A stretch of 64,000 bases of DNA. Origin: Mucilaginibacter arboris. Lineage in GTDB: Bacteria > Bacteroidota > Bacteroidia > Sphingobacteriales > Sphingobacteriaceae. Shown here piece by piece: positions 1-64,000 of the stretch. The stretch is from positions 124,001 through 188,000 of the forward strand of contig NZ_WPIK01000009.1 in NCBI RefSeq assembly GCF_009754915.1, in the 5' to 3' direction. Positions within the stretch are counted from its first letter, which is position 1, and each line of letters opens with the position of its first letter. A program made the translations under genes and the position numbers. Under the pieces are notes generated by a model. That model was not told the origin of the DNA, did no database searches, and saw only the letters and a list, made by a program, of their open reading frames with translations.

Positions 1-297
1 TCGGGTTTTGTCCAGGCGGTTTATTTGCAAAACGGCATTCAGTTAAAAAGAGATGCCTGGCAGCAGGCGGAGCAGGGTACAGCCGTTGATTTTTTACAAA
101 GTGCTTTACCCGGGGATCTCGCTTTTTTTGATAACGAAGAAGGACGAATTGTTCATGTAGGGATCATGATCAATAACGGGCAGATTATCCATGCTTCGGG
201 AAGTGTAAAAATTGACCGGATTGATGACCAGGGGATTTATTCTGCCGAACTAAAAAAATATACCCATAAGCTGCGTATTATCAAACGCTTCTTTTAA
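1..297 (+). CDS. NlpC/P60 (C40) cell-wall peptidase, 5' end cut by the window
   Basis: The frame is open from base 1 and begins SGFVQAVYLQNG, which matches the stretch just after the catalytic Cys of NlpC/P60 hydrolases (DCSGF); the Cys itself lies outside the window. The catalytic His is in HVGIMI, and a second His in IIHASG fits the third active-site position. The family cuts gamma-D-Glu-diaminopimelate bonds in peptidoglycan peptides, usually in the cell envelope. The frame is one continuous reading, so the TTG at 25 is not a real start. The gene ends at a hairpin terminator at 309-337. Confidence 0.85.
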   Translation, partial: SGFVQAVYLQNGIQLKRDAWQQAEQGTAVDFLQSALPGDLAFFDNEEGRIVHVGIMINNGQIIHASGSVKIDRIDDQGIYSAELKKYTHKLRIIKRFF

Positions 298-308
298 GGG
301 CAAAAAAT

Positions 309-345
309 TGGGGCATCAGTTTTGAATTGATGCCCCAGTTTTTAT
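309..345. terminator. Rho-independent terminator between convergent genes
   Basis: A perfect 10-bp stem TGGGGCATCA / TGATGCCCCA (309-318 with 328-337) has a 9-nt loop and is followed by a T-rich run. It ends the NlpC/P60 gene and faces the stop of the convergent DUF4142 gene. Confidence 0.85.
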
Positions 346-363
346 ACGATAAAAGAAGTAGGA

Positions 364-972
364 TTACATTTTTTTATCAATCGCTTTGATCATGGTTTGA
401 TGCATTTTCAATACCGGAAGTGTAGTTGCAGCAAATGCTTTTACGTCGGCATCTTTTCCGTTTTTAGATTCATCTTCAAAAAGCTTTACATCTTTATCGT
501 GGTCTTTAACCATCTCTTTTACATAAGCTTTATCAAAATCTTTACCTGTTTTTTTGCTTAAATCATCCATTACTTTTTGCTCATCATTTCCTATAGCTGC
601 CGGTAAAGTAATATTTTTTTGTTTTGCCAATGCCATCATTTTATCATTAGCTTTTGTATGGTCTGTCACCATTTTAGCGCCAAAAGCTTTTACATCAGGG
701 TTGGTAGCTTTTTGCTGCGCCAGTTGGCCTAAAGCAACTTCTGCCATACCGCCGTTAGCTGCCTTTACTGCAAAATCAGCATCATCTTTATCTACTTTTA
801 ATACACCGCCTGCTGTTTTTACAGTAGTATCTTTTGATGACATCATACCGGAAGTATCTTTATTTGAGTTTGAATCATTAGCAACCGTTGTGCTGCTCTT
901 GTTGGAACTGTTACAGGCTTGAAATGCAAGTGCTGTAGCTCCTGCTAAAAATAATACATTTAATTTTTTCAT
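364..972 (-). CDS. DUF4142 lipoprotein (ferritin-like fold)
   Basis: The 202-residue product starts with a lipoprotein signal peptide ending in a lipobox (LAFQAC, Cys at about residue 20). A Ser/Asn/Thr-rich linker of about 30 residues follows, then a helical DUF4142 domain (about 70-200) rich in Lys, Asp and Met. DUF4142 proteins are predicted four-helix ferritin-like envelope proteins common in Bacteroidota and Proteobacteria; no reaction is established. The ATG at 972 gives a good signal peptide. It stands alone between a terminator and a WD40 gene. Confidence 0.85.
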   Translation of the reverse strand: MKKLNVLFLAGATALAFQACNSSNKSSTTVANDSNSNKDTSGMMSSKDTTVKTAGGVLKVDKDDADFAVKAANGGMAEVALGQLAQQKATNPDVKAFGAKMVTDHTKANDKMMALAKQKNITLPAAIGNDEQKVMDDLSKKTGKDFDKAYVKEMVKDHDKDVKLFEDESKNGKDADVKAFAATTLPVLKMHQTMIKAIDKKM

Positions 973-1110
973 TGTTCGTTCTTTTTATGAGATTTAGTTT
1001 GGTTCGTTAATTGATTTTACAACAGAACTTTATATATGTTTGTTTATAATAAAAAAAATAATTGGTAAGGAAGGAAATGAGGACGAAAAAGGTACAAATA
1101 AACTGGAAAT

Positions 1111-2019
1111 TTAGAAAGTAAAATTCCAGATCATTACCAGCTTATCATCGCTTACCGAAGCTAATTTGCTTCCATCCAGGCCCCAGGCAATTTTATTAAT
1201 AGAAAGCCGGTGTGTTGCAAACCCTTTTTCGCGGCTGATGATTTTATAAAGTTTAAAATCATCAGAACCCCAGATTTTAATGCTTTTATCCATACTGGCC
1301 GTAGCAAAATAAGGTTCTGTAGGATGAAAAGCGATGCTGTTTACCGCAAATAAGTGTGCAGGAATATTTTTGATGAGTTCTAATGTTTTGCTGTCCCAAA
1401 CTTTAAGCTGTGCGTCCCGGGAACCGGAAACAAGATAATTGCCGGCAGGAGCGTAGGCAAGCGAAAAAACTGGCAAAGTATGCCCGTTTAAAGTTCTGAC
1501 CTGGGTATAATCCTCTAAATCATAAATACGGACAGTATTATCGCGGCAGCCAAAAGCAACTTGTTTATATTGTTGAGAAATGGCGATACAACGGACAGTA
1601 TCAGCAGAAACCGGAATAGTGTGTACTAATTTGAAATCTTCCAGGCTCCAAACAGAAACAGAACCATCTTCGCTTGCAACCAGCAATTCTTTTTTATCTG
1701 CTACAAATTGGATATCAAAAATAGGTTTTTGATGATGCTTAAGCGGGGCAAGTAATTGCTGTTTCTCAAAATCAAACACCAACACGTCGCCATTACGTAA
1801 ACCAGCAAACAATAAAGGATAACCGGCAGGGCAGTGTACAGCATAAACAGAAGTTGCAACCGGAAACATCACTTTAATAAAAGCGTTGTTTTTGGTGCTC
1901 CATTCTACCACACCTTTATCATTTCCGGCAGTAAAAATAATACCTGGCTTTTGAGAAAATGCTATGGTGAAAATAGGGTTGCCATGCCCGGTTAGTTCTG
2001 CTGTTTTTTCAACTTGCAT
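1111..2019 (-). CDS. WD40 repeat protein
   Basis: The 302-residue product is made almost entirely of WD40 repeats, about seven, with blade endings such as VSVWSLEDF, VRIYDLEDY, LKVWDSKTL, IKIWGSDDF and the C-terminal VMIWNF. It should fold as one seven-bladed beta-propeller. There is no signal peptide, so it is probably a cytoplasmic scaffold for protein contacts; the partner is unknown. It lies downstream of the histidine operon on the same strand, separated by about 115 bp of degenerate repeat-like sequence, so co-transcription is possible but not shown. Confidence 0.85.
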   Translation of the reverse strand: MQVEKTAELTGHGNPIFTIAFSQKPGIIFTAGNDKGVVEWSTKNNAFIKVMFPVATSVYAVHCPAGYPLLFAGLRNGDVLVFDFEKQQLLAPLKHHQKPIFDIQFVADKKELLVASEDGSVSVWSLEDFKLVHTIPVSADTVRCIAISQQYKQVAFGCRDNTVRIYDLEDYTQVRTLNGHTLPVFSLAYAPAGNYLVSGSRDAQLKVWDSKTLELIKNIPAHLFAVNSIAFHPTEPYFATASMDKSIKIWGSDDFKLYKIISREKGFATHRLSINKIAWGLDGSKLASVSDDKLVMIWNFTF

Positions 2020-2135
2020 GTGTTGGGTTGTAAGTTATGGGTTACCTGTTGTGAGTTTAGGATTGAGAGCAAAGTTTAAAATTTTAGGTTGAGCCTAAAC
2101 CAAGAACTGGCAAGCAGCAACTCAAAACAGAATAC

Positions 2136-2720
2136 TCATTTATGCCTGCTTTCTAAATTCCTGGCAATTTTTTCTAAGCTGATGTTTTTCTCCCGAAGCA
2201 AGAACAGCAGGTGAAAAACAAGATCTGATGCTTCGTTTACCAGGTCAAATTCTGTTTCTGCTAAAGCAGCAATTACCGTTTCAACGCCTTCTTCGCCAAC
2301 TTTTTGCGCAATTTTGTTTAAACCTTTCTGGCGCATTTTATTGATGTACGAACCTTCATGCGGGTTTTCGTAACGATCCTGGATAATGTTTTCCAGCTCC
2401 AGGATAAAATTCTGGTTGTACTCCGTTTTAAAACAACTGCGGGAACCAGTATGGCAGGTTGGGCCTTCAGCTTTTACTTTGATCAGGACCGTATCCTGGT
2501 CGCAGTCCAGATATACTTCTTTTACATGCAAAAAGTTGCCGCTGGTTTCGCCTTTGGTCCACAAGCGGTTTTTTGAGCGGGAAAAGAAAGTCACGATTTT
2601 TTCTGCCTGGGTTTTATCATAAGCTTCCTGGTCCATGTAGCCCAGCATCAGCACTTCCAGCGTTTGTTCATCCTGAACGATAACAGGAACGAGGCCAGTA
2701 TTTTTATCGAAATTCATCAT
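2136..2720 (-). CDS. hisIE: HisIE: phosphoribosyl-AMP cyclohydrolase / phosphoribosyl-ATP pyrophosphatase
   Basis: A 194-residue fusion catalysing the second and third steps of histidine synthesis. The N-terminal HisI domain (about 1-105) carries the metal-binding DCDQD and the Cys motif TCHTGSRSCF. The C-terminal HisE domain (about 110-190) has the MazG-like EEGVETVIAA and ASDLVFHLLFLL motifs. It is the last gene of the his operon, 34 bp after hisF. The gap holds a copy of the dispersed motif (2731-2742). Either of two adjacent ATGs could be the start. Confidence 0.95.
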   Translation of the reverse strand: MMNFDKNTGLVPVIVQDEQTLEVLMLGYMDQEAYDKTQAEKIVTFFSRSKNRLWTKGETSGNFLHVKEVYLDCDQDTVLIKVKAEGPTCHTGSRSCFKTEYNQNFILELENIIQDRYENPHEGSYINKMRQKGLNKIAQKVGEEGVETVIAALAETEFDLVNEASDLVFHLLFLLREKNISLEKIARNLESRHK

Positions 2721-2754
2721 TTTTATGCCCTAAAAGAAGTATTGATTTTTTGAT

Positions 2755-3549
2755 TTATAATCTTACTTCTATCTGGTTATTTTTTAAAGTTTGCTTTAAA
2801 TCGGGAATTAAAATCTCACCATAATGGAAAACGGAAGCGGCCAAGGCAGCATCAACACCGGCATCTTTAAAAACATCTACAAAATGCTGCTGGTTACCTG
2901 CCCCGCCCGAAGCAATCAGCGGAATGCCGATCTGATTGTTAACCTGCTTTAAAAACCCGCAATCAAAACCGGCTTTCGTTCCATCATGATCCATAGAAGT
3001 TAACAGGATTTCTCCTGCGCCACGGCTTTCTGCTTCTTTTATCCACTTAAAAGTTTCGTGTTCGGTTGCGATACGGCCACCGTTTAAATGAACTAAGTTC
3101 TGGTTGCCAACACAACGTGTATCAACTGCAATAACAACAAACTGAACACCGAAAGTTTTAGCAAGCTGATCGATCAATTCAGGATTACGAACAGCAGCCG
3201 AATTGATGGAAATTTTATCAGCACCAGAATTAAGCAAGATATCAGCATCAGCAATTTCGTTAATGCCGCCGCCAATGGTAAAAGGAATATTCACATTTCG
3301 GGCAACTGCTTTTACCAGTTCTACCATCGTTTTACGCCGTTCGTATGTGGCTGTGATGTCGAGAAAAACCAGTTCATCAGCACCTTGCTGCGAATATTGC
3401 CAGGCCAGTTCTACCGGATCGCCGGCATCACGCAAATCAACAAAATTAACGCCTTTTACCGTGCGGCCATCTTTTACATCCAGGCAGGGAACGATGCGTT
3501 TGGCCAAGTTCCCGGAAGGAGAATTTTTAGATAAATTTATTTCTTCCAA
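2755..3549 (-). CDS. hisF: HisF, cyclase subunit of imidazole glycerol phosphate synthase
   Basis: A (beta/alpha)8 barrel of 264 residues. The N-terminal catalytic Asp is in CLDVKDG and the second is in AVDTR. HisF works with the glutaminase HisH to turn PRFAR and ammonia into imidazole glycerol phosphate and AICAR. The family usually begins about one residue before LAKRI; here the ATG at 3549 adds some 14 residues ([14 protein letters not shown]). A TTG at 3507 sits exactly where the family starts, so the true start is uncertain. It is separated from hisA by an inserted hydrolase gene. Confidence 0.95.
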
Positions 3550-3618
3550 AATTTGGTTTTATATCGAATTAAAATCATAATAAATATTTAACTGACACAG
3601 CTTATTTTACACGCTCAT

Positions 3619-4908
3619 TTAATTGTTCTGATCGAAAAAATTCAATACGGTCTGGTTAAACAACTGTGGAATTTTTTGTGGGGCTTCATGATCCGCGCCT
3701 TTAAAAATAACCAGTTTACTATGTGTGATTTTTTCTGCAATTAGTTTAGTATGTTTTTCTTTAACTACATCATATTGGCCGGCCATTACTAATGTCGGCG
3801 ATTGTATTTTTTGTAAAGAATCTGGATTGATATGTGGCTCTGTTAACAAAAGAATTTTTAATCGATAATCCATATTAGTTTTTGGCACACCTTTATCTTC
3901 CATTTCATTTACTTGTTTATGAATTAGTTTGTTAGTTTCAGCAGTAACAGAACTAATATCATTATACAGAACAGTTCCCATAACTGCCATTTTATTCACC
4001 TTATCAGGATGTTGCATTGCCAATATTAGGGCTATATTTCCTCCATCACTCCAGCCTAATATGTTTACATTTTTCAACAGCATTTTATCCAAAAAAGTAT
4101 TCACGTCTTCTGCCATTAGTTCATAAGTGAGTTTGGTGTCATTAGCTGAAGACTTACCTTGTCCTCTACTATCTAAGCCAATTACCATATATTTTTTACT
4201 CAAGATATCTAATTGGTTACTAAAACTATTCATCGAGGAATTATTTCCGTGAAGTAATAATAAAGGTTTACCTTTTCCATATATCTCGTAATACAGTTTA
4301 ATACCATTAACATCGATATATTTACCGTGTTCAGGATTGTTTCCAAGGGTTGGCGCAACTTTTACGTTTGAATTGTCTACAAACAAGGATTGTTTACCTG
4401 AAAATACTTTATCCTTAGATAAAGACAATTTAGTGTTTTTATCAATGTTATAAGATTGCCAATTTGTGATGGAATCATCTTCAAAATCTGAATTTTTTAA
4501 AGGAATTTCAACCTTGTTTTTTCCTTCTTTTACAAAAAGTTTAAAGTTATCTAAATAATAGCTACCGTTACCAGCAATAGCAACACCTATTGCAAAATAT
4601 TTTGCATTTCTATCAATTTTGCCCGCAAGCTCATATGAGCTCCAATCGTCCTGTTTATAATAGTCTGACGCGCTATCATTATATAAAGATGCCTTTATAG
4701 GTTTGTTTTTATTGTCAATAGAAACAGTTGTTAACACTAACCAGGAATCACGATCAATTTTATCTTTATACAGTATTTTTCCTTCAAAGATGAAATTTTT
4801 GCCTTGATATTTTTCAATATTAACTGTTTGAAAAATTTGATAAAATTGTCCATAGGTTTTAAAAGAGACCATGAAAAATAGCAGGATAATATATTTATAA
4901 TATGACAC
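3619..4908 (-). CDS. Exported alpha/beta hydrolase with N-terminal beta-rich domain, inserted in the his operon
   Basis: The 429-residue product has a signal peptide (MSYYKYIILLFFMVSFKTYG), a beta-rich region (about 22-195) that resembles a carbohydrate-binding jelly roll, and an alpha/beta hydrolase domain (about 205-429). The hydrolase has the oxyanion motif LLLHGNN, nucleophile elbow GWSDGG, acid Asp in GQYDVV and catalytic His in GADHEAP. The substrate is unknown; it could be an ester or peptide hydrolase. It lies between hisA and hisF with unusually long spacers (227 and 69 bp) and looks more AT-rich than its neighbours, which suggests later insertion. It has no evident role in histidine synthesis. 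Confidence 0.8.
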   Translation of the reverse strand: MSYYKYIILLFFMVSFKTYGQFYQIFQTVNIEKYQGKNFIFEGKILYKDKIDRDSWLVLTTVSIDNKNKPIKASLYNDSASDYYKQDDWSSYELAGKIDRNAKYFAIGVAIAGNGSYYLDNFKLFVKEGKNKVEIPLKNSDFEDDSITNWQSYNIDKNTKLSLSKDKVFSGKQSLFVDNSNVKVAPTLGNNPEHGKYIDVNGIKLYYEIYGKGKPLLLLHGNNSSMNSFSNQLDILSKKYMVIGLDSRGQGKSSANDTKLTYELMAEDVNTFLDKMLLKNVNILGWSDGGNIALILAMQHPDKVNKMAVMGTVLYNDISSVTAETNKLIHKQVNEMEDKGVPKTNMDYRLKILLLTEPHINPDSLQKIQSPTLVMAGQYDVVKEKHTKLIAEKITHSKLVIFKGADHEAPQKIPQLFNQTVLNFFDQNN

Positions 4909-5135
4909 GGTCGATATGAAAAAGTGGTAAAATTATTTATCAGGTGATTTTATACTTTGGGTAATTGAAAAAAAAAAATATTTATAAGTTGGCAATTTCA
5001 AGATTTTGGGCCTTCGCTTAAAAATTCAAAAGTAAGTAATTGGTCACCTGCTTTAATCTCATACCGGCCAAGTTTCATGTATCAATGATCAATACGAGCG
5101 TAAATAGTTCAATTGAAAAAATAGATCGAAAGGCC

Positions 5136-5885
5136 TCACAAACTTGCCATCGCCTTTAAGTTCCATTCTTTAATTTCCTCTACCGAAATATGGTTTTCAT
5201 AAATCGCTTTACCAACCACGCAGGATTCAACGTTAATATGGCTTAGTTTTTTAATGTCGTCCATCGAACTAACGCCGCCTGAAGCAATCAGTTTTATAAA
5301 AGGAGAGTGGTCAAGTAATTTTTTGTACAATTCGACTCCGGCGCCGCCTAATTTTCCATCTTTATTAATATCAGTACATAAAAACCTGAAAAAGCCTAAA
5401 GACAGGCAACGATCAACATAATCCAAAAGTTTAACCGGCGAACTTTCCATCCAGCCGGAATATTTAATCACTTCATCCAGTACATCAATCGCAATTACAA
5501 CATGGTCGGCACACTTGGTTTTACCCACTAATTCTGTACTTAATTCATCTAAAAAAGTAGGATTGGTAATGGCTTGCGTACCTACAATAACGCGGTAAAT
5601 GCCTGCTTCGAGCAGTTCTTTTACCTTATCAATGCTCCGGACGCCGCCACCATATTGAACTTTCATAGAAGTTTTATGAATGATTTCTGCCAGATATTCC
5701 TGGTTGCTAAAATCACCTTTAGCACCATTCAGATCAATAATATGGATAAAATCAGTTCCGTTAGATTGGTATCTTTCAATCATTTCTTCCAAAGTAACCT
5801 CATAATTGGTCACCTGGCCATAGTCGCCTTCACGTAAACGAACTACTTTTTTGTTTAAAATATCAATTGCAGGAATGATATACAT
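5136..5885 (-). CDS. hisA: HisA, ProFAR isomerase
   Basis: A 249-residue (beta/alpha)8 barrel, about the family's usual length. It converts ProFAR to PRFAR. The catalytic Asp pair is in PAIDIL near the N-terminus and in CTDINKDG around residue 175. The conserved start MYIIPAIDI is the ATG at 5885; an upstream in-frame ATG at 5900 would add MLKNK and shares its A with the hisH stop (TAATG). Either start keeps it tightly coupled to hisH. Confidence 0.95.
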   Translation of the reverse strand: MYIIPAIDILNKKVVRLREGDYGQVTNYEVTLEEMIERYQSNGTDFIHIIDLNGAKGDFSNQEYLAEIIHKTSMKVQYGGGVRSIDKVKELLEAGIYRVIVGTQAITNPTFLDELSTELVGKTKCADHVVIAIDVLDEVIKYSGWMESSPVKLLDYVDRCLSLGFFRFLCTDINKDGKLGGAGVELYKKLLDHSPFIKLIASGGVSSMDDIKKLSHINVESCVVGKAIYENHISVEEIKEWNLKAMASL

Positions 5886-5899
5886 TTTATTTTTTAGCA

Positions 5900-6490
5900 T
5901 TAAAGGTGAGCAAAGTTTTTTAACAAGGTTTCGCCGGCTGAACCAGATTTTTCGGGATGGAATTGCACACCAAAGAAATTATCTTTACGGATAGCAGCCG
6001 AAAATTCAATGCCGTATTGCGTTGATGCTAAAGTATATAAATTATTGTACTCAATAAAATAAGAATGTACAAAGTAAAAATAAGCATCTTGATCGATGCC
6101 TTTAAACAGATCGTCTGTTTCCCGTGAATAAACACGGTTCCAACCGGTATGCGGTACTTTCAGGCTGGTATCTTCCTGAAAACGCAGTGTTTTTACCGGA
6201 ACAATATTCAATAAACCTGCATTTCCTTCCTCAGAAAACGCAGTGATGAGCTGCATGCCCACGCAAACGCCTAAAACAGGTTTTTTAAGTTGTCTGATTG
6301 CCGGGACCAGGCCTGTATTTTCCAGTTTTCCCATGGCTGCGCCTGCATGGCCAACACCGGGAATAATATAGCGGTCGTACTGCTCAAAGTCACTTTCGTG
6401 CGAAATCATGCCGTATCGAATCCCTAAACGATCAAGTGCAGCAGTTAATGAAAAAATGTTTCCGGCGCCGTATTGAATAATTCCAATCAT
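5900..6490 (-). CDS. hisH: HisH, glutaminase subunit of imidazole glycerol phosphate synthase
   Basis: A class I glutamine amidotransferase of 196 residues. The nucleophile Cys is in GVCVGMQ and the His/Glu pair in VQFHPEKSG. It supplies ammonia to HisF. It precedes hisA with overlapping stop and start codons, and follows hisB after a 91-bp spacer filled by a palindromic repeat. hisF, its partner subunit, lies two genes downstream, beyond hisA and the inserted hydrolase. Confidence 0.95.
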   Translation of the reverse strand: MIGIIQYGAGNIFSLTAALDRLGIRYGMISHESDFEQYDRYIIPGVGHAGAAMGKLENTGLVPAIRQLKKPVLGVCVGMQLITAFSEEGNAGLLNIVPVKTLRFQEDTSLKVPHTGWNRVYSRETDDLFKGIDQDAYFYFVHSYFIEYNNLYTLASTQYGIEFSAAIRKDNFFGVQFHPEKSGSAGETLLKNFAHL

Positions 6491-6491
6491 T

Positions 6492-6592
6492 TTTTAGGTG
6501 TGAGGTTAGAGGTGTGAGGTAAGAGGTGTGAGGTTTAAGGTGCGAACCTTTGGCTCAAACCCCTTACCTCAAACCTCCCACCTAAAGCACTC
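6492..6592. repeat. Palindromic intergenic repeat with GAGGT-rich arms
   Basis: The spacer between hisB and hisH consists of several copies of a TAGGTGTGAGGT-like unit followed by the opposite-strand complement (CCTTACCTCAAACCTCCCACCTAA), so the ends pair as a long imperfect hairpin. The hisB stop codon TAG (6584-6582) lies within the right arm. A related inverted repeat occurs inside valS (22868-23001). Confidence 0.7.
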
Positions 6593-7721
6593 CTTTTGTA
6601 CTTGGTAAAACCATGTTATTTACATCACGTTTTACAGCCATTTTTATGGCTTTTGCAAACGCTTTAAAAATAGATTCTATTTTATGATGTTCGTTTTCGC
6701 CTTCTGCTTTAATGTTTAAGTTGCATTTGGCAGCATCAGAAAAGGATTTGAAAAAATGATAAAACATTTCTGTTGGCATTTCCCCGATTTTTTCCCGGTT
6801 AAAAACAGCATCCCAAACAATCCAGTTTCGTCCGCCAAAATCTATCGCCACTTGTGCCAGGCAATCATCCATCGGCAGTAAAAAGCCGTAACGTTCGATA
6901 CCTTTTTTATCACCTAAAACTTTTAAAAAAGCTTCGCCTAAAGCAATTCCGGTATCTTCTATGGTATGATGTTCGTCGATATGTAGATCTCCTTTTGTTG
7001 TAATTTCCAGATCAATACTTCCATGTTTAGCAATCTGATCTAACATGTGATCGAAGAAGTGTAAACCAGTAGAAACGTTCGATTCGCCTTTTCCATCCAG
7101 GTTTAGTTTGATAAAAATATCTGTTTCTTTAGTTGATCTTTTGTGTTCAATTTCACGCTGGCCTAACTTTAAAAACTCGTAAATCTTTTCCCATTCTGCC
7201 GTTTCTAAAGCAATAGTTGGTTTTAATTCTTCCGGGTTTTGATTTGCGAATTCTGATCCGCCTAAATTGGTTTGACTATTTAACCAAATTGCTTTTGCGC
7301 CTAAGTTTTTTGCCAGTAAAACATCGTTTAATCGATCGCCAATAACGAACGAATTTTTAAGGTCATATTCATCCCTGTCAAAATATTTAGTCAGTAAAGC
7401 GGTTCCAGGTTTCCGCGTTGGCGCGTTATCTTTTGTAAAAGTGCGGTCAATTATCATATCCGAAAATTCTACACCTTCATTTTTTAATGTGTGAAGGATG
7501 AAATTTTGGACCGGCCAAAAAGTATTTTCGGGATAAACCGCTGTTCCTAAACCATCCTGATTGCTCACCATTACCAGTTCAAAATCTAATTCTTTGGCAA
7601 TTTTTGGCAGGTATTGAAGCATTTTCGGATAAAATTCCAGCTTAGCAAAAGAATCGATTTGTTCATCTTCCGGTTCTGTAATCAAAGTTCCGTCACGGTC
7701 AATAAATAAGAGTTTTTTCAT
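6582..7721 (-). CDS. hisB: HisB, histidinol-phosphatase / imidazole glycerol phosphate dehydratase
   Basis: A bifunctional enzyme of 379 residues from the ATG at 7721. The N-terminal HAD phosphatase has FIDRDGTL. The C-terminal dehydratase has the metal-binding His clusters [24 protein letters not shown] and [14 protein letters not shown]. The ATG overlaps the hisC stop (ATGA); a longer frame to 7802 runs into hisC and lacks family similarity. A copy of the sister 12-mer TAAAAACAGCAT lies inside at 6800-6811. The stop codon is supplied by the adjoining repeat. Confidence 0.95.
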
Positions 7722-8770
7722 GCCTGAAAATTTTTCAAGGAGTTTAAAAGCTGTTCGTTTTCTATCGGTGTCCCAATCGTAATCCGTAGGCAGCCTTCGC
7801 AAAGTTCTACTTTAGAACGGTCCCGAACAATGATTCCTTTTTCTACCAGAAACTGGTAAACAGCTTTTGGCGATGCTGTTTTTACCAGTATAAAATTAGC
7901 ATCAGATGGAAAGATGTCGATTACAAAGCTAAAGTTTTTCAAACCGAGCACTAACTTATCACGTTCTTTTAGTGTTTCTTTAATCCACTGGTTTACCTGA
8001 TCGATGTTATCCAAAGCCTGCAAGGCTAATTTTTGTGAAGCCTCATTAATATTGTAAGGAGGTTTTACACGGTTAAAAACTTCGATAATTTCTTCGGAAG
8101 CAAAAGCCATTCCAATGCGTAAACCAGCTAAACCCCATGCCTTCGAAAGCGTTTGCAAAACCACAAGGTTGCCGTATTCTGTTAGTTCCTGGATAAAACT
8201 TTTCTGGCGGCTGTAATTGATATAAGCTTCATCAACCACTACAATTCCATTAAAATTGGCAAGTAGCGTTTCCACATCTTCCCGGTTAATTGAGTTGCCC
8301 GTTGGATTGTTTGGTGAGCAGATAAAGATCAGTTTGGTATTGGCATCTATCGCTTCTGCAATTCCTTCCAGGTTTAACTGATATTCTGGTGTAAGCGGAA
8401 CCTTTTTTACAGCCACATCATTAATGTTGGCCGAAACCTGGTACATGCCATAAGTTGGCGGAACGAGAACGACGTTATCGATTCCGGGCCGACAAAAGCT
8501 TCTGAATAAAATATCAATTGCTTCATCGCTGCCGTTTCCCAAAAAAATATTTCTGGGCGGTACTCCTTTTATGGCAGTAATTTTCTTTTTTACTTCCAAT
8601 TGAAGCGGATCCGGATAACGGTTGTAATTATCTTCTAACGGAGAACCGTAAGCGTTTTCGTTAGCATCTAAATAAACGCTTGCTTCGCCTTGAAATTCAT
8701 CGCGCGCGGAAGAATAAGGCGTGAGGTTTTTTATATTTTCCCGGAGGAGGTTTTGGAGATTGAAATTCAT
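7718..8770 (-). CDS. hisC: HisC, histidinol-phosphate aminotransferase
   Basis: A fold-type I PLP aminotransferase of about 350 residues that transaminates imidazole acetol phosphate to histidinol phosphate. Visible features are [12 protein letters not shown] near the N-terminus, [20 protein letters not shown] and the PLP-lysine segment [16 protein letters not shown]. The ATG at 8770 (MNFNLQNLL) is the likely start; an extension to 8803 would run into the palindromic repeat between hisD and hisC. The stop overlaps the hisB start. Confidence 0.95.
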
Positions 8771-8784
8771 TTTTGTGTTTTTAT

Positions 8785-8812
8785 GTAGAGACGTTCCATG
8801 CAACGTCTCTAC
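8785..8812. repeat. Perfect palindromic repeat at the hisD/hisC junction
   Basis: GTAGAGACGTT (8785-8795) and AACGTCTCTAC (8802-8812) form an 11-bp perfect stem with a 6-nt loop. Very similar TAGAGACG palindromes are widespread intergenic repeats in several bacterial phyla. The hisD stop TAG (8811-8809) lies in the right arm, so the element defines the C-terminus of HisD. Confidence 0.8.
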
Positions 8813-10092
8813 GTACGTACCGAAACCGCGTTTTTATGCGCCTGCAAACCTTCCAGTTCTGCTAATATTTCTACTGTTTTTCCAATGCTTTTTATTCCTT
8901 CCGAAGTTAAATGCTGAAACGTGATCTTCTTCACAAAAGAATCAACCGAAACACCGGAATAAGCACGTGCATAAGCGCTGGTAGGCAAAGTATGATTGGT
9001 TCCGGAAGCATAATCGCCGGCACTTTCCGGCGTTAAATTCCCAAGGAAAACAGAACCGGCATTGATTATTTTTTCAGTTATCAGTTTCCAGTTGTCGGTT
9101 GCGAGTATTAAATGCTCTGGCGCGTATTGGTTGCTGAAATCCATCGCCTCCAATAAATCAGCGGTAAAAACAGCATAAGAATTAGCAATTGCTTTTTTAG
9201 TGATTTCTGAACGCGGCAAAATTGGTAACTGTTTTTCCAGTTCAGCAATCGTTTCATCAATCAGTTGTTGAGAAGTGGAAACCAAAACCGATTGACTATC
9301 TACACCATGTTCTGCCTGCGCTAATAAATCCGCAGCAACAAAAACCGGGTTGGCACTTTCATCAGCAATAATTAAAACTTCTGACGGGCCGGCCGGCATA
9401 TCAATTGCCGTTACTGTTGTTGATTGGATAATCGTTTTGGCTTTGGTTACATATTGGTTTCCCGGCCCAAAAATCTTATCCACCTTCGGGATGCTTTCCG
9501 TTCCGTAAGCCATTGCCGCAACCGCTTGTGCGCCTCCAACTAAAAACACTTCTTTTACGCCTAATAATTGGGCAACAAAAGCAATAAAAGGATTGATTTT
9601 CCCGTCTTTTTGCGGTGGTGAACAAACCACAATTTCTTTACAGCCTGCAATTTTTGCCGGAATGCCTAACATTAAAAATGTACTTGGCAAAACAGCCGTG
9701 CCGCCGGGAATGTACAGACCAACTTTTTCAATTGGCCGCAATTCGCGCCAGCAGGTTACGCCGGGCATTGTTTCTACTTTTTCTTCTTGGCGGAATTGCG
9801 TTTTATGGAATTTATAAATGTTCTGGTATGCTGTTTTTATCGCCTCTTTTTGTTCATCAGAAACCCGTTCAGTTAATTTGGCTAACTCGTTTTCATCCGT
9901 AAACAAATTATCGAGCGTTACTTTATCAAATTGTAAAGCATACTCACGCAAAGCGACATCGCCGTTTTGTTTAACATTTGCTAAAATATTTTCTACCGTT
10001 TCCCGGATTTCATTTCCTGCATCCGTATTTCGAAGCGTTAACTTTTGTATTTCAGTTGCAGAAAGCTGGTTGTAATTATAAACTTTTAACAT
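8809..10092 (-). CDS. hisD: HisD, histidinol dehydrogenase
   Basis: A 427-residue zinc-dependent NAD+ oxidoreductase that oxidises histidinol to histidine in two steps. Visible motifs are FGPGNQYVTKAK, MPAGPSEVL, AEHGVDSQS (zinc ligand His), YAPEHL and GDYASGTNHTLPT, all in family order. The last few residues and stop are contributed by a palindromic repeat. Sister-motif copies lie inside it at 9165-9176 and 9828-9839. It follows hisG by 32 bp. Confidence 0.95.
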   Translation of the reverse strand: MLKVYNYNQLSATEIQKLTLRNTDAGNEIRETVENILANVKQNGDVALREYALQFDKVTLDNLFTDENELAKLTERVSDEQKEAIKTAYQNIYKFHKTQFRQEEKVETMPGVTCWRELRPIEKVGLYIPGGTAVLPSTFLMLGIPAKIAGCKEIVVCSPPQKDGKINPFIAFVAQLLGVKEVFLVGGAQAVAAMAYGTESIPKVDKIFGPGNQYVTKAKTIIQSTTVTAIDMPAGPSEVLIIADESANPVFVAADLLAQAEHGVDSQSVLVSTSQQLIDETIAELEKQLPILPRSEITKKAIANSYAVFTADLLEAMDFSNQYAPEHLILATDNWKLITEKIINAGSVFLGNLTPESAGDYASGTNHTLPTSAYARAYSGVSVDSFVKKITFQHLTSEGIKSIGKTVEILAELEGLQAHKNAVSVRT

Positions 10093-10124
10093 CGCTTACC
10101 AATTTTTTGCCGGTAAAAACAGTA

Positions 10125-10976
10125 TTACAGGATGATTTTTTCTATCGGCATCACCACAATTCCTTGTGCGCCAGCAGCTTTTAACTGGCTGATTTTGTTC
10201 CAGAAATCTCGTTCAGGAATTACCGTATGGACGGCAACCCAGCCGCTTTCTGCCAATGGCAAAACACTCGGGCTTTTGACGCCTGGCAGCAGTTTCAGTA
10301 TTTCTGGCAAACATTCCTGCGAAACATTTAACACCACATATTTCGTTTCTTTAGCCCGCAAAACTGATTGGATGCGCTGAATTAGATCCTGAACGTGCTC
10401 GTGGTTTTCTTCGCCTTTTCTGCCAATTAAAACCGCTTCCGAAGAAATGACATCAGCAAAAGGCTTCAAACCGTTGCTTTTTAAAGTGCCTCCGGTAGAA
10501 ACAATATCGAAAATAGCATCGCTTAAACCCAGGCCCGGACTAATTTCTACCGAGCCGGAAATGGTACGGATATCAGCCGAAATTTTGTTTTCTCTTAGGA
10601 ATTTATCTAAAATAACAGGGTAGGAAGTGGCAATAGATTTTCCTTCTAACTGTTTTAGTTCTTCAATTTCACTTCCGTTTGGCAATGCTATTTTTAGCGT
10701 GCATTTTCCAAAACCTAAACGTTGCAGGTAACTTACGTCAACTTCGGTTTCCATGATTACGTTTTCGCCAACAATTCCTAAATCTGCAATGCCGTCCTGC
10801 ACGTATTCCGGAATGTCATCATCGCGCAAAAACAAAATTTCCAGTGGAAAATTGGAAACAGGAGAAATGAGTGAGCTTTTATAATTTTCGAAAGATAATC
10901 CGCAGTTTTTTAATAATTCAACAGACTTTTCGTTGAGGCGGCCAGATTTCTGGATCGCTATTTTAAGTGGTTTCAA
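10125..10976 (-). CDS. hisG: HisG, ATP phosphoribosyltransferase (long form)
   Basis: First enzyme of histidine synthesis, joining ATP and PRPP. At 283 residues it is the long HisG type, with a C-terminal ACT-like regulatory domain (about 205-283, VAVHTVIPERDFWNKI, AQGIVVMPIEKII) that binds histidine for feedback inhibition. There is therefore no need for HisZ. It is the first structural gene of the operon, 53 bp after the hisL leader stop, so it is probably under both attenuation and allosteric control. Confidence 0.95.
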   Translation of the reverse strand: MKPLKIAIQKSGRLNEKSVELLKNCGLSFENYKSSLISPVSNFPLEILFLRDDDIPEYVQDGIADLGIVGENVIMETEVDVSYLQRLGFGKCTLKIALPNGSEIEELKQLEGKSIATSYPVILDKFLRENKISADIRTISGSVEISPGLGLSDAIFDIVSTGGTLKSNGLKPFADVISSEAVLIGRKGEENHEHVQDLIQRIQSVLRAKETKYVVLNVSQECLPEILKLLPGVKSPSVLPLAESGWVAVHTVIPERDFWNKISQLKAAGAQGIVVMPIEKIIL

Positions 10977-10996
10977 TGGGTTGTGGGTTGGGTAAC

Positions 10997-11076
10997 AAAA
11001 AAAGAATTAATATTTCGTGCAAAACTTGATCAAACTTGGGTTGAATGATGGTGATGATGCAGATAAATGAAATATT
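10997..11076 (-). promoter_or_regulatory. Candidate his attenuator pairing region
   Basis: Within hisL, AATATTTC (11076-11069) is an exact complement of GAAATATT (11016-11009), which lies downstream of the leader stop and just before a T7 run (11003-10997). Pairing of the two could act in transcription termination or its alternative, depending on where the ribosome stalls at the His codons. No strong GC-rich terminator stem is visible, so the mechanism is inferred. Confidence 0.4.
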
Positions 11077-11083
11077 TTTTCAT
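11030..11083 (-). CDS. hisL: hisL, histidine operon leader peptide
   Basis: A 17-codon reading frame, MKKYFIYLHHHHHSTQV, with five consecutive His codons (CAT CAT CAC CAT CAT, 11059-11045), ending 53 bp before hisG. A His-run leader in this position is the hallmark of ribosome-mediated attenuation: scarce charged tRNA-His stalls translation and favours read-through into the operon. A TAnnTTTG promoter box lies 33 nt upstream. A longer overlapping frame (11007-11192) is in a different phase and not credible. Confidence 0.9.
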   Translation of the reverse strand: MKKYFIYLHHHHHSTQV

Positions 11084-11116
11084 GTTGTTTTTCCCGGCTT
11101 AACAAAAAGCGGTTTG

Positions 11117-11124
11117 CAAATATA
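11117..11124 (-). promoter_or_regulatory. -7 box of the his operon promoter
   Basis: TATATTTG on the minus strand matches the Bacteroidota -7 consensus TAnnTTTG. The -33 element is weak (TTTT at a 19-bp spacing). A start about 7 nt downstream would give a short leader before the hisL ATG at 11083. Confidence 0.6.
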
Positions 11125-11225
11125 GCTAACGCGCTTAGAAATAAAAATAAATTATCCGGCTTATTGCTGCCATCCAAATTTATTATGCACAAGTTGCTGC
11201 TGCTGATTTTTTTTGGTAGATGATT

Positions 11226-12731
11226 TTAAAACGACTGATAAATGGCGCCGTCTTTAAACTGGTACAACAACGTTAGCTGCTTTATCTGCTTAATTTCATT
11301 CAAAGAAAGCAGCTCTTCATCTTCTGTTTGGTTAAACCAGATCAGATAATGGTGTTTATTGCTGGTGTATTCTTTTATTTCCTTTTGATAATGTCGGTCT
11401 GGAATGGAAAGCGTTTTAAAGCCGGTAATAAAGTACATGCCTGCGCTATCATTAGAAAATATTTTTAAGCTCGGTTTAAAAACTTCTTTGTGTTTTTTCA
11501 GGAAAGCAACCATTTCAGATTTGTTCCATGAATCATCGGAGTAACCAGGAATCCCGGAAGTTGTATCTTCCTGATATTGCTGATAATCAACATAAAAACT
11601 TCTTGAAATAAAAAGAATAGTTAACAAAAAAAGGAAATAAGACAAAAGCTTATACTGTTTTTGTCGGTACTTTTTTAGTATCCGTACCAGCCAACTGCTT
11701 CCGCCAAACAAAAAGGGAATAAATGCAGGTGCCAGCAAGCGGTTGTTAATGGTTTCGTAGCGGGAAATGGTTGAAGTAATAATGATAAACCCCGCATAGG
11801 TCAGGAAAAAGCAAACGAGTACGTTTTCTGTTGATACAATTGCCGCTTTGTTTCGGCATTTCATCCAGAATAAAATCAAAAAAAGCGTTAAAGAAATTAT
11901 GCCGATAAAAAAAGCAATTGTAACGTAAGTTTCGGGGATGGTTAACCAGCCGGAAATGGTAGTACCGTAAAATTGAAGGTTTTCTGTTAATGTGGTTGTG
12001 CCCTTTTGTCGGTTACCTGTTACCGTTCCTAAAATTAGTGCATTGCGTAAGAGGTTCAGGATCAGCAAAGAAATGGCTGTAAATCCGAAAAGAAAAAAGT
12101 GTTTTATTTTTTGTTTGAAGGCTAAAGCAGGATCTATCAGCAGCAGCAAACATCCGGTAAAAACAAGGGTAATTCCGGCATAACGCGTTACGAGTGCAAG
12201 GGCTGCGATCAAAGCTAAAGTTAGTAGATGTTTTGGCTGATGAAAGCGGACGTAATTTTGCCATTGGAACAGGAAAAGGAGGCTTAATAAAATGAACAAG
12301 GTTTCGGACCAGATCATTTTATAAATCTCGAGGAGCGAAGGGCTTAATACAACCAGGATCAGCAAAAATCTTTTGTACCAAGGGCTTTTAACATTTAGCT
12401 GATCTGCCAACTTTCCACAACAAAAAATAACTATAGAAAATAATATTCCGTTAAGATAAGGCGCTGTAATAATCGGATCAATGCCCGTAAGCAGAAAAAC
12501 AGCCGCCAGAAATACCGGAAAAAATAACGGAAATTGTACTATAGGTATTCCAGATAGTTCAACAAAACCTTTTCCTGCATGAAAGTTACGGGCAACGCTG
12601 GCATAAACAACAGAATCTGGTGAAACGCCAATGCCGCTGTAACGTGTGGAAATGATGATGGCAAAAAAACCGAGAATGGCAGCCAGCAAGGTTTCCCAAT
12701 TTTTTTGCAGGTAAAAGAAGCATTTCATCAC
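11226..12731 (-). CDS. Membrane glycosyltransferase of the GT39/ArnT-like superfamily
   Basis: A 501-residue integral membrane protein with about ten or more hydrophobic segments from residue 15 to 410 and a C-terminal soluble tail (about 415-501). The first periplasmic loop has SPDSVVYASVARNFHAGKGF, in the position of the acidic catalytic loop of GT-C transferases that use polyprenyl-phosphate sugars. The family transfers sugars to lipids or proteins outside the inner membrane; donor and acceptor are not predictable. It lies 27 bp downstream of the serine hydrolase gene on the same strand. Confidence 0.75.
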   Translation of the reverse strand: MMKCFFYLQKNWETLLAAILGFFAIIISTRYSGIGVSPDSVVYASVARNFHAGKGFVELSGIPIVQFPLFFPVFLAAVFLLTGIDPIITAPYLNGILFSIVIFCCGKLADQLNVKSPWYKRFLLILVVLSPSLLEIYKMIWSETLFILLSLLFLFQWQNYVRFHQPKHLLTLALIAALALVTRYAGITLVFTGCLLLLIDPALAFKQKIKHFFLFGFTAISLLILNLLRNALILGTVTGNRQKGTTTLTENLQFYGTTISGWLTIPETYVTIAFFIGIISLTLFLILFWMKCRNKAAIVSTENVLVCFFLTYAGFIIITSTISRYETINNRLLAPAFIPFLFGGSSWLVRILKKYRQKQYKLLSYFLFLLTILFISRSFYVDYQQYQEDTTSGIPGYSDDSWNKSEMVAFLKKHKEVFKPSLKIFSNDSAGMYFITGFKTLSIPDRHYQKEIKEYTSNKHHYLIWFNQTEDEELLSLNEIKQIKQLTLLYQFKDGAIYQSF

Positions 12732-12758
12732 TTATCGGAAAGCATTTCTGTTTGGTGC

Positions 12759-14006
12759 TTATTTTACTGCCTTAAAAGAAGCAAGCACTTTTGCAACTGT
12801 ACCGTCCATTCCTTTGGTTTGGATCCAGCGGACAACTATTACCAGATCATGTTCCGGATCAACATAAATCATGTTATTGCCATTTCCTAAATGAACGAAA
12901 GCCGAAGCAGGCGCATGAGGCAACATTTTTTTATCGGTATTTAAAAACCAGTTCATGTAACCGTAACCTGTATTGGCGGTTGTTGGCGTTAAAGCTTGTT
13001 TTACCCAGCTTTCTGCAATTAACTGTTTGCCGTTCCAATTGCCGCGGTTTAAAGTAAGCAAACCAAAACGTGCCATATCATAAGCATTGATGAACATGCC
13101 ACCGCCAAAATGTCCGCCACCGCTTACAGATTGTACAGCCTGTCCGTCTAACACAATCCACGAATTGCGGTAACCGTACCAGCGCCAGGTGTTCGAAGCG
13201 CCGATTGGATCCATAATATATTCCTTTAAAACTTTTGGTAACGGTTGGCGCCAAACGTTTGTTGCAGCCAATGCCAAAGCATTTACTCTTGTATCATTGT
13301 ATTTCCAAACCGTGCCTGGCTCGTTTCTGGTACGGTTAATCCATTCGCTTGCATTGCCTTGCGGCCGGTCGGCCCAATCCGGTTTGCCCCAAAGTGTTCC
13401 TTCCCAATCGCTGGTTTGCCTCAGCATTACATCCCAGGTTAATTTTTTATTGTGAGGAGAAGCAAAAGGATACAGCATTTGCGGCTTCCCTAACTCTTCT
13501 GCCGGACGATTAATTTGAGTTGGATTGTAAACTTCTATCGGCGGCACATATTTACAAACCGAATCCTGCACACTTTTAATCAAGCCTTTTTCAACCGCCA
13601 AACCCACAACAGTAGAAAGAAAGCTTTTGGTAACACTATGTGTCATATCCACACGATAAGGATCGCCCCATTCTGCTACGATGTGTCCTTTGTAAATAAT
13701 AATTCCGGTTGGGTCGCCGCGTTCTGCAAACGGGCCAATTCCTTCGCCAAAAGGTTCTCTACCGAAAGAAAGCGCTTGTGAAATTTCCATGTTTCGTGGT
13801 TCTTTCGCTTCGTTTTGTATGGCGAAATTAATAGCTGATTTAATGCTATCAGCGTTCAGTCCTAATTGCTGAGGAGTTTGATGCGTCCAGGTTCCGTACG
13901 GTGGAAAATAATCTTTTGTGTGTTTTTTGTTTTTATATTGAGCGGAAGCAGTAAGATTTATGGTGATAAAAGCAGTAAGGAGGAGTAATTTTTTAAGCAT
14001 AGACAT
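12759..14006 (-). CDS. Exported serine hydrolase (class C beta-lactamase fold)
   Basis: About 415 residues with an N-terminal signal peptide ending ASAQ. The active-site Ser-x-x-Lys is in THSVTKSF, the Tyr-x-Asn-like motif is in WKYNDT, and a Gly-rich stretch GGGHFGGGMF follows. The fold covers penicillin-binding-protein-related esterases and peptidases; beta-lactamase activity cannot be assumed. The start at 14006 (MSMLKK) or 14000 (MLKK) gives the clean signal peptide; the longer frame to 14036 overlaps the PIN gene. The C-terminus ASFKAVK is encoded by a near copy of the dispersed motif (12773-12784). Confidence 0.85.
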   Translation of the reverse strand: MSMLKKLLLLTAFITINLTASAQYKNKKHTKDYFPPYGTWTHQTPQQLGLNADSIKSAINFAIQNEAKEPRNMEISQALSFGREPFGEGIGPFAERGDPTGIIIYKGHIVAEWGDPYRVDMTHSVTKSFLSTVVGLAVEKGLIKSVQDSVCKYVPPIEVYNPTQINRPAEELGKPQMLYPFASPHNKKLTWDVMLRQTSDWEGTLWGKPDWADRPQGNASEWINRTRNEPGTVWKYNDTRVNALALAATNVWRQPLPKVLKEYIMDPIGASNTWRWYGYRNSWIVLDGQAVQSVSGGGHFGGGMFINAYDMARFGLLTLNRGNWNGKQLIAESWVKQALTPTTANTGYGYMNWFLNTDKKMLPHAPASAFVHLGNGNNMIYVDPEHDLVIVVRWIQTKGMDGTVAKVLASFKAVK

Positions 14007-14010
14007 TAGG

Positions 14011-14409
14011 TTAAACCGAAAATTGATGTGGATCAATAATTGTTAAGCCAGCTAAATTTCTAAAATCAGATATATTTCTGGTAATTAATATCAATCCGTA
14101 TTCTAATGCTGTTGCTGAAATAATTGCATCCGGAAGTTTCATTTTATGTAATTTTCGAATTAGTATAGTGCGGTCAGCTATAGCTGAATTTAAGTCGATA
14201 ACGTCAATATTCTTTATAGCATCGCGTAATAATTGAGTGTGCTCTTCTGGTGCATTGAACCCTAAAACCTCTATTTTAGTGATAATTGAAATAGAAGGAT
14301 TCATTTTATTAAATACTTCATTCATGAAAGCCATTCCATAAGTTGGTATTTTATTGCCTAAATAATCTATAACCGAATTGCTGTCAATTAGATATTTTAA
14401 TCGCTCCAT
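14011..14409 (-). CDS. PIN-domain toxin (VapC-like) of a type II toxin-antitoxin pair
   Basis: A 132-residue PIN nuclease. Acidic residues line up as Asp in LIDSNSVIDYL, Glu in TKIEVLGF, Asp in LPDAIISATAL and Asp in TRNISDF, the usual metal-binding set. The family cleaves RNA, often initiator tRNA or rRNA. The start overlaps the antitoxin gene by 13 bp, a typical coupled TA arrangement. Confidence 0.85.
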   Translation of the reverse strand: MERLKYLIDSNSVIDYLGNKIPTYGMAFMNEVFNKMNPSISIITKIEVLGFNAPEEHTQLLRDAIKNIDVIDLNSAIADRTILIRKLHKMKLPDAIISATALEYGLILITRNISDFRNLAGLTIIDPHQFSV

Positions 14410-14603
14410 TCTTTACGGCTGGCAGTTACATAATTTTGTAAATCATCTGCTACAGCCGAAGGTAATTTTCCAGCATATTTTTCTGAAAAACTTTGGTTCT
14501 CAGATATCGGTTCATCTAATAACTTAATCAAATTTAAGGCTTCCATTTCGTGCAATAGACCTATAGCTTTTTGATTGGTCAATTGAATTAGTAATGTTTC
14601 CAT
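14397..14603 (-). CDS. Antitoxin partner of the PIN toxin
   Basis: A 68-residue protein (METLLIQLTNQKAIGLL...) directly upstream of, and overlapping, the PIN gene. Length, order and an N-terminal beta strand followed by helices fit the small antitoxins paired with PIN toxins in Bacteroidota. The C-terminal region KYAGKLPSAVADDLQNYV probably wraps the toxin. The assignment rests mainly on context. Confidence 0.75.
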   Translation of the reverse strand: METLLIQLTNQKAIGLLHEMEALNLIKLLDEPISENQSFSEKYAGKLPSAVADDLQNYVTASRKEWSD

Positions 14604-14682
14604 TCGTACAATGTTTATTTAAATATAACAAAGTTATTTAGTTAAAGTAAAATCTTATGGTATAAAAACAGCATTCCTTCCA

Positions 14683-15486
14683 TCAAACCCTTTTCGCTTC
14701 GTTCCAGTAAACATCCATTTCCGCCAAAGTCATATCCTGTAACTGCTTGCCGTTTTCTTTTGCTTTTTGTTCGAGATATTGAAAACGCTTGATAAACTTT
14801 TTGTTCGTTTTTTCCAAAGCATTTTCAGGATTAATGTTGATGAAGCGCGCATAATTAATTAAGGAAAAAAGCAAATCGCCAAACTCACATTCTGCTTTTT
14901 CCGCATCGATGGATGCTTCGTTTAGCACCTGAAATTCATCTTTAAACTCCTGCAGTTCTTCTTCCACTTTTTCCCAAACCTGGCTTTTATCTTCCCAATC
15001 GAAACCAACGCCGCGTGCTTTTTCTTGTATCCGCGAAGCTTTAACCAAAGCAGGGAGCGAACTCGGAACACCACCTAAAACTGATTTATTGCCTTCTTTT
15101 AGCTTCAGTTGTTCCCAGTTGCGTTTTACGTCCTGCTCATCGTTCACATTTACATCACCATAAATATGAGGATGACGGTGGATGAGTTTTTCACAAACGC
15201 TATTTAAAACATCGGCAATATCAAAATCTCCTTTTTCAGAAGCAATCCTGGCATAAAAAACCAGGTGCATCATGATGTCGCCCAATTCTTTTTTGATTTC
15301 CTGCTGATCGTTTTCCAAAATGGCATCGGCCAGTTCATACGTTTCCTCAATAGTTAAATGCCGGAGCGTTTCCATCGTTTGCTTTTTATCCCAGGGACAA
15401 TTCTCGCGAAGATTATTTAAAATAGTTAGCAAACGTTCAAAAGCCGAAGCGGGTGTTTGGGCAGCAGGAGGAATGGGTAAAGCCAT
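14683..15486 (-). CDS. mazG: MazG nucleoside triphosphate pyrophosphohydrolase
   Basis: A 267-residue MazG with two tandem all-alpha NTP-PPase domains. The first has CPWDKKQTMETLRHLTIEETYELADAI and KKELGDIMMHLVFYARI; the second has KVEEELQEF and ECEFGDLLFSLINYARF. It hydrolyses NTPs to NMP and PPi and is linked to housecleaning of non-canonical nucleotides. A sister-motif copy (15543-15554) lies just upstream. Confidence 0.93.
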   Translation of the reverse strand: MALPIPPAAQTPASAFERLLTILNNLRENCPWDKKQTMETLRHLTIEETYELADAILENDQQEIKKELGDIMMHLVFYARIASEKGDFDIADVLNSVCEKLIHRHPHIYGDVNVNDEQDVKRNWEQLKLKEGNKSVLGGVPSSLPALVKASRIQEKARGVGFDWEDKSQVWEKVEEELQEFKDEFQVLNEASIDAEKAECEFGDLLFSLINYARFININPENALEKTNKKFIKRFQYLEQKAKENGKQLQDMTLAEMDVYWNEAKRV

Positions 15487-15572
15487 GATTTTAATTTGAG
15501 GGCAAAAATAAAGTTTATTTACTAACGCTGATTTTTTGCTGATAAAAACAGCATGACAAATAGTTTGAAAAT

Positions 15573-15607
15573 AAAAAATCCTGACGTTTTATGCATCAGG
15601 ACTTTTG
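15573..15607 (-). terminator. Terminator of the nitroreductase gene
   Basis: On the minus strand TCCTGA (15601-15596) pairs with TCAGGA (15584-15579), followed by a T6 run (15578-15573). It lies just after the nitroreductase stop. Confidence 0.7.
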
Positions 15608-15627
15608 AAATGCGATAAGAAACTTGA

Positions 15628-16260
15628 TTAAGCCATCTCTATAAATAATTCTTCTGTAGGACGGCGCACTTTTTTGGCTTGGGCCAATTGGTCATTTGCT
15701 TCATCACGATAACCTAATGGCATAATGGTTACGGCGTGTAAACCTTTTGTTTTTAAACCTAAAACGTCGTCCAAACCAACAGCATCAAAACCTTCCATTG
15801 GTGTAGCGTCAACTTTCAATTCTGCTGCGGCAGCCAATCCGATACCAAAAGCAATATAGGCTTGTTTTGCAGCCCAGTTTGATCTTTGTTCTGGTGTTAA
15901 GCGTTCTACTGCACCTGCAATAGCACCTTTAAAACCAGCCAAGTTTGCAACGTCAATTCCTCTTTCTTTGGCAACACCAGCCATATAAGCATCAATTTGT
16001 TGTTCGGTTACATCTGTCCATGCCGCAAAAACCAACAGATGCGAAGCTTCAAATATTTGTGGTTGATTGTAGGCAACCGGTTGGATTTTTTTACGCAAAT
16101 CTTCATTTTCAATCACTAAAACGCTAAACGGCTGTAAACCAAAAGAAGTAGGCGCAAGGCGGATAGCTTCTAAAATCTGATCAATTTTTTCTTGCGGCAC
16201 TTTTTGTCCGTTCATTCTTTTGGTGGCATAGCGCCAGTTCAAATCTTCAATTAAGCTCAT
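15628..16260 (-). CDS. NAD(P)H nitroreductase family protein (NfsB-like)
   Basis: A 210-residue FMN-dependent nitroreductase. It has the N-terminal WRYATKRMNG segment, the FMN-binding LAPTSFGLQPF motif and the C-terminal MPLGYRDEAND. The family reduces nitroaromatics, quinones and flavins; the physiological substrate is unknown. It stands as a single gene with its own terminator. Confidence 0.88.
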   Translation of the reverse strand: MSLIEDLNWRYATKRMNGQKVPQEKIDQILEAIRLAPTSFGLQPFSVLVIENEDLRKKIQPVAYNQPQIFEASHLLVFAAWTDVTEQQIDAYMAGVAKERGIDVANLAGFKGAIAGAVERLTPEQRSNWAAKQAYIAFGIGLAAAAELKVDATPMEGFDAVGLDDVLGLKTKGLHAVTIMPLGYRDEANDQLAQAKKVRRPTEELFIEMA

Positions 16261-16388
16261 AATAATTTTATGTTTTAACTTTTTAATCGTTATAGATTAA
16301 CAGCTACAAACATAACGCCAATAAATGTTATAACACATAATTTAGATAGATATTAAGAGAGATTGACTTTTGCCTGATAAAAGAAGCA

Positions 16389-17072
16389 TTACAACTTGGT
16401 TGCCCGCAACATTTCGCGTTTGCCCGGTGCGCCGGGCACTTTTTCAACTGCAAAGTTTAACGCTTTTAACTGCCGTTTCAAATTACCGGTTATGGCATAA
16501 GTGACAAAAACGCCGCCTGTTTTTAAAAAAGAAACCGTATGTGCAATTGCTTCTTCGCCCCACATTTCAGGTTGATGAATAGCAGCAAAAGCATCAAAAT
16601 AAACCACATCAAATAACTGTGGTGATTCAAAGTTGAGTAATTCCCGGTGTACTAATTCCAGTTCACAAAACGCATTTATTTTTACTTTGTGGTTGATGGT
16701 AGAAGGATACATGCCCTGGAAACTTTCCCACAAATCTTTACTGATATATTGCTCGTAACCGGTTTGCTTAATCAAATCTGTATTTAGCGGAAAAGCTTCA
16801 ATGCCAACGTAATCCAGTTTAATTTGATTGTTTGTACAAAAATCTGCCGAAAGCAAAAAGTTTAAACCGGTCCCTAAACCAACTTCCAGCACAGTAACAT
16901 CTTTTCGGATTTCTGCCGATGCTTCTTTTACCGATAAAAAATATTGTAACCCTGATTTTAAGAAAACGTGCTGACTTTCCTGTACAGCGCCATGCTTGGA
17001 ATGATAATTTTCGCCGATTTCAGGGTTAAAAATAGTGTTGGAACCGTCAGCAGTTTGGATAATTTGAAGCAT
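16389..17072 (-). CDS. mnmD: MnmD-type tRNA 5-methylaminomethyl-2-thiouridine methyltransferase
   Basis: A 227-residue SAM methyltransferase of the DUF752 family. The SAM site is VLEVGLGTGLNFL, followed by the family motif FDVVYFDAFAAIHQPEMWGEE. It matches the methyltransferase half of E. coli MnmC, present as a stand-alone protein in many Bacteroidota. It completes the mnm5s2U modification at the tRNA wobble base. A copy of the 12-mer ends exactly on the stop codon (16378-16389). Confidence 0.88.
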   Translation of the reverse strand: MLQIIQTADGSNTIFNPEIGENYHSKHGAVQESQHVFLKSGLQYFLSVKEASAEIRKDVTVLEVGLGTGLNFLLSADFCTNNQIKLDYVGIEAFPLNTDLIKQTGYEQYISKDLWESFQGMYPSTINHKVKINAFCELELVHRELLNFESPQLFDVVYFDAFAAIHQPEMWGEEAIAHTVSFLKTGGVFVTYAITGNLKRQLKALNFAVEKVPGAPGKREMLRATKL

Positions 17073-17081
17073 GAACCAAAG

Positions 17082-17723
17082 TTAAAGCTTTTCCGGTGCT
17101 TCTTCTTTTTCCAAAACCTCTTTCAGGTTATTGTAATTATTACCGTAATAATCGGCAAGCGCGGGAGAATATTTTCCTTCCGCATCATACAAATACGTGT
17201 CTAAATTTAATTCTTTGGCTGCTGTAATTTCTGCTTCCGGGTTATCGCCAATCACTAAAACATCACTTGGCTGGTAATGATATTTGTTTAAAATCAACTC
17301 AAATACTTCTGTTTTACTTCCGCCGGTTTTAGCCGGATCAGAAATAAAAATCTCCTTGAAATCTTTTTCAATGCCGAGCTGTTTTATTTTACTTTTTTGC
17401 AATTTGGTATAACCTGCGGTGACTAAGAATTTATCAACTTTCAGCTCTTTAATGAAGGAATAATCATCAAAAGGTTTAATCGGTTCGTTGTACTCCATTT
17501 CTTCAGACAACTTCATTCCTTCCTGCTGCAATTCCTTACTGAATTCATAGCGGTGGGCAACTTTTTGAAAAGGTGAAGTTAAAATATCTTCCTTAATTTC
17601 TTTGAAAACATATTCGCTTACATGTTTCTCAATCAAAGCATAAAGCTCGGCAAACATTTTATCAGCAACAGATTTGGTAGGGTAGATGGTATCGTCAAGA
17701 TCAAAAATTAATGCTTTTTTCAT
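17082..17723 (-). CDS. HAD-family hydrolase
   Basis: A 213-residue haloacid dehalogenase-like phosphatase. Motif I is FDLDDTIYPT, motif II is around LVTAGYTKLQKSK, and motifs III/IV are in LVIGDNPEAEITAAKELNLD. The helical cap (about 15-85) suggests class C1, acting on small phosphorylated metabolites. It is 9 bp upstream of mnmD and probably co-transcribed with it. Confidence 0.85.
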   Translation of the reverse strand: MKKALIFDLDDTIYPTKSVADKMFAELYALIEKHVSEYVFKEIKEDILTSPFQKVAHRYEFSKELQQEGMKLSEEMEYNEPIKPFDDYSFIKELKVDKFLVTAGYTKLQKSKIKQLGIEKDFKEIFISDPAKTGGSKTEVFELILNKYHYQPSDVLVIGDNPEAEITAAKELNLDTYLYDAEGKYSPALADYYGNNYNNLKEVLEKEEAPEKL

Positions 17724-17879
17724 GGATGGGTTTATAAAAGAAGCATTTTTGGGGTTGATTGTTTTTTTTGCAAGAATTATTAAGTTGTTTAGTAGTTGCT
17801 TGGTTTGGTTTTAAATAAATGACGAGCAGGAGATTGAAAGGAGAGGAGCTTTATTTTAATATTTCTTGTCAGCAGTGCG

Positions 17880-18203
17880 TTAGGAAATTTCGTTCAGTTT
17901 TTGTAAATTACCTTCTTGAATCCTTTCTTTTATTTTTTCTACCAAAACTTGTAAAGTTTCTCTTCGATTATTCTTAGCTAAAAGCAAAAATATTTTTAAT
18001 TCTATACGATCCAGATTTTGTTGAAAGCGTAGATTTTTATCAATTGTAACAAAATAATCAAAGCCATTAAAAACAATTAACCCTAAAATTTCACCGTTCT
18101 TTTTTCCTAACCAGCCCATATCTCGCACTGTTTTTACTTCATGTTCTGTTCCAAAATCAGCCTTTAATTTCTTTGGCAGATTTTCATCAAGCAAAATTTT
18201 CAT
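17880..18203 (-). CDS. DUF5615 PIN-like toxin
   Basis: A 107-residue protein starting MKILLDENLPKKL, the DUF5615 (PIN-like) signature, with the later acidic motif FVTIDKNLRFQQNL. DUF5615 proteins are predicted RNases encoded downstream of DUF433 antitoxins, as here. The start overlaps the DUF433 gene by 17 bp. Confidence 0.85.
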   Translation of the reverse strand: MKILLDENLPKKLKADFGTEHEVKTVRDMGWLGKKNGEILGLIVFNGFDYFVTIDKNLRFQQNLDRIELKIFLLLAKNNRRETLQVLVEKIKERIQEGNLQKLNEIS

Positions 18204-18438
18204 TCAACGTTTTTTCGGTTGTTAGCGTTTTTTTTGCCATGTTGAGAACTTCCACAGCAGCTTCTTTTGTAATAGTAGGATAATCGTCTAAAAATTCGTT
18301 TAAATCATCACCACCTTCAATATAATCAAAAAGGGTTTGAACAGGAATTCTTGTTCCTGTAAAAACTGGTGTTCCGCCCATGGTTTCAGGGTCGACGTTG
18401 ATTGGACCGTAATTCATTGCTTTACTGGTTTTATTCAC
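18187..18438 (-). CDS. DUF433 antitoxin
   Basis: The product has the typical DUF433 helix-turn-helix core, INVDPETMGGTPVFTGTRIPVQTLFDYIEGG...FLDDYPTI. DUF433 proteins act as DNA-binding antitoxins for DUF5615 toxins. The start is 18438 or the internal ATG at 18417 (MNYGPINV), nearer the domain start. Together with the next gene it forms a canonical type II pair. Confidence 0.85.
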   Translation of the reverse strand: MNKTSKAMNYGPINVDPETMGGTPVFTGTRIPVQTLFDYIEGGDDLNEFLDDYPTITKEAAVEVLNMAKKTLTTEKTLNENFA

Positions 18439-18509
18439 CTAAAGTTACAAAATCTGCTGATGCTTCTTTTAGCGATAAAAAATATGTTTATTGAATTTGG
18501 GAAAGGAGA

Positions 18510-18770
18510 TTATTGATAATGCAGGTAACACGAAAATATAACAATAGATTGCTCTGTAACTCTATAAACCAAACGATGTTCATGATCAATTCTTCTGCTC
18601 CATAATTCTTTATATTGATGTTTTAATGCTTCCGGTTTTCCTAAACCTTCAAATGGAATACGTAAAATATCTCTAATTAAATCACCAATTTTTAAAGCAG
18701 TTCTTCTATCAGTTTCAATCCAATTTAAATATTCTTTAAAAGCTTTTGGAACAAATTCAATGTTCCTCAT
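18510..18770 (-). CDS. Txe/YoeB-family mRNA interferase toxin
   Basis: An 86-residue RelE-superfamily toxin. It shows the family layout: PFEGLGKPEALK (catalytic Glu region), WSRRIDHEHRLVYRV (Arg), and C-terminal FSCYLHYQ (His). YoeB cleaves mRNA on the ribosome. The gene overlaps its antitoxin by 4 bp. Confidence 0.9.
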   Translation of the reverse strand: MRNIEFVPKAFKEYLNWIETDRRTALKIGDLIRDILRIPFEGLGKPEALKHQYKELWSRRIDHEHRLVYRVTEQSIVIFSCYLHYQ

Positions 18771-18991
18771 AATAATTCATCTGCTTTTAAGCGTATGGTT
18801 TCTTTCCTTTTTTCATATTCAGCAACTCTTTCCTCTAACTCATGGGCATAAGCAGGATTGCTTAAAATATATTCTGTTTCATCCGCAGGTTGAATGGTTA
18901 TATCTACTACTTTATGCGGAAACATTTTTTTGATGCTTTCTAATACATCAGTAGTTAGCTGGTCTGTATTTATTCTGATTGTTGTTTCCAT
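18767..18991 (-). CDS. Antitoxin of the YoeB-like toxin
   Basis: A 74-residue protein immediately upstream of the YoeB-like toxin. It has an N-terminal METTIRINTDQLTTDVLESIKKMFP segment, which could form a DNA-binding dimer, and a charged C-terminal helix (ELEERVAEYEKRKETIRLKADELL) that could bind toxin. It does not look like a standard YefM; identity rests on size and context. Confidence 0.75.
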   Translation of the reverse strand: METTIRINTDQLTTDVLESIKKMFPHKVVDITIQPADETEYILSNPAYAHELEERVAEYEKRKETIRLKADELL

Positions 18992-19006
18992 GATTAATAA
19001 ATTAAA

Positions 19007-19725
19007 TTAAGCAATATCTTGATTTGATTTTTTAATATACCAACAAATATCATAAATAATATCTGTTGCTTTTTTGACTGATTCGGCAATTGTTTTTACT
19101 TCTTCTACTTCATATGTAAAACCTTTTTTCATTTCAAGTTCGGAAGTAATTTTGAAAAGTTCAAAAGTGATTTCTCTCGCTTTATCTACGATTTTATTTT
19201 TTCTATTGTCTGATAAAGACGTATTTATTCCATCGATAAAAGGAACTTTCTCAAATTTTGATCTTTCAATAGTTAACTCTGTTCTTCGAGCATTATTTTC
19301 TTTTATTGTAAACCCAACAGCTAAAGCTACTTTTAACGATGCAAGGTAATATAAGTCTCCAATTCTTTCTCGGTCAATCGTTATTCTTTGCTCTTTTCTA
19401 TTGTCTTGAAAAATGTGAGGCAGAATTGTTTTGCTAAGAGCGTTTGTAAGTAAACCCTTGCCCCTGTAATTCGGTAATATCAGCCAATGAAGATCACCAT
19501 TCATATTATAAACGATTCCAATATAGTTCCCCTCCGTATTTTTAATGAAGTAAAAGGTGCGTGAGATATCCAAGTTGATGCAGTTTTTTTGGGAAGATTT
19601 GTACTGCACCAAACCATTCCTAATTCTACATTAACAGATAGAGGTCGTAGAAAAATATCTTCCTCAACGTTACAACCGTTTAACTTTTCTATAATATCTT
19701 CTAAATCTCGATTTGTCATTTGCAA
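19007..19725 (-). pseudogene. GNAT-like acetyltransferase gene split by an apparent frameshift
   Basis: Two overlapping minus-strand frames read as one protein. Frame A (19725-19501) gives MQMTNRDLEDIIEKLNGC...VNVELG; frame B (from about 19612 down to 19007) continues VQYKSSQKNCINLDISRTFYFIKNTEGNYIGI and contains the acetyl-CoA loop LPNYRGKGLLTNAL. Frame A becomes non-GNAT-like after VELG, while frame B lacks a convincing start (TTG at 19612). The switch falls in a GG-rich stretch near 19610-19620. A sequencing error, true decay, or an independent TTG start are all possible. Confidence 0.55.
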
Positions 19726-19778
19726 ATATGTTTAGTTAGTTATTTTCCTACTTAGTAAAAACTTCAAAAGCATAAAAA

Positions 19779-19812
19779 AAGCTCGTAACCTTACGATCAC
19801 GAGCTTCTTTTA
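19779..19812 (-). terminator. Hairpin terminator of the M13 peptidase gene
   Basis: AAGCTCGT (19779-19786) pairs with ACGAGCTT (19799-19806) over a 12-nt loop. On the minus strand it is followed by a T7 run. The right arm merges with GCTTCTTTTA (19803-19812), the core of the dispersed motif. Confidence 0.75.
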
Positions 19813-19833
19813 TCACTATAAATTCCGAATCAA

Positions 19834-21897
19834 TTACCACATCCGAATCCGGTCTTCCGGTTTCTTATACAATTTATCACCAGGTTTTACATCAAAAGCA
19901 GCGTACCACGCGTCCATATTTACAGGAGCACCGATGGCACGATATTGCTCTGGCGAATGTGGATCGGTTACTACTTGTTGTGCAGCAGATTCCGCTAATT
20001 TTTTACCTCTCCAGATTTGTGCGAAAGACAAGAAGAAACGCTGATCTGGCGTAAAACCATCAATCTTTTCGTTGCTTTGTCCTTGTTTAGTTAATTTAAA
20101 AGCGGTGTAAGCAACGTTCAGTCCGCCTAAATCACCAATGTTTTCGCCCATAGTTAATTTACCATTTACGTGGATGGTATCTAAAATGGTGTAAGCATCG
20201 TACTGTTTGCCTAAAGCAGCAGTTTTTTCTTCAAATTTCTTGCGGTCTTCTTTGGTCCACCAGTTGCGTAAAGTTCCGTCTTTATCGTACTGGCTTCCCT
20301 GATCGTCAAACCCGTGTGACATTTCGTGGCCGATAACCGCACCAATTCCGCCATAATTCACCGCATCGTCCGCTTTTGGATCGAAGAATGGAAATTGTAA
20401 AATTCCTGCCGGGAAAACAATCTCGTTCATAACCGGGCTGTAATAAGCATTTACAGTTGGAGGAGTCATTCCCCATAAAGTACGGTCAACAGGTTTTCCT
20501 AATCTGCTAATCATCCGGTTATAGTCCCATTTGCTGGCATTGCGCATGTTTTGAAAGAAACTACCGCGGTTAATTTCTAAACCAGCATAAGTTTCCCAAT
20601 GGTTAGGATAACCAATTTTAGGCGTAAAAGCATGTAATTTATCAATCGCTTTTTTCTTGGTCGCGTCACTCATCCAATCCAATTTGCTGATGCGGATTTC
20701 AAAAGCTTTACGCAAGTTGCTTACCAGCTCTTCCATACGTGCTTTTGCTTCCGGCGTAAAATATTCTTTTACGTACAGTTGTCCAAGCAATTCGCCGATG
20801 GTGCCATCTGTTAAAGATGACATGCGTTGCCAACGTGGTGTTTGCACTTTTTGTCCGCTCAAAACTTGACTGTAAGCAAAACTTGCTTTAACAAAAGGTG
20901 AACTTAAAAAAGAAGCAGAATTTCTTAACAAATTCCATTGCAGGTAAATTTTCCAGTCGGAAACTGGCGTAGCAGTTAACATGCTGTTTAGATCTGTAAA
21001 GAATTTTGGCTGGCCAACCAGAACAGAATCCTGGCCTTTTGCTTTCAATTCAACCAGCATTTGCGGAACATGCAGTTCAGGAATGGTTTTACCAAAATCA
21101 GCTACGGCAAACTTGTTATAAGTTTTCTGCGGATCGCGCATTTCAACGCGGCTCATTTGCGATGTAGCGAAGTTCTTTTCGATGTTAAAAACCGTTTCTG
21201 CATTCTTTTTTGCTGTTGCCTCATCCGTTCCTGTTAAAGTAAACAGCGTAGTGATATAGTTTTTATAAGCATTCTGGATCCTTTGAACGCGCGCATCGCT
21301 TTTTAAATAATAATCGCGGTCTGGCAAAGAAGTTCCGCCCTGACGAAAGTTAACTACCATTTTGTTCGGGTTCTTGCTGTCTTGTCCAACACCAAAACCA
21401 AACATCGGCGAACCCATGCCCATCGTACGCATGTAAACAACCTCGTCTAAAACACCTTTTAAATCTTTAATCTGGTTTATTTTTTCCAGATCCGGTTTAA
21501 TTGGCGTGTAACCTAATTTTTCTATGGTAACACTATCCATGCCGGAAGCATACAAATCTCCAACGCGTTTTTCAACAGATCCCGGAGCTGCATTTTTATC
21601 AGCTTCTGCTTTTTTTAACAGCGATTGTACTGCGTTAATGTTAAAATCGCGCAGTTGCATAAAACTTCCCCAACTGGTTTCTTTTGCTGGTATGGTGTTA
21701 TTTTTTAACCATGTTCCGTTAGCATACTCAAAAAAATCATCTCCCGGTTTTACAGAAAGATCCATGTTTGCACGGTCGATAAACTTTTTTGGTGGAACTG
21801 GTTTTCCGCCTTTTATTGGCTCACCGGTTCCGGCCATTGCACCTGCCGAAATTAAAACAGCGCCTGCAATCACCAATCCTGAATACTTCAACTTCAT
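19834..21897 (-). CDS. M13-family zinc metallopeptidase (PepO/neprilysin-like), exported
   Basis: A 687-residue protein with an N-terminal signal peptide (about 1-22, ending AMAG). It has the M13 signature: zinc motif HEMSH around residue 525 within IGHEMSHGFDDQGSQYDKDG, the third-ligand motif GENIGDLGG about 60 residues later, and the substrate-binding NAYYSP. The C-terminal RIRMW replaces the usual CxxW ending. M13 enzymes cut short peptides; this one probably acts in the periplasm. Its length is normal. Confidence 0.93.
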   Translation of the reverse strand: MKLKYSGLVIAGAVLISAGAMAGTGEPIKGGKPVPPKKFIDRANMDLSVKPGDDFFEYANGTWLKNNTIPAKETSWGSFMQLRDFNINAVQSLLKKAEADKNAAPGSVEKRVGDLYASGMDSVTIEKLGYTPIKPDLEKINQIKDLKGVLDEVVYMRTMGMGSPMFGFGVGQDSKNPNKMVVNFRQGGTSLPDRDYYLKSDARVQRIQNAYKNYITTLFTLTGTDEATAKKNAETVFNIEKNFATSQMSRVEMRDPQKTYNKFAVADFGKTIPELHVPQMLVELKAKGQDSVLVGQPKFFTDLNSMLTATPVSDWKIYLQWNLLRNSASFLSSPFVKASFAYSQVLSGQKVQTPRWQRMSSLTDGTIGELLGQLYVKEYFTPEAKARMEELVSNLRKAFEIRISKLDWMSDATKKKAIDKLHAFTPKIGYPNHWETYAGLEINRGSFFQNMRNASKWDYNRMISRLGKPVDRTLWGMTPPTVNAYYSPVMNEIVFPAGILQFPFFDPKADDAVNYGGIGAVIGHEMSHGFDDQGSQYDKDGTLRNWWTKEDRKKFEEKTAALGKQYDAYTILDTIHVNGKLTMGENIGDLGGLNVAYTAFKLTKQGQSNEKIDGFTPDQRFFLSFAQIWRGKKLAESAAQQVVTDPHSPEQYRAIGAPVNMDAWYAAFDVKPGDKLYKKPEDRIRMW

Positions 21898-22229
21898 CTT
21901 TAAAAATTAATTTTTGTTTTAATGAAATGTTAAATTTACACAATAAAAATTGATTATAAAAGAAGTATTGCTTGCTTAATTGCGTTTACTTCATAAATAA
22001 TAGGAGAAAAGAGGAACTTAAATTACTTGTTTGAGTAATTTAATCAAAAACGCATATTGCAATTCGCCTTAAATGCTACAAAAATGTCCTTTTGCTTTTT
22101 AATTGTAAAAATGTTGTTATTGTAAAACTTCTACTTCAGATGCTTCTGCTTGTTTGCATTTTTAATAAAATGCTTCTTTTAGCAGGTATTTTTATCAATT
22201 GCATTTCTTCAAAAATCCATGCTAAAGCC

Positions 22230-22237
22230 TACTTTTG
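22230..22237 (+). promoter_or_regulatory. -7 box upstream of valS
   Basis: TACTTTTG matches TAnnTTTG and lies 30 nt before the GTG start of valS. The -33 element is not clear. The rest of the gap from 21898 to 22267 holds two copies of the dispersed motif (21957-21968, 22170-22181) and nothing else recognisable. Confidence 0.5.
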
Positions 22238-22267
22238 CGGCATCTATTACTTCTGATTCTGATACAC

Positions 22268-25012
22268 GTGGAAATCCCAAAAACATATAACCCAAAAGAA
22301 ACCGAAAATAAATGGTACCAATATTGGATGGAACACGGCTTTTTTAAATCCGTTCCGGACGATCGTGAGCCTTATACCATCGTTATTCCGCCGCCAAATG
22401 TAACTGGCGTTTTGCACATGGGGCATATGCTCAACAATACCATTCAGGATGTTTTGGTGCGGAGGGCGCGGATGCAAGGCAAAAACGCTTGCTGGGCTCC
22501 GGGAACAGATCATGCTTCTATCGCAACCGAAGCAAAAGTTGTAGCCATGCTGAAAGAACGCGGCATAGCAAAAAAAGACCTTTCACGCGAAGAATTTTTA
22601 AACTACGCCTGGGAGTGGAAAGAGAAATATGGCGGCATTATCCTGGAGCAATTAAAAAAATTAGGTGCAAGTTGTGATTGGGACAGAACCCGTTTTACAA
22701 TGGATGCCGATATGAGCGAAGGCGTGATTGATACCTTTATTCATCTCTATAAAAAAGGCTGGATTTATCGTGGCGTACGTATGGTAAACTGGGACCCGCA
22801 AGGAAAAACGGTTGTTTCTGATGAGGAAGTGATCCGCAAAGAAGTGAACCAGAAGTTGTATTATATTAGGTATGAGGTTGTAGGTTTGAGCGAGGAGGTA
22901 GGAGCGAGGAGCGGAGAGCAAGGCGATCAGCAGTCAGTGATCAGCAATCAACTTTCTGCAAGCGATGAGTTCCTGCACCTCACCCCTCGCACCTCATACC
23001 TCACCATCGCTACCACGCGCCCCGAAACCATTATGGCTGATGCGGCTATCTGTATCAACCCAAATGATGAACGCTATGCTTCTTTTATCGGCAAAAAAGT
23101 GTTGATTCCTCTAATCAACAGAGAAATCCCGATTATTTTGGATGATTATGTGGAGATGGATTTTGGAACTGGTTGTTTAAAAGTTACGCCAGCGCATGAT
23201 TTAAACGATTATAACCTCGGTATAAAACACCATTTGCCGGTGATTGATATTTTAAATGATGACGGAACGCTAAACGAAAAAGCGGAAATTTTAGTGGGCA
23301 AAGACCGTTTTGCGGCACGAAAAGAAATTGCCAAGCTGCTGGAAGAAGCCGGAAATTTAGAAAAAATTGAAGAATATAAATCGCAAGTTGGTTTTTCGGA
23401 ACGGACCGACGCCGTAATCGAACCTAAACTTTCCATGCAATGGTTTTGCAAGATGGAAGAAATGGCCGGACCAGCTTTAGATTATGTTTTAAACGGAGAA
23501 GTAAAACTGATCCCGGATAAATTCATCAATACTTATAAGTATTGGATGGAAAACGTAAAAGATTGGTGTATAAGTCGGCAGCTTTGGTGGGGACAACAAA
23601 TTCCGGCCTGGTATTTACCAAACGGACAATTTGTAGTTGCCAAAACCAGAGAAGAAGCTTTTGAAGAAGCAAAATTATTAAGTCCGCAATTGCCGGATTT
23701 AAAGATAGAAGATTTGCATCAGGAGGAGGACGTTGTTGATACCTGGTTTTCAAGCTGGCTTTGGCCGATTTCTGTTTTTGATCCTTCATTTTTTAGTGGT
23801 AAAAACAGCATCGGCAATGCAGATCTGCAATATTATTATCCAACCAATGATTTGGTTACCGCTCCTGAAATTTTGTTTTTCTGGGTTGCGCGGATGATTA
23901 TGGCGGGACACGAGTTTAAAGGCGAAGCACCATTTAAAAACGTTTACCTAACGGGAATTGTGCGCGATAAATTAGGCCGAAAAATGTCTAAATCACTTGG
24001 AAATTCTCCTGATCCGTTGGATTTAATTGAGAAATATGGCGCAGATGGCGTTCGTGTTGGTATGTTGTTTTCTTCTCCGGCAGGAAACGATTTGATGTTT
24101 GATGAAAGCCATTGCGAGCAGGGAAGAAACTTTGCCAACAAAATCTGGAACGCGTTTCGTTTGGTAAAAGGTTGGGAAGTTGATCAGCATTTATCCAATC
24201 CAAATGAAAACGCAATTGCGTGGTTCGAAACACGTTTTAATCAGGCTTTAACAGAAATTGAAGAAAACTTTAAGCAATATCGTTTATCTGAAGCTTTAAT
24301 GGCAACTTATAAGTTGGTTTGGGATGATTTCTGCGCCTGGTACTTGGAAATGGTAAAACCAGTTTACCAACAGCCAATTGATGCGGCAACACATAAAGCA
24401 ACCATTCAATTTTTTAAAAATATTTTAAAGATCGTTCATCCTTTTATGCCTTTTTTAACTGAAGAATTATGGCATGACAATTTGTTTGGCGAACGTGAAG
24501 AATTGGATTGCTGTATTGTTGCACAACAACCAGTAATTGGCGAAATCAACTTAAAACTACTTAATGAAATTAGTACGATAAAAGAAGTAATTGCAGAAAT
24601 CAGGAACACTCGAAATATGAAACAAATTTCGCCAAAAGAAGCTTTGCCACTTGCTGTCAAATCCAATTCAGAAATTAATTATCAAACTTATCAACCCATT
24701 TTATCCAAACTTGGAAATTTAAGCGAAGTAAGTTTTACAACTGAAAAAATTGCAGGTGCAGTAAATTTTATCGCCGGAACAGATGAATTTTTTATGGAGC
24801 TTGCAAACAACGTTGATGCAGAAGCAGAACGGGAACGCATTCAAAAAGAGTTAAGTTACTTACAAGGTTTCCTAAAATCTGTAAATGCCAAACTGTCCAA
24901 CGAACGTTTTGTACAAAATGCAAAAGCCGAAATTGTAGCCAACGAGCAGCAGAAAAAAGCAGATGCAGAAGCCAAGATTGCAATTTTGGAGGAAGGTTTG
25001 GCTGCACTTTAA
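22268..25012 (+). CDS. valS: Valyl-tRNA synthetase with an in-frame repeat insertion
   Basis: A class I synthetase of about 914 residues charging tRNA-Val. The HIGH motif is in PPNVTGVLHMGHMLNN, KMSKS is in LGRKMSKSLGNSPDP, and a C-terminal coiled coil runs over about the last 65 residues. The GTG at 22268 (VEIPKTYNP) is the family start; the TTG at 22235 adds an unrelated hydrophobic lead. At about residues 201-245, in the CP1 editing domain before TIATTRPETI, a repeat-derived segment (EVVGLSEEVGARSGEQGDQ...) replaces the usual short link. A sister motif is at 23800-23811. Confidence 0.95.
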   Translation: MEIPKTYNPKETENKWYQYWMEHGFFKSVPDDREPYTIVIPPPNVTGVLHMGHMLNNTIQDVLVRRARMQGKNACWAPGTDHASIATEAKVVAMLKERGIAKKDLSREEFLNYAWEWKEKYGGIILEQLKKLGASCDWDRTRFTMDADMSEGVIDTFIHLYKKGWIYRGVRMVNWDPQGKTVVSDEEVIRKEVNQKLYYIRYEVVGLSEEVGARSGEQGDQQSVISNQLSASDEFLHLTPRTSYLTIATTRPETIMADAAICINPNDERYASFIGKKVLIPLINREIPIILDDYVEMDFGTGCLKVTPAHDLNDYNLGIKHHLPVIDILNDDGTLNEKAEILVGKDRFAARKEIAKLLEEAGNLEKIEEYKSQVGFSERTDAVIEPKLSMQWFCKMEEMAGPALDYVLNGEVKLIPDKFINTYKYWMENVKDWCISRQLWWGQQIPAWYLPNGQFVVAKTREEAFEEAKLLSPQLPDLKIEDLHQEEDVVDTWFSSWLWPISVFDPSFFSGKNSIGNADLQYYYPTNDLVTAPEILFFWVARMIMAGHEFKGEAPFKNVYLTGIVRDKLGRKMSKSLGNSPDPLDLIEKYGADGVRVGMLFSSPAGNDLMFDESHCEQGRNFANKIWNAFRLVKGWEVDQHLSNPNENAIAWFETRFNQALTEIEENFKQYRLSEALMATYKLVWDDFCAWYLEMVKPVYQQPIDAATHKATIQFFKNILKIVHPFMPFLTEELWHDNLFGEREELDCCIVAQQPVIGEINLKLLNEISTIKEVIAEIRNTRNMKQISPKEALPLAVKSNSEINYQTYQPILSKLGNLSEVSFTTEKIAGAVNFIAGTDEFFMELANNVDAEAERERIQKELSYLQGFLKSVNAKLSNERFVQNAKAEIVANEQQKKADAEAKIAILEEGLAAL
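22868..23001. repeat. Inverted-repeat element inserted in valS
   Basis: AGGTATGAGGT (22868-22878) and ACCTCATACCT (22991-23001) are perfect 11-bp complements enclosing further GAGG-rich and CCTC-rich arms. The composition matches the intergenic repeat between hisB and hisH. The reading frame stays open through it. Confidence 0.75.
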
Positions 25013-25036
25013 GAACGGCTACTTTTTAACTTGGCG

Positions 25037-25130
25037 CTTGTCATTTCCGACCGTAGGGAGGGATCTTCTTTCAACTAAATGGATTTGTTGCTTTGATTAA
25101 GATTTCTCCTATCGTCGAAAAGACAGCAAG
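25037..25130. repeat. Imperfect palindromic intergenic repeat
   Basis: The left arm CTTGTCATTTCCGACCGTAG... (25037-25067) and the right arm ending CGTCGAAAAGACAGCAAG (25099-25130) are imperfect complements. This resembles the GTCATTTCGACCGTAGGGAG-type repeat common between genes in Bacteroidota. It lies between the convergent ends of valS and the next gene. Confidence 0.7.
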
Positions 25131-25150
25131 TACGGAATGATAATTCAAAA

Positions 25151-25399
25151 CTAATAATTATACCGTTTATAAGTCGCTCTAAAATCGTTCATCATTTCTT
25201 CAAAACGTTTGGAAACGGTTTTCATAAATTCTTCATCCAGCAGTTCAAAAATGCTGTTTACACCATCGGTAATATCCATTTCGGCCACTTTGTAGCTTTG
25301 TTCAAAAGAACCTTTTTCAAACTTGGTAATGAATTTGCCATTCATGTAAAAAATGGAAACCTTGAAATCGGGGTGAGGTAATTCTGCAATAACGCGCAT
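25151..25399 (-). CDS. Small conserved-looking protein of unknown function
   Basis: An 82-residue soluble protein, MRVIAELPHPDFKVSIFYMNGKFITKFEKG..., with two beta strands followed by a helix (FELLDEEFMKTVSKRFEEMMNDFRATYKRYNY). It has no signal peptide or known motif. Clean coding character, an ATG start and isolation from other frames support a real gene; I do not recognise a function. Confidence 0.7.
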   Translation of the reverse strand: MRVIAELPHPDFKVSIFYMNGKFITKFEKGSFEQSYKVAEMDITDGVNSIFELLDEEFMKTVSKRFEEMMNDFRATYKRYNY

Positions 25400-25445
25400 G
25401 TTTTATTTTTAGAATGAGGTTTGAGTCTGGAAAGTAAGTAGATTT

Positions 25446-26180
25446 TTAGTCGGTAAAAGAAGCATGTGTTGCCAAAGTTGTATCCGGAATAAAGTTTTTC
25501 AGCGGATTTTTACCTCGAATTGTTCCCCAAGCTTTTAAGGGAATAAAGCGTGCAAAAAGTTCTTCGCTGTACCAGTTTTCGCTCCTGGTTTTTTTGATGA
25601 CAGCTACATGTTCCGGCAAACGGTACGCAAAGTTTTTTACGTCCTCCAAATCCTTCCAGAAAGAAACCGTAGCCTGATGCCGGAAAGGGTCTTCACCAAT
25701 TCCAAAAGAAGTAATATAACCTTTCGCAGCACTCATAATTCCGGCAACTTTTGCAGCATTTTGCCAGAAATGTTTTAATCGGTTTAGGTTGATTGTTGCT
25801 CGGGTTAATACAGCAACCGGTCCTTCATAATCAGTTTTATTTGGTTTCCCAAAAGGTTCTTTTTTGTCCCACAGACCATGACTTTGCAACGGTTTAAGCA
25901 AAACTGTCCATTTTTCTGCTGTTAAATGTTTCCACCATTTGGAAATAAAGGAATTTTGGTTGAAGTAATCAAAGCTTTCTTCATCTTCCCAAACTGCTAA
26001 TAAAGCCCATTGCTGCCAGTCGGGATGAAAATCGAAAGTTCCATTTTTACCGCTGCCCATCAGTTTATAAAAAGTACACTTTTGCTGAAAAAACATCGGT
26101 AAACGAAGCACTGCCATTGCAATTAAGGCAAAAGGAATAAAAGCTTTCCGGTAGCGTACGATGGTTAAACTAACGATCAT
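25446..26180 (-). CDS. Spheroidene monooxygenase (CrtA)-like protein
   Basis: The product (244 residues from ATG 26180) resembles the CrtA family: an N-terminal strand MIVSLTIVRYR, then LLAVWEDEESFDYFNQN, VAVLTRATINL and a heme-type ferredoxin-like dimer fold with ATVSFWKDLEDVKNFAY. In phototrophs CrtA hydroxylates carotenoids; in non-phototrophic Bacteroidota such proteins are of unknown substrate. The TTG frame start at 26219 is unlikely. The C-terminus ASFTD is encoded by a copy of the 12-mer (25454-25465). It is divergent from the fRMsr gene. Confidence 0.75.
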   Translation of the reverse strand: MIVSLTIVRYRKAFIPFALIAMAVLRLPMFFQQKCTFYKLMGSGKNGTFDFHPDWQQWALLAVWEDEESFDYFNQNSFISKWWKHLTAEKWTVLLKPLQSHGLWDKKEPFGKPNKTDYEGPVAVLTRATINLNRLKHFWQNAAKVAGIMSAAKGYITSFGIGEDPFRHQATVSFWKDLEDVKNFAYRLPEHVAVIKKTRSENWYSEELFARFIPLKAWGTIRGKNPLKNFIPDTTLATHASFTD

Positions 26181-26258
26181 TAAAGTAAAATAACGATTAA
26201 AATAAGTTGTAAGGCGCAAATGTTTTGAATTCGGACATCCGCATGACAGCCGGTTCTT

Positions 26259-26266
26259 TAACTTTG
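26259..26266 (+). promoter_or_regulatory. -7 box 4 nt before a start codon
   Basis: TAACTTTG matches TAnnTTTG and ends only 4 nt before the ATG at 26271. If used, transcription would begin at or next to the start codon, giving a leaderless mRNA. Confidence 0.45.
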
Positions 26267-26270
26267 CGCC

Positions 26271-26747
26271 ATGGCAGAAGATTTAACGATCACGCGAAGC
26301 GGAACCAAAACAGAACAATATGAAGCCCTGGTTCCGCAAATTAAAGCGTTAATGGAAGGCGAAACCGATCTGGTGGCCAATTTAGCCAACATGGCGGCGG
26401 CTTTAAAAGAGCAGTTCAACTGGTTTTGGGTTGGATTTTACCTGGTAAAAGAAGCAGAATTAGTACTTGGCCCGTTTCAAGGGCCAGTTGCTTGTACCAG
26501 GATCAGAAAAGGAAAAGGCGTTTGCGGCACATCCTGGGAAAAAGCAGAAACGTTAATTGTGCCTGATGTGGAAGCTTTTCCCGGACATATTGCTTGCAGT
26601 TCTTTATCGAAATCAGAAATTGTAGTGCCTCTTTTACAAGGTAAAAATGTAGTTGGCGTGCTTGATGTTGATAGTTCGGAACTGAATGAGTTTGATGAAA
26701 CGGATGCAAAATATCTGGAACAATTGGTTAAGCTGTTAAAGTTTTGA
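26271..26747 (+). CDS. msrC: Free methionine-(R)-sulfoxide reductase (GAF domain)
   Basis: A 158-residue GAF-domain enzyme of the fRMsr family that reduces free Met-R-sulfoxide. Cysteines in PVACTRI, KGVCGTSW and HIACSSL occupy the catalytic and resolving positions. FDVDSSELNEF-like acidic residues near the C-terminus are also typical (here LDVDSSELNEFDE). It overlaps the glycosylase start downstream. A near copy of the 12-mer lies in frame (26446-26457), encoding VKEA. Confidence 0.9.
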   Translation: MAEDLTITRSGTKTEQYEALVPQIKALMEGETDLVANLANMAAALKEQFNWFWVGFYLVKEAELVLGPFQGPVACTRIRKGKGVCGTSWEKAETLIVPDVEAFPGHIACSSLSKSEIVVPLLQGKNVVGVLDVDSSELNEFDETDAKYLEQLVKLLKF

Positions 26748-27346
26748 AGTTAGCTAAAGATTTTTATCTGTCAAAAGAAGTAGTATCTATTGCCCGTAAT
26801 TTGTTGGGAAAATATCTTTTCACAAATATTAACGGTGAAATTAGTGGCGGTTTTATTGTAGAAACCGAAGCATATCAAGGCATTACTGACAAAGCTTCGC
26901 ACGCTTTTGACAACCGTTTAACCAACCGGACCAAAACGATGTATGAAGCTGGCGGCATTGCTTATGTTTACTTGTGCTACGGCATCCACGAAATGTTAAA
27001 CGTGGTAACTTCTGTAGAAGGCGAACCTCATGCGGTTTTGATCAGAGCTGTAAATCCAACGGAAGGAATTGAGTTGATGTTGGAAAGAAGGAAAATGACT
27101 CGTATCAAAAATAATTTAACGGCTGGTCCGGGTTCTGTTGCCAAAGCGCTGGGTATTTCCAGGAAAATGAATGGCTTGAGTTTTTTGAGCGGGGAGATTT
27201 GGATCGAGGATCGTGGACTAATATTTAATGATGATCAAATTGCTGCAGTTCCGCGTGTTGGCGTAGCTTATGCAAAGGAAGATGCGCTGCTGCCTTATCG
27301 TTTTTATATGAAGGGAAATCCGTACATAAGCAAACCAAATCGATAA
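26744..27346 (+). CDS. DNA-3-methyladenine glycosylase (AAG/MPG family)
   Basis: A 200-residue alkyladenine glycosylase that excises alkylated purines. Typical segments are LARNLLGK-like ARNLLGKYLF, IVETEAYQG (catalytic Glu), MYEAGGIAYVYLCYGIHEMLNVV, LIRAVNPTEGIELM and GPGSVAKALGI. The start appears to be a TTG (26744) overlapping the msrC stop. The pair forms a small damage-repair operon. Confidence 0.9.
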   Translation: MKLAKDFYLSKEVVSIARNLLGKYLFTNINGEISGGFIVETEAYQGITDKASHAFDNRLTNRTKTMYEAGGIAYVYLCYGIHEMLNVVTSVEGEPHAVLIRAVNPTEGIELMLERRKMTRIKNNLTAGPGSVAKALGISRKMNGLSFLSGEIWIEDRGLIFNDDQIAAVPRVGVAYAKEDALLPYRFYMKGNPYISKPNR

Positions 27347-27401
27347 TAACTAAATCAAAATCGCTGTTTTAAGGTTAAGCTTTTATCTAATTTAAAATGA
27401 T

Positions 27402-27899
27402 ATGGGCACAGAAGCAAAAACAGATCAGATAAAATTTTTAAAAGATAAAGTGGAAGATGTGCGGATTGCCATGCTGGTAACCGTAAATGCAAACCACGAA
27501 ATCCATAGCCGCCCGATGGGAACGGCTGATGTGGATGAAGAAGGAAATATCTGGTTTTTTACCAATGAATATTCTTCTAAAGCAGAAGAGATTTCGCATG
27601 AAAATAAAGTGGTGGTAACGTATTCAAATCCAAACAACAATACTTATTTGAGTATTAAAGGCACCGCTTCTTTAGTGGACAATAAGGAAAAGATGAAAAA
27701 GCTTTGGAACCCGATCATCAAAGCTTTTTTTCCGGATGGAATCGATGATCCGAAGTTGACACTATTAAAAGTTGATACCGAAGAAGCTGAATATTGGGAC
27801 AGCAATTCCAGCAAAATGGTAGTTGGTTTCCAAATGTTGAAAGCTGCTATTACGGGAAAACGTTATGATCAGGGCGATCATGGAAAGATTCAATTGTAA
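27402..27899 (+). CDS. Pyridoxamine 5'-phosphate oxidase-like (general stress protein 26 type)
   Basis: A 165-residue flavin-binding split-barrel protein. Typical segments are RIAMLVTVNANHEIHSRPMGT, IWFFTNEYSSKAEEI and YLSIKGTASLVDNKEKMKKLWNP. These proteins bind FMN or F420-type flavins and are induced by stress in other bacteria; the substrate is unknown. A hairpin terminator follows the stop. Confidence 0.88.
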   Translation: MGTEAKTDQIKFLKDKVEDVRIAMLVTVNANHEIHSRPMGTADVDEEGNIWFFTNEYSSKAEEISHENKVVVTYSNPNNNTYLSIKGTASLVDNKEKMKKLWNPIIKAFFPDGIDDPKLTLLKVDTEEAEYWDSNSSKMVVGFQMLKAAITGKRYDQGDHGKIQL

Positions 27900-27921
27900 T
27901 TAGATTAATTTAATGAAACTG

Positions 27922-27950
27922 AAAAGGTGGGCAATTTGTTCACCTTTTTT
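27922..27950 (+). terminator. Terminator after the PNPOx-like gene
   Basis: AAAAGGTG (27922-27929) pairs with CACCTTTT (27941-27948), followed by T residues. A 12-mer copy (27957-27968) follows immediately. Confidence 0.8.
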
Positions 27951-27967
27951 ATATCGTAAAAGAAGCA

Positions 27968-28207
27968 TCAACTAAAATCTATTCCAATAGAATCCTTTTC
28001 TATTTTCTTTATTTCTGCTTGATAACCAGCTATTTCTTTTAAAATTTCCTTTTTTCTGCTGGTTGTTGTATTTGCATTCTTTATTTCTGCTTCTAAACTT
28101 GCAATCCAGCCATTGTGCATTTTAATGGTGCGTTTGCTTTTATAGTTTTTGTAAAGTGTTTTTAGAATGATGATGACAACAAGTGCGGCAAAAGGAGCAA
28201 CAGGCAC
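27968..28207 (-). CDS. Membrane-anchored coiled-coil protein, probably frameshifted at its 5' end
   Basis: The visible 79 residues have a hydrophobic segment (VAPFAALVVIIILKTLY) and a coiled-coil tail. The frame stays open about 115 bp further upstream (GDIVSKNPKTTLLTTFTAILETAIQ) but has no start. An ATG overlapping the stop of the upstream gene (ATGA, 28327) gives MSDTFR in another phase; one extra G at the GGG near 28310 would join the two into a roughly 120-residue protein. So either a frameshift or a sequencing error is likely. Function unknown. Confidence 0.55.
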   Translation of the reverse strand: MPVAPFAALVVIIILKTLYKNYKSKRTIKMHNGWIASLEAEIKNANTTTSRKKEILKEIAGYQAEIKKIEKDSIGIDFS

Positions 28208-28328
28208 AGCAATTTGTCTGTAATCATCATTTTTAATATGTTGAATTGCTGTTTCTAATATTGCAGTAAAAGTAGTTAGTAAGGTGGTTTTAGGATTTTT
28301 AGAAACTATATCACCCGAAAGGTGTCGC

Positions 28329-28532
28329 TCATTTCATAAATTCCATTAACCTTCTACTATCTTCTTTATTGTAATTTTGAGAGATAGTGATCTTTTCACC
28401 ATTATCTTTTTTGGTAAAAGTAATGTTTTTCGAATTTCTAACCTTTAAATAAAGCGCAATTATAGTCCAAATAGCAACAATAGCTGATAAGCCAACTATG
28501 ATAGCTGAGATAATTGTTCCTGTGCTTTGCAT
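28329..28532 (-). CDS. Small single-pass membrane protein
   Basis: A 67-residue product with one N-terminal transmembrane helix (about 8-30) and a charged cytoplasmic tail, SKNITFTKKDNGEKITISQNYNKEDSRRLMEFMK. I do not recognise the family. Its stop overlaps the ATG of the next gene, suggesting a translationally coupled pair of membrane proteins. Confidence 0.6.
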   Translation of the reverse strand: MQSTGTIISAIIVGLSAIVAIWTIIALYLKVRNSKNITFTKKDNGEKITISQNYNKEDSRRLMEFMK

Positions 28533-28670
28533 ACTTGTTTAATTACTTGACAAATCAAAACTACAAAATTATTTGCAAGTAGTTTTACGATTAAAAATCT
28601 AATAAGTGTTTTTATTTGTTTTCAGTGCCTAAAAACAGATTTATACCATACTTTAGTTGTAATTTTTTTC

Positions 28671-29573
28671 ATGTTAAAGATAGCTTTCGATCCAATTTAC
28701 GCGCATCCTTTGCCGGAAAGCCATCGTTTTCCAATGTTAAAATACGAACTGATTCCGGCGCAATTACTGCATGAAGGCGTGATTTCTTCGGAAAATATCT
28801 TCTCTCCAAAACCAGTAAAAGAAGAAGTGATTTTATGGACGCATGACGAAAATTACTGGCAGCAATTACGCGATTTAACTTTACCGCCAAAAGAACAGCG
28901 GCGCATTGGTTTTCCGTTAACCGCGCAATTGGTAGAACGGGAAATCAGGATTGCACAGGGAACAATTGATGGCTGTCATTTCGCTTTTGAAAACGGTATT
29001 GCTTTTAATGTTGCCGGCGGTACGCACCATGCGGGCAGCAATTGGGGCGAAGGTTTTTGTATGCTGAACGATCAGGCGATTGCTGCAAATTACCTGCTAA
29101 AAGAAGCATTGGCAAAATCTATTTTAATTGTTGATCTGGATGTGCACCAGGGAAACGGAACGGCAGAGATTTTTGAACACCAGCCACAGGTTTTTACTTT
29201 TTCAATGCATGGCGCTAATAATTTTCCGTACCGAAAAGAACGTTCTGACCTGGATATTCCGTTGCTTGATCAAATGGGAGATGATGCTTATTTTACCCTG
29301 CTAAAAGAAGCATTGCCCGGGTTAATCGATCAGGTAAAACCTGATTTTATTTTTTATTTGGCTGGTGTAGATGTACTTTCAACCGACAAATTAGGAAAGC
29401 TCGCTTTAACCAAAGAAGGCTGCAAACAACGTGATGAATTTGTATTAAATTTATGCCATAAAAACAGCATTCCGGTGCAGGTAAGTATGGGTGGCGGTTA
29501 TTCTACACATATTAAAGATATTGTTGAAGCGCATTGCAATACTTATAAAGCTGCGATAGAACTTTATTTTTAA
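28671..29573 (+). CDS. Histone deacetylase-family protein (AcuC/HDAC-like)
   Basis: A 300-residue arginase-deacetylase-fold protein. The catalytic His pair is in VAGGTHHAG, zinc ligands are in VDLDVHQGNGTA, and a Gly-rich VSMGGGYS lies near the C-terminus. Bacterial members deacetylate proteins, polyamines or acetoin-related substrates. The gene contains two exact copies of the 12-mer in frame (29098, 29302; each reads LKEA) and one sister motif (29459; HKNSI). Confidence 0.88.
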   Translation: MLKIAFDPIYAHPLPESHRFPMLKYELIPAQLLHEGVISSENIFSPKPVKEEVILWTHDENYWQQLRDLTLPPKEQRRIGFPLTAQLVEREIRIAQGTIDGCHFAFENGIAFNVAGGTHHAGSNWGEGFCMLNDQAIAANYLLKEALAKSILIVDLDVHQGNGTAEIFEHQPQVFTFSMHGANNFPYRKERSDLDIPLLDQMGDDAYFTLLKEALPGLIDQVKPDFIFYLAGVDVLSTDKLGKLALTKEGCKQRDEFVLNLCHKNSIPVQVSMGGGYSTHIKDIVEAHCNTYKAAIELYF

Positions 29574-30961
29574 GCTTTTGCAAGGGTAATGTCCAAAGTA
29601 GAAAGCTTGCTTTGTTCCAGTTTTTTACTTAGATAATTAAAGCGGAAGTAGAGCAGGAGGGCGGCCACCATCAACCCTAAAGTTAAACCAAACCAAATGC
29701 CAGAAGCACCAAAGCCAAGTTTGATACCAAGCAAATAGCCAAAGGGTAAACCCAAAACCCAGTAAGCCAGAAAAGTGATAAAAGCCGGGATTTTAACATC
29801 ACCAATGCCACGCAAAATCCCTAAACCTACAACCTGTGTACCGTCAAATAACTGGAACAACGCGGCTATCAGAAGCAATTGGGCAGTAAGGGCAACCACG
29901 TTTTTATCATCTGTATAAACCCATGGAATAAGATGATTGCCAAACATAAAAACCAATGCCATGCAACCCATCAGCAACAATACGATATGATAGCTGGCCA
30001 AGGCCGATTTTCTTAAATCGCCGTAACTTTCGGCGCCAAAAGAATGTCCGGATTTAATAGCAGCAGCAGCGCCAATTCCGCTGGCCATCATATAAGTAAT
30101 GGCAGCGAGGTTAATGGCAACCTGATGCGCTGCTAATTGTATGGTTCCTAATGTACCGATCAGGATTGCTGCACCGCTAAAAGCACTGATCTCAAAAGTA
30201 GATTGCATGGCAACAGGCGTACCAATTTTTAAAATGCGCCAGCCAACAGTAGGGTCCAAGCTGAAAAAACTAAATCCGGACAAATATTTTTCAAAATGTT
30301 TTGATTTGAAAACATAGAACGACATGATGACCGCCATTACAGAACGGTCAATTAATGTACTAAAACCAATTCCTCTAATGCCCATTGGTTCCATTCCGAA
30401 CAAACCTTTTACGAAAATAATGCCGAGGCAAACGTTCAGTATATTTCCCCAAATGGAGATCAGCATGGCTTGTTTGGTAAAACCTAAACCTTCTGCAAAT
30501 TGCTTAAAGGTGTTAAAAACCATTAGCGGAATAATGGAAGCGCCCATTAAAATTAGAAATGGTTTAGCCTGATGGATAACTTCAGCAGGCTGATCTAAAT
30601 GATTAAGTACGGTTACCGAGCCAAAAAAAACCAGCAGGAAAAGGAGCAGGCCGATCAGCATATTGATTTGAAAACTGGCAGATAAAAGTTGCGCGCAGAA
30701 ACCGTAATTTTTGCGTCCGTTCTCCTGGGCAATCAACGGGGTTAAGCCGTAAGCAATGCCAATCCCTATTACCAAAACCATCATAAAAACACTGTTGACC
30801 AGCGAAACAGCAGCCAGCGCAGTAGTGCCAACAAAGCGGCCTGCAATAATACTATCAGCGGTTTGAACCAATACTTGTCCCAATTGCGAGATCACGACGG
30901 GAGTTGCAAGCCTTAAATTAGCACGATAATAAGGCTGGTAAATGGCGTAGTGTTTTTTCAT
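29570..30961 (-). CDS. MATE-family multidrug/sodium antiporter
   Basis: A 463-residue protein with 12 predicted transmembrane helices in two repeats and the MATE-typical start LRLATPVVISQLGQVLVQTADSIIAGRFVGTTALAAVSL. MATE exporters extrude cationic drugs in exchange for Na+ or H+. The start is the ATG at 30961 (MKKHYAIYQ); the longer frame runs through a 12-mer copy at 30965-30976. It converges with the HDAC-like gene, whose stop it overlaps. Confidence 0.92.
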   Translation of the reverse strand: MKKHYAIYQPYYRANLRLATPVVISQLGQVLVQTADSIIAGRFVGTTALAAVSLVNSVFMMVLVIGIGIAYGLTPLIAQENGRKNYGFCAQLLSASFQINMLIGLLLFLLVFFGSVTVLNHLDQPAEVIHQAKPFLILMGASIIPLMVFNTFKQFAEGLGFTKQAMLISIWGNILNVCLGIIFVKGLFGMEPMGIRGIGFSTLIDRSVMAVIMSFYVFKSKHFEKYLSGFSFFSLDPTVGWRILKIGTPVAMQSTFEISAFSGAAILIGTLGTIQLAAHQVAINLAAITYMMASGIGAAAAIKSGHSFGAESYGDLRKSALASYHIVLLLMGCMALVFMFGNHLIPWVYTDDKNVVALTAQLLLIAALFQLFDGTQVVGLGILRGIGDVKIPAFITFLAYWVLGLPFGYLLGIKLGFGASGIWFGLTLGLMVAALLLYFRFNYLSKKLEQSKLSTLDITLAKA

Positions 30962-31011
30962 GGGTAAAAGAAGCAACAGGTTTTAGGTTGATAAAAGAAG
31001 TGTTGCGCTGA

Positions 31012-31638
31012 TCAGGAAGCAGCGGTATAGTATTCTTCTTTTTCTGTAGTATGGACACGGATAACGCCAGAAAGCACTAAGTTTACCAAAATGCGTTGTG
31101 CCCGCCTTCGGCTCAGGTTCAGTAAATCGCAGTATTCTTTTACGGTGATCCTTTCCTGCTGATGTAAATATTCTAACAAAGCTTTTTCTTTGGAAGAATA
31201 CTCGATCAGTACGCCATCATCATTATTAGACCTTTTTAAAACATCGACCACAATTTTGCTGGCCAGCATACTTTTATCATTAGTGCGGATATAAACCCAC
31301 CACTTACCGTCTTCGCCTAAAGAATAATGCGGTTTTAAATTACTTGGCCCTATTTCTGCAACTAATACCAGCTTGTTATCTACATAAACCTCTTCAAAAT
31401 TTGGTTCTAAAGCTGGCCGGCAGAAAAAGTTGGCAGCACGGGTAATCATGTATTTTTCTTCGTCTTCAGATTTTACGCCTTTTATCGTACCGTCATCCAA
31501 AACACCAATCAACAAACGGCCGCCTTTATTATTGGCAAAAGCAACCAATGTTTTGGCAATTTTTTCGCAACTGGTAATTGTTTTTTTAAAGTCCTGCGTA
31601 ACACCTTCGCCTTCCATAATCATTCTTTTGATGTTCAT
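31012..31638 (-). CDS. AlbA_2 (Schlafen-like) domain protein with C-terminal helix-turn-helix
   Basis: A 208-residue product. The N-terminal AlbA_2 domain (about 8-135) shows GEGVTQDFKKTI, LVAFANNKGGRLLIGVLDDGTIKGV and LVAEIGPSNLKPHY. The C-terminal winged helix (about 150-205) shows KEYCDLLNLSRRRAQRILVNLVLSGVI. Such proteins are usually annotated as putative transcriptional regulators. It overlaps the upstream acetyltransferase gene by 4 bp. Confidence 0.85.
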   Translation of the reverse strand: MNIKRMIMEGEGVTQDFKKTITSCEKIAKTLVAFANNKGGRLLIGVLDDGTIKGVKSEDEEKYMITRAANFFCRPALEPNFEEVYVDNKLVLVAEIGPSNLKPHYSLGEDGKWWVYIRTNDKSMLASKIVVDVLKRSNNDDGVLIEYSSKEKALLEYLHQQERITVKEYCDLLNLSRRRAQRILVNLVLSGVIRVHTTEKEEYYTAAS

Positions 31639-32111
31639 GCAGTACCCTCCAATTGCTGTAGGCCCGGATTAAAAATTTCCATCCAGCGGTCGTGGCTTTT
31701 CAGCTTTTTAAAACCAAACTGTTCATATAAACCATGGGCATCAGCGGTAGCTAAAGCCCAGCGGCGCAAGTTTTGTAAATCTGGCTGATTGCGGATCGTT
31801 TGCATCAACCATTTAGATAAACCCGATTTCCGGTAATCCGGTAAAATAAAAACATCGCACAAGTAGGCAAATGTTGCGAAATCGGTAATTAAACGGGCAA
31901 AACCAACCTGTTTTTGTTGTTGATAAACGCCAAAACAAAGCGAGTTTTGTATAGAAGTTTCTACTGTTTGCCTACTAATACCTTTGCCCCAGTAGGATTG
32001 TTTATCCAGGAAATAATGGATTACATTAATATCCAGCAAAGTTTTATCTGTAGAAATCAGGAAACCCTTTTTTAGAAAAGCATCGTCATTCATGATCACT
32101 TTTGTACCCAT
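31635..32111 (-). CDS. GNAT-family N-acetyltransferase
   Basis: A 158-residue GNAT protein. The acetyl-CoA pyrophosphate loop is in VFILPDYRKSGLSKWLMQTI, preceded by QVGFARLITDFATFAYLCDVF, and the C-terminal part has ATADAHGLYEQFGFKKL. The fold is clear but the substrate is not. It is coupled to the AlbA_2 gene. Confidence 0.9.
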   Translation of the reverse strand: MGTKVIMNDDAFLKKGFLISTDKTLLDINVIHYFLDKQSYWGKGISRQTVETSIQNSLCFGVYQQQKQVGFARLITDFATFAYLCDVFILPDYRKSGLSKWLMQTIRNQPDLQNLRRWALATADAHGLYEQFGFKKLKSHDRWMEIFNPGLQQLEGTA

Positions 32112-32257
32112 AATTATTTGTGCCCAGAGAAATTTTCATGAAGACAGCTATACAAATATAATTGCTTTAAACCAATTGCTGTTAAAGGCCAATGCAGCGT
32201 TTTAAATTATGATATTAAAATGCCAGTACCAAATGCTGTTTTTATCGGTATAAAAAC

Positions 32258-32292
32258 AAAAAGCCCGCCGAAACAAATCCGGAAGGCTTTTA
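32258..32292 (-). terminator. Terminator of the DUF2383 gene
   Basis: On the minus strand AAAAGCC pairs with GGCTTTTT across a 20-nt loop (32291-32258), followed by further T residues. A sister-motif copy lies beyond it (32233-32244). Confidence 0.7.
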
Positions 32293-32310
32293 GAAGTTTT
32301 TATTGGAAGA

Positions 32311-32766
32311 TTAGCTTTGCATATCTCTCAGCATTTTAATTTTATCGTGGGAAAATTTTAGTTTGGCTTGTTGTTCTGCAATCATGTCGTGTAAATATTT
32401 TGGCAAATCCTCCTCGGCCAAAGCAGATTTATAGGCTGATTGTGCAGCATCTTCCCCTTTTTCGCAGTTGGCAAGTATAGAATGCCGGTCGTGGCCGGTA
32501 AAAGTAGCTTTTACATCCATCCAGGCACGGTAAATTTTACCACTGTTGGTAGTCCCTTCTGCCGCTTCTCCTTTAAGTACTAAAACTTCTGTGGCCAGAG
32601 CCATTTTACATTCATGGCTTTCGTGGACCATGTGTTCAAATAATTCTTTCAAATCGGCATTTTCTCCTGTCGATTCTTTAATTGCCTTATCGTAACCAGC
32701 AATACGGTCATTATTAATTTCAATCAGGTCATTTAAAACTTCAATTGTTGCTTCGTTTTGTATCAT
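32311..32766 (-). CDS. PA2169-type four-helix-bundle protein (DUF2383)
   Basis: A 151-residue helical protein: LNDLIEINNDRIAGYDKAI, FEHMVHESHECKMAL, GTTNSGKIYRAWMDVKATFTGHDRHSIL and CEKGEDAAQSAYKSAL. This is the DUF2383 ferritin-like fold, common in Bacteroidota and linked with stress responses, with no proven reaction. It reads as a single-gene unit with its own terminator. Confidence 0.88.
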   Translation of the reverse strand: MIQNEATIEVLNDLIEINNDRIAGYDKAIKESTGENADLKELFEHMVHESHECKMALATEVLVLKGEAAEGTTNSGKIYRAWMDVKATFTGHDRHSILANCEKGEDAAQSAYKSALAEEDLPKYLHDMIAEQQAKLKFSHDKIKMLRDMQS

Positions 32767-32954
32767 GGTTTTAAAGTTTAATTTTTATAGAAGCAATCGG
32801 CAACTTTTTTTGTTTAAAAAGAAACACAATATTATCCATACCGGTGTTGTAACTTAAATTAAGCAGAAGCTTGTATTTATGCTGCCGGAATTGGCAGGAT
32901 AATTGGGACCGTAACAAAATCAACTAAAATAATAAACATTTAAACTAAAACAGT

Positions 32955-33191
32955 ATGTCAAATCAACACCCGGAACACACCGAAGGGCCAGTTGCAACCG
33001 CAATTGAGAACCAAACTGCAAAATTACCTTCAGATATTTTTTTATGGGCAGCTTTAGGCTCTATCGGAGTTTCTTTAATACTTAAAGTTAAAGGAAGCAG
33101 GCATAATGCACTTTTTGTAGGACAATGGGCAGCGCCATTTTTATTGTTGGGCCTTTATAACAAATTAGTAAAAGTTGAAGGCAACGATTAA
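32955..33191 (+). CDS. Small membrane protein of unknown function
   Basis: A 78-residue protein with a hydrophilic N-terminus and two hydrophobic segments (FLWAALGSIGVSLIL and WAAPFLLLGLYNKLV). The ATG lies in a clear gene-free gap and a strong terminator follows, which supports expression. The divergent DUF2383 neighbour suggests a shared stress context, but this is inference. Confidence 0.7.
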   Translation: MSNQHPEHTEGPVATAIENQTAKLPSDIFLWAALGSIGVSLILKVKGSRHNALFVGQWAAPFLLLGLYNKLVKVEGND

Positions 33192-33218
33192 AAATTTATT
33201 TTTCCTTTTTTATGTATC

Positions 33219-33252
33219 AGCGTTTCGGTCAACAATCGGAACGCTTTTTTTA
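33219..33252 (+). terminator. Terminator after the small membrane protein gene
   Basis: AGCGTTTCG (33219-33227) pairs with CGGAACGCT (33237-33245) with one G-U pair, followed by T7. A minus-strand 12-mer copy (33252-33263) follows at once. Confidence 0.8.
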
Positions 33253-33333
33253 TGCTTCTTTTAGCAAATAAAAATTATTAATTGAAACACGTAAGTGCAT
33301 CTTGCGTTTTGCTGGTATAAAAGAAGCATTGTG

Positions 33334-34323
33334 ATGAAATACAGAAAACTGGGCAGCACCGATGAAAAATTATCGATAATTGGTTTAGGTTGTATGGGCA
33401 TGAGCCATGCTTATGGAACAACGAATGATGAAGAATCCATTGCAACACTAAATTTAGCTTTAGATCTTGGCATTAACTTTTGGGATACGGCCGATGTTTA
33501 CGGCCCGCATACAAATGAAGAACTGATTGCAAAAGTTTTAGTGCCAAACCGGAATAAGGTTTTTATTGCTACTAAATTTGGTTTTAAGCCGGGCGAAAAA
33601 GGGAAACTAAGTATGTTTGATGGTTCTCCGGCGTATTTAAAAAAAGCCTGTGAAGGTAGTTTAAAACGTTTAGGTGTTGATGTAATTGACCTATATTATG
33701 CACACCGTGTAGATCCGAATATTCCGGTGGAAGAAACTGTAGGCGCTATGGGCGAACTGGTTAAAGAAGGCAAAGTGCGTTTTTTAGGTTTATCAGAAGC
33801 ATCGGCCACTTCGATCCGTAAAGCTCATGCAGAACATCCGGTTTCTGCTATCCAGTCTGAATATTCTTTCATCACACGTGACCCTGAAAAAGAAATACTT
33901 CCTTTATGCCGGGAATTGTCTATTTCATTTGTGCCTTTTAGTCCGCTTTCCCGCGGTTTGTTTACTGAAACTTCTGTTTCTGCAGGGCAACTAAAAGACA
34001 ATGATTTCCGGAAATCACTCCCTCGTTTCAAAGAAGAAAAATACCTTAAAAATAACCAGCAATTGGCTGCTGCTTTAAAACAGTTTGCGGCATCAAAAGA
34101 AATTACGCCTGCACAATTGGCCTTGGCCTGGGTTTTGGCGCAAGGCGAGGAGGTTATTCCAATTCCGGGGACTAAAAAACGAAAATACCTGGAAGAAAAT
34201 GCAGGTGCGGCAAATGTAGGTTTATCAGCAGATGATTTACAGGAAATTGAAGAGATACTGAAAACTTATCCGCATGTTGGAGAACGCTATTATGAAGAAT
34301 CCATGAAAATGGTGAACAATTAA
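33334..34323 (+). CDS. Aldo/keto reductase
   Basis: A 329-residue NADPH-dependent (beta/alpha)8 reductase. It has the N-terminal [23 protein letters not shown], the active-site Asp/Tyr in FWDTADVYG, the Lys in FIATKFGF, the His in YYAHRVDP and the NADP motif IPIPGTKK. It belongs to the AKR13/YajO-like group that reduces aldehydes and ketones. The ATG at 33334 is the family start; the upstream frame to 33295 passes through a 12-mer copy (33318-33329). Confidence 0.93.
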
Positions 34324-34357
34324 TCTCAAAAAATCCTTCATAAAAATCAGCGGCAAA

Positions 34358-34741
34358 ATGTACAACCCTTTCGTAACGTTATTTATTCTGGCTATCCCGG
34401 TTGCATGTATTGCATGGACGGTTACGCACGAAGAAGTTTTTAAAGAAATTAGGGAATTTTGCGTTAAAAACAGCCATGAACAGAAAACTTTGGCAGGCAG
34501 AAAATTTTTCTACCTGTTTACCTGCGAATACTGTTTCAGCCATTACGTTACTATTTTTATGCTGATTATTACCGGTTACAAATTAATTTATGCTGATTGG
34601 CGCGGCTATTTTATTGCCGGTTTTAGCCTGGTTTGGATTGCTAATATTTACATGAGTTTATACGGTTTGCTTCGTACGGATATTAAAGTAGAAAAAACGG
34701 AAGCAACAATGAAGGAGAAGCTGCTGGAAAATCAGGATTAA
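34358..34741 (+). CDS. Membrane protein with CxxC motif, DUF1360-like
   Basis: A 127-residue protein with about three transmembrane segments. CEYCFSHYVTIF in the middle resembles the Cys-x-x-Cys...Trp/His segment of DUF1360 membrane proteins, whose role is unknown. It follows the aldo/keto reductase by 34 bp and may be co-transcribed. Confidence 0.65.
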   Translation: MYNPFVTLFILAIPVACIAWTVTHEEVFKEIREFCVKNSHEQKTLAGRKFFYLFTCEYCFSHYVTIFMLIITGYKLIYADWRGYFIAGFSLVWIANIYMSLYGLLRTDIKVEKTEATMKEKLLENQD

Positions 34742-34870
34742 CATCAATTTTTAACCGATAAAAGAAGCATTGCGTTTGCATCCTGTCAACCTGTCATTTT
34801 TACGTCTTCAAAAAGCGTTTGGAACTATTGTTGTTTTCCCTTTTCCAACTAAAATTAATCATTTAAAGTT

Positions 34871-36697
34871 ATGCAGGAAAAGGGTTCTATCTCCATTCAC
34901 ACCGAAAATATCTTCCCGATCATTAAAAAATTCCTTTACTCAGACCATGAGATTTTTTTAAGGGAATTGGTATCCAACGCAGTTGATGCAACACAAAAAC
35001 TGAAAAGGCTGTCAAGCCTGGGCGAATTTGCAGGCGAAGTAGGTGATACCAAAATAAAAGTATCAGTAAACGAAGCAGACAAAACCATTACCATTTCTGA
35101 CCGCGGAATTGGTATGACTGGCGAAGAAATTAAAAAGTACATCAACCAGATCGCTTTTTCGGGCGCAACAGAATTTGTTGAAAAATACAAAGACAAAGGC
35201 GACGACAAGCAGATTATCGGCCATTTTGGGTTAGGTTTTTACTCTGCTTTTATGGTTTCTTCTATGGTAGAAATCAAAACGCTTTCTTATAAAGAAGGCA
35301 GCGAAGCAGCGCTTTGGGAATGCGATGGCAGTACAGAATTTGAGATCAGGCCAACAGAAAAAACAGAACGCGGTTCTGATGTGATTTTGCATATTGCTGA
35401 TGACTCGACAGAGTTTTTAGAAAAAGCAAGGATAAAAGGCATCCTGAGCAAATACTGCAAATTTTTACCGGTAGAAATTGAGTTTGACGGAGAAGTAATT
35501 AACAATACTACACCGTTATGGACGAAATCTCCAAACGAACTAAAGGACGAAGATTACATTAAATTCTATCAGGATTTATATCCTTTCTCCGAAGAACCTT
35601 TATTTTGGATCCACCTCAATGTAGATTATCCGTTTAACCTGACCGGAATTTTATACTTCCCCAAACTTAAAAACGATTTCGAGTTCCAGCGGAACAAAAT
35701 CCAGTTATATTCCCGCCAGGTGTTTATTACAGATGAAGTAAAGGATGTAGTTCCCGAATTTTTAATGCTGCTGAACGGTATCATTGATTCTCCGGATATT
35801 CCGTTAAACGTTTCCCGCAGTTTCTTGCAGGCCGATGCTAATGTTAAGAAAATCGATTCTTACATTACTAAAAAAGTTGCCGACAAGCTGGCAGAATTGC
35901 ACAAACAAGACGAAGAAGGTTTTGCCAAAAAATGGAACGACATTGGTTTGTTTGTAAAATACGGCATGATCAGCAATGATAAGTTCTATGAAAAAGCAAA
36001 AGATTTCTGTTTGTACAAAAACACCGACGGACAGTATTTTACTTTGGATAAATACAAAGAGCACATCCAGGTAAACCAGCAGGACAAATCAGAAAACCTG
36101 GTTGCTTTGTATGCTACTGATGTAAGGCAGCAGGATACTTACATCCAGTCGGCCAAGAGAAAAGGTTATGATGTATTGGAATTCTCACATCCTATCGACA
36201 GCCATTTCATCCAGATGCTGGAAAGTAAAGTGGAGAAATTTACACTGAAAAGGGTAGATGCTGACACGGCTGATAAATTGATTGACAAAGACACCAAGAC
36301 AGAAAGTTTACTAAGCGCAGAAAAAGAAAAAGAAGTTCAGGAAATTTTTGAAAGCGCAATCAACAATAAAGACCGTAAGGTAACACTGGAACCAATGTCG
36401 CCGGAAGAATTACCGGTAAATATTACCCAGCCAGAATTTATGCGCCGTATGAAAGATATGCAGGCCATGGGTGGTGGTGGCGGAATGTCATTTATGGGAA
36501 ATATGCCCGAAATGCTAAGTGTTGCCGTTAATTCCAATCACCCTTTAATTCAAAAAATATTAAACGCACCGGACGAAACCGTGAAAAAAGACCTGGCAAA
36601 ACAAGCTTATGACCTGGCTTTACTTTCCCAGGGAATGTTAACAGGCGCAGATTTAACTAATTTTATTCAAAGAAGCGTTAATTTATCGGTGAAATAA
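34871..36697 (+). CDS. htpG: HtpG, Hsp90-family chaperone
   Basis: A 608-residue Hsp90. The N-terminal GHKL ATPase domain has ELVSNAVDATQKL, ISDRGIGMTGEE and GHFGLGFYSAFMV. The middle domain has the catalytic-loop region SRQVFITDEVKDVVPEFL and RSFLQADANVKKI. A Gly/Met-rich stretch (GGGGGMSFMGNMPEM, about 535-550) precedes the short C-terminal dimerisation domain, typical of Bacteroidota HtpG. It stands alone with its own terminator. Confidence 0.96.
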   Translation: MQEKGSISIHTENIFPIIKKFLYSDHEIFLRELVSNAVDATQKLKRLSSLGEFAGEVGDTKIKVSVNEADKTITISDRGIGMTGEEIKKYINQIAFSGATEFVEKYKDKGDDKQIIGHFGLGFYSAFMVSSMVEIKTLSYKEGSEAALWECDGSTEFEIRPTEKTERGSDVILHIADDSTEFLEKARIKGILSKYCKFLPVEIEFDGEVINNTTPLWTKSPNELKDEDYIKFYQDLYPFSEEPLFWIHLNVDYPFNLTGILYFPKLKNDFEFQRNKIQLYSRQVFITDEVKDVVPEFLMLLNGIIDSPDIPLNVSRSFLQADANVKKIDSYITKKVADKLAELHKQDEEGFAKKWNDIGLFVKYGMISNDKFYEKAKDFCLYKNTDGQYFTLDKYKEHIQVNQQDKSENLVALYATDVRQQDTYIQSAKRKGYDVLEFSHPIDSHFIQMLESKVEKFTLKRVDADTADKLIDKDTKTESLLSAEKEKEVQEIFESAINNKDRKVTLEPMSPEELPVNITQPEFMRRMKDMQAMGGGGGMSFMGNMPEMLSVAVNSNHPLIQKILNAPDETVKKDLAKQAYDLALLSQGMLTGADLTNFIQRSVNLSVK

Positions 36698-36717
36698 GCT
36701 GACTAATTCCCTTTTAA

Positions 36718-36750
36718 AGCATGTAAGCATCTTGTTTACATGCTTTTTTT
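36718..36750 (+). terminator. Terminator after htpG
   Basis: AGCATGTAA (36718-36726) pairs with TTACATGCT (36736-36744), followed by a T run. A 12-mer copy at 36757-36768 follows. Confidence 0.85.
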
Positions 36751-36890
36751 ATGCGGTAAAAGAAGCATTTTGAAATTTATTTCTGATGTAAGTGATTAAA
36801 ATACTGCTTGTTAAAGGAAAAGTAAAACTAAAGAATAAAAAACTTGAAATCAGATTTGCCGATTCCGGTCGGATTTGTACTTTTGTCCCC

Positions 36891-36975
36891 GGAGAGTTGG
36901 CAGAGTGGTCGATTGCGGCAGTCTTGAAAACTGTTGACTGTAACAGGTCCTGGGGTTCGAATCCCTAACTCTCCG
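36891..36975 (+). tRNA. tRNA-Ser (anticodon UGA)
   Basis: The acceptor arms GGAGAGT (36891-36897) and ACTCTCC (36968-36974) pair perfectly, with discriminator G at 36975. The anticodon loop CTTGAAA places TGA at 36925-36927. A long variable arm (TGTTGACTGTAACAGG) and the T loop GGTTCGAATCC are present, as expected for a class II serine tRNA. CCA is not encoded. Confidence 0.95.
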
Positions 36976-36984
36976 CGCTTTAGA

Positions 36985-37025
36985 CCCTTAAATGCTTGAA
37001 AAGAGTTATTTAAGGGTTTTTATTT
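36985..37025 (+). terminator. Terminator after tRNA-Ser
   Basis: CCCTTAAAT (36985-36993) pairs with ATTTAAGGG (37008-37016), followed by TTTTTATTT. Confidence 0.8.
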
Positions 37026-37763
37026 AAGTGTGAGGCTATTGGTGGGATCAATATGGAGTTCGAATAAAGGAGATAGTAGAAAATATCAATATACTTTATC
37101 CTTCATTGAATTTATGTTAACTTAAAAGTGTACAAAAACTATTACGAGCCCGTAACAGTTTGTAAACAAGTACATGCTAATTTTTTTTAAAGTCGATAAC
37201 GTTGCTTCGCAAATAAAATCTTTCCAATGCAAGTCTGTTAGCAAATTTATTTCTGATACCAACGTTACATTAAGCGTTCTAAAACTCTATTTACAGGTAA
37301 TCGGATTGGGGTATTAGCATTATATATTATAATGGCATACCAAGAATACAAAAGAAAACTAAGCTGGCACTTGAACAAGCCGAGGTATTATGATCTGGCA
37401 ATTATTGCAGGATGCAACCGGCGCAAAAATCATTACTGGAAGTAATTAATAAAGAAGTTAATGCTGCAAGGGAAGATAAACCAGATAAAAGCACTAAATG
37501 AGCCTGTGCATTTAGAGCATAAAGCTGATGAAAGTGGTGGCTGCTGTTCGTGTTACAGAATCAGAATCCCTAATTTCTGCAAAAAGTATTACACAAAAAG
37601 TAATTGATTAAGCTATACTTTTTAGGCTGAAAAGCATTTTTACCTCTTATTAAGTGTTGCTAAAGTTATTAAATTCAGATTATATGTTTAAATACCACCT
37701 TTTCTTTATGAATGCTTGTTTAAATTAATAATGTTGTTTAAACTTTTTTTCTATCCTTCTTTT

Positions 37764-37903
37764 TTTAGGGCCGATGCTTCTTTTATCAACTAAAAATGCT
37801 GGTCGTCAGGTTTTGTTTTTAGGGGCCGATGCTTCTTTTATCAACTAAAATGCTGGTCATTAAATTTTGATTTTTTAGGCCGGTGCTTCTTTTATCGCCT
37901 AAA
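37764..37903 (+). repeat. Tandem array of about 2.5 units carrying the dispersed motif
   Basis: A unit of about 55 bp (TTTTTAGGGGCCGATGC... to ...AAATGCTGGTC...) is repeated. Two units are nearly identical and the third is partial and diverged. Each contains the motif on the minus strand (37774-37785, 37829-37840, and GTGCTTCTTTTA at 37883-37894). Confidence 0.8.
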
Positions 37904-37907
37904 TCAC

Positions 37908-37948
37908 TACCTGACCTATAAGGTTTTCAAAACCTTATAGGTCAGGTA
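37908..37948. repeat. Perfect 20-bp palindrome
   Basis: TACCTGACCTATAAGGTTTT (37908-37927) is followed by a single C and then its exact complement (37929-37948). CCTATAAGGTTTT palindromes of this kind recur between genes in Bacteroidota genomes. No T run suggests a terminator for a nearby gene. Confidence 0.85.
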
Positions 37949-38238
37949 ATGGACCAAATGTAAACACCAATTTTACCCGGTAAAAGAAGCATGGGCACCA
38001 AAGCTGGGCATGCCGAAGGACCAAATTTAAATTGGTACCAAAAAGGTTAAACAACCCTCAATATCAGCATAATTGTTAATACTTCTTTTATGCATGTATT
38101 TTTTGCTTTTAATATCAGTAAAAAAGTGTAGAAATAGTGTTGTTTTTGAGGCGATAAAAGAAGCATAAAAGCAAACTAAATAAAACTAAAGTGGGTTCTT
38201 ATAGAAGAGAAAGTGTTCTTTAAACTGTTTTGGTTTTA

Positions 38239-38304
38239 TTAACACAACTTAATTATAGGTATTACGTAAGTGTGTAGATGTTAACTTTGCTCAAATTGTG
38301 TTAA
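38239..38304 (+). promoter_or_regulatory. Promoter region of the 834-residue protein gene
   Basis: TAACTTTG (38282-38289) matches the -7 consensus. It is flanked by a 9-bp inverted repeat, TTAACACAA (38239-38247) and TTGTGTTAA (38296-38304), which could be an operator or a transcript hairpin. The implied leader is about 155 nt. Confidence 0.45.
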
Positions 38305-38450
38305 AAATTCCTCAATTATTTATATTTACCTAAACAAATGTTAAGGTTTAAGGCTTTAATCATTTGGTATAAAAATTGATTACTTAATTACATTAACCCA
38401 AAATAAATAAAATTACAGTATTATTACGCCACCATTTATAATTTCATTTT

Positions 38451-40955
38451 ATGAAAAAACCTATCCTTACTAAATGTTATATTAATCGCAAGCTTATCCT
38501 CAGTATTGCTGTTTCATGCAGTGCTATTGTTTTATCCGTAGATGTAAATGCACAAGTATCACAGCGCTATGTACCTCCTCAGGATACTGTAAAAACCAGG
38601 CGCGACCCAAATCAATCAATCTCAGTTCAAAAGCATTCCACACAAAACTATACCCCCAACTCCCGTATTGTTGGTGCTGCTGTTAAGGCTGCCGAAATTT
38701 TATCAGATACAACCAAGTACAACACGAAGATGGGCCTTCCTATCGAACAGTTGTTTAGTCCTGAAGACTTGAAATATATAGTTAATCAAGGTGCTAACGG
38801 TGTTGTGGTTTTATTTGACCTGGTTAATAAGCATTTGCCAAAAGGAGAAAGTATTGCTTTTAGAACAGAACAAAAAGCTGATGTAACCGAAGATGACAAT
38901 CCGTTAGAACTTAAAAACCTTCGGGCAACGGTATCGGCCAATCCGGCTTCTCTCCTTGATAATAAAGACCAATGGAAAGAAAATGTATACCGGGCTTATA
39001 TGGCGCGTGATTATGCTACAAAACTAAATAACACAATTACGATTACCTCTGCCACGCGCGAAATACGTGAAACGCCTGCGCTTACAATCCTTGATTATGA
39101 CGGAGGAGATAGTACCGTTAAAAAAAGTATAACCCTTGCACAAATTTTATCCAGCAAGCAGGCAAAAAACAAAAGTAAATTATTAGCTGAAAAAGAAGCG
39201 GTAGCAGAGTTTCGTGCACATACATTTCCGGGAAATAAGATTTCTCAGCAAAATGCTAACGAAAATTACAAACGTGCCCTTTTCCAGTTAATCGATTTGC
39301 AGGCAGGAGATATTAACAGGCATCCTGCAACCAGAAAATTTGTTGATGAACTAACAGCAGATCTTAAAAAAGGCGATAGAAGTAATGTGGTCAACGCTTT
39401 AAAGAACAATAATTTTTTTGATCCGAACGTACCAGGAAACCTAGGGCCGGTATTGTTAACCGAAAGTTCTGTGTTGAGTGGTGCCCAGGTGCAAAGTAAC
39501 CCTCGTGATAAAGCATTGGAACTTACTACGCTTACTGCATTACATTATGGCGAACGCGATGCTGTAAAGTTATTGAAAAGCCTGGTTGATGGTAAAGGCG
39601 CTATTCCTGCCAAACAAACCAATGAGTTTACACCAACTCGTTTAAATGAGTTAACCAATCATGGTACTGAACTGTTAAAGTCTGTGGGTTTTGGTCCGTC
39701 TAAAACTAAAAACATGACTAATTCTGATTTAGTTCTTGTAGCGGTAGCCGCACCTGATGCGCCAGAAACTATTCGGCCAAGTTCCTTTTTAACTTTACAG
39801 CAGGTAGGTAATACGATTATTAGTAATTATTCATCAACAGAAACAAACGAAACCAGAACTTTTGTTTTGTTTAATCCCCGGATCAGTTTAGGAAGCCGCC
39901 ATACCGAGTACCGTGCAGCCTTTGATGCTGTTGATTTTGTTCCCGAATTTTTAAACGGACAAACTGTTAATCAAAAAGGTTCACGTGTTGTTCAAAACGG
40001 TGCAGAACTCAGGGTAGAATCTGATCTGTATTTTTCAAATCCGCAAAAGATTATAGAAACAGGTGTAAAGCCAGGGATTTTTCCTGAGTTTGGGGTTATT
40101 GCCGGCATTGGTAACCGCAGTGTAGGTTATGATAACAGCACAACTCCCGGGCCGTTTGGTGCTGTTCCTCAATTTAAAAATACTTATTTTACGTGGGGAG
40201 GGCATATTGGGTTAAATGGCGGCCCGATTTTATTAGCAGCTGATGCTACCTATATAACTACACAATCTAATCCAGATCCGTACAGAACTTTCTTTGACCT
40301 TTCTCAAGGGATGACTTACTATCGCTATACCTTACTGGCGCATGTAATTAATTTTGGTTTGGGCCATATTGAACAAGGAAAAGGGACCCACCTAACCATT
40401 GATGCAGAATATACTGGCGAAACAAATAATTCGGGTACAAAGAACAAAACCATTTCTGCAGGAGGCCCCGTGCAAACAGGTAATGCAGAATGGCAACGTG
40501 ATTACAACCGGGCACATCCAAATGGTGTGTTTAATTATGCAATAGCCAATACTATGATTATTAACGGCGATGTAAAAGCCACTTATGCAGCCAGCAGTTA
40601 TGCAGCGTTAAACGTTGGTTTACAAAAAGGGAGTGTTCAGTTAAAAGCTACCGGTGGCCTGTATAATTTATATACCGTGCCAATTGATGGCGGCCGGTTA
40701 ATCAGCAGTGAAACGTTTAAAAACACGTTTAACGGAAATTTATTTGGTGCGCTAAGCCTGACTTATCATTTCGGTTCTGCAAGTTTCAATTCTGTGCATA
40801 AGAAAACAGAATCATATCAAACCACTGGTAATGGCGAAGGGCCACACAAGGTTGATGAGGCGTCAACCCAGCAACACACTAATTTTGGCCCACGAAACCA
40901 TGCTATCTTTACCAATAAAAAGTCAAGGCTTAAACCAGTTACAGTTAACGATTAA
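38451..40955 (+). CDS. Large exported protein of unknown function
   Basis: 834 residues. An N-terminal hydrophobic segment (LILSIAVSCSAIVLSVDVNAQ) reads as a signal peptide cleaved near residue 35. The N-terminal half is soluble and mostly helical with Lys/Asn-rich stretches. The C-terminal half (about 560-780) alternates Gly and aromatic residues in short strands (FTWGGHIGLNGGPILLAADATYITT, FGALSLTYHFGSASF), suggesting an outer-membrane beta barrel or beta-rich surface domain. I recognise no family. It has its own promoter and a strong terminator. Confidence 0.75.
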   Translation: MKKPILTKCYINRKLILSIAVSCSAIVLSVDVNAQVSQRYVPPQDTVKTRRDPNQSISVQKHSTQNYTPNSRIVGAAVKAAEILSDTTKYNTKMGLPIEQLFSPEDLKYIVNQGANGVVVLFDLVNKHLPKGESIAFRTEQKADVTEDDNPLELKNLRATVSANPASLLDNKDQWKENVYRAYMARDYATKLNNTITITSATREIRETPALTILDYDGGDSTVKKSITLAQILSSKQAKNKSKLLAEKEAVAEFRAHTFPGNKISQQNANENYKRALFQLIDLQAGDINRHPATRKFVDELTADLKKGDRSNVVNALKNNNFFDPNVPGNLGPVLLTESSVLSGAQVQSNPRDKALELTTLTALHYGERDAVKLLKSLVDGKGAIPAKQTNEFTPTRLNELTNHGTELLKSVGFGPSKTKNMTNSDLVLVAVAAPDAPETIRPSSFLTLQQVGNTIISNYSSTETNETRTFVLFNPRISLGSRHTEYRAAFDAVDFVPEFLNGQTVNQKGSRVVQNGAELRVESDLYFSNPQKIIETGVKPGIFPEFGVIAGIGNRSVGYDNSTTPGPFGAVPQFKNTYFTWGGHIGLNGGPILLAADATYITTQSNPDPYRTFFDLSQGMTYYRYTLLAHVINFGLGHIEQGKGTHLTIDAEYTGETNNSGTKNKTISAGGPVQTGNAEWQRDYNRAHPNGVFNYAIANTMIINGDVKATYAASSYAALNVGLQKGSVQLKATGGLYNLYTVPIDGGRLISSETFKNTFNGNLFGALSLTYHFGSASFNSVHKKTESYQTTGNGEGPHKVDEASTQQHTNFGPRNHAIFTNKKSRLKPVTVND

Positions 40956-41018
40956 GCAAAGCATAATTCTGTAAGATGAAGTAATAAAAAGGTTATAATC
41001 CTTCAGAATATTTATCTA

Positions 41019-41057
41019 AAAAGCGTCGTAATTAAAGCATTACGGCGCTTTTGTTTT
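41019..41057 (+). terminator. Terminator after the 834-residue protein gene
   Basis: AAAAGCGTCGTAAT (41019-41032) pairs with ATTACGGCGCTTTT (41039-41052) with one G-U pair, followed by GTTTTT. Confidence 0.88.
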
Positions 41058-41212
41058 TAGTTAACAGCAGTAGATTTTGTATGCTTCTTTTATCACTAAA
41101 AAAATTGGTGTGCCTATTCAATCTATCTAATTATAGATAATATAGTTTTATGCCGATAAAAGAAGCATTGAAAATATTATGCCAAGCCTTTCTGGTAACT
41201 GCTTGTACCCCT

Positions 41213-41220
41213 TACCTTTG
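41213..41220 (+). promoter_or_regulatory. -7 box upstream of the esterase gene
   Basis: TACCTTTG matches TAnnTTTG 32 nt before the ATG. TTTC at a 20-bp spacing could be a weak -33 element. A 12-mer copy lies just upstream (41157-41168). Confidence 0.5.
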
Positions 41221-41252
41221 TACAATCAATTAAAAATCAACAACCAATTTTT

Positions 41253-42086
41253 ATGCTGATAAAAAGAGTATGCTTTGTACTTGCTTCCTTGTTTTTAAAT
41301 AGTTTTCTTTTTGCACAGGAAATGCTGGTCATTCAATCAGAAAACTTAAAAACTTCTGATACTATTTGGGTTTATAAACCGGAAGCCTACACCAATAAAC
41401 AGAAATATCCGCTTGTTTATTTGTTGCATGGCCATGGCGGCGATTATACTTCGTGGAGTAAATTAACAGATTTGCAAAAGCTTGCCGACGAGTACCAGTT
41501 TTTGATTGTTTGTCCGGATGGTTTAAAAAAGAGCTGGTATATTAATTCTCCGCATCAGGACAGTACGCAATACGAGGACTTTTTTATGAAAGAATTGCTG
41601 CCTGCTATCTCCAAAAAATATGCTGAAGATCCTTCTAAAGTTTTTATAACCGGCAACAGCATGGGCGGGTACGGTGCCATGTGGCTGTTTTTAAAGCATC
41701 CAGATGTATTTTTAAGTGCCGGCAGCACTTCAGGCGTTTTAAACCTTCGTTATTCTTCCTTAAAAAAAACTACGGTTGCTTATTTATTAGGTGATTATAG
41801 TGATGATAATACACTTTTTGATGAATACTCGCCCATAAACCTCCTTAAAAACATTGCCGGAGCAAGTAAAGCAATTATTTTTGACTGCGGAACGGAAGAT
41901 TACCTGTACGTAACCGCTAAAGCTTTTAGGGAAAAGTGCGACGAGTTAAAAATTAAGGCAACTTATACTGCACAGCCAGGTGCGCATACCGGCAGTTACT
42001 GGTCGAAATCTATTTTGCAGCATTTCAGGTTTTTTGCAGAACAGGTAACACAAATTACCGATGCAAAGGCAACCAAACTTAAATAA
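41253..42086 (+). CDS. Exported esterase of the esterase D / feruloyl-esterase-like family
   Basis: A 277-residue alpha/beta hydrolase with a signal peptide ending LFAQ. The oxyanion region is YLLHGHGGDYTSW, the nucleophile Ser is in ITGNSMGGYGAMW, the acid is probably Asp in FDCGTEDYLY, and the His is in PGAHTGSYW. Relatives hydrolyse feruloyl, acetyl or S-formylglutathione esters; export and the adjacent GH20 gene suggest action on polysaccharide-linked esters (inference). Confidence 0.85.
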   Translation: MLIKRVCFVLASLFLNSFLFAQEMLVIQSENLKTSDTIWVYKPEAYTNKQKYPLVYLLHGHGGDYTSWSKLTDLQKLADEYQFLIVCPDGLKKSWYINSPHQDSTQYEDFFMKELLPAISKKYAEDPSKVFITGNSMGGYGAMWLFLKHPDVFLSAGSTSGVLNLRYSSLKKTTVAYLLGDYSDDNTLFDEYSPINLLKNIAGASKAIIFDCGTEDYLYVTAKAFREKCDELKIKATYTAQPGAHTGSYWSKSILQHFRFFAEQVTQITDAKATKLK

Positions 42087-42240
42087 ATGCTTTAGCTTAT
42101 TGTTTCTTTTAAGGTTTAATTTATTTTTACATTTTTCTCCTTAACCAATAATTATGGCGGGTTCAATAGCAAATATTTGCTGCTGCTCATAGGGGTTGAA
42201 AACTGATTGCCATATTTCATATTTTTTTTAAGTTAAATAC

Positions 42241-44175
42241 ATGAAAATTAGAAAACCTAAAGCTTTGCTAAAACATTCCGGATTACTATTTTGCTGCCTC
42301 TTAGCATTTACTGCATTTTCCCAGAGCAGTAAACCAATTTCAATCATTCCGCAACCTGTAAGCCTTACAAAAAGCGCAGGCCAGTTTACTTTGCCAACTT
42401 CCGTAATTATCGGTGCAGTTACTTCTTCCGAAATGCTTCCGGTTACTACTTATCTTAAAAATAAAATTGCTGCTTCTACCGGTAAAACGGTGTTGGTAAA
42501 AAGCAATGCTTCTTTTAATGCCATAAAATTAGTGCTTAACAAAACGGAAGACCCGGTAATTGGTAAAGAAGGTTATCAGCTAAACATTACCACATCTGGT
42601 ATTATAATCAAAGCAAATCAGCCAGCCGGTTTATTTTACGGCGTGCAAACGCTGATGCAGTTACTTCCAAAAGAAATTGAAAGTAAAACAGTAGTTGAAA
42701 ATGTAAAATGGACGGTTCCTTTTGTAAAAATTACAGATTATCCAAGGTTTGGCTGGCGGGGTTTGATGTTTGATGTGGCCCGCCATTTTTTTACAAAACA
42801 GGAAGTAAAGCAATATATAGATGCGATGGTGCGGTACAAATACAACCTGCTGCACCTGCATTTAACGGATGATGAAGGCTGGCGCATTGAGATCAAAGGC
42901 TTGCCTAAGTTAACAGAAGTGGGTGCCTGGAGTGCAAAACGGGTGGGCTACTTTGGTACTTTTGCGCCTCCCGCACCCGATGAACCACGAACCTACGGCG
43001 GTTTTTATACGCAGGAAGATATTAAAGAACTGGTAAAATATGCACAGGACCGCTTTGTAAATATCTTGCCCGAAATTGATGTTCCCGGCCATAGTCTGGC
43101 TGCCATTGCTTCTTATCCCGAACTGTCTTGCACGCCTGGTGCAGAGAATTACAAGGTCCGCTCGGGCGAAGAGATTATGGACTGGTCGCACGGTGCGCCG
43201 CCAATCGCTTTGGTTGATAATACTTTATGCCCAGCAAATGAAAAGGTTTACACTTTTCTGGATACGGTGATCACACAAATTGCCAGGCTTTTTCCTTTCG
43301 AATACATTCATTTAGGCGGAGATGAATGCCCGAAAAACTTTTGGGAAAAAAGCAGTGCCATTAAAGCATTGATGCAAAAGGAAGGACTTAAAAACATGCC
43401 GGAGGTACAAAGCTATTTCGAAAAACGGGTAGAAAAAATTGTAGAATCCAAAGGTAAAAGGTTTATGGGCTGGGACGAGATCCTGGAAGGCGGGTTGGCG
43501 CCAAATGCAGTGGTGATGAGCTGGCGCGGGATGAAAGGCGGTACAGAGGCTGCCAAAATGGGGCATGAAGTAGTGATGAGCCCAACAACTTTTGCTTACC
43601 TGGATTACATGCAGGGCGACCAATCGATCGAGGCTAAAGTTTACGCTACGTTACGTTTGCAAAAAGCTTATGAGTTTGAGCCGGTGCCTGATGATGTAGA
43701 TGCTAAACTGATTAAAGGCGGGCAGGCGAACTTATGGACGGAACAGGTTTACAATATGCGCAAAGCAGAATACATGGTCTGGCCGCGTGGTTTTGCCATT
43801 GCAGAAACGCTATGGTCGCCAAAAGCAACAAAAAACTGGGATGATTTTGCTGCAAGGGCAGAAGCGCAGTTCCCGCGGTTAGAAACTGCTGAAATTAATT
43901 ATGCGCCAAGTATGTACGATCCGATTATCAATGTTTCCCGTACAGACAGCGCCATTAACGTTGCCTTATCAACAGAAATTAAAGGGCTGGATATTTACTA
44001 CAGTTTTGATAATTCCTTTCCCGACAGGTTTTATCCAAAGTACACGCAGCCGCTTACTGTTCCGAAAGAAGCAGCGCAGCTTAAAGTAATTACGTACCGG
44101 GGCAAAGAACCGATCGGACGGATGATGAATATAACTATTGATGATTTGAATGCCCGGCTTCCTAAAAAGAAGTAG
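42241..44175 (+). CDS. Beta-N-acetylhexosaminidase (GH20), exported
   Basis: A 644-residue enzyme with a signal peptide (to about residue 30), a GH20b N-terminal domain (about 35-165), and a GH20 barrel (about 170-520). The catalytic pair D361-E362 is in HLGGDECP. A C-terminal FN3/chitobiase-like domain (about 545-640) follows. It releases terminal GlcNAc or GalNAc from chitin fragments or glycans by substrate-assisted catalysis. A 12-mer copy is in frame at 42506-42517. The transcript ends at a hairpin made of an inverted pair of 12-mers. Confidence 0.95.
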   Translation: MKIRKPKALLKHSGLLFCCLLAFTAFSQSSKPISIIPQPVSLTKSAGQFTLPTSVIIGAVTSSEMLPVTTYLKNKIAASTGKTVLVKSNASFNAIKLVLNKTEDPVIGKEGYQLNITTSGIIIKANQPAGLFYGVQTLMQLLPKEIESKTVVENVKWTVPFVKITDYPRFGWRGLMFDVARHFFTKQEVKQYIDAMVRYKYNLLHLHLTDDEGWRIEIKGLPKLTEVGAWSAKRVGYFGTFAPPAPDEPRTYGGFYTQEDIKELVKYAQDRFVNILPEIDVPGHSLAAIASYPELSCTPGAENYKVRSGEEIMDWSHGAPPIALVDNTLCPANEKVYTFLDTVITQIARLFPFEYIHLGGDECPKNFWEKSSAIKALMQKEGLKNMPEVQSYFEKRVEKIVESKGKRFMGWDEILEGGLAPNAVVMSWRGMKGGTEAAKMGHEVVMSPTTFAYLDYMQGDQSIEAKVYATLRLQKAYEFEPVPDDVDAKLIKGGQANLWTEQVYNMRKAEYMVWPRGFAIAETLWSPKATKNWDDFAARAEAQFPRLETAEINYAPSMYDPIINVSRTDSAINVALSTEIKGLDIYYSFDNSFPDRFYPKYTQPLTVPKEAAQLKVITYRGKEPIGRMMNITIDDLNARLPKKK

Positions 44176-44189
44176 GATAGTAAAATTTA

Positions 44190-44248
44190 CAGGGGTAAAA
44201 GAAGCATGTATTGTATAAACAACATGCTTCTTTTACCCCTGTATTTTT
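44190..44248. terminator. Terminator built from an inverted pair of the 12-mer
   Basis: CAGGGGTAAAAGAAGCATGT (44190-44209) and its exact complement (44222-44241) form a 20-bp perfect stem with a 12-nt loop, followed by a T6-containing run. Each arm contains a full copy of the dispersed motif. It lies between GH20 and a convergent gene and should work in the plus direction. Confidence 0.85.
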
Positions 44249-44363
44249 TGTAAAAGCTAATCTTCCTTCAATCATCTTTTCCTGATTTTATTCTTGCATT
44301 TTACTATATCGGGATAGTAATTTGCTTTTAAAGCATCACAAGTAGGTGCTATTTTTTATTTAT

Positions 44364-44774
44364 TTACCGGCTCTTTATCAGTGCAATTCCTAAAAAAATT
44401 AAACTGGTTACTAAAAGTAATGCCCCACTATATAATATAATGATTAAATGATTAGGCTGTGTAAGGCCATGGCCAGTTGCAGAAGCGAAAAAGCCCGCAC
44501 TAACTAAAATTGCCGCCAGCGGAAAAGCAATCCGCAAGGCCAATTGCAAACCAGAGTTCATCTGCGTATTATCTATCAGTAACTGTGCAATCAGGCTAAG
44601 CAATACCAGCACACCGGCATGCGCATGGCCTGCCCGGAACATCGCTTTTTGAAAATCTGTAAGCGGAGTTTTGTCATAACCAGAAAGGATGGTGAGCAGG
44701 TAATAACCGCCATAAGCAATGGTAGGTACAGTAAGGATAGTGATACCGCACATAAGTTTTGAAATCGAGGTCAT
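44364..44774 (-). CDS. Four-helix membrane protein of unknown function
   Basis: A 136-residue protein with four transmembrane segments and conserved-looking polar residues inside the membrane region (FRAGHAHAGVLVLLSL, SATGHGLTQPNHL). His residues at helix ends suggest metal or heme contact but this is speculative. It lies 54 bp downstream of a SnoaL-like gene and a Crp-like regulator, probably in one operon. Confidence 0.7.
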   Translation of the reverse strand: MTSISKLMCGITILTVPTIAYGGYYLLTILSGYDKTPLTDFQKAMFRAGHAHAGVLVLLSLIAQLLIDNTQMNSGLQLALRIAFPLAAILVSAGFFASATGHGLTQPNHLIIILYSGALLLVTSLIFLGIALIKSR

Positions 44775-44828
44775 TATAAAATGAATTGTTTGAAGGAGTT
44801 ATAACTGAAATAATTATTTAGGTAATAC

Positions 44829-45281
44829 TTAACTGATAATCTGGGGGGCTTTAGCCTCTTTAATGCCGGCCTGATATTGTTTTTCTAAACCGTTAAATAC
44901 AACAAGTGTGTCTTCGTGTACATCCAATTCCACTACCTTGCCCCATTTAAGCGTAATGAAATGAACACCTTTGTTAAGGTAGGAATCCCCATTATTCAAC
45001 GTTGCGGTAGCTGTCCAACGCACAATGGCAAGTGTGTTGTGCGGCCAACCAATTACGTTGATATGCTTAACGGTAATGTACAGGTTAGGTGTTAAGCGGG
45101 CTAACCTTTCCAGCCAAGCTTTTACAGCAATCCTGTCATGACGAACGCCGCCCATAGCATGGTCTCCTGCAAAGGTGTGTTTTACATTCGGCGCCATATC
45201 TTTAATCAGTTCATCAAAGCGGCGTTCATTTACTAATTTAAATGATTTTTTAACAAGTTTTTTTACGATGTAGTGGTACAT
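44829..45281 (-). CDS. SnoaL/NTF2-like protein
   Basis: A 150-residue cone-shaped alpha+beta fold. Typical strand/helix alternation is RFDELIKDMAPNVKHTFAG, VKAWLERLARLTPNLYITVKHINVIGWPHN, LAIVRWTATATLNNGDSYLNKGVHFITLKWGKVVELDVHEDT. The family covers small-molecule isomerases, cyclases and binding proteins. Its promoter region (45282-45352) contains TAATTTTG and TAACTTTG on the minus strand, both fitting TAnnTTTG. Confidence 0.8.
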   Translation of the reverse strand: MYHYIVKKLVKKSFKLVNERRFDELIKDMAPNVKHTFAGDHAMGGVRHDRIAVKAWLERLARLTPNLYITVKHINVIGWPHNTLAIVRWTATATLNNGDSYLNKGVHFITLKWGKVVELDVHEDTLVVFNGLEKQYQAGIKEAKAPQIIS

Positions 45282-45352
45282 AATTTTTGTGTTTTGATTT
45301 AAACAAAATTAGTATGCCTGCCTGGCCTGTACCTGACACATTTGTTACAAAG

Positions 45353-45943
45353 TTAAAGGCCAACAATTTTTTTTCTGATCCGGCTAAGTGATGGCCGTTC
45401 AATGCCCAGGTAAGAAGAAAGATGGGTAAGGGAGATGCGGTTAAAAAGATTTGCGTTTTGTTTTATAAAGTCCAGGTAGCGTTGTTCGGCATCGTCAAAC
45501 TGGAAACTCTCGATCCGCTTTTGCTGCATCTTGAGCACTTCTTCGGCTATCAATCGGCCGTTTCGTTCAAAACCAACATACTTGTCGTATCCTTTTTGAA
45601 TATGAGCGTATGGAACGGTGATAAGGGTAGTTGGTTCCAGGCACTGAAAATTGTACCTACTGGGTTTATGCATAATCAAAGAAGTGTAATCTGTGGCGTA
45701 TTCCCTTTCTTTCACAAACGCAATCGTAATTTCTTCACCCAGGTTATTAATGTAATAGCTTCTTATCAGCCCACTGGTTACAAATCCTAACTGATGGTTC
45801 TTTTTGCCGGCTTCAACAAAATACTCACGCGGCTTCAGGGTTTGAAGGGTAAACCCACTTTGAAAATAATCCCATTCCTCCTGCGTAACTCTTGGGTTAA
45901 GCTGCATGATGGCCTGTCGATAAATTTCAATGTCGGTATGCAT
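45353..45943 (-). CDS. Crp/Fnr-family transcriptional regulator
   Basis: A 196-residue protein with an N-terminal cyclic-nucleotide-binding-type beta barrel (about 25-115) and a C-terminal winged helix (about 150-196, ISLTHLSSYLGIERPSLSRIRKKI). The recognition helix resembles the Bacteroidota Crp-like group, which lacks a clear cAMP pocket. It is encoded just upstream of the SnoaL-like and four-helix genes, its likely targets, and divergent from the ABC operon. Confidence 0.88.
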   Translation of the reverse strand: MHTDIEIYRQAIMQLNPRVTQEEWDYFQSGFTLQTLKPREYFVEAGKKNHQLGFVTSGLIRSYYINNLGEEITIAFVKEREYATDYTSLIMHKPSRYNFQCLEPTTLITVPYAHIQKGYDKYVGFERNGRLIAEEVLKMQQKRIESFQFDDAEQRYLDFIKQNANLFNRISLTHLSSYLGIERPSLSRIRKKIVGL

Positions 45944-46243
45944 AATAGTTGGGCTTTAGAACAAAAATTCCTATGAGCAATTTATAAAATTTAGTTTAAG
46001 AGCCAAATTAATTAAAGGCGAATCTAAAAGCCTGTTAAATTTCTATCAAAAAAATGATAATGCTTCTTTTATGCCATCAATTTTGTTTTTGAAGAGGAAA
46101 GAACCAGAAAAGGATAAAGATTTGGTAATTTTTACCTGATAAAAGAAGCATATAAAATAAACTGAACAAATTTTAACAGGCCCTAAGGTGAGAATAGTGC
46201 CGATTTAGTGTTTTTATTTTCTCAAAAAATATTTTAAAAAATA

Positions 46244-46300
46244 TTTGCATCTCCATTATTGTTATCTACATTTGTAGTGTACTATTTATCTAATACACTA
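46244..46300 (+). promoter_or_regulatory. Consensus promoter with overlapping GntR/YtrA-type operator
   Basis: TTTG (46244-46247), a 19-bp spacer and TACATTTG (46267-46274) match the full Bacteroidota consensus. Immediately downstream, TAGTGTA (46275-46281) and TACACTA (46294-46300) form a 7-bp perfect inverted repeat that covers the expected start site and ends 3 nt before the ATG. A repressor bound there would block initiation. The operon encodes its own GntR regulator, the obvious candidate. Confidence 0.75.
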
Positions 46301-46303
46301 ATT

Positions 46304-47134
46304 ATGATAAAGATTTCTAATTTAACTTTTGGATACAGCAGGAAAAAAATTCTGTTTCAGGACTTAAACCTGCAAATGCAGGAAGGGCATATTTATGGTT
46401 TGCTGGGTAAAAATGGTGCAGGTAAATCTACTTTACTAAAAAATATTGCCGGTTTGGTTTTTCCGCAACAAGGCGTTTGTGAGGTAAACGGTTTCGATTC
46501 TTCCAAACGTTTGCCTGCATTTTTACAAGACCTTTTTTTTATTCCGGAAGAAGTTTACATGCCGGCGTTAACCGCTGCACAGTTTATTAAAAGTACAGGT
46601 CATTTTTATCCTGCTTTTGATGAAAAGCAGTTTAACCAAATGCTGGATGAGTTTGACGTGCCAGCGGACACTTTGCTAAACAAATTATCCTTCGGCCAGC
46701 AAAAAAAGGTGATCATTGCTTTTGGCCTCTCCACAAATACCTCGCTTTTAATTATGGACGAGCCGACCAACGGTTTGGATATTCCTTCTAAAAGCCAGTT
46801 TCGCAAAATCATTGCTTCTGCTTTAACAGAAAACCGTTGCATTATTATTTCCACGCATCAGGTCCGGGATCTGGATAACCTGATCGATACGGTACTGGTA
46901 GTGCATCAACAAAAAATTATATTGAACAAAAGCCTCGACGAAATTTCTGAAGAACTGAAATTCAGTACCGTAGCAACTGTCGGCAGCGATGTTTTATATG
47001 CAGAAGAAAGCGTTCGCGGAATGAATACCATCACCCAAAACACCAATGGCAGCTACAGCAAGGTGGATTTGGAGCTGCTTTTTAACGCCATCATCAATGA
47101 TAAAAACACCATTACCGAAATTTTAAACAGATAA
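46304..47134 (+). CDS. ABC transporter ATP-binding protein
   Basis: A 276-residue ATPase. Walker A is GLLGKNGAGKSTLL, the signature is LSFGQQKK, Walker B is LLIMDEPTNGLD and the switch His is in ISTHQ. The ATG at 46304 is the family start; the longer frame runs into the operator. It pairs with the next gene's membrane protein, and the operon layout is of the YtrA type, where such exporters respond to envelope stress or antibiotics. Confidence 0.93.
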   Translation: MIKISNLTFGYSRKKILFQDLNLQMQEGHIYGLLGKNGAGKSTLLKNIAGLVFPQQGVCEVNGFDSSKRLPAFLQDLFFIPEEVYMPALTAAQFIKSTGHFYPAFDEKQFNQMLDEFDVPADTLLNKLSFGQQKKVIIAFGLSTNTSLLIMDEPTNGLDIPSKSQFRKIIASALTENRCIIISTHQVRDLDNLIDTVLVVHQQKIILNKSLDEISEELKFSTVATVGSDVLYAEESVRGMNTITQNTNGSYSKVDLELLFNAIINDKNTITEILNR

Positions 47135-47137
47135 GCC

Positions 47138-47917
47138 ATGAACCAGACTTTTAATATCAACAGGTTTTCCATGCTTTTTAAAAAGCATACCCTCGAAAAC
47201 TATAAAACGTATTTAATGTCGGTCGGAGTTTTAGCCGGCTTGTTGGTTTTGTTTATGGGCATTGCTTCTTACGCGAATGATGGATATTTATTATTAGGCT
47301 TTCAGGAAGCTTTTTTTGTTATTTTTTTGCTGTTGGCCGGCTGTATTTTTACCAGTTTGGTTTTTGCTGATCTGGGCGATAAAAAGAAAGCCATACCGGC
47401 ATTAACCTTACCTGCCTCGCACTTTGAAAAGTATTTGGTGAGCTGGCTGTATTCCTTCCTCATCTTCCAATTGCTGTATGTTGCCCTGTTTTATTTGATC
47501 GCGGCACTAATCATTAGTTTTGGCCATGATGTGCCAGGCCGCGAAAATGTGCTGTTAGACTTATTTGATAAAGACCGGATGGCTTATATGGCTTTTGTTC
47601 TTTATCCATTCATCCATTCTGTTATTTTATTCGGCGCTATTTATTTCGAGAAGCTGCATTTCATCAAAACCGGCTTTGCTTTTTTTACAGGTATTTTCTT
47701 ACTCGGCTTATTAAACAGGCCAATCATCTCTTCTATGATTGATGAAACGATTAGAGGCACTACGATTTTTAGTCCGCTTGATATTACAGATGGAAAAAAT
47801 TACTGGACAATCTTTCCACCGGAAATCCAAAAGCAAACAATAGGCATCGTATTAGGAATAATTGTAGTGATATTATGGGTTAGCGCCTACTTCAGGCTTA
47901 AGGAAAAGGAGGTTTAA
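47138..47917 (+). CDS. ABC transporter membrane subunit
   Basis: A 259-residue protein with six predicted transmembrane helices. It follows the ATPase by 3 bp and precedes the GntR gene by 2 bp, so it is the permease of the same exporter. There is no sequence motif beyond the hydrophobic pattern. Confidence 0.85.
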   Translation: MNQTFNINRFSMLFKKHTLENYKTYLMSVGVLAGLLVLFMGIASYANDGYLLLGFQEAFFVIFLLLAGCIFTSLVFADLGDKKKAIPALTLPASHFEKYLVSWLYSFLIFQLLYVALFYLIAALIISFGHDVPGRENVLLDLFDKDRMAYMAFVLYPFIHSVILFGAIYFEKLHFIKTGFAFFTGIFLLGLLNRPIISSMIDETIRGTTIFSPLDITDGKNYWTIFPPEIQKQTIGIVLGIIVVILWVSAYFRLKEKEV

Positions 47918-47919
47918 CA

Positions 47920-48294
47920 ATGGATTTTAGAGATAACGAGCCTATATACATGCAAATTGCAGCTTATGTAAGCGAAAATATAACCTTGGATAAATGGCAG
48001 GCCGAGCAGAAAATTCAATCAGTGAGAGATCTGGCAGTAGAGTTACAGGTAAACCCAAATACGGTTGCGCGTACTTATGATTTCCTGCAAAACCAGGAAG
48101 TGATTTTTAACAAACGCGGGATCGGTTATTTTGTAAGCGCTGATGCTAAAGACAAAGTAAAAAGTTACCGTAAAGAGCGTTTTCTGCAGCAGGAGTTACC
48201 GGAGTTTTTTAAGAACATCTTTCTGTTGGATATAAGTCTGGAAGAAATTGAAAAACGTTACGACGCATTTAAAACACAAAATTATCAGGCATAA
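47920..48294 (+). CDS. GntR-family regulator, YtrA subfamily
   Basis: A 124-residue protein with an N-terminal GntR winged helix (about 8-75, PIYMQIAAYVSENI, QSVRDLAVELQVNPNTVARTYDFLQNQEVIFNKRGIGYFV) and a short C-terminal helical tail. This short form without an effector domain is the YtrA type, which represses its own ABC operon. The inverted repeat at 46275-46300 is the likely operator. Confidence 0.92.
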   Translation: MDFRDNEPIYMQIAAYVSENITLDKWQAEQKIQSVRDLAVELQVNPNTVARTYDFLQNQEVIFNKRGIGYFVSADAKDKVKSYRKERFLQQELPEFFKNIFLLDISLEEIEKRYDAFKTQNYQA

Positions 48295-48304
48295 AAACAG
48301 CATC

Positions 48305-49024
48305 ATGAAAACAAGCAGTAAGTTATTTATAACAGCAATATCAATTATCATCATTTCGATGATTACTTATGACTTTGCCCTGCGCGCCGAATACAAAAAA
48401 GGCACTTATAAAAGCAGGCTGTATGGGTTTGAAAAAACAATAGCTTTTAATGGTTTCAACACAATTGATAACCGCGCTGCTAACCTTATTTCAATCCAGG
48501 TTGAGAAGGGCAATGAGCCAGGGGTATGGGTAAAAAGCGTCTGGAAAGACCGGTTCAGGATTTCGCGTAACGGAAACGCATTGGTTATTGAAGTAGCTAA
48601 CAAGCAATCAACGCGTGTAAGCGCTTATGATAACAGCATTACTATTGTTTGTCCTTCGCTGGACAAAGTAACTACAGCTCCTTATCTTGGTAAATCAGGC
48701 ATGAACCTGCTTCATTCCAGAGGTACAACAACTGTAGTGGGTTTTACTTTAGATAGATTATCTTTAGAAATAAGTAAAGGTGTAGATTTATTTTTAAAAA
48801 GAAACAAGATTGCTGATTTACAGGCACGGGTAGGAGATGAGTTATCTGATAATGCAAAACTGACTATTTCTTCAAACAACCAGATCAATAATGCGAAAAT
48901 TACTGTACCAGGCAAAAATGGATTGGAAATAGAAAATTCTGTTATTACTCAAAGAAATTTCACTATTGCTGATAGCGCCACAGTTACTTTTAGCGGAAAA
49001 TTTTTGAAGCTGATTGGAAAATAA
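48305..49024 (+). CDS. Membrane-anchored DUF2807-like protein
   Basis: A 239-residue product with an N-terminal membrane or signal segment (about 5-25) and a repetitive beta-helix-like body with short strand periods (LSLEISKGVDLFLKRNKIADLQARVGDELSDNAKLTISSNNQINNAKI). DUF2807-type 'putative adhesin' domains look alike. Being the fourth gene of the exporter operon suggests an envelope role. The ATG at 48305 is preferred; the longer frame overlaps the GntR gene. A sister motif lies at 48292-48303. Confidence 0.75.
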   Translation: MKTSSKLFITAISIIIISMITYDFALRAEYKKGTYKSRLYGFEKTIAFNGFNTIDNRAANLISIQVEKGNEPGVWVKSVWKDRFRISRNGNALVIEVANKQSTRVSAYDNSITIVCPSLDKVTTAPYLGKSGMNLLHSRGTTTVVGFTLDRLSLEISKGVDLFLKRNKIADLQARVGDELSDNAKLTISSNNQINNAKITVPGKNGLEIENSVITQRNFTIADSATVTFSGKFLKLIGK

Positions 49025-49064
49025 CTAACCCGATTTTATGGACCTGACTTCATTACAAATAATC

Positions 49065-49259
49065 ATGAAAAAAATAATATCTAATTTAAACCTTTACATA
49101 CTTCTTTTAGCACCTGTTTTTTTAATTGCGCTTGTCGGAATCGTTTATCACAGCATAAATGTCAACTTGCCAGATGTACAAACAGAAATTACCGGATTAT
49201 TTAATAAAAGAACAATTTTTCAGATTTTATGCGAGGTAGTAAAAGAACAGATCTGGTAA
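49065..49259 (+). CDS. Small membrane protein of unknown function
   Basis: A 64-residue product starting MKKIISNLNLYILLLAPVFLIALVGIVYH, with one transmembrane segment and a polar tail. An ATG at 49038 would add nine residues. It follows the DUF2807-like gene by about 40 bp on the same strand, so it may be part of the exporter operon. No family is recognised. Confidence 0.5.
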   Translation: MKKIISNLNLYILLLAPVFLIALVGIVYHSINVNLPDVQTEITGLFNKRTIFQILCEVVKEQIW

Positions 49260-49355
49260 TTGCAGATACTTCTTTTATCGGGTAAAAACTGTTAAACCTT
49301 TTATTTTTTAAACATTAACACTAATTTTTTACTGGTAAAAGAAGCATATAAAGAA

Positions 49356-49958
49356 ATGGATAGACCTTTAAAGGGATTAGTGCTGGCAGGAGGTAGGAGC
49401 ACGCGGATGAGCGTAAGCAAAGCAGAAATGGTTTGGCATGGAAAAGAGCAGCAATATTATCTGGCAGACTTATTAAAGAGTTGTTGCGGAGATGTTTTTA
49501 TTTCGTGTAGGAGAGAGCAGGTAAATCGAATTAATCCCGATTATCAAACTATTCCCGACCAATATGTTAATGCCGGCCCTTTAGAAGCTATTTTAACTGC
49601 TTTTCAAAAATATCCCGCTACTGCCTGGATGGTAATAGCTTGCGATTTACCATTGATGGATTTGCAGACCTTAAAATTTTTAAAGAAGGAAAGGGATGAA
49701 TTGAAAATAGCAACAGTGTTTGAAAATCAGGAAGATGGGTTACCGGAACCTTTAATTGGAATCTGGGAGCCCGAAAGTTATGAATTGCTCAAAATGTATC
49801 AGCAAAAAGAGCATTTATCTTTAAGAAAAATACTGATTAAGCATGGTGCAAAAATTATTAAAGCACCGGAAACCGATGCTTTAATGAACGCCAATACGCC
49901 CGAGGATGCAAAACGTATAGCTGAGGTTTTATCGGAAAAAGCTTCTTTTAACAGGTAA
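49356..49958 (+). CDS. mobA: MobA-like molybdenum cofactor guanylyltransferase
   Basis: A 200-residue nucleotidyltransferase. The nucleotide loop is GLVLAGGRSTRMSVSKAEMVWHGK, followed by DQYVNAGPLEAI and the metal site VIACDLPLM. MobA links GMP to molybdopterin; related family members act on other cofactors. The Lys of the usual RMG..K motif is present as SKAEM. No other molybdenum gene is in view. The C-terminus ASFNR is encoded by the left arm of the next hairpin. Confidence 0.8.
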   Translation: MDRPLKGLVLAGGRSTRMSVSKAEMVWHGKEQQYYLADLLKSCCGDVFISCRREQVNRINPDYQTIPDQYVNAGPLEAILTAFQKYPATAWMVIACDLPLMDLQTLKFLKKERDELKIATVFENQEDGLPEPLIGIWEPESYELLKMYQQKEHLSLRKILIKHGAKIIKAPETDALMNANTPEDAKRIAEVLSEKASFNR

Positions 49959-49980
49959 ATTTTTACCTGTTAAAAGAAGC
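49941..49980. terminator. Bidirectional hairpin from an inverted pair of the 12-mer core
   Basis: GCTTCTTTTAACAGGTAAA (49941-49959) and its exact complement (49962-49980) form a 19-bp stem with a 2-nt loop. The mobA stop TAA (49956-49958) is inside the left arm. It lies between convergent mobA and the fucose synthase gene and could end both transcripts, though the T tracts are short. Confidence 0.75.
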
Positions 49981-49992
49981 ATCAGGATTTAA

Positions 49993-50937
49993 TTATCGTA
50001 CAGCTACGTTTTCGGCTTTATCAAGAAAATCCTGATAAGCAAGCTTAATTCCTTCCTCTAATTCAATTTTGTGTTTCCAGCCTTTAGCATGCAGCTTGGT
50101 TACATCCATTAATTTGCGTGGCGTACCGTCAGGTTTGGTAAAATCAAAAGTAATTTCACCTTCAAATCCAACGATCCTTTTAATGAGATAAGCTAATTCT
50201 TTAATGGTTAGATCGGTTCCCACACCAACGTTTATCGGATCTGGTTCACTGTAATTTTCCATCAAAAAGAAACATGCTTCTGCAAGGTCATCTGCAAATA
50301 AAAATTCTCTTTTTGGCCTGCCCGAACCCCAGATCACCACTTCGTTTTTACCTTCAACCTTTGCCTCATGAAAGCGGCGGATCATTGCCGGCAAAACATG
50401 AGAATTCTGCGGGTGGTAATTATCGTTATATCCATACAAATTAGTTGGCATAACCGATATAAAGTCGCAGCCGTACTGTGCACGGTAAGCATCGCACATT
50501 TTTATGCCCGCAATCTTTGCAATAGCATAAGGTTCGTTGGTTTCTTCCAAAGGGCCGGTTAAAAGATAATCTTCTTTTAAAGGCTGGGGCGCCATCTTCG
50601 GATAGATACAGCTCGACCCTAAAAACATCAGTTTTTTTACCTTGTTAAGGTAAGACTGGTAAATAACATTGTTTTGGATGGAAAGATTTTCATAAATAAA
50701 ATCTGCCCGGTAAACATTGTTCGCAATGATCCCGCCAACTTTTGCCGCTGCTAAAAATACATAATCAGGTTTTTCTGCGGAGAAAAACTCAGCAACCGCC
50801 TGTTGGTTTCGCAGATCAAGTTCTTTTGAAGAACGGGTAATGATATTTTCGTAACCTTCTGCAACAAGTTTTCTAACAATAGCCGAACCAACCATTCCAT
50901 TGTGTCCGGCTACATATATTTTGGCATTTTTTTCCAA
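49993..50937 (-). CDS. fcl: GDP-L-fucose synthase
   Basis: A 314-residue SDR epimerase/reductase. The NADP loop is [14 protein letters not shown], the catalytic Ser is in [17 protein letters not shown], and Tyr-x3-Lys is in [17 protein letters not shown]. It converts GDP-4-keto-6-deoxymannose to GDP-L-fucose. It is 34 bp downstream of gmd, the preceding step, so the locus builds a fucose-containing glycan. Confidence 0.95.
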
Positions 50938-50971
50938 TATTTTGATGTTTAATTAAAAAAACGAAGCGTTT

Positions 50972-52087
50972 TTATTCGTATTGGTTCTTGATGGCGTAAC
51001 CTAATTCTTTTAAAGCTTTTTCTTTAGTAAAGAGTTTTAAGTCAGATTGCATCATATCCTCAACCAGCATTGGTAAATCATATTTAATTTTCCAGCCCAG
51101 CTTTGTAATTGCTTTTGTTGGGTCGCCAATTAATAATTCAACCTCGGTAGGGCGGAAATAGGCCGGATCTACCGCTACTACTTCTTTTCCTATTTCTACC
51201 TGATATTCTGGATTGCTGCAGGAAACAACGTATCCTTTTTCATTAACACCTTCACCTTTAAACTCAACCTCAATTCCGGCTTCTTTAAAAGCCATTTTTA
51301 CAAAGTCGCGTACAGGTGTGGTTATCCCGGTTGCAATAACATAATCTTCCGGTTTTTCCTGTTGTAATATCAGCCACATGGCTTCAACGTAATCTTTTGC
51401 ATGTCCCCAATCGCGGCGTGCATCTAAATTACCTAAGTATAATTTTTTCTGCAAACCTAAAGCAATCTTGGCAGCACCGCGGGTAATTTTACGGGTTACA
51501 AAAGTTTCGCCGCGTAACGGGCTTTCATGGTTAAATAATATGCCGTTACAAGCATACATGTCATAAGCTTCGCGGTAATTTACGGTGATCCAATAGCCAT
51601 ATAATTTAGCTACAGCGTAAGGCGAACGCGGATAAAAAGGTGTAGTTTCTGATTGAGGTACAGCTTGCACTAAACCGTAAAGTTCTGATGTGGAAGCCTG
51701 ATATACTTTAGTTTTTTTGGTTAAACCTAATAAACGAACGGCTTCTAAAATTCTCAAGGTACCGATACCATCGGCGTTAGCGGTGTATTCAGGCGTGTCA
51801 AAACTCACTTTAACATGAGACATTGCCCCTAAATTGTAAATTTCATCCGGTTGTATTTGTTGAATAATACGGATGAGATTGGTTGAATCAGACAAATCAC
51901 CATAATGCATAAAAAAACTAACATTATCTTCATGCGGGTCTTGATACAAGTGGTCTATACGGTCTGTATTAAAAGAAGAACTTCTGCGTTTAATGCCATG
52001 TACTTCGTAATCTTTAGATAGTAATAACTCTGCAAGATAGGCGCCGTCCTGACCGGTGATCCCTGTAACCAAGGCTTTCTTTTTCAT
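50972..52087 (-). CDS. gmd: GDP-mannose 4,6-dehydratase
   Basis: A 371-residue extended SDR. The N-terminal NADP motif is [16 protein letters not shown], the active site is STSELYG and Tyr-x3-Lys is in [12 protein letters not shown], with the family's [15 protein letters not shown]. It makes GDP-4-keto-6-deoxymannose from GDP-mannose, the substrate of Fcl. A longer frame in another phase across its start (52014-52265) is not credible. Confidence 0.96.
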
Positions 52088-52254
52088 ATATTTTTGTTTT
52101 AATTAAGAAAAATCTGTTTAATATTTTACGAATTTTATCAAAGTAAGTTATATAGTTAATTTTAGTAACCACATTTCCATAATATTTTAAAAACATAAAG
52201 TAATTTAACTCTTGCCCCAAATAAAAGTATAAATTAATTGGGGGAAAAGAGAAA

Positions 52255-53652
52255 CTAATAGGCATTTTCTTCGCCTTTTGCTGTATTGATTATGGTCAGA
52301 AATATAATTTTTATATCTAACATTAACGACCAGTTTTCTATATACCAAATATCGTGTTCTACGCGTTTCACCATTTGTTTTGGGTCCCTTGTTTCGCCAC
52401 GGTAACCATTTACTTGTGCCCAGCCTGTAATTCCAGGTTTTAACAATTGCCTGACCATATATTGGTGCACAATTGCTTTGTATTCTTCTGTATGTTTAAT
52501 CATGTGCGGCCTTGGGCCAATAATACTCATGTTTCCAATAAATACATTAAAAAACTGTGGTAATTCATCTATACTGGTTTTACGCATGAAAGCACCAATT
52601 TTTGTAACCCTCGAATCCCCTTTTGTTGCTTGTACATGCTCCAGGTCTTCATTTATCGTCATGCTCCTGAATTTGTAACACCAAAATGGTTTATTGCCCT
52701 TGCCAGAACGTAGCTGCATAAAAAACACCGGGCCTTTTGATTGAAACTTAATGATCACAGCAAGTATAGGTATCAGCCAGGAAAGCAGAAATATAATAAC
52801 ACCAAGGCTGAAAAGAATATCAAACGCACGTTTTACAATGCGATATGTTATATGTTCTAATGGTTCTGACCGCGTACTTAAAACTGGTATTTCATCAAAA
52901 TAGGTATCAATGGCATAATCAGAATTAATTGTTTTGGTAACATCTGGAATAAACTTAAACCGCACACAATTTTGTTCGGCTACTTCAAGCAAGATATTTA
53001 AATTGTTATAATCTTCTGGAAAAAGGGTTGAATAAACTTCTGCTACTTCATTTTCTGCCGCATATTCCATTAAACTTTCTATCGGCCGTATTACTTCCTG
53101 GTTTGATTTATCGATATAGCTTTTTGTTGTATGGTCAAAGAAACCGGCAAAACTATACGACATCTGGTTCTTCAAAAAGTAATCTGCAAGCCTTTTAGCT
53201 GTTTCATTATAACCAATTATAGCAATTTTCTTTTTATACCTAACCCGTTTTATGTGGTATTGTTCAAAGGCCGTTATGACAAACCTGCTGATAATGAATG
53301 CACAGATTTCAAAAACAAAAATGTAGATCAGGAAACTTTTTGAATAAGAAGCATAATTTGTTAATAAAATAACAACATTAAATGTAAGTGCATGCAATAC
53401 AATTGCCCTCCAGCTTTTCTGAAAGATAAATTCCGTTCGTTGTGCTGTTTCACGATGATAAAGCTGCATAAAGAAAGCAGAAGCAATCCAGGTAGCATTA
53501 AAAATCAGCAGGTCTAAATTGTAATGAGAAGATTGAATGAGTGAATTATTCTGACTGTCCCAAAAATAGGCAATCATGAAAGAACAGTTTATTGCAATTA
53601 AATCGCCCAGAAAGAGTAAAACAATTAAAAAAAATATGTAACGGTTTTCCAT
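52255..53652 (-). CDS. Undecaprenyl-phosphate sugar phosphotransferase (WcaJ-like)
   Basis: A 465-residue polyprenyl glycosylphosphotransferase. Four N-terminal membrane helices (about 5-120) are followed by a Rossmann-like region (about 140-235), a fifth helix (about 280-305) and the catalytic C-terminal domain with RSGKGNKPFWCYKFRSM, KTSIDELPQFFNVFIGNMSIIGPRP and KPGITGWAQVNGYRG. It starts repeat-unit assembly by loading a sugar-1-phosphate, typically glucose, onto undecaprenyl phosphate. The sugar is not provable from sequence. Confidence 0.93.
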   Translation of the reverse strand: MENRYIFFLIVLLFLGDLIAINCSFMIAYFWDSQNNSLIQSSHYNLDLLIFNATWIASAFFMQLYHRETAQRTEFIFQKSWRAIVLHALTFNVVILLTNYASYSKSFLIYIFVFEICAFIISRFVITAFEQYHIKRVRYKKKIAIIGYNETAKRLADYFLKNQMSYSFAGFFDHTTKSYIDKSNQEVIRPIESLMEYAAENEVAEVYSTLFPEDYNNLNILLEVAEQNCVRFKFIPDVTKTINSDYAIDTYFDEIPVLSTRSEPLEHITYRIVKRAFDILFSLGVIIFLLSWLIPILAVIIKFQSKGPVFFMQLRSGKGNKPFWCYKFRSMTINEDLEHVQATKGDSRVTKIGAFMRKTSIDELPQFFNVFIGNMSIIGPRPHMIKHTEEYKAIVHQYMVRQLLKPGITGWAQVNGYRGETRDPKQMVKRVEHDIWYIENWSLMLDIKIIFLTIINTAKGEENAY

Positions 53653-53832
53653 ATTTGGGTAATAACCTTATTTAAATAAGATTTTTGAAATGATAAATAT
53701 ATAATAAAAGTTTAACATTGTATAAGAACGAGTTATAACTGCAGGCGGTTTGTATTAAATCGATTAATTATTAAATAATATTTACCGGATAAAAGAAGCA
53801 TCCTGATATAATAGATTTTAACGCACAAAATG

Positions 53833-55089
53833 TTATGCCTTTGCCATATCTTCAGCATAACTTTTTAAAATTTCATTAATAGAAAGAAACTTTTTTGCAT
53901 AAGCGCGCGCATTATTGTTAAAGTTTCCGTTAACTTGTGTAAGGGCTAATTTTATGGCATCGGTTAAAGCAGCCTGGTTTTCGGGCTCTGCAAGAATTCC
54001 TATTTGATTTGTGTTGACTACTTTATATAAACTTGATCGGGCAGGAGCGGTTATAACAGCAAGCCCACCAACAGAAAGAATAGCAGTAAGCTTAGATGGC
54101 ATTACCAAATCACTCGCATTGGCTTTTTGTATAACCAAGTGTACATCGGCCATATTTAAAAATGCGTTAAGTTTTTCGAGCGGCTGTAAAGGCAAAAAGA
54201 ATACATTTTGTGTTTGCAAAGAAGCTTTTAAATCCTCCAGTTTCTTTTTGTAAGGGCCAGAACCGCATATAATAAATTTTAAGTTTGCAATGTTTTCTAA
54301 TAATTTGGCTGTATGCAGGATAGCTTCCAGTCCTTGTTTTTCGCCAATGGCACCAGAATATAAAATGATATGGTCTTTTGCTTCAAATCCGAATGCTTCT
54401 TTTAGCACATCTATTTCTGGCATAGGATAAAACAGAGAAGTATCAACCCAATTAGGGAAAAACGTTACTTTCTGGTTACCAGATTTTTGTTTTAACCTCT
54501 CGATCATACCTTCAGAAATACTGCTGATCATATCTGCTTGTTTCAAAATAAACTTCTCAATACTAAAAAGCATGTTTATTAAAGTCCGAGATCTAATCAT
54601 CTTTAATTCTGCAGCAGCATCTATTTGTAAATCCTGTACATGATAAAAGAATTTTGCACCTTTAATTTTTTTATAAATGATGCCATATATCCCGGTTAAA
54701 AAAGGAGGGGAGACGGTAATTACATAATCGAATTTCTTTTTAAACAATAATATAAAAACCATTACTGTGGCAGAAAGGCAAAAAGAAATATCGGATATAA
54801 TACGGGCGAACCCGGAAGGATTTTTAGGTACGTAATGCGGACAACGGTAAACTTTTATAGGATTATCAGTTAAGGTATTGTTGTTTTTATACTCTTTACT
54901 AAACCAGTAGGATTTTTTATAGTAAGGCGGCTTAATATTCCAGTCTGGATAATAAGGATAAGTAGTAATAACTGTACAGGTATTACCCTGTTCGGCTAAC
55001 CAATCCATCATTTCACCATTATATTTTCCTATTCCGGTAAGCTCGGGATAAAAATTCCCTCCGATTAATAAAATTCTCTTCTGCGCCAT
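53833..55089 (-). CDS. GT4 glycosyltransferase, WcaI-like
   Basis: A 418-residue GT-B enzyme starting RILLIGGNFYPELTGIGKYNGEMMDWLAEQGNTCTVITTYPYYPDW, characteristic of WcaI colanic-acid fucosyltransferase relatives. The acceptor loop is at the N-terminus and the donor side has LYSGAIGEKQGLEAIL. The usual EX7E motif is replaced by a KANASDLVMPSKLTAILSVGG stretch, as in this subgroup. It probably adds fucose or another sugar to the lipid-linked unit. Confidence 0.88.
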   Translation of the reverse strand: MAQKRILLIGGNFYPELTGIGKYNGEMMDWLAEQGNTCTVITTYPYYPDWNIKPPYYKKSYWFSKEYKNNNTLTDNPIKVYRCPHYVPKNPSGFARIISDISFCLSATVMVFILLFKKKFDYVITVSPPFLTGIYGIIYKKIKGAKFFYHVQDLQIDAAAELKMIRSRTLINMLFSIEKFILKQADMISSISEGMIERLKQKSGNQKVTFFPNWVDTSLFYPMPEIDVLKEAFGFEAKDHIILYSGAIGEKQGLEAILHTAKLLENIANLKFIICGSGPYKKKLEDLKASLQTQNVFFLPLQPLEKLNAFLNMADVHLVIQKANASDLVMPSKLTAILSVGGLAVITAPARSSLYKVVNTNQIGILAEPENQAALTDAIKLALTQVNGNFNNNARAYAKKFLSINEILKSYAEDMAKA

Positions 55090-55102
55090 TAAAAACTATA
55101 GA

Positions 55103-55651
55103 TTAACCCACAAACCTTCGTTCGCGAACGTTAACTGCCGGATTGCCTGAATAAATAGTCCATTGTTTTAACTCTTTAGTTGCTACAGAGTTAACGGTTA
55201 ATATGGAATGTGATTTACAAACCACTCCAGGACATACTACTGATTTTGCACCAATCCACACGCCATCTTCTAAAATAATTTTTCCTAACCTGTAAGGAAA
55301 ATCAGTCAAAGTATAATCATGGTTACCTGTTAACAGCATTGCTCCCTGCGATAGGCATACGTTATTTCCTATAGAAACGTTTTCTAAATTATCAATCCAA
55401 ACTGATTCTCCTATCCAGCAATGCGCTCCGATAGCTAATTTCCATGGGTTTTTGATCCTGATTTTTGTTTTGATGATTAAGCCCTTGCCAATTTTCGCGC
55501 CAAATAATCGAAGCAAGGCCCGCTTTACCGAATAAGGCCAGGGCAAAGCACTATCGAAAATAAAATAGTTAACAAAGTGCCATACCATAACTTTCCATTT
55601 AGGCCCTGCAGCATAATTGCCAACGGTAAATTTTGATAAATCTGTTTGCAT
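55103..55651 (-). CDS. WcaF-like acetyltransferase (left-handed beta helix)
   Basis: A 182-residue hexapeptide-repeat acetyltransferase (IGKGLIIKTKIRIKNPWKLAIGAHCWIGESVWIDNL, ILEDGVWIGAKSVVCPGVVC). The N-terminal NYFIFDSALPWPYSVKRALLRLFGAKIG is typical of WcaF-type colanic-acid enzymes. It probably O-acetylates a sugar of the repeat unit. It is 13 bp upstream of the WcaI-like gene and likely coupled to it. Confidence 0.9.
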   Translation of the reverse strand: MQTDLSKFTVGNYAAGPKWKVMVWHFVNYFIFDSALPWPYSVKRALLRLFGAKIGKGLIIKTKIRIKNPWKLAIGAHCWIGESVWIDNLENVSIGNNVCLSQGAMLLTGNHDYTLTDFPYRLGKIILEDGVWIGAKSVVCPGVVCKSHSILTVNSVATKELKQWTIYSGNPAVNVRERRFVG

Positions 55652-55898
55652 TAAAAAATTGTAATACTTCTTTTACCGATACTTTTTAAAAAATAAATTG
55701 CTAAAGTAGGTTAAATTTACAATGGAACGGTTATAATCCTATATTATTAGTATGATAATAAAAAAAGCTTATTCCTGCGTAAAATAGCAATTATAAGCTT
55801 GTGTTTTTAGTAATATGTTTGGTAAAAAGGTTATTTAAAAATCATGTTGTCTAATAATTGAATGATCGTTACGGTAATAATCTGTTGTAAAAATAAGC

Positions 55899-57137
55899 TT
55901 ATGTGGTTATAGCCCTTAAAAAATTAATGGCTGCGGGGCCATCTGCAAAATGTTTCTCATAACATTTGCGGGCATTTCTGCCCATTTCTGTTTTCTGTTT
56001 TGCTGTAAGGTTATTCCAGTTTTCTAATAATTGTTGTGTTCCTGCTGCTGTATCATCTGCAATGATTCCAGCTTCTGCGGCTGCAATTTCTGTCCAGATA
56101 TTAACCTGATTAGAAATGAGGACAGGTTTGCCGCATGCTAATGCTTCAACTGCCGCAATACCGAAATTTTCCTGATGACTGGGCAATACAAAAGCCTCAC
56201 ATCCATAAAAAGCGCCCCACTTTGCATTGCCGGTAAGCATTCCAGGGAAAAAAACAGTGGTTGCTGTTTTTTGTAATTTTAATACCGAGTTTTTAATTTT
56301 TTGTCCGTAAGGTGTTTCAGTCCCCGGACCGGCAACAACAAGTTTTGAGGCAGTAAATTTTGGGGTGCTAAAAGAAGCATCATGCTGTTTCTCATTCATT
56401 TCATCAATTCCCTGAGTTTTACCGTAAGCATCAATCAACATGTCAACACCTTTTTTTTCATGGATCCGGCTGATGAAAAGTAGGTAAGGATTATCAGCTA
56501 AATCAGGGCAGGAACTTGAAAATGCTTCACGCATAACTGCCGTAAAAACCGGAGGCTCTTCCACACCTAAACCAACAACAAGTTCTTTTACAGGATGATA
56601 AGGTGTAAAAGTTTTACGGGCAAGCTTAAGTTCTGCTCCACAGGTAAATAACAACCCATTTGTCTGATTGATTACTTTTCGCTCAACTAACTTCCAGTAA
56701 AACCAATTACGTATAGCTTTTAATTTTCTGCCTGATGCCTTTTGGAAGTATGGGTCCAACATGCCATGGGGCATCACAAAAAATTTAGTGTTAAAAGGAG
56801 CATGCGTTTGTTTACTTCTTAACATTCTTAACGCTTTAACCAGCCCATAGCCCTGATAATTCCATAAGCCATGTAAAATAACAGTATCGAAATCGGGTAA
56901 GTTTTGTAACAACCAAGGAATATAGACTGCATTATAAAACCAAGGCGTTTTACCTAAACCTAAAGCATGAATGGAATAAGATTTTTCACCGATAAAAGAA
57001 GCATCCGGATGATCAAAGCTAACAACTTCGTTTTGAACATTCTGAAAATTATTTAAACCTTTGATAATAGTTTTTACTGCCTGACAAACCCCGCCCAATT
57101 TCGGGTCCATACTGGCAGTTATATGGAGTATTTTCAT
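55899..57137 (-). CDS. GT4 glycosyltransferase
   Basis: A 412-residue GT-B enzyme. The N-terminal acceptor domain begins KILHITASMDPKLGGVCQAVKTI; the donor domain has LLFISRIHEKKGVDMLIDAY and the EX7E motif PSHQENFGIAAVEALACGKPV. Retaining mechanism; sugar unknown. Its start overlaps the next upstream GT gene by 4 bp. It contains 12-mer copies in frame at 56369-56380 (ASF) and 56993-57004 (ASF). Confidence 0.9.
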   Translation of the reverse strand: MKILHITASMDPKLGGVCQAVKTIIKGLNNFQNVQNEVVSFDHPDASFIGEKSYSIHALGLGKTPWFYNAVYIPWLLQNLPDFDTVILHGLWNYQGYGLVKALRMLRSKQTHAPFNTKFFVMPHGMLDPYFQKASGRKLKAIRNWFYWKLVERKVINQTNGLLFTCGAELKLARKTFTPYHPVKELVVGLGVEEPPVFTAVMREAFSSSCPDLADNPYLLFISRIHEKKGVDMLIDAYGKTQGIDEMNEKQHDASFSTPKFTASKLVVAGPGTETPYGQKIKNSVLKLQKTATTVFFPGMLTGNAKWGAFYGCEAFVLPSHQENFGIAAVEALACGKPVLISNQVNIWTEIAAAEAGIIADDTAAGTQQLLENWNNLTAKQKTEMGRNARKCYEKHFADGPAAINFLRAITT

Positions 57138-58309
57138 CCGTTTTTGTGCTTTTGGAGGATGCTTTGGTAGATATGCTCTATCTTGTCTAAAGCAAGGTCT
57201 GCATCAAATCGTTTTGCATTTTCAAGTCCTGATTGAACAATACCTATCCGTTCTTCAGGAGATAGTAAAATAATTTTCTCAACTGTTTTTGCTGCGTTTT
57301 GTGCCCAGGCTTGTACCTCAATCACATCCTGAGGTTGTTTGGGGATTAGGAAACCTTCTTCTCCTGCAACTTCCGTCATCGGTGCTTCATCGGTTGTAAT
57401 AACCGGACATCCACACGCCATGGCTTCTGCAATAGGCCAGCCAAAACCTTCTGCTAATGACGGAAATAAAAAAACTGAAGCACCGGAATAAGCAGCACTA
57501 ATCAAGTTATCCTGAATTTTATTAAAGCTATAAATTTCTGATTTGTATTTTGACTGACTTATTTTTTCAGTTAATTTTTCATCCGGTTTTTCTCCTATTA
57601 ATATTAGTGGGAGGGAAGTTTTACTGATATTACGCCAGGCATCATAAACTGCTACTACCCCTGAACGGTTTTTATACCACTGGTTTCCGCCGATGTGTAG
57701 CAGGTAGCCATTTTCTAAATTGAGCCCGGTTTGGTCACTAAACTCTTTTCGGGCAATTACAATGTCTTTTTTATCGAAAGACTGATTGAGGCCATTATAA
57801 ACTACAGATGATTCTATTAAAGCAGGCTTGATAAAGCTGTGCAGGTCTTTCTGGGTTTTTTTTGAAACAGAAATAAAATTTTTGCCTTTTGAATAACCCC
57901 TGCGGATGTATGCCTGGTACTGTTTCCCTGTCCATGAAGTTGGATTTTCAGGGATCAAGCCAAGCGCAGAATGTTGTGCCAGAAAATCATGACAATGGAT
58001 TACGTGTGACCGTTTAGCTACTAATGGTACCCAAGGGCCAAGTGCATGGTCTGTCAGCACAAATAATATATCAGGTTCAAGAGCTTTTAACTTTTTACGG
58101 GTTTGTATCGGAAATATTAAATACTGATCTATATATCCAAACCATTTTTTAAAAACGTTTGGAAAAGGTAAATTAAAAAAGTAAGGTTTAGGAGACCAGA
58201 TTTCTACCTGATGTCTACGTTTTTCCATGCCATTTGCCAGCATTTTGGCAAACCGTGGCATACTTTGGTGCCCAAGAAAATTGGGGTGAGTGAAGAAGAT
58301 GAGATGCAA
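57134..58309 (-). CDS. GT4 glycosyltransferase
   Basis: A 391-residue GT-B enzyme with N-terminal IFFTHPNFLGHQSMPRFAKMLANGM, donor-domain LLHIGGNQWYKNRSGVVAVYDAW and EX7E in FPSLAEGFGWPIAEAMACGCPV. It is co-transcribed with, and overlaps, the next GT gene. Donor and acceptor are not predictable. Confidence 0.9.
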   Translation of the reverse strand: MHLIFFTHPNFLGHQSMPRFAKMLANGMEKRRHQVEIWSPKPYFFNLPFPNVFKKWFGYIDQYLIFPIQTRKKLKALEPDILFVLTDHALGPWVPLVAKRSHVIHCHDFLAQHSALGLIPENPTSWTGKQYQAYIRRGYSKGKNFISVSKKTQKDLHSFIKPALIESSVVYNGLNQSFDKKDIVIARKEFSDQTGLNLENGYLLHIGGNQWYKNRSGVVAVYDAWRNISKTSLPLILIGEKPDEKLTEKISQSKYKSEIYSFNKIQDNLISAAYSGASVFLFPSLAEGFGWPIAEAMACGCPVITTDEAPMTEVAGEEGFLIPKQPQDVIEVQAWAQNAAKTVEKIILLSPEERIGIVQSGLENAKRFDADLALDKIEHIYQSILQKHKNG

Positions 58310-58339
58310 GTGTTTATAAGTGATAATTACTTTAATAAA

Positions 58340-59731
58340 TTATGCAAAAGCTTCGTTTAAGTTCTTTTTGTTTGGAATAACTCTTTTTTTGACATTATTT
58401 GAGTTAAGGGATGCAAGCATCAAGCCACTAATCATAATACTAAAGCCTAGATAAGTAGGTTGGGCCCAATTACCTTGTGCCAACTCTAATAACCCAAAAC
58501 TTAGTAACAGCCAAGGTAAAAAATCATTTACTGCTAATTTACGATAGCTGGCTAATATAATTTTTACTGTTAAACCAATACGTAAAAATATAACAAATAA
58601 GCCCAGTAAAGGTCCCATTTCCCCTAATTCCCTTCCCCATTCTCCTTCGGAAATTAAAAATTTTCTGTTTCCTGATAGCAGCATACTGCCAACATTTGTT
58701 CCCATACCTGTACCGTAACCAAAGTATGGCTGGTTTGCAGATTCACTCAGTGCGCTTACAAGCCCTCCTAAAAACCGGTCTCCTAATGTACCCTTTAAAC
58801 CACCTTCTATACCATTTGCGTCAGTAAAACGTGAAGTAAATGCTTCTGTTGCTTGATTAAAAAAGCTTGTTTGAGCTAAAATAGCTAATATAGTTATTCC
58901 TCCAACAACAGCGATTAGTAGTTTACCTATATATTGAGGTTTTCTGGAAACGGCAAGAACGGTAAATATGGCAGTTACTCCAATTTGAAAAAGTACAGTT
59001 CTACTAATTGAAAGCGGAACAGCAGCAAACATAGCTAATGTTGCAGCAATAAGTATTAATTTATTGACACGTTTTAAATCAAACCAAAAATAAAATATAA
59101 AGCAAGCAGCAAAACCATAGTATGAAGAAGTTCCTGTGGTAAAAGAAAATGTTGCCGGTGGCCTAAAAAACCCCATTGCACCACTATAACCAGCTCCTGC
59201 CATATCTCCGCCAACTCCACGGTTTACCCAAGCAGATTGAGGGCTATAAAATTGCATGGCAATAAGAATAGTCATTGGAATAGTTATCAATAAAGTTGCT
59301 TTTCCAATATTTATAACATCCTCCCTTGTGAAAATTTTACCAATTACGAAAATCAGCGGGAAATGGAATAATAAAATTCTTGCTCCAAATAAAGCAACAA
59401 ATAAATTTCCATGCCCTAAAAAAACAGCTGTGAATATACTTATTACACCTATAATTACCATTCCAATTAAATAAATTGAAGAAGGTAGTAGGTCCCTTTG
59501 CCAGCATTTTAATACTAACCAAATAGCTATCGGATCACGAATAATTAATAAAGGCGTTGCTAAACCTTGCAGGAACCATTTTCTCAAAGCACCTTCAAAA
59601 ATCAATAGTAAAAAATAAGCCCAAATGCCTTGTTTTAAGATTCGATTTGGATCGACTTTGGGCTTTTTTGATATCGGCATTGGTTTATCATTAATACCTA
59701 AATCAGGATTAGGCTCAATTTTAAGCATCAT
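58340..59731 (-). CDS. O-antigen ligase/polymerase-like membrane protein
   Basis: A 463-residue protein with about eleven transmembrane helices and a large periplasmic loop (about 290-360, GTLGDRFLGGLVSALSESANQPYFGYGTGMGTNVGSM) before the last helices. This arrangement is typical of Wzy polymerases and WaaL-like ligases, which share little sequence. In this cluster a Wzy role, polymerising the repeat unit in the periplasm, is most likely. Confidence 0.75.
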   Translation of the reverse strand: MMLKIEPNPDLGINDKPMPISKKPKVDPNRILKQGIWAYFLLLIFEGALRKWFLQGLATPLLIIRDPIAIWLVLKCWQRDLLPSSIYLIGMVIIGVISIFTAVFLGHGNLFVALFGARILLFHFPLIFVIGKIFTREDVINIGKATLLITIPMTILIAMQFYSPQSAWVNRGVGGDMAGAGYSGAMGFFRPPATFSFTTGTSSYYGFAACFIFYFWFDLKRVNKLILIAATLAMFAAVPLSISRTVLFQIGVTAIFTVLAVSRKPQYIGKLLIAVVGGITILAILAQTSFFNQATEAFTSRFTDANGIEGGLKGTLGDRFLGGLVSALSESANQPYFGYGTGMGTNVGSMLLSGNRKFLISEGEWGRELGEMGPLLGLFVIFLRIGLTVKIILASYRKLAVNDFLPWLLLSFGLLELAQGNWAQPTYLGFSIMISGLMLASLNSNNVKKRVIPNKKNLNEAFA

Positions 59732-59808
59732 ATTTGTAATTAGTATTCATTTAAGATGTTCTATACCTTAATACAGTTATTGGAAAAGTTATAGTATAAT
59801 TTTTTACC

Positions 59809-61050
59809 TTAAACAGGTTTTACTATAGCCGCTGCTAGTTCCTGTCCATAAACATTCCACGTTCGTTTACTTGCTGTTTCCATTGCTGCCCGTCCAACTT
59901 CAGCAATTATGCTTCTTTTATCGATCAATTCTTCGATAGCAGCCTGAAGTGCATTTGTGGAACCAGCTTCAATCAGCCAGCCGTTCTCTCCATGCTTGAT
60001 TAAATCCGGACCTGCTGTTCTATATGTAGTAATTACGGGTGTACCCTGCGACATAGCTTCCGTAATAACCAACCCGAAACCTTCAAAAAGGGAAGGGAAA
60101 ACTAAAACATCATGTTCCTGCATTAACTTTAAAATTTGTTCGTGGGCTAAACTTGGTATCCAACGATGTTTTGCAAGCGCTGCATCTAATGCAGGGCATT
60201 GGTCAGTCGATTTTTTTCCAACTACTGTTAATTCAACGTAGTTTTTAAGACGATCAACCGCAGCAAAAAGATCAGCTATCCCTTTTCTTTGTGACAGCCC
60301 TCCTACAAATAATAGTTTAATTGGTTTAACTGTAGAAATATCAGGATAACTTCTGGACGTTGCAACAGGCGGAAAAGCATACGGAATGACTTCTATAGGC
60401 GCTAATGTGCCGGGATAATCTTTTAAAGTATTTGCAGTAAACTGACTGGCAACAAAAATTTTATCTGCTAAACGAAGCTCTTCGTCTTTTCGAGCAAGTT
60501 TAGCTTCAGAATCTTCCAGGCCTGTTAATGTTGAGGCCCATTCCGGCCAACGTTCACTCTCAGCTTCTAAAAAGCGTTTTGAAGCACGCCAGTACCCAAT
60601 AGGAAGATCATACAAACAATTAAGGTTTAATTTTTTAGCTTCCCGAAAAGAAAACAATGCACCATCTTCATAAGCATATACTGCATTTATTCCCTGGTCT
60701 GCCATATTCTTCAGGCTTTTTGCTGTTCGTTTGTCCAGGTTCTGATAAACACTATCCACACTGAATATTCCTGTTTCGTGTTTAATAAGTTTTTTAAAAC
60801 CTGCTTTAGAAGCAGCAAACCTTCCCAATTCATATAAAGGCCAGGTTTTAGTAAATTCTAATAATGCCGGATCATACCGCCTCCTGTTAAATTCTGCAAA
60901 AGGGACGAGAGAACTCAATTTATCAAAAATATTTCCCGGAAATGTAGCAACGGTAGTCCTAAAGCCTGAAAGCATACCTGCTTTTTGAAGCCCAAGTGCT
61001 GCTGCGCGAAAAAAAGCATTACCGGTGGGATGTAATATAAGTACTTTCAT
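59809..61050 (-). CDS. GT4 glycosyltransferase
   Basis: A 413-residue GT-B enzyme. It starts KVLILHPTGNAFFRAAALGLQKAG; the donor domain has LLFVGGLSQRKGIADLFAAVDRL and EX7E in FPSLFEGFGLVITEAMSQGTPV. The sugar is unknown. Its 5' end overlaps the upstream gene by 32 bp, an unusually long overlap, so one start may lie inside the other. A 12-mer is in frame at 59909-59920. Confidence 0.9.
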   Translation of the reverse strand: MKVLILHPTGNAFFRAAALGLQKAGMLSGFRTTVATFPGNIFDKLSSLVPFAEFNRRRYDPALLEFTKTWPLYELGRFAASKAGFKKLIKHETGIFSVDSVYQNLDKRTAKSLKNMADQGINAVYAYEDGALFSFREAKKLNLNCLYDLPIGYWRASKRFLEAESERWPEWASTLTGLEDSEAKLARKDEELRLADKIFVASQFTANTLKDYPGTLAPIEVIPYAFPPVATSRSYPDISTVKPIKLLFVGGLSQRKGIADLFAAVDRLKNYVELTVVGKKSTDQCPALDAALAKHRWIPSLAHEQILKLMQEHDVLVFPSLFEGFGLVITEAMSQGTPVITTYRTAGPDLIKHGENGWLIEAGSTNALQAAIEELIDKRSIIAEVGRAAMETASKRTWNVYGQELAAAIVKPV

Positions 61051-62098
61051 TTCTGGGCTTTATAAGATGAAGAGCTGATTCAACAACATTTAAATATTTA
61101 GATGCAACTACATCTGGACGATGTGAAGTTAAATGAGTTATAGCTTCGTTCTTCAGTTTTAGTTCTAAAGATGGATTATTAACTATTTCTACAATTGTAT
61201 TAACAAGAGAATCAATATCTCCGCGTTGAAACTTCATACCTGCATTTCCTATAGCGTCAGGTAATCCGCCACCATCAGAAACAATCGGTATGCATCCACA
61301 TGCCATAGCTTCAAGAACTACATTACCAAAAGGTTCTTCCCATAAAGATGGCACCAATAAAAAACGATGACGGTTTAAACAAATTGCTAATTCTTCTCCG
61401 CTCAAAGGGCCAACAAGTTTAATATACAATTCCATTTCTAATTCTGAAATTAATTGCTGAAGATTACGATACTCAGGGCCACTGCCGATAATTGTAAATA
61501 AAGGTTTTTCCTTTAAAAAAGCTGATTTATAATTTGAAGAAATCAGTTGGTGTATGGCTTTAATGGCATGGTCTGCACCTTTATCTGAAACAAGCCTTCC
61601 TAAAAAAACAAAATCAATTGTTTTTTTAATTCCGGGTATTATTTTAAATTGATCACTTCTATAAGGGTTTGCAATTACAGTAGCAGAAGGCCAGCAACGT
61701 TTTCTTACCGCATCGCTTACAGCAATTACTTTATTTGCATGCTTTAACCACAATAATTTTAATCTGTCCTGAAAACCTATTTTACCATTTATGCGTGTTA
61801 TCCAGGTATTTAATACAATAACAGAAGGATTACGAAAAAATAGGTTTGGCCAAGCTAATCTAAGGCACGGGTTATTTTCAAATACTAAATCCGCCCAATA
61901 ATGCTCTGCAAAAAGTTTTCTTTTACTTGGGTTTCTAATAACCAAATAGGGGAACTTTTTATTTGATGAATCTTTAGACCAAGTTAACAAATGGACATCA
62001 TGGCCAACTTCTGAAAAAGATTGTGCAAGTATATCAGAGTTAATCTCGATTCCTCCAATGTCAGGATAGAAATTATGCGATAGAAATAAGATTTTCAA
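61019..62098 (-). CDS. GT4 glycosyltransferase
   Basis: A 359-residue GT-B enzyme: N-terminal KILFLSHNFYPDIGGIEINSDILAQ, donor domain FVFLGRLVSDKGADHAIKAIH, EX7E in VPSLWEEPFGNVVLEAMACGCIP. It belongs to the same polysaccharide locus. The C-terminal region overlaps the start of the next gene. Confidence 0.92.
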   Translation of the reverse strand: MKILFLSHNFYPDIGGIEINSDILAQSFSEVGHDVHLLTWSKDSSNKKFPYLVIRNPSKRKLFAEHYWADLVFENNPCLRLAWPNLFFRNPSVIVLNTWITRINGKIGFQDRLKLLWLKHANKVIAVSDAVRKRCWPSATVIANPYRSDQFKIIPGIKKTIDFVFLGRLVSDKGADHAIKAIHQLISSNYKSAFLKEKPLFTIIGSGPEYRNLQQLISELEMELYIKLVGPLSGEELAICLNRHRFLLVPSLWEEPFGNVVLEAMACGCIPIVSDGGGLPDAIGNAGMKFQRGDIDSLVNTIVEIVNNPSLELKLKNEAITHLTSHRPDVVASKYLNVVESALHLIKPRNESTYITSHR

Positions 62099-62156
62099 TT
62101 TAATACCTTAAAAAGTAATTGCCAAGTTAAAAGTGCTAATAATTTTTTACTAAAAG

Positions 62157-63146
62157 TTAATATCTAAATTTTATATAAGTAGCTTTTAAATTAGAAAAAA
62201 GCTTAAACGCTATTGTGGAATAAAAATCCAAGTATTTTCCATAGCCATTTAAATATAACCAAGAAATTGCTTTTGCTTTAGGAGATGAAGATAATGTTCT
62301 TAGCGCATCTTTTAGTTGTATTTTTTCCTCATTAGAATATACATTCCAACTTAAGCAATCAGCTAAAACACAAGCAAAATGTGTTCTGTTCTTATAAATG
62401 CTTTTAAGGTTCCAGTTTCTTTCTTTATATGCAGGCTCTAATACTTCATGAAATACTTTATACATTCCAATAATTTCCATCAACTTACGACGTAACCGAG
62501 CCTTTCCTGAATCTACCCAAACCCTATAAAATGAAAGTATTTCGTTTAAATAAACATTACCATATCCGGCAGCAGCTAAAGAAGCTGAAAGATGATAGTC
62601 CTCAGCAGAATTGGGTCTGTTATTAAGGAAATCTACTTTAACAAGAGCTTCTCGTCTAAACATAATTATATTAGCAGCTACCCGATATCCTTTTATAGCA
62701 GATTGTAAAGCATTTGTACTATTTTGATAGCCGGATTTTCTGGCAAGTTGTCGCTTATTTAAGTAATTTCCATTTTGATCAATTTCCTGTACTGCTGCAT
62801 GAGCATATCCTGCTTCTGGATATTTTATTAATAAAGCAGAAAGTTTTTCTATATACTTAAAAGATAAATAATCATCAGAGTCAAGTCTTACAATAAAATC
62901 ACCTTTTGCTAATCGAAGACAATAGTCAGTGTTATATGTAATACCTAAATTTTTTTGCTGAGAAATTATTTTCAAAATAGGTATCTCATTTGATAGCATT
63001 TCAAGAATTTCTAGCGTATCGTCAGTACTACAATCATTTGAAACGATAATTTCAATTGGCTTTACAGATTGATTATACGTACTGCGTATAGCTTGGGCTA
63101 AATATTGTGATTGATTATAAGTTGGTATACAAACAGAAATTGTCAT
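62157..63146 (-). CDS. GT2 glycosyltransferase
   Basis: A 329-residue GT-A enzyme. It has VCIPTYNQSQYLAQAIRSTYNQSVKPIEIIVSNDCSTDDT at the N-terminus and the metal-binding DXD-type IVRLDSDDYL. The C-terminal helical region (about 215-329) probably handles the acceptor. GT2 enzymes are inverting. The donor is unknown. Confidence 0.93.
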   Translation of the reverse strand: MTISVCIPTYNQSQYLAQAIRSTYNQSVKPIEIIVSNDCSTDDTLEILEMLSNEIPILKIISQQKNLGITYNTDYCLRLAKGDFIVRLDSDDYLSFKYIEKLSALLIKYPEAGYAHAAVQEIDQNGNYLNKRQLARKSGYQNSTNALQSAIKGYRVAANIIMFRREALVKVDFLNNRPNSAEDYHLSASLAAAGYGNVYLNEILSFYRVWVDSGKARLRRKLMEIIGMYKVFHEVLEPAYKERNWNLKSIYKNRTHFACVLADCLSWNVYSNEEKIQLKDALRTLSSSPKAKAISWLYLNGYGKYLDFYSTIAFKLFSNLKATYIKFRY

Positions 63147-63207
63147 GTAAAAAAGTTAATAAAAATAGCTAATAAGCGTCAAATGGTCGGTATTTAATTT
63201 ACCAATA

Positions 63208-64000
63208 TCAATTAAAAGAAGAAAAGCTATCCAACAATTGTTTTGATACTAAAGAAATGTCTGTATAATTAACAGTAATTTCTTTAGTTAAACATACTTC
63301 AAAGTTCCCAGATAAATAGTATATTACTCCTTTTGCTATAGGAAGATTTTTTATTCCTGCTGGATACCAAGGCTTTGAAATGCATATTACAGGAAGATTA
63401 TGTTCATGCATTGCGGCAACAGAGCCACTTTTTTCTATTATAGGAAGTGCAGTAGATGAAATACCAAATGTTGCAGTATTAAATACTTCAGATATACGAT
63501 CTATAGATTGTTCTCCAAGAGTGATTATATTTAATCCGGCTAATTTCCAAACAGTTTCCCAATGAGATTGTTCTTTGCCGGATCGCCCTATAAGTATTAA
63601 ATCAAATTCAATTCCTTTTTTCTGCTTGTATAAAGCAGCTTCTTTTGCAAAACTTTCAATTGGAGCTCCAGGATGTATAGTACCGAAATTGACAAAAGTA
63701 ATTTTTTTGTAGTTGTTTGAATTTGATTTAAAAATATAAGGATGCATAAGTGGTATATTAGAAAAAAGTGGTAAGTATTTGGCACTATACCCCAGTTTTT
63801 TAAGTTGTATCTGGTACAATCCAGTTTGAGTAGTAATTAAAGAAGGATTTAATTTTTTTATTAATTTTTTTATCAAAAACTTTTGAATTCCTCCCCATAT
63901 TTTATATTTGAATGTTGAATTTTTTTCCATTCCAACCCATAATTCATGAAACATAATATGCCAACGCCTTCCTCCTATACTAAACTTTGATAAGCCTTTA
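63208..64000 (-). CDS. Glycosyltransferase, GT-B type, 5' end cut by the window
   Basis: The frame stays open to the window edge, reading KGLSKFSIGGRRWHIMFHELWVG, so the ATG at 63954 is internal and the N-terminus is missing. About 264 residues are visible. The central region has ITFVNFGTIHPGAPIESF and FDLILIGRSGKEQSHW, typical of the donor domain of GT-B enzymes, then FNTATFGISSTALPIIEKSGSVAAMHEHNLPVICI. The EX7E motif is not canonical. The sugar is unknown. Confidence 0.75.
   Translation of the reverse strand, partial: KGLSKFSIGGRRWHIMFHELWVGMEKNSTFKYKIWGGIQKFLIKKLIKKLNPSLITTQTGLYQIQLKKLGYSAKYLPLFSNIPLMHPYIFKSNSNNYKKITFVNFGTIHPGAPIESFAKEAALYKQKKGIEFDLILIGRSGKEQSHWETVWKLAGLNIITLGEQSIDRISEVFNTATFGISSTALPIIEKSGSVAAMHEHNLPVICISKPWYPAGIKNLPIAKGVIYYLSGNFEVCLTKEITVNYTDISLVSKQLLDSFSSFN

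Follow-up and report, generated by a model that had tools for sequence, protein, structure and literature searches.

The 64,000-nt stretch of Mucilaginibacter arboris DNA analyzed here (the window) carries a complete his operon, with the gene order hisG-hisD-hisC-hisB-hisH-hisA-(alpha/beta hydrolase)-hisF-hisIE as read from Pfam. The alpha/beta hydrolase gene (PF00561; 3619-4908, minus strand) stands within the operon between hisA and hisF. Upstream of hisG lies a short reading frame, MKKYFIYLHHHHHSTQV, the sole ATG ORF of 8-40 aa in the 64 kb that has four consecutive His residues. The named close relatives of the window are Sphingobacteriaceae, chiefly Mucilaginibacter, Pedobacter, and Daejeonella. 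The features are collected in Table 1, where P0 is a long-range helix and B a small hairpin.

Table 1. Features of the his leader and operon in the window
Feature	Position	Strand	Basis or remark
his leader ORF MKKYFIYLHHHHHSTQV	11030..11083	-	ATG at 11083, TGA ending 11030, 17 codons
His codons 9-13, CAT CAT CAC CAT CAT	11045..11059	-	sequence
Bacteroidota -7 promoter box TATATTTG (TAnnTTTG)	11117..11124	-	sequence; upstream of leader ORF
P0 5' strand, GGG..AACAA..GAA..AATATTTC, includes leader start codon	11069..11095	-	window MFE; inner pairing; family co-variation
AATATTTC, inner P0 5' segment	11076-11069	-	sequence
Degenerate hairpin B, GTTTT-GCAC-GAAAT, 4 nt past leader stop	11012..11025	-	position match to relatives
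P0 3' strand, GAAATATT..TTC..TTGTT..CCC, ends 14 nt before hisG start	10990..11016	-	window MFE; kept in three genus members
GAAATATT, complement of AATATTTC	11016-11009	-	sequence
T7 run	10997..11003	-	partly within P0; sequence, terminator scan
hisG, TTG start	10125..10976	-	PF01634 (E 1.2e-50), PF08029
hisD, hisC, hisB, hisH, hisA, (alpha/beta hydrolase), hisF, hisIE (operon remainder)	2136..10092	-	Pfam

A Conserved Leader Peptide

A sequence-only reading of this DNA had proposed a his leader peptide with five His codons, lying between a TAnnTTTG box and hisG, and had suggested that the hisG upstream regions of relatives be compared. The comparison bears the proposal out. Every one of the 108 Sphingobacteriaceae hisG upstreams with sufficient sequence has a His-run short ORF, and the TAnnTTTG box, which in the window falls outside the segment that the reading had delimited, stands 5' of the leader in 139 of the family's 144 loci. 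Under a strict rule for a His-rich leader, 223 of 254 Bacteroidota hisG upstreams pass. Of the dinucleotide shuffles, 5 of 1270 do so; the same rule finds no leader on the antisense strand, none within hisG, and none farther upstream (0/172). The third positions of the His codons vary between CAT and CAC while histidine itself is maintained. A short ORF, codons for the product of the pathway, a place ahead of the first gene, and conservation are all found here, as they are in amino-acid leader peptides of the his type, and from these comparisons we regard it as near certain that a genuine his leader peptide precedes the operon. Because the leader is conserved across Bacteroidota loci, its origin lies at or near the base of the phylum.

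At the gathering score the window leader has no match to His_leader, Bacteroid-trp, or any other Rfam family, and at E values up to 10 there are only chance-level matches to unrelated families. The full-text literature, with subscription papers outside the search, held no account of a his leader in Sphingobacteriaceae. Amino-acid attenuators were reportedly predicted in Bacteroidetes/Chlorobi by the Lyubetsky group in about 2010. Among more distant members of the phylum, nine loci have long His leaders (HHAHHGHHH) before hisG, and no strong terminator was found there.

Terminators in the Phylum and in the Family

Outside Sphingobacteriaceae, a strong hairpin (-8 kcal/mol or better) followed by a U-run comes after the leader in 81 of 98 Bacteroidota loci (median -16). 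Such strong intrinsic terminators, of which AACCCGTTTGAGTACATCAAACGGGTTTTTT and AGGCTTACC..GGTAAGCCTTTTTT are examples, occur in Bacteroidales-, Flavobacteria-, and Cytophaga-like loci, and the end of the leader pairs with the terminator 5' arm better than permuted partners do (-10.2 vs. -8.1, z -7.8, 62 dissimilar loci). By their predicted structures, the his leaders of these Bacteroidota are classic attenuators.

Sphingobacteriaceae are different. A scan between leader and hisG finds a hairpin plus U-run in none of 144 loci, even at -4 kcal/mol, and the leader end shows no antiterminator pairing with hairpin B (A3-B5 z +0.5, A3-B3 z +3.4), a result that rules out a classic 2:3 antiterminator. 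Both marks of a classic transcription attenuator, the intrinsic terminator and the leader-end antiterminator, are therefore missing from the his leaders of the family. Might the family simply do without GC-rich terminators in general? Its trp leaders rule this out: upstream of trpE in five Sphingobacteriaceae genomes, leaders with a WWW run have textbook GC-rich terminators. No WWW leader was found before trpE in three loci of the window's genus (L267, L269, and L271).

The sequence-only reading had also implied ribosome-mediated attenuation, in a possibly unusual structure where the complement of AATATTTC and a T7 run replaced the GC-rich terminator. We rejected AATATTTC/GAAATATT plus T7 as an intrinsic terminator, for the stem is A/U only, the loop is about 50 nt, and a 5-nt spacer precedes the T7; what had been taken for a terminator replacement is the inner part of P0, and the suspicion of an unusual switch was right. 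Of attenuation itself, a his leader and ribosome-mediated control have strong support, but with no terminator in 144 family loci, attenuation as transcription termination is unsupported, and control of hisG translation fits better.

Other arrangements appear elsewhere in the collection. In five Flavobacteriaceae-like hisG upstreams, a strand that follows the terminator U-run, just before hisG, complements the terminator 5' arm; in one example, GATTTACTCAAAC (the pre-hisG strand) is complementary to GTTTGAGTAAATC (the terminator 5' arm), making a second competitor 3' of the terminator. A further terminator-less group (L124, L137, L138, L165, and L217) has leaders ending in HHFHHSS or similar; some have two hairpins, TTCCTC..GAGGAA at the stop, followed by a longer GGTGA..TCACC. 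Two ilvD upstreams have short ORFs rich in Ile, Val, and Leu, followed by GC-rich hairpins and T-runs, and are likely branched-chain leaders.

A Long-Range Helix Between Leader Start and hisG

In Sphingobacteriaceae, P0 forms between a strand just 5' of hisG and the start region of the leader, which comprises the 5'UTR, the AUG, and the first codons. The two strands are wholly different in sequence among clades, and yet complementarity is maintained: ATTATTAAAAAGAC with GTCTTTTAATAAT in Pedobacter, TTAATCAGGAACCAA with TTGGTCTGATTAA in Daejeonella-like loci, and ACTATA..ATGAACGG with CCGTTTAT..TATAGT in Mucilaginibacter. RNAalifold on the whole-family alignment recovered hairpin B alone, missing P0 because its strands are too diverged to align, and we therefore compared the pairing energies of native and mismatched partners over dissimilar loci. 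(A Mucilaginibacter alignment, A1, in which a large part of the outer P0 strand is missing, was used only for hairpins A and B and a short flanking stem.)

Over 43 dissimilar loci, the native P0 duplex averages -14.4 kcal/mol and mismatched partners -10.0 kcal/mol (z -9.8; 0/20000 permutations). Both the 5'UTR part (z -5.6) and the part around the start codon (z -7.3) add to this signal; two controls, the His-codon region (z +3.3) and the reversed strand (z -1.7), do not. Together with dinucleotide shuffles, these controls oppose base composition as the source of P0. The signal is present in both halves of the family taken separately (Mucilaginibacter-like loci z -3.1, other loci z -8.0) and is at most weak in other Bacteroidota (z -2.7 with a terminator, +0.5 without). 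The contacts come in the order of one helix: the B 3' arm (z -5.5) and the strand that follows it (z -4.4) pair with the leader start, and the distal P0 strand pairs with the 5'UTR (z -6.4), which does not pair with hairpin B (z +2.1). Individually, P0 falls within 1 sd of shuffles in 16 of the 43 loci, window included.

When the free RNA is folded, P0 has about 19 pairs on average. The leader AUG lies hidden in it, with a mean unpaired value of about 0.25, compared with 0.54 for the hisG start codon region. In many loci, about 10-15 nt separate the end of the helix from the hisG start codon, which P0 does not reach; in relatives, the U-rich stretch lies inside P0 and not 3' of it. A translational attenuator should have an alternative pairing that extends to the initiation region of the gene under control; P0 is such a pairing, although a weak one in the window. 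Loss of the terminator and gain of a long-range helix in Sphingobacteriaceae are, on these sequence comparisons, well supported.

In the window itself, the MFE fold includes P0 (GGG/CCC, AACAA/TTGTT, GAA/TTC, and AATATTTC/GAAATATT), and the full fold is unexceptional (z -1.1). With the 3' strand shortened by 3 nt, whole-strand P0 ranks 29th of 43, no better than mismatched partners. Its inner, start-codon pairing beats 989 of 1000 shuffles (11 match it), and both arms of this inner part hardly vary in three genus members despite their differing 5'UTRs.

Two Hairpins, a Weak Start, and a Modelled Ribosome

Where the His run ends, the family has hairpin A, which reads ATCGCC..GGCGAT or ATCACCAC..GTGGTGAT (mean z -2.5); its strongest covarying pair is 93 percent complementary, with AU/GC exchange in Mucilaginibacter. 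Hairpin A was not found in the window's genus. Hairpin B is present in 37 of 41 Sphingobacteriaceae loci, reads GTTTC-TACGT-GAAAC or GTTTTG-TACGT-CAAAAC in relatives, and has a 5' arm that begins about 4 nt past the leader stop; of 98 closing pairs, 73 are CG and 17 GC. In the window, B is weak (z +0.1) and its 3' arm overlaps P0. Since the B 3' arm pairs within both B and P0, the two structures compete for it. With a weak P0 and a degenerate B, the window is best seen as a weakened or simplified member of its family, and our claim rests on the family-level evidence.

The hisG start codon also sets the family apart. GTG or TTG is the sole available start at the conserved hisG N-terminus in 139 of 149 Sphingobacteriaceae loci, as opposed to 6 of 109 other Bacteroidota loci, where 102 have ATG. 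In a model of ribosome occupancy, the hisG start site takes 5.0 kcal/mol to open; this cost falls to 3.3 kcal/mol (p 1e-5) once the leader AUG is covered, and to 4.3 kcal/mol (p 0.003) with one ribosome stalled and another queued behind it. A single ribosome on the His codons leaves the hisG start region unopened (5.0 to 4.9 kcal/mol), and the simple steric model, in which one stalled ribosome opens hisG, finds no support in these costs. The switch would therefore need queuing, B-first kinetics, or bulk that lies outside the model.

Discussion

How might a leader with a His run and no terminator regulate the genes behind it? We think it more probable than not, from the comparisons and the modelling, that it is a ribosome-sensed histidine switch whose output is hisG translation rather than a terminator. 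The leader RNA would have two mutually exclusive folds: a closed one, in which the leader AUG is masked within P0 and the helix crowds the initiation site of hisG with its weak GTG/TTG start, and an open one, in which formation of B removes its 3' arm from P0. When histidine is plentiful, a ribosome would get to the leader stop, where its front edge would cover the B 5' arm and leave the leader start free; P0 would then form, and little hisG would be translated. When charged tRNA-His is scarce, ribosomes would come to a halt in the His run, with others lining up behind them over the leader start; together these would block P0, and B would form and hisG be translated. This assignment of ribosome positions to folds is one that we infer, as is the last step, the translational output, which the pairing, the weak starts, and the modelled opening costs together make more likely than not. 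The weak hisG start codons could be unrelated to the switch.

There are other ways to read the same observations. Ribosome-mediated transcription attenuation could have been retained with termination that is Rho-dependent or occurs at a very weak A/U-rich site (B plus a U-run), and for that reason no classic terminator would be visible. This is the main rival, though unlikely in our judgment: the rest of the phylum attenuates transcription, Sphingobacterium and Pedobacter have GTTTTG-TACNT-CAAAAC with T4-T7 immediately after it, and C-rich, G-poor stretches lie downstream in the window and in Mucilaginibacter. Against it, most Sphingobacteriaceae have no U-run after B, the terminator scan of 144 loci came up empty, and no 2:3-type antiterminator pairs the leader end with B. 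Nor would the sign be right, since ribosome stalling would favor B and hence termination under starvation. P0, for its part, extends to the hisG start site, where a leader terminator would come too late.

Even less probable, and by a good deal, is that P0 mainly stops leader translation or alters the exposure or protection of the mRNA to nucleases, or that the leader boosts hisG by coupling or reinitiation. It is true that P0 conceals the leader AUG to a greater degree than it does the start codon region of hisG, and leader ORFs that boost downstream translation have been proposed (PMC4833913); however, leader stop and hisG are 53-78 nt apart in most loci, as against the 11-14 nt given for Bacteroidetes in that paper, and a His run kept phylum-wide demands a histidine-specific reason. 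As for the leader being a chance ORF without function, small size is the sole point for an idea that the conservation and synonymous CAT/CAC variation described above refute, and we give it virtually no credence. The best reading, on sequence and modelling, is that the Sphingobacteriaceae leader is a new version of his attenuation, ribosome-controlled and acting on hisG translation.

If so, how did the family arrive there? The classic his attenuator of other Bacteroidota, which shares with it a homologous position and a His leader and has the terminator and antiterminator that Sphingobacteriaceae are without, is presumably the ancestral form. We would put at even chances the proposal that the family turned this transcription attenuator purely translational, through loss of the terminator, pairing of the leader start upstream of hisG, and a GTG/TTG hisG, while its trp attenuator stayed transcriptional. 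If true, the family would offer a clear natural example of a leader-peptide sensor that was retained as its output shifted from transcription to translation. The mRNAs of this phylum are generally without Shine-Dalgarno control, so the rules by which RNA governs initiation there are little known, and a his leader found phylum-wide has had no curated RNA family.

Earlier work on the phylum touches this leader at several points. Flavobacteriaceae share a conserved structured element 5' of hisG, and in F. psychrophilum attenuation of amino-acid operons by leader peptides has been noted (PMC9723704). Bacteroid-trp RNA (RF01692) is a candidate cis-regulatory RNA of an amino-acid operon (PMC2864571). 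The Sphingobacteriaceae trp leaders, with their WWW ORF before trpE, retain a strong terminator, unlike the his leaders of the same family.

Beyond the phylum, the enterobacterial his attenuator (Rfam His_leader) likewise has a His-run ORF directly 5' of hisG in a full his operon, with exclusive folds; the Sphingobacteriaceae leader differs in having a long-range helix from leader start to hisG in place of a GC-rich terminator and leader-end antiterminator, and in having no Rfam match. The nearest precedent is the LEU element of Actinobacteria (PMC1262725), where Leu codons pair with the leuA Shine-Dalgarno box: it, too, combines an amino-acid run in the leader ORF with a base helix that reaches the translation start of the first gene, and has no terminator. 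In the his leader, by contrast, the strand upstream of hisG is paired by the start region and not by the His codons. Translational attenuators of the ermC/cat type sense an antibiotic and hide the start by local hairpins. There, as we propose here, whether the next start is hidden depends on where a ribosome stands in the leader ORF; the signal sensed is an antibiotic, not an amino acid.
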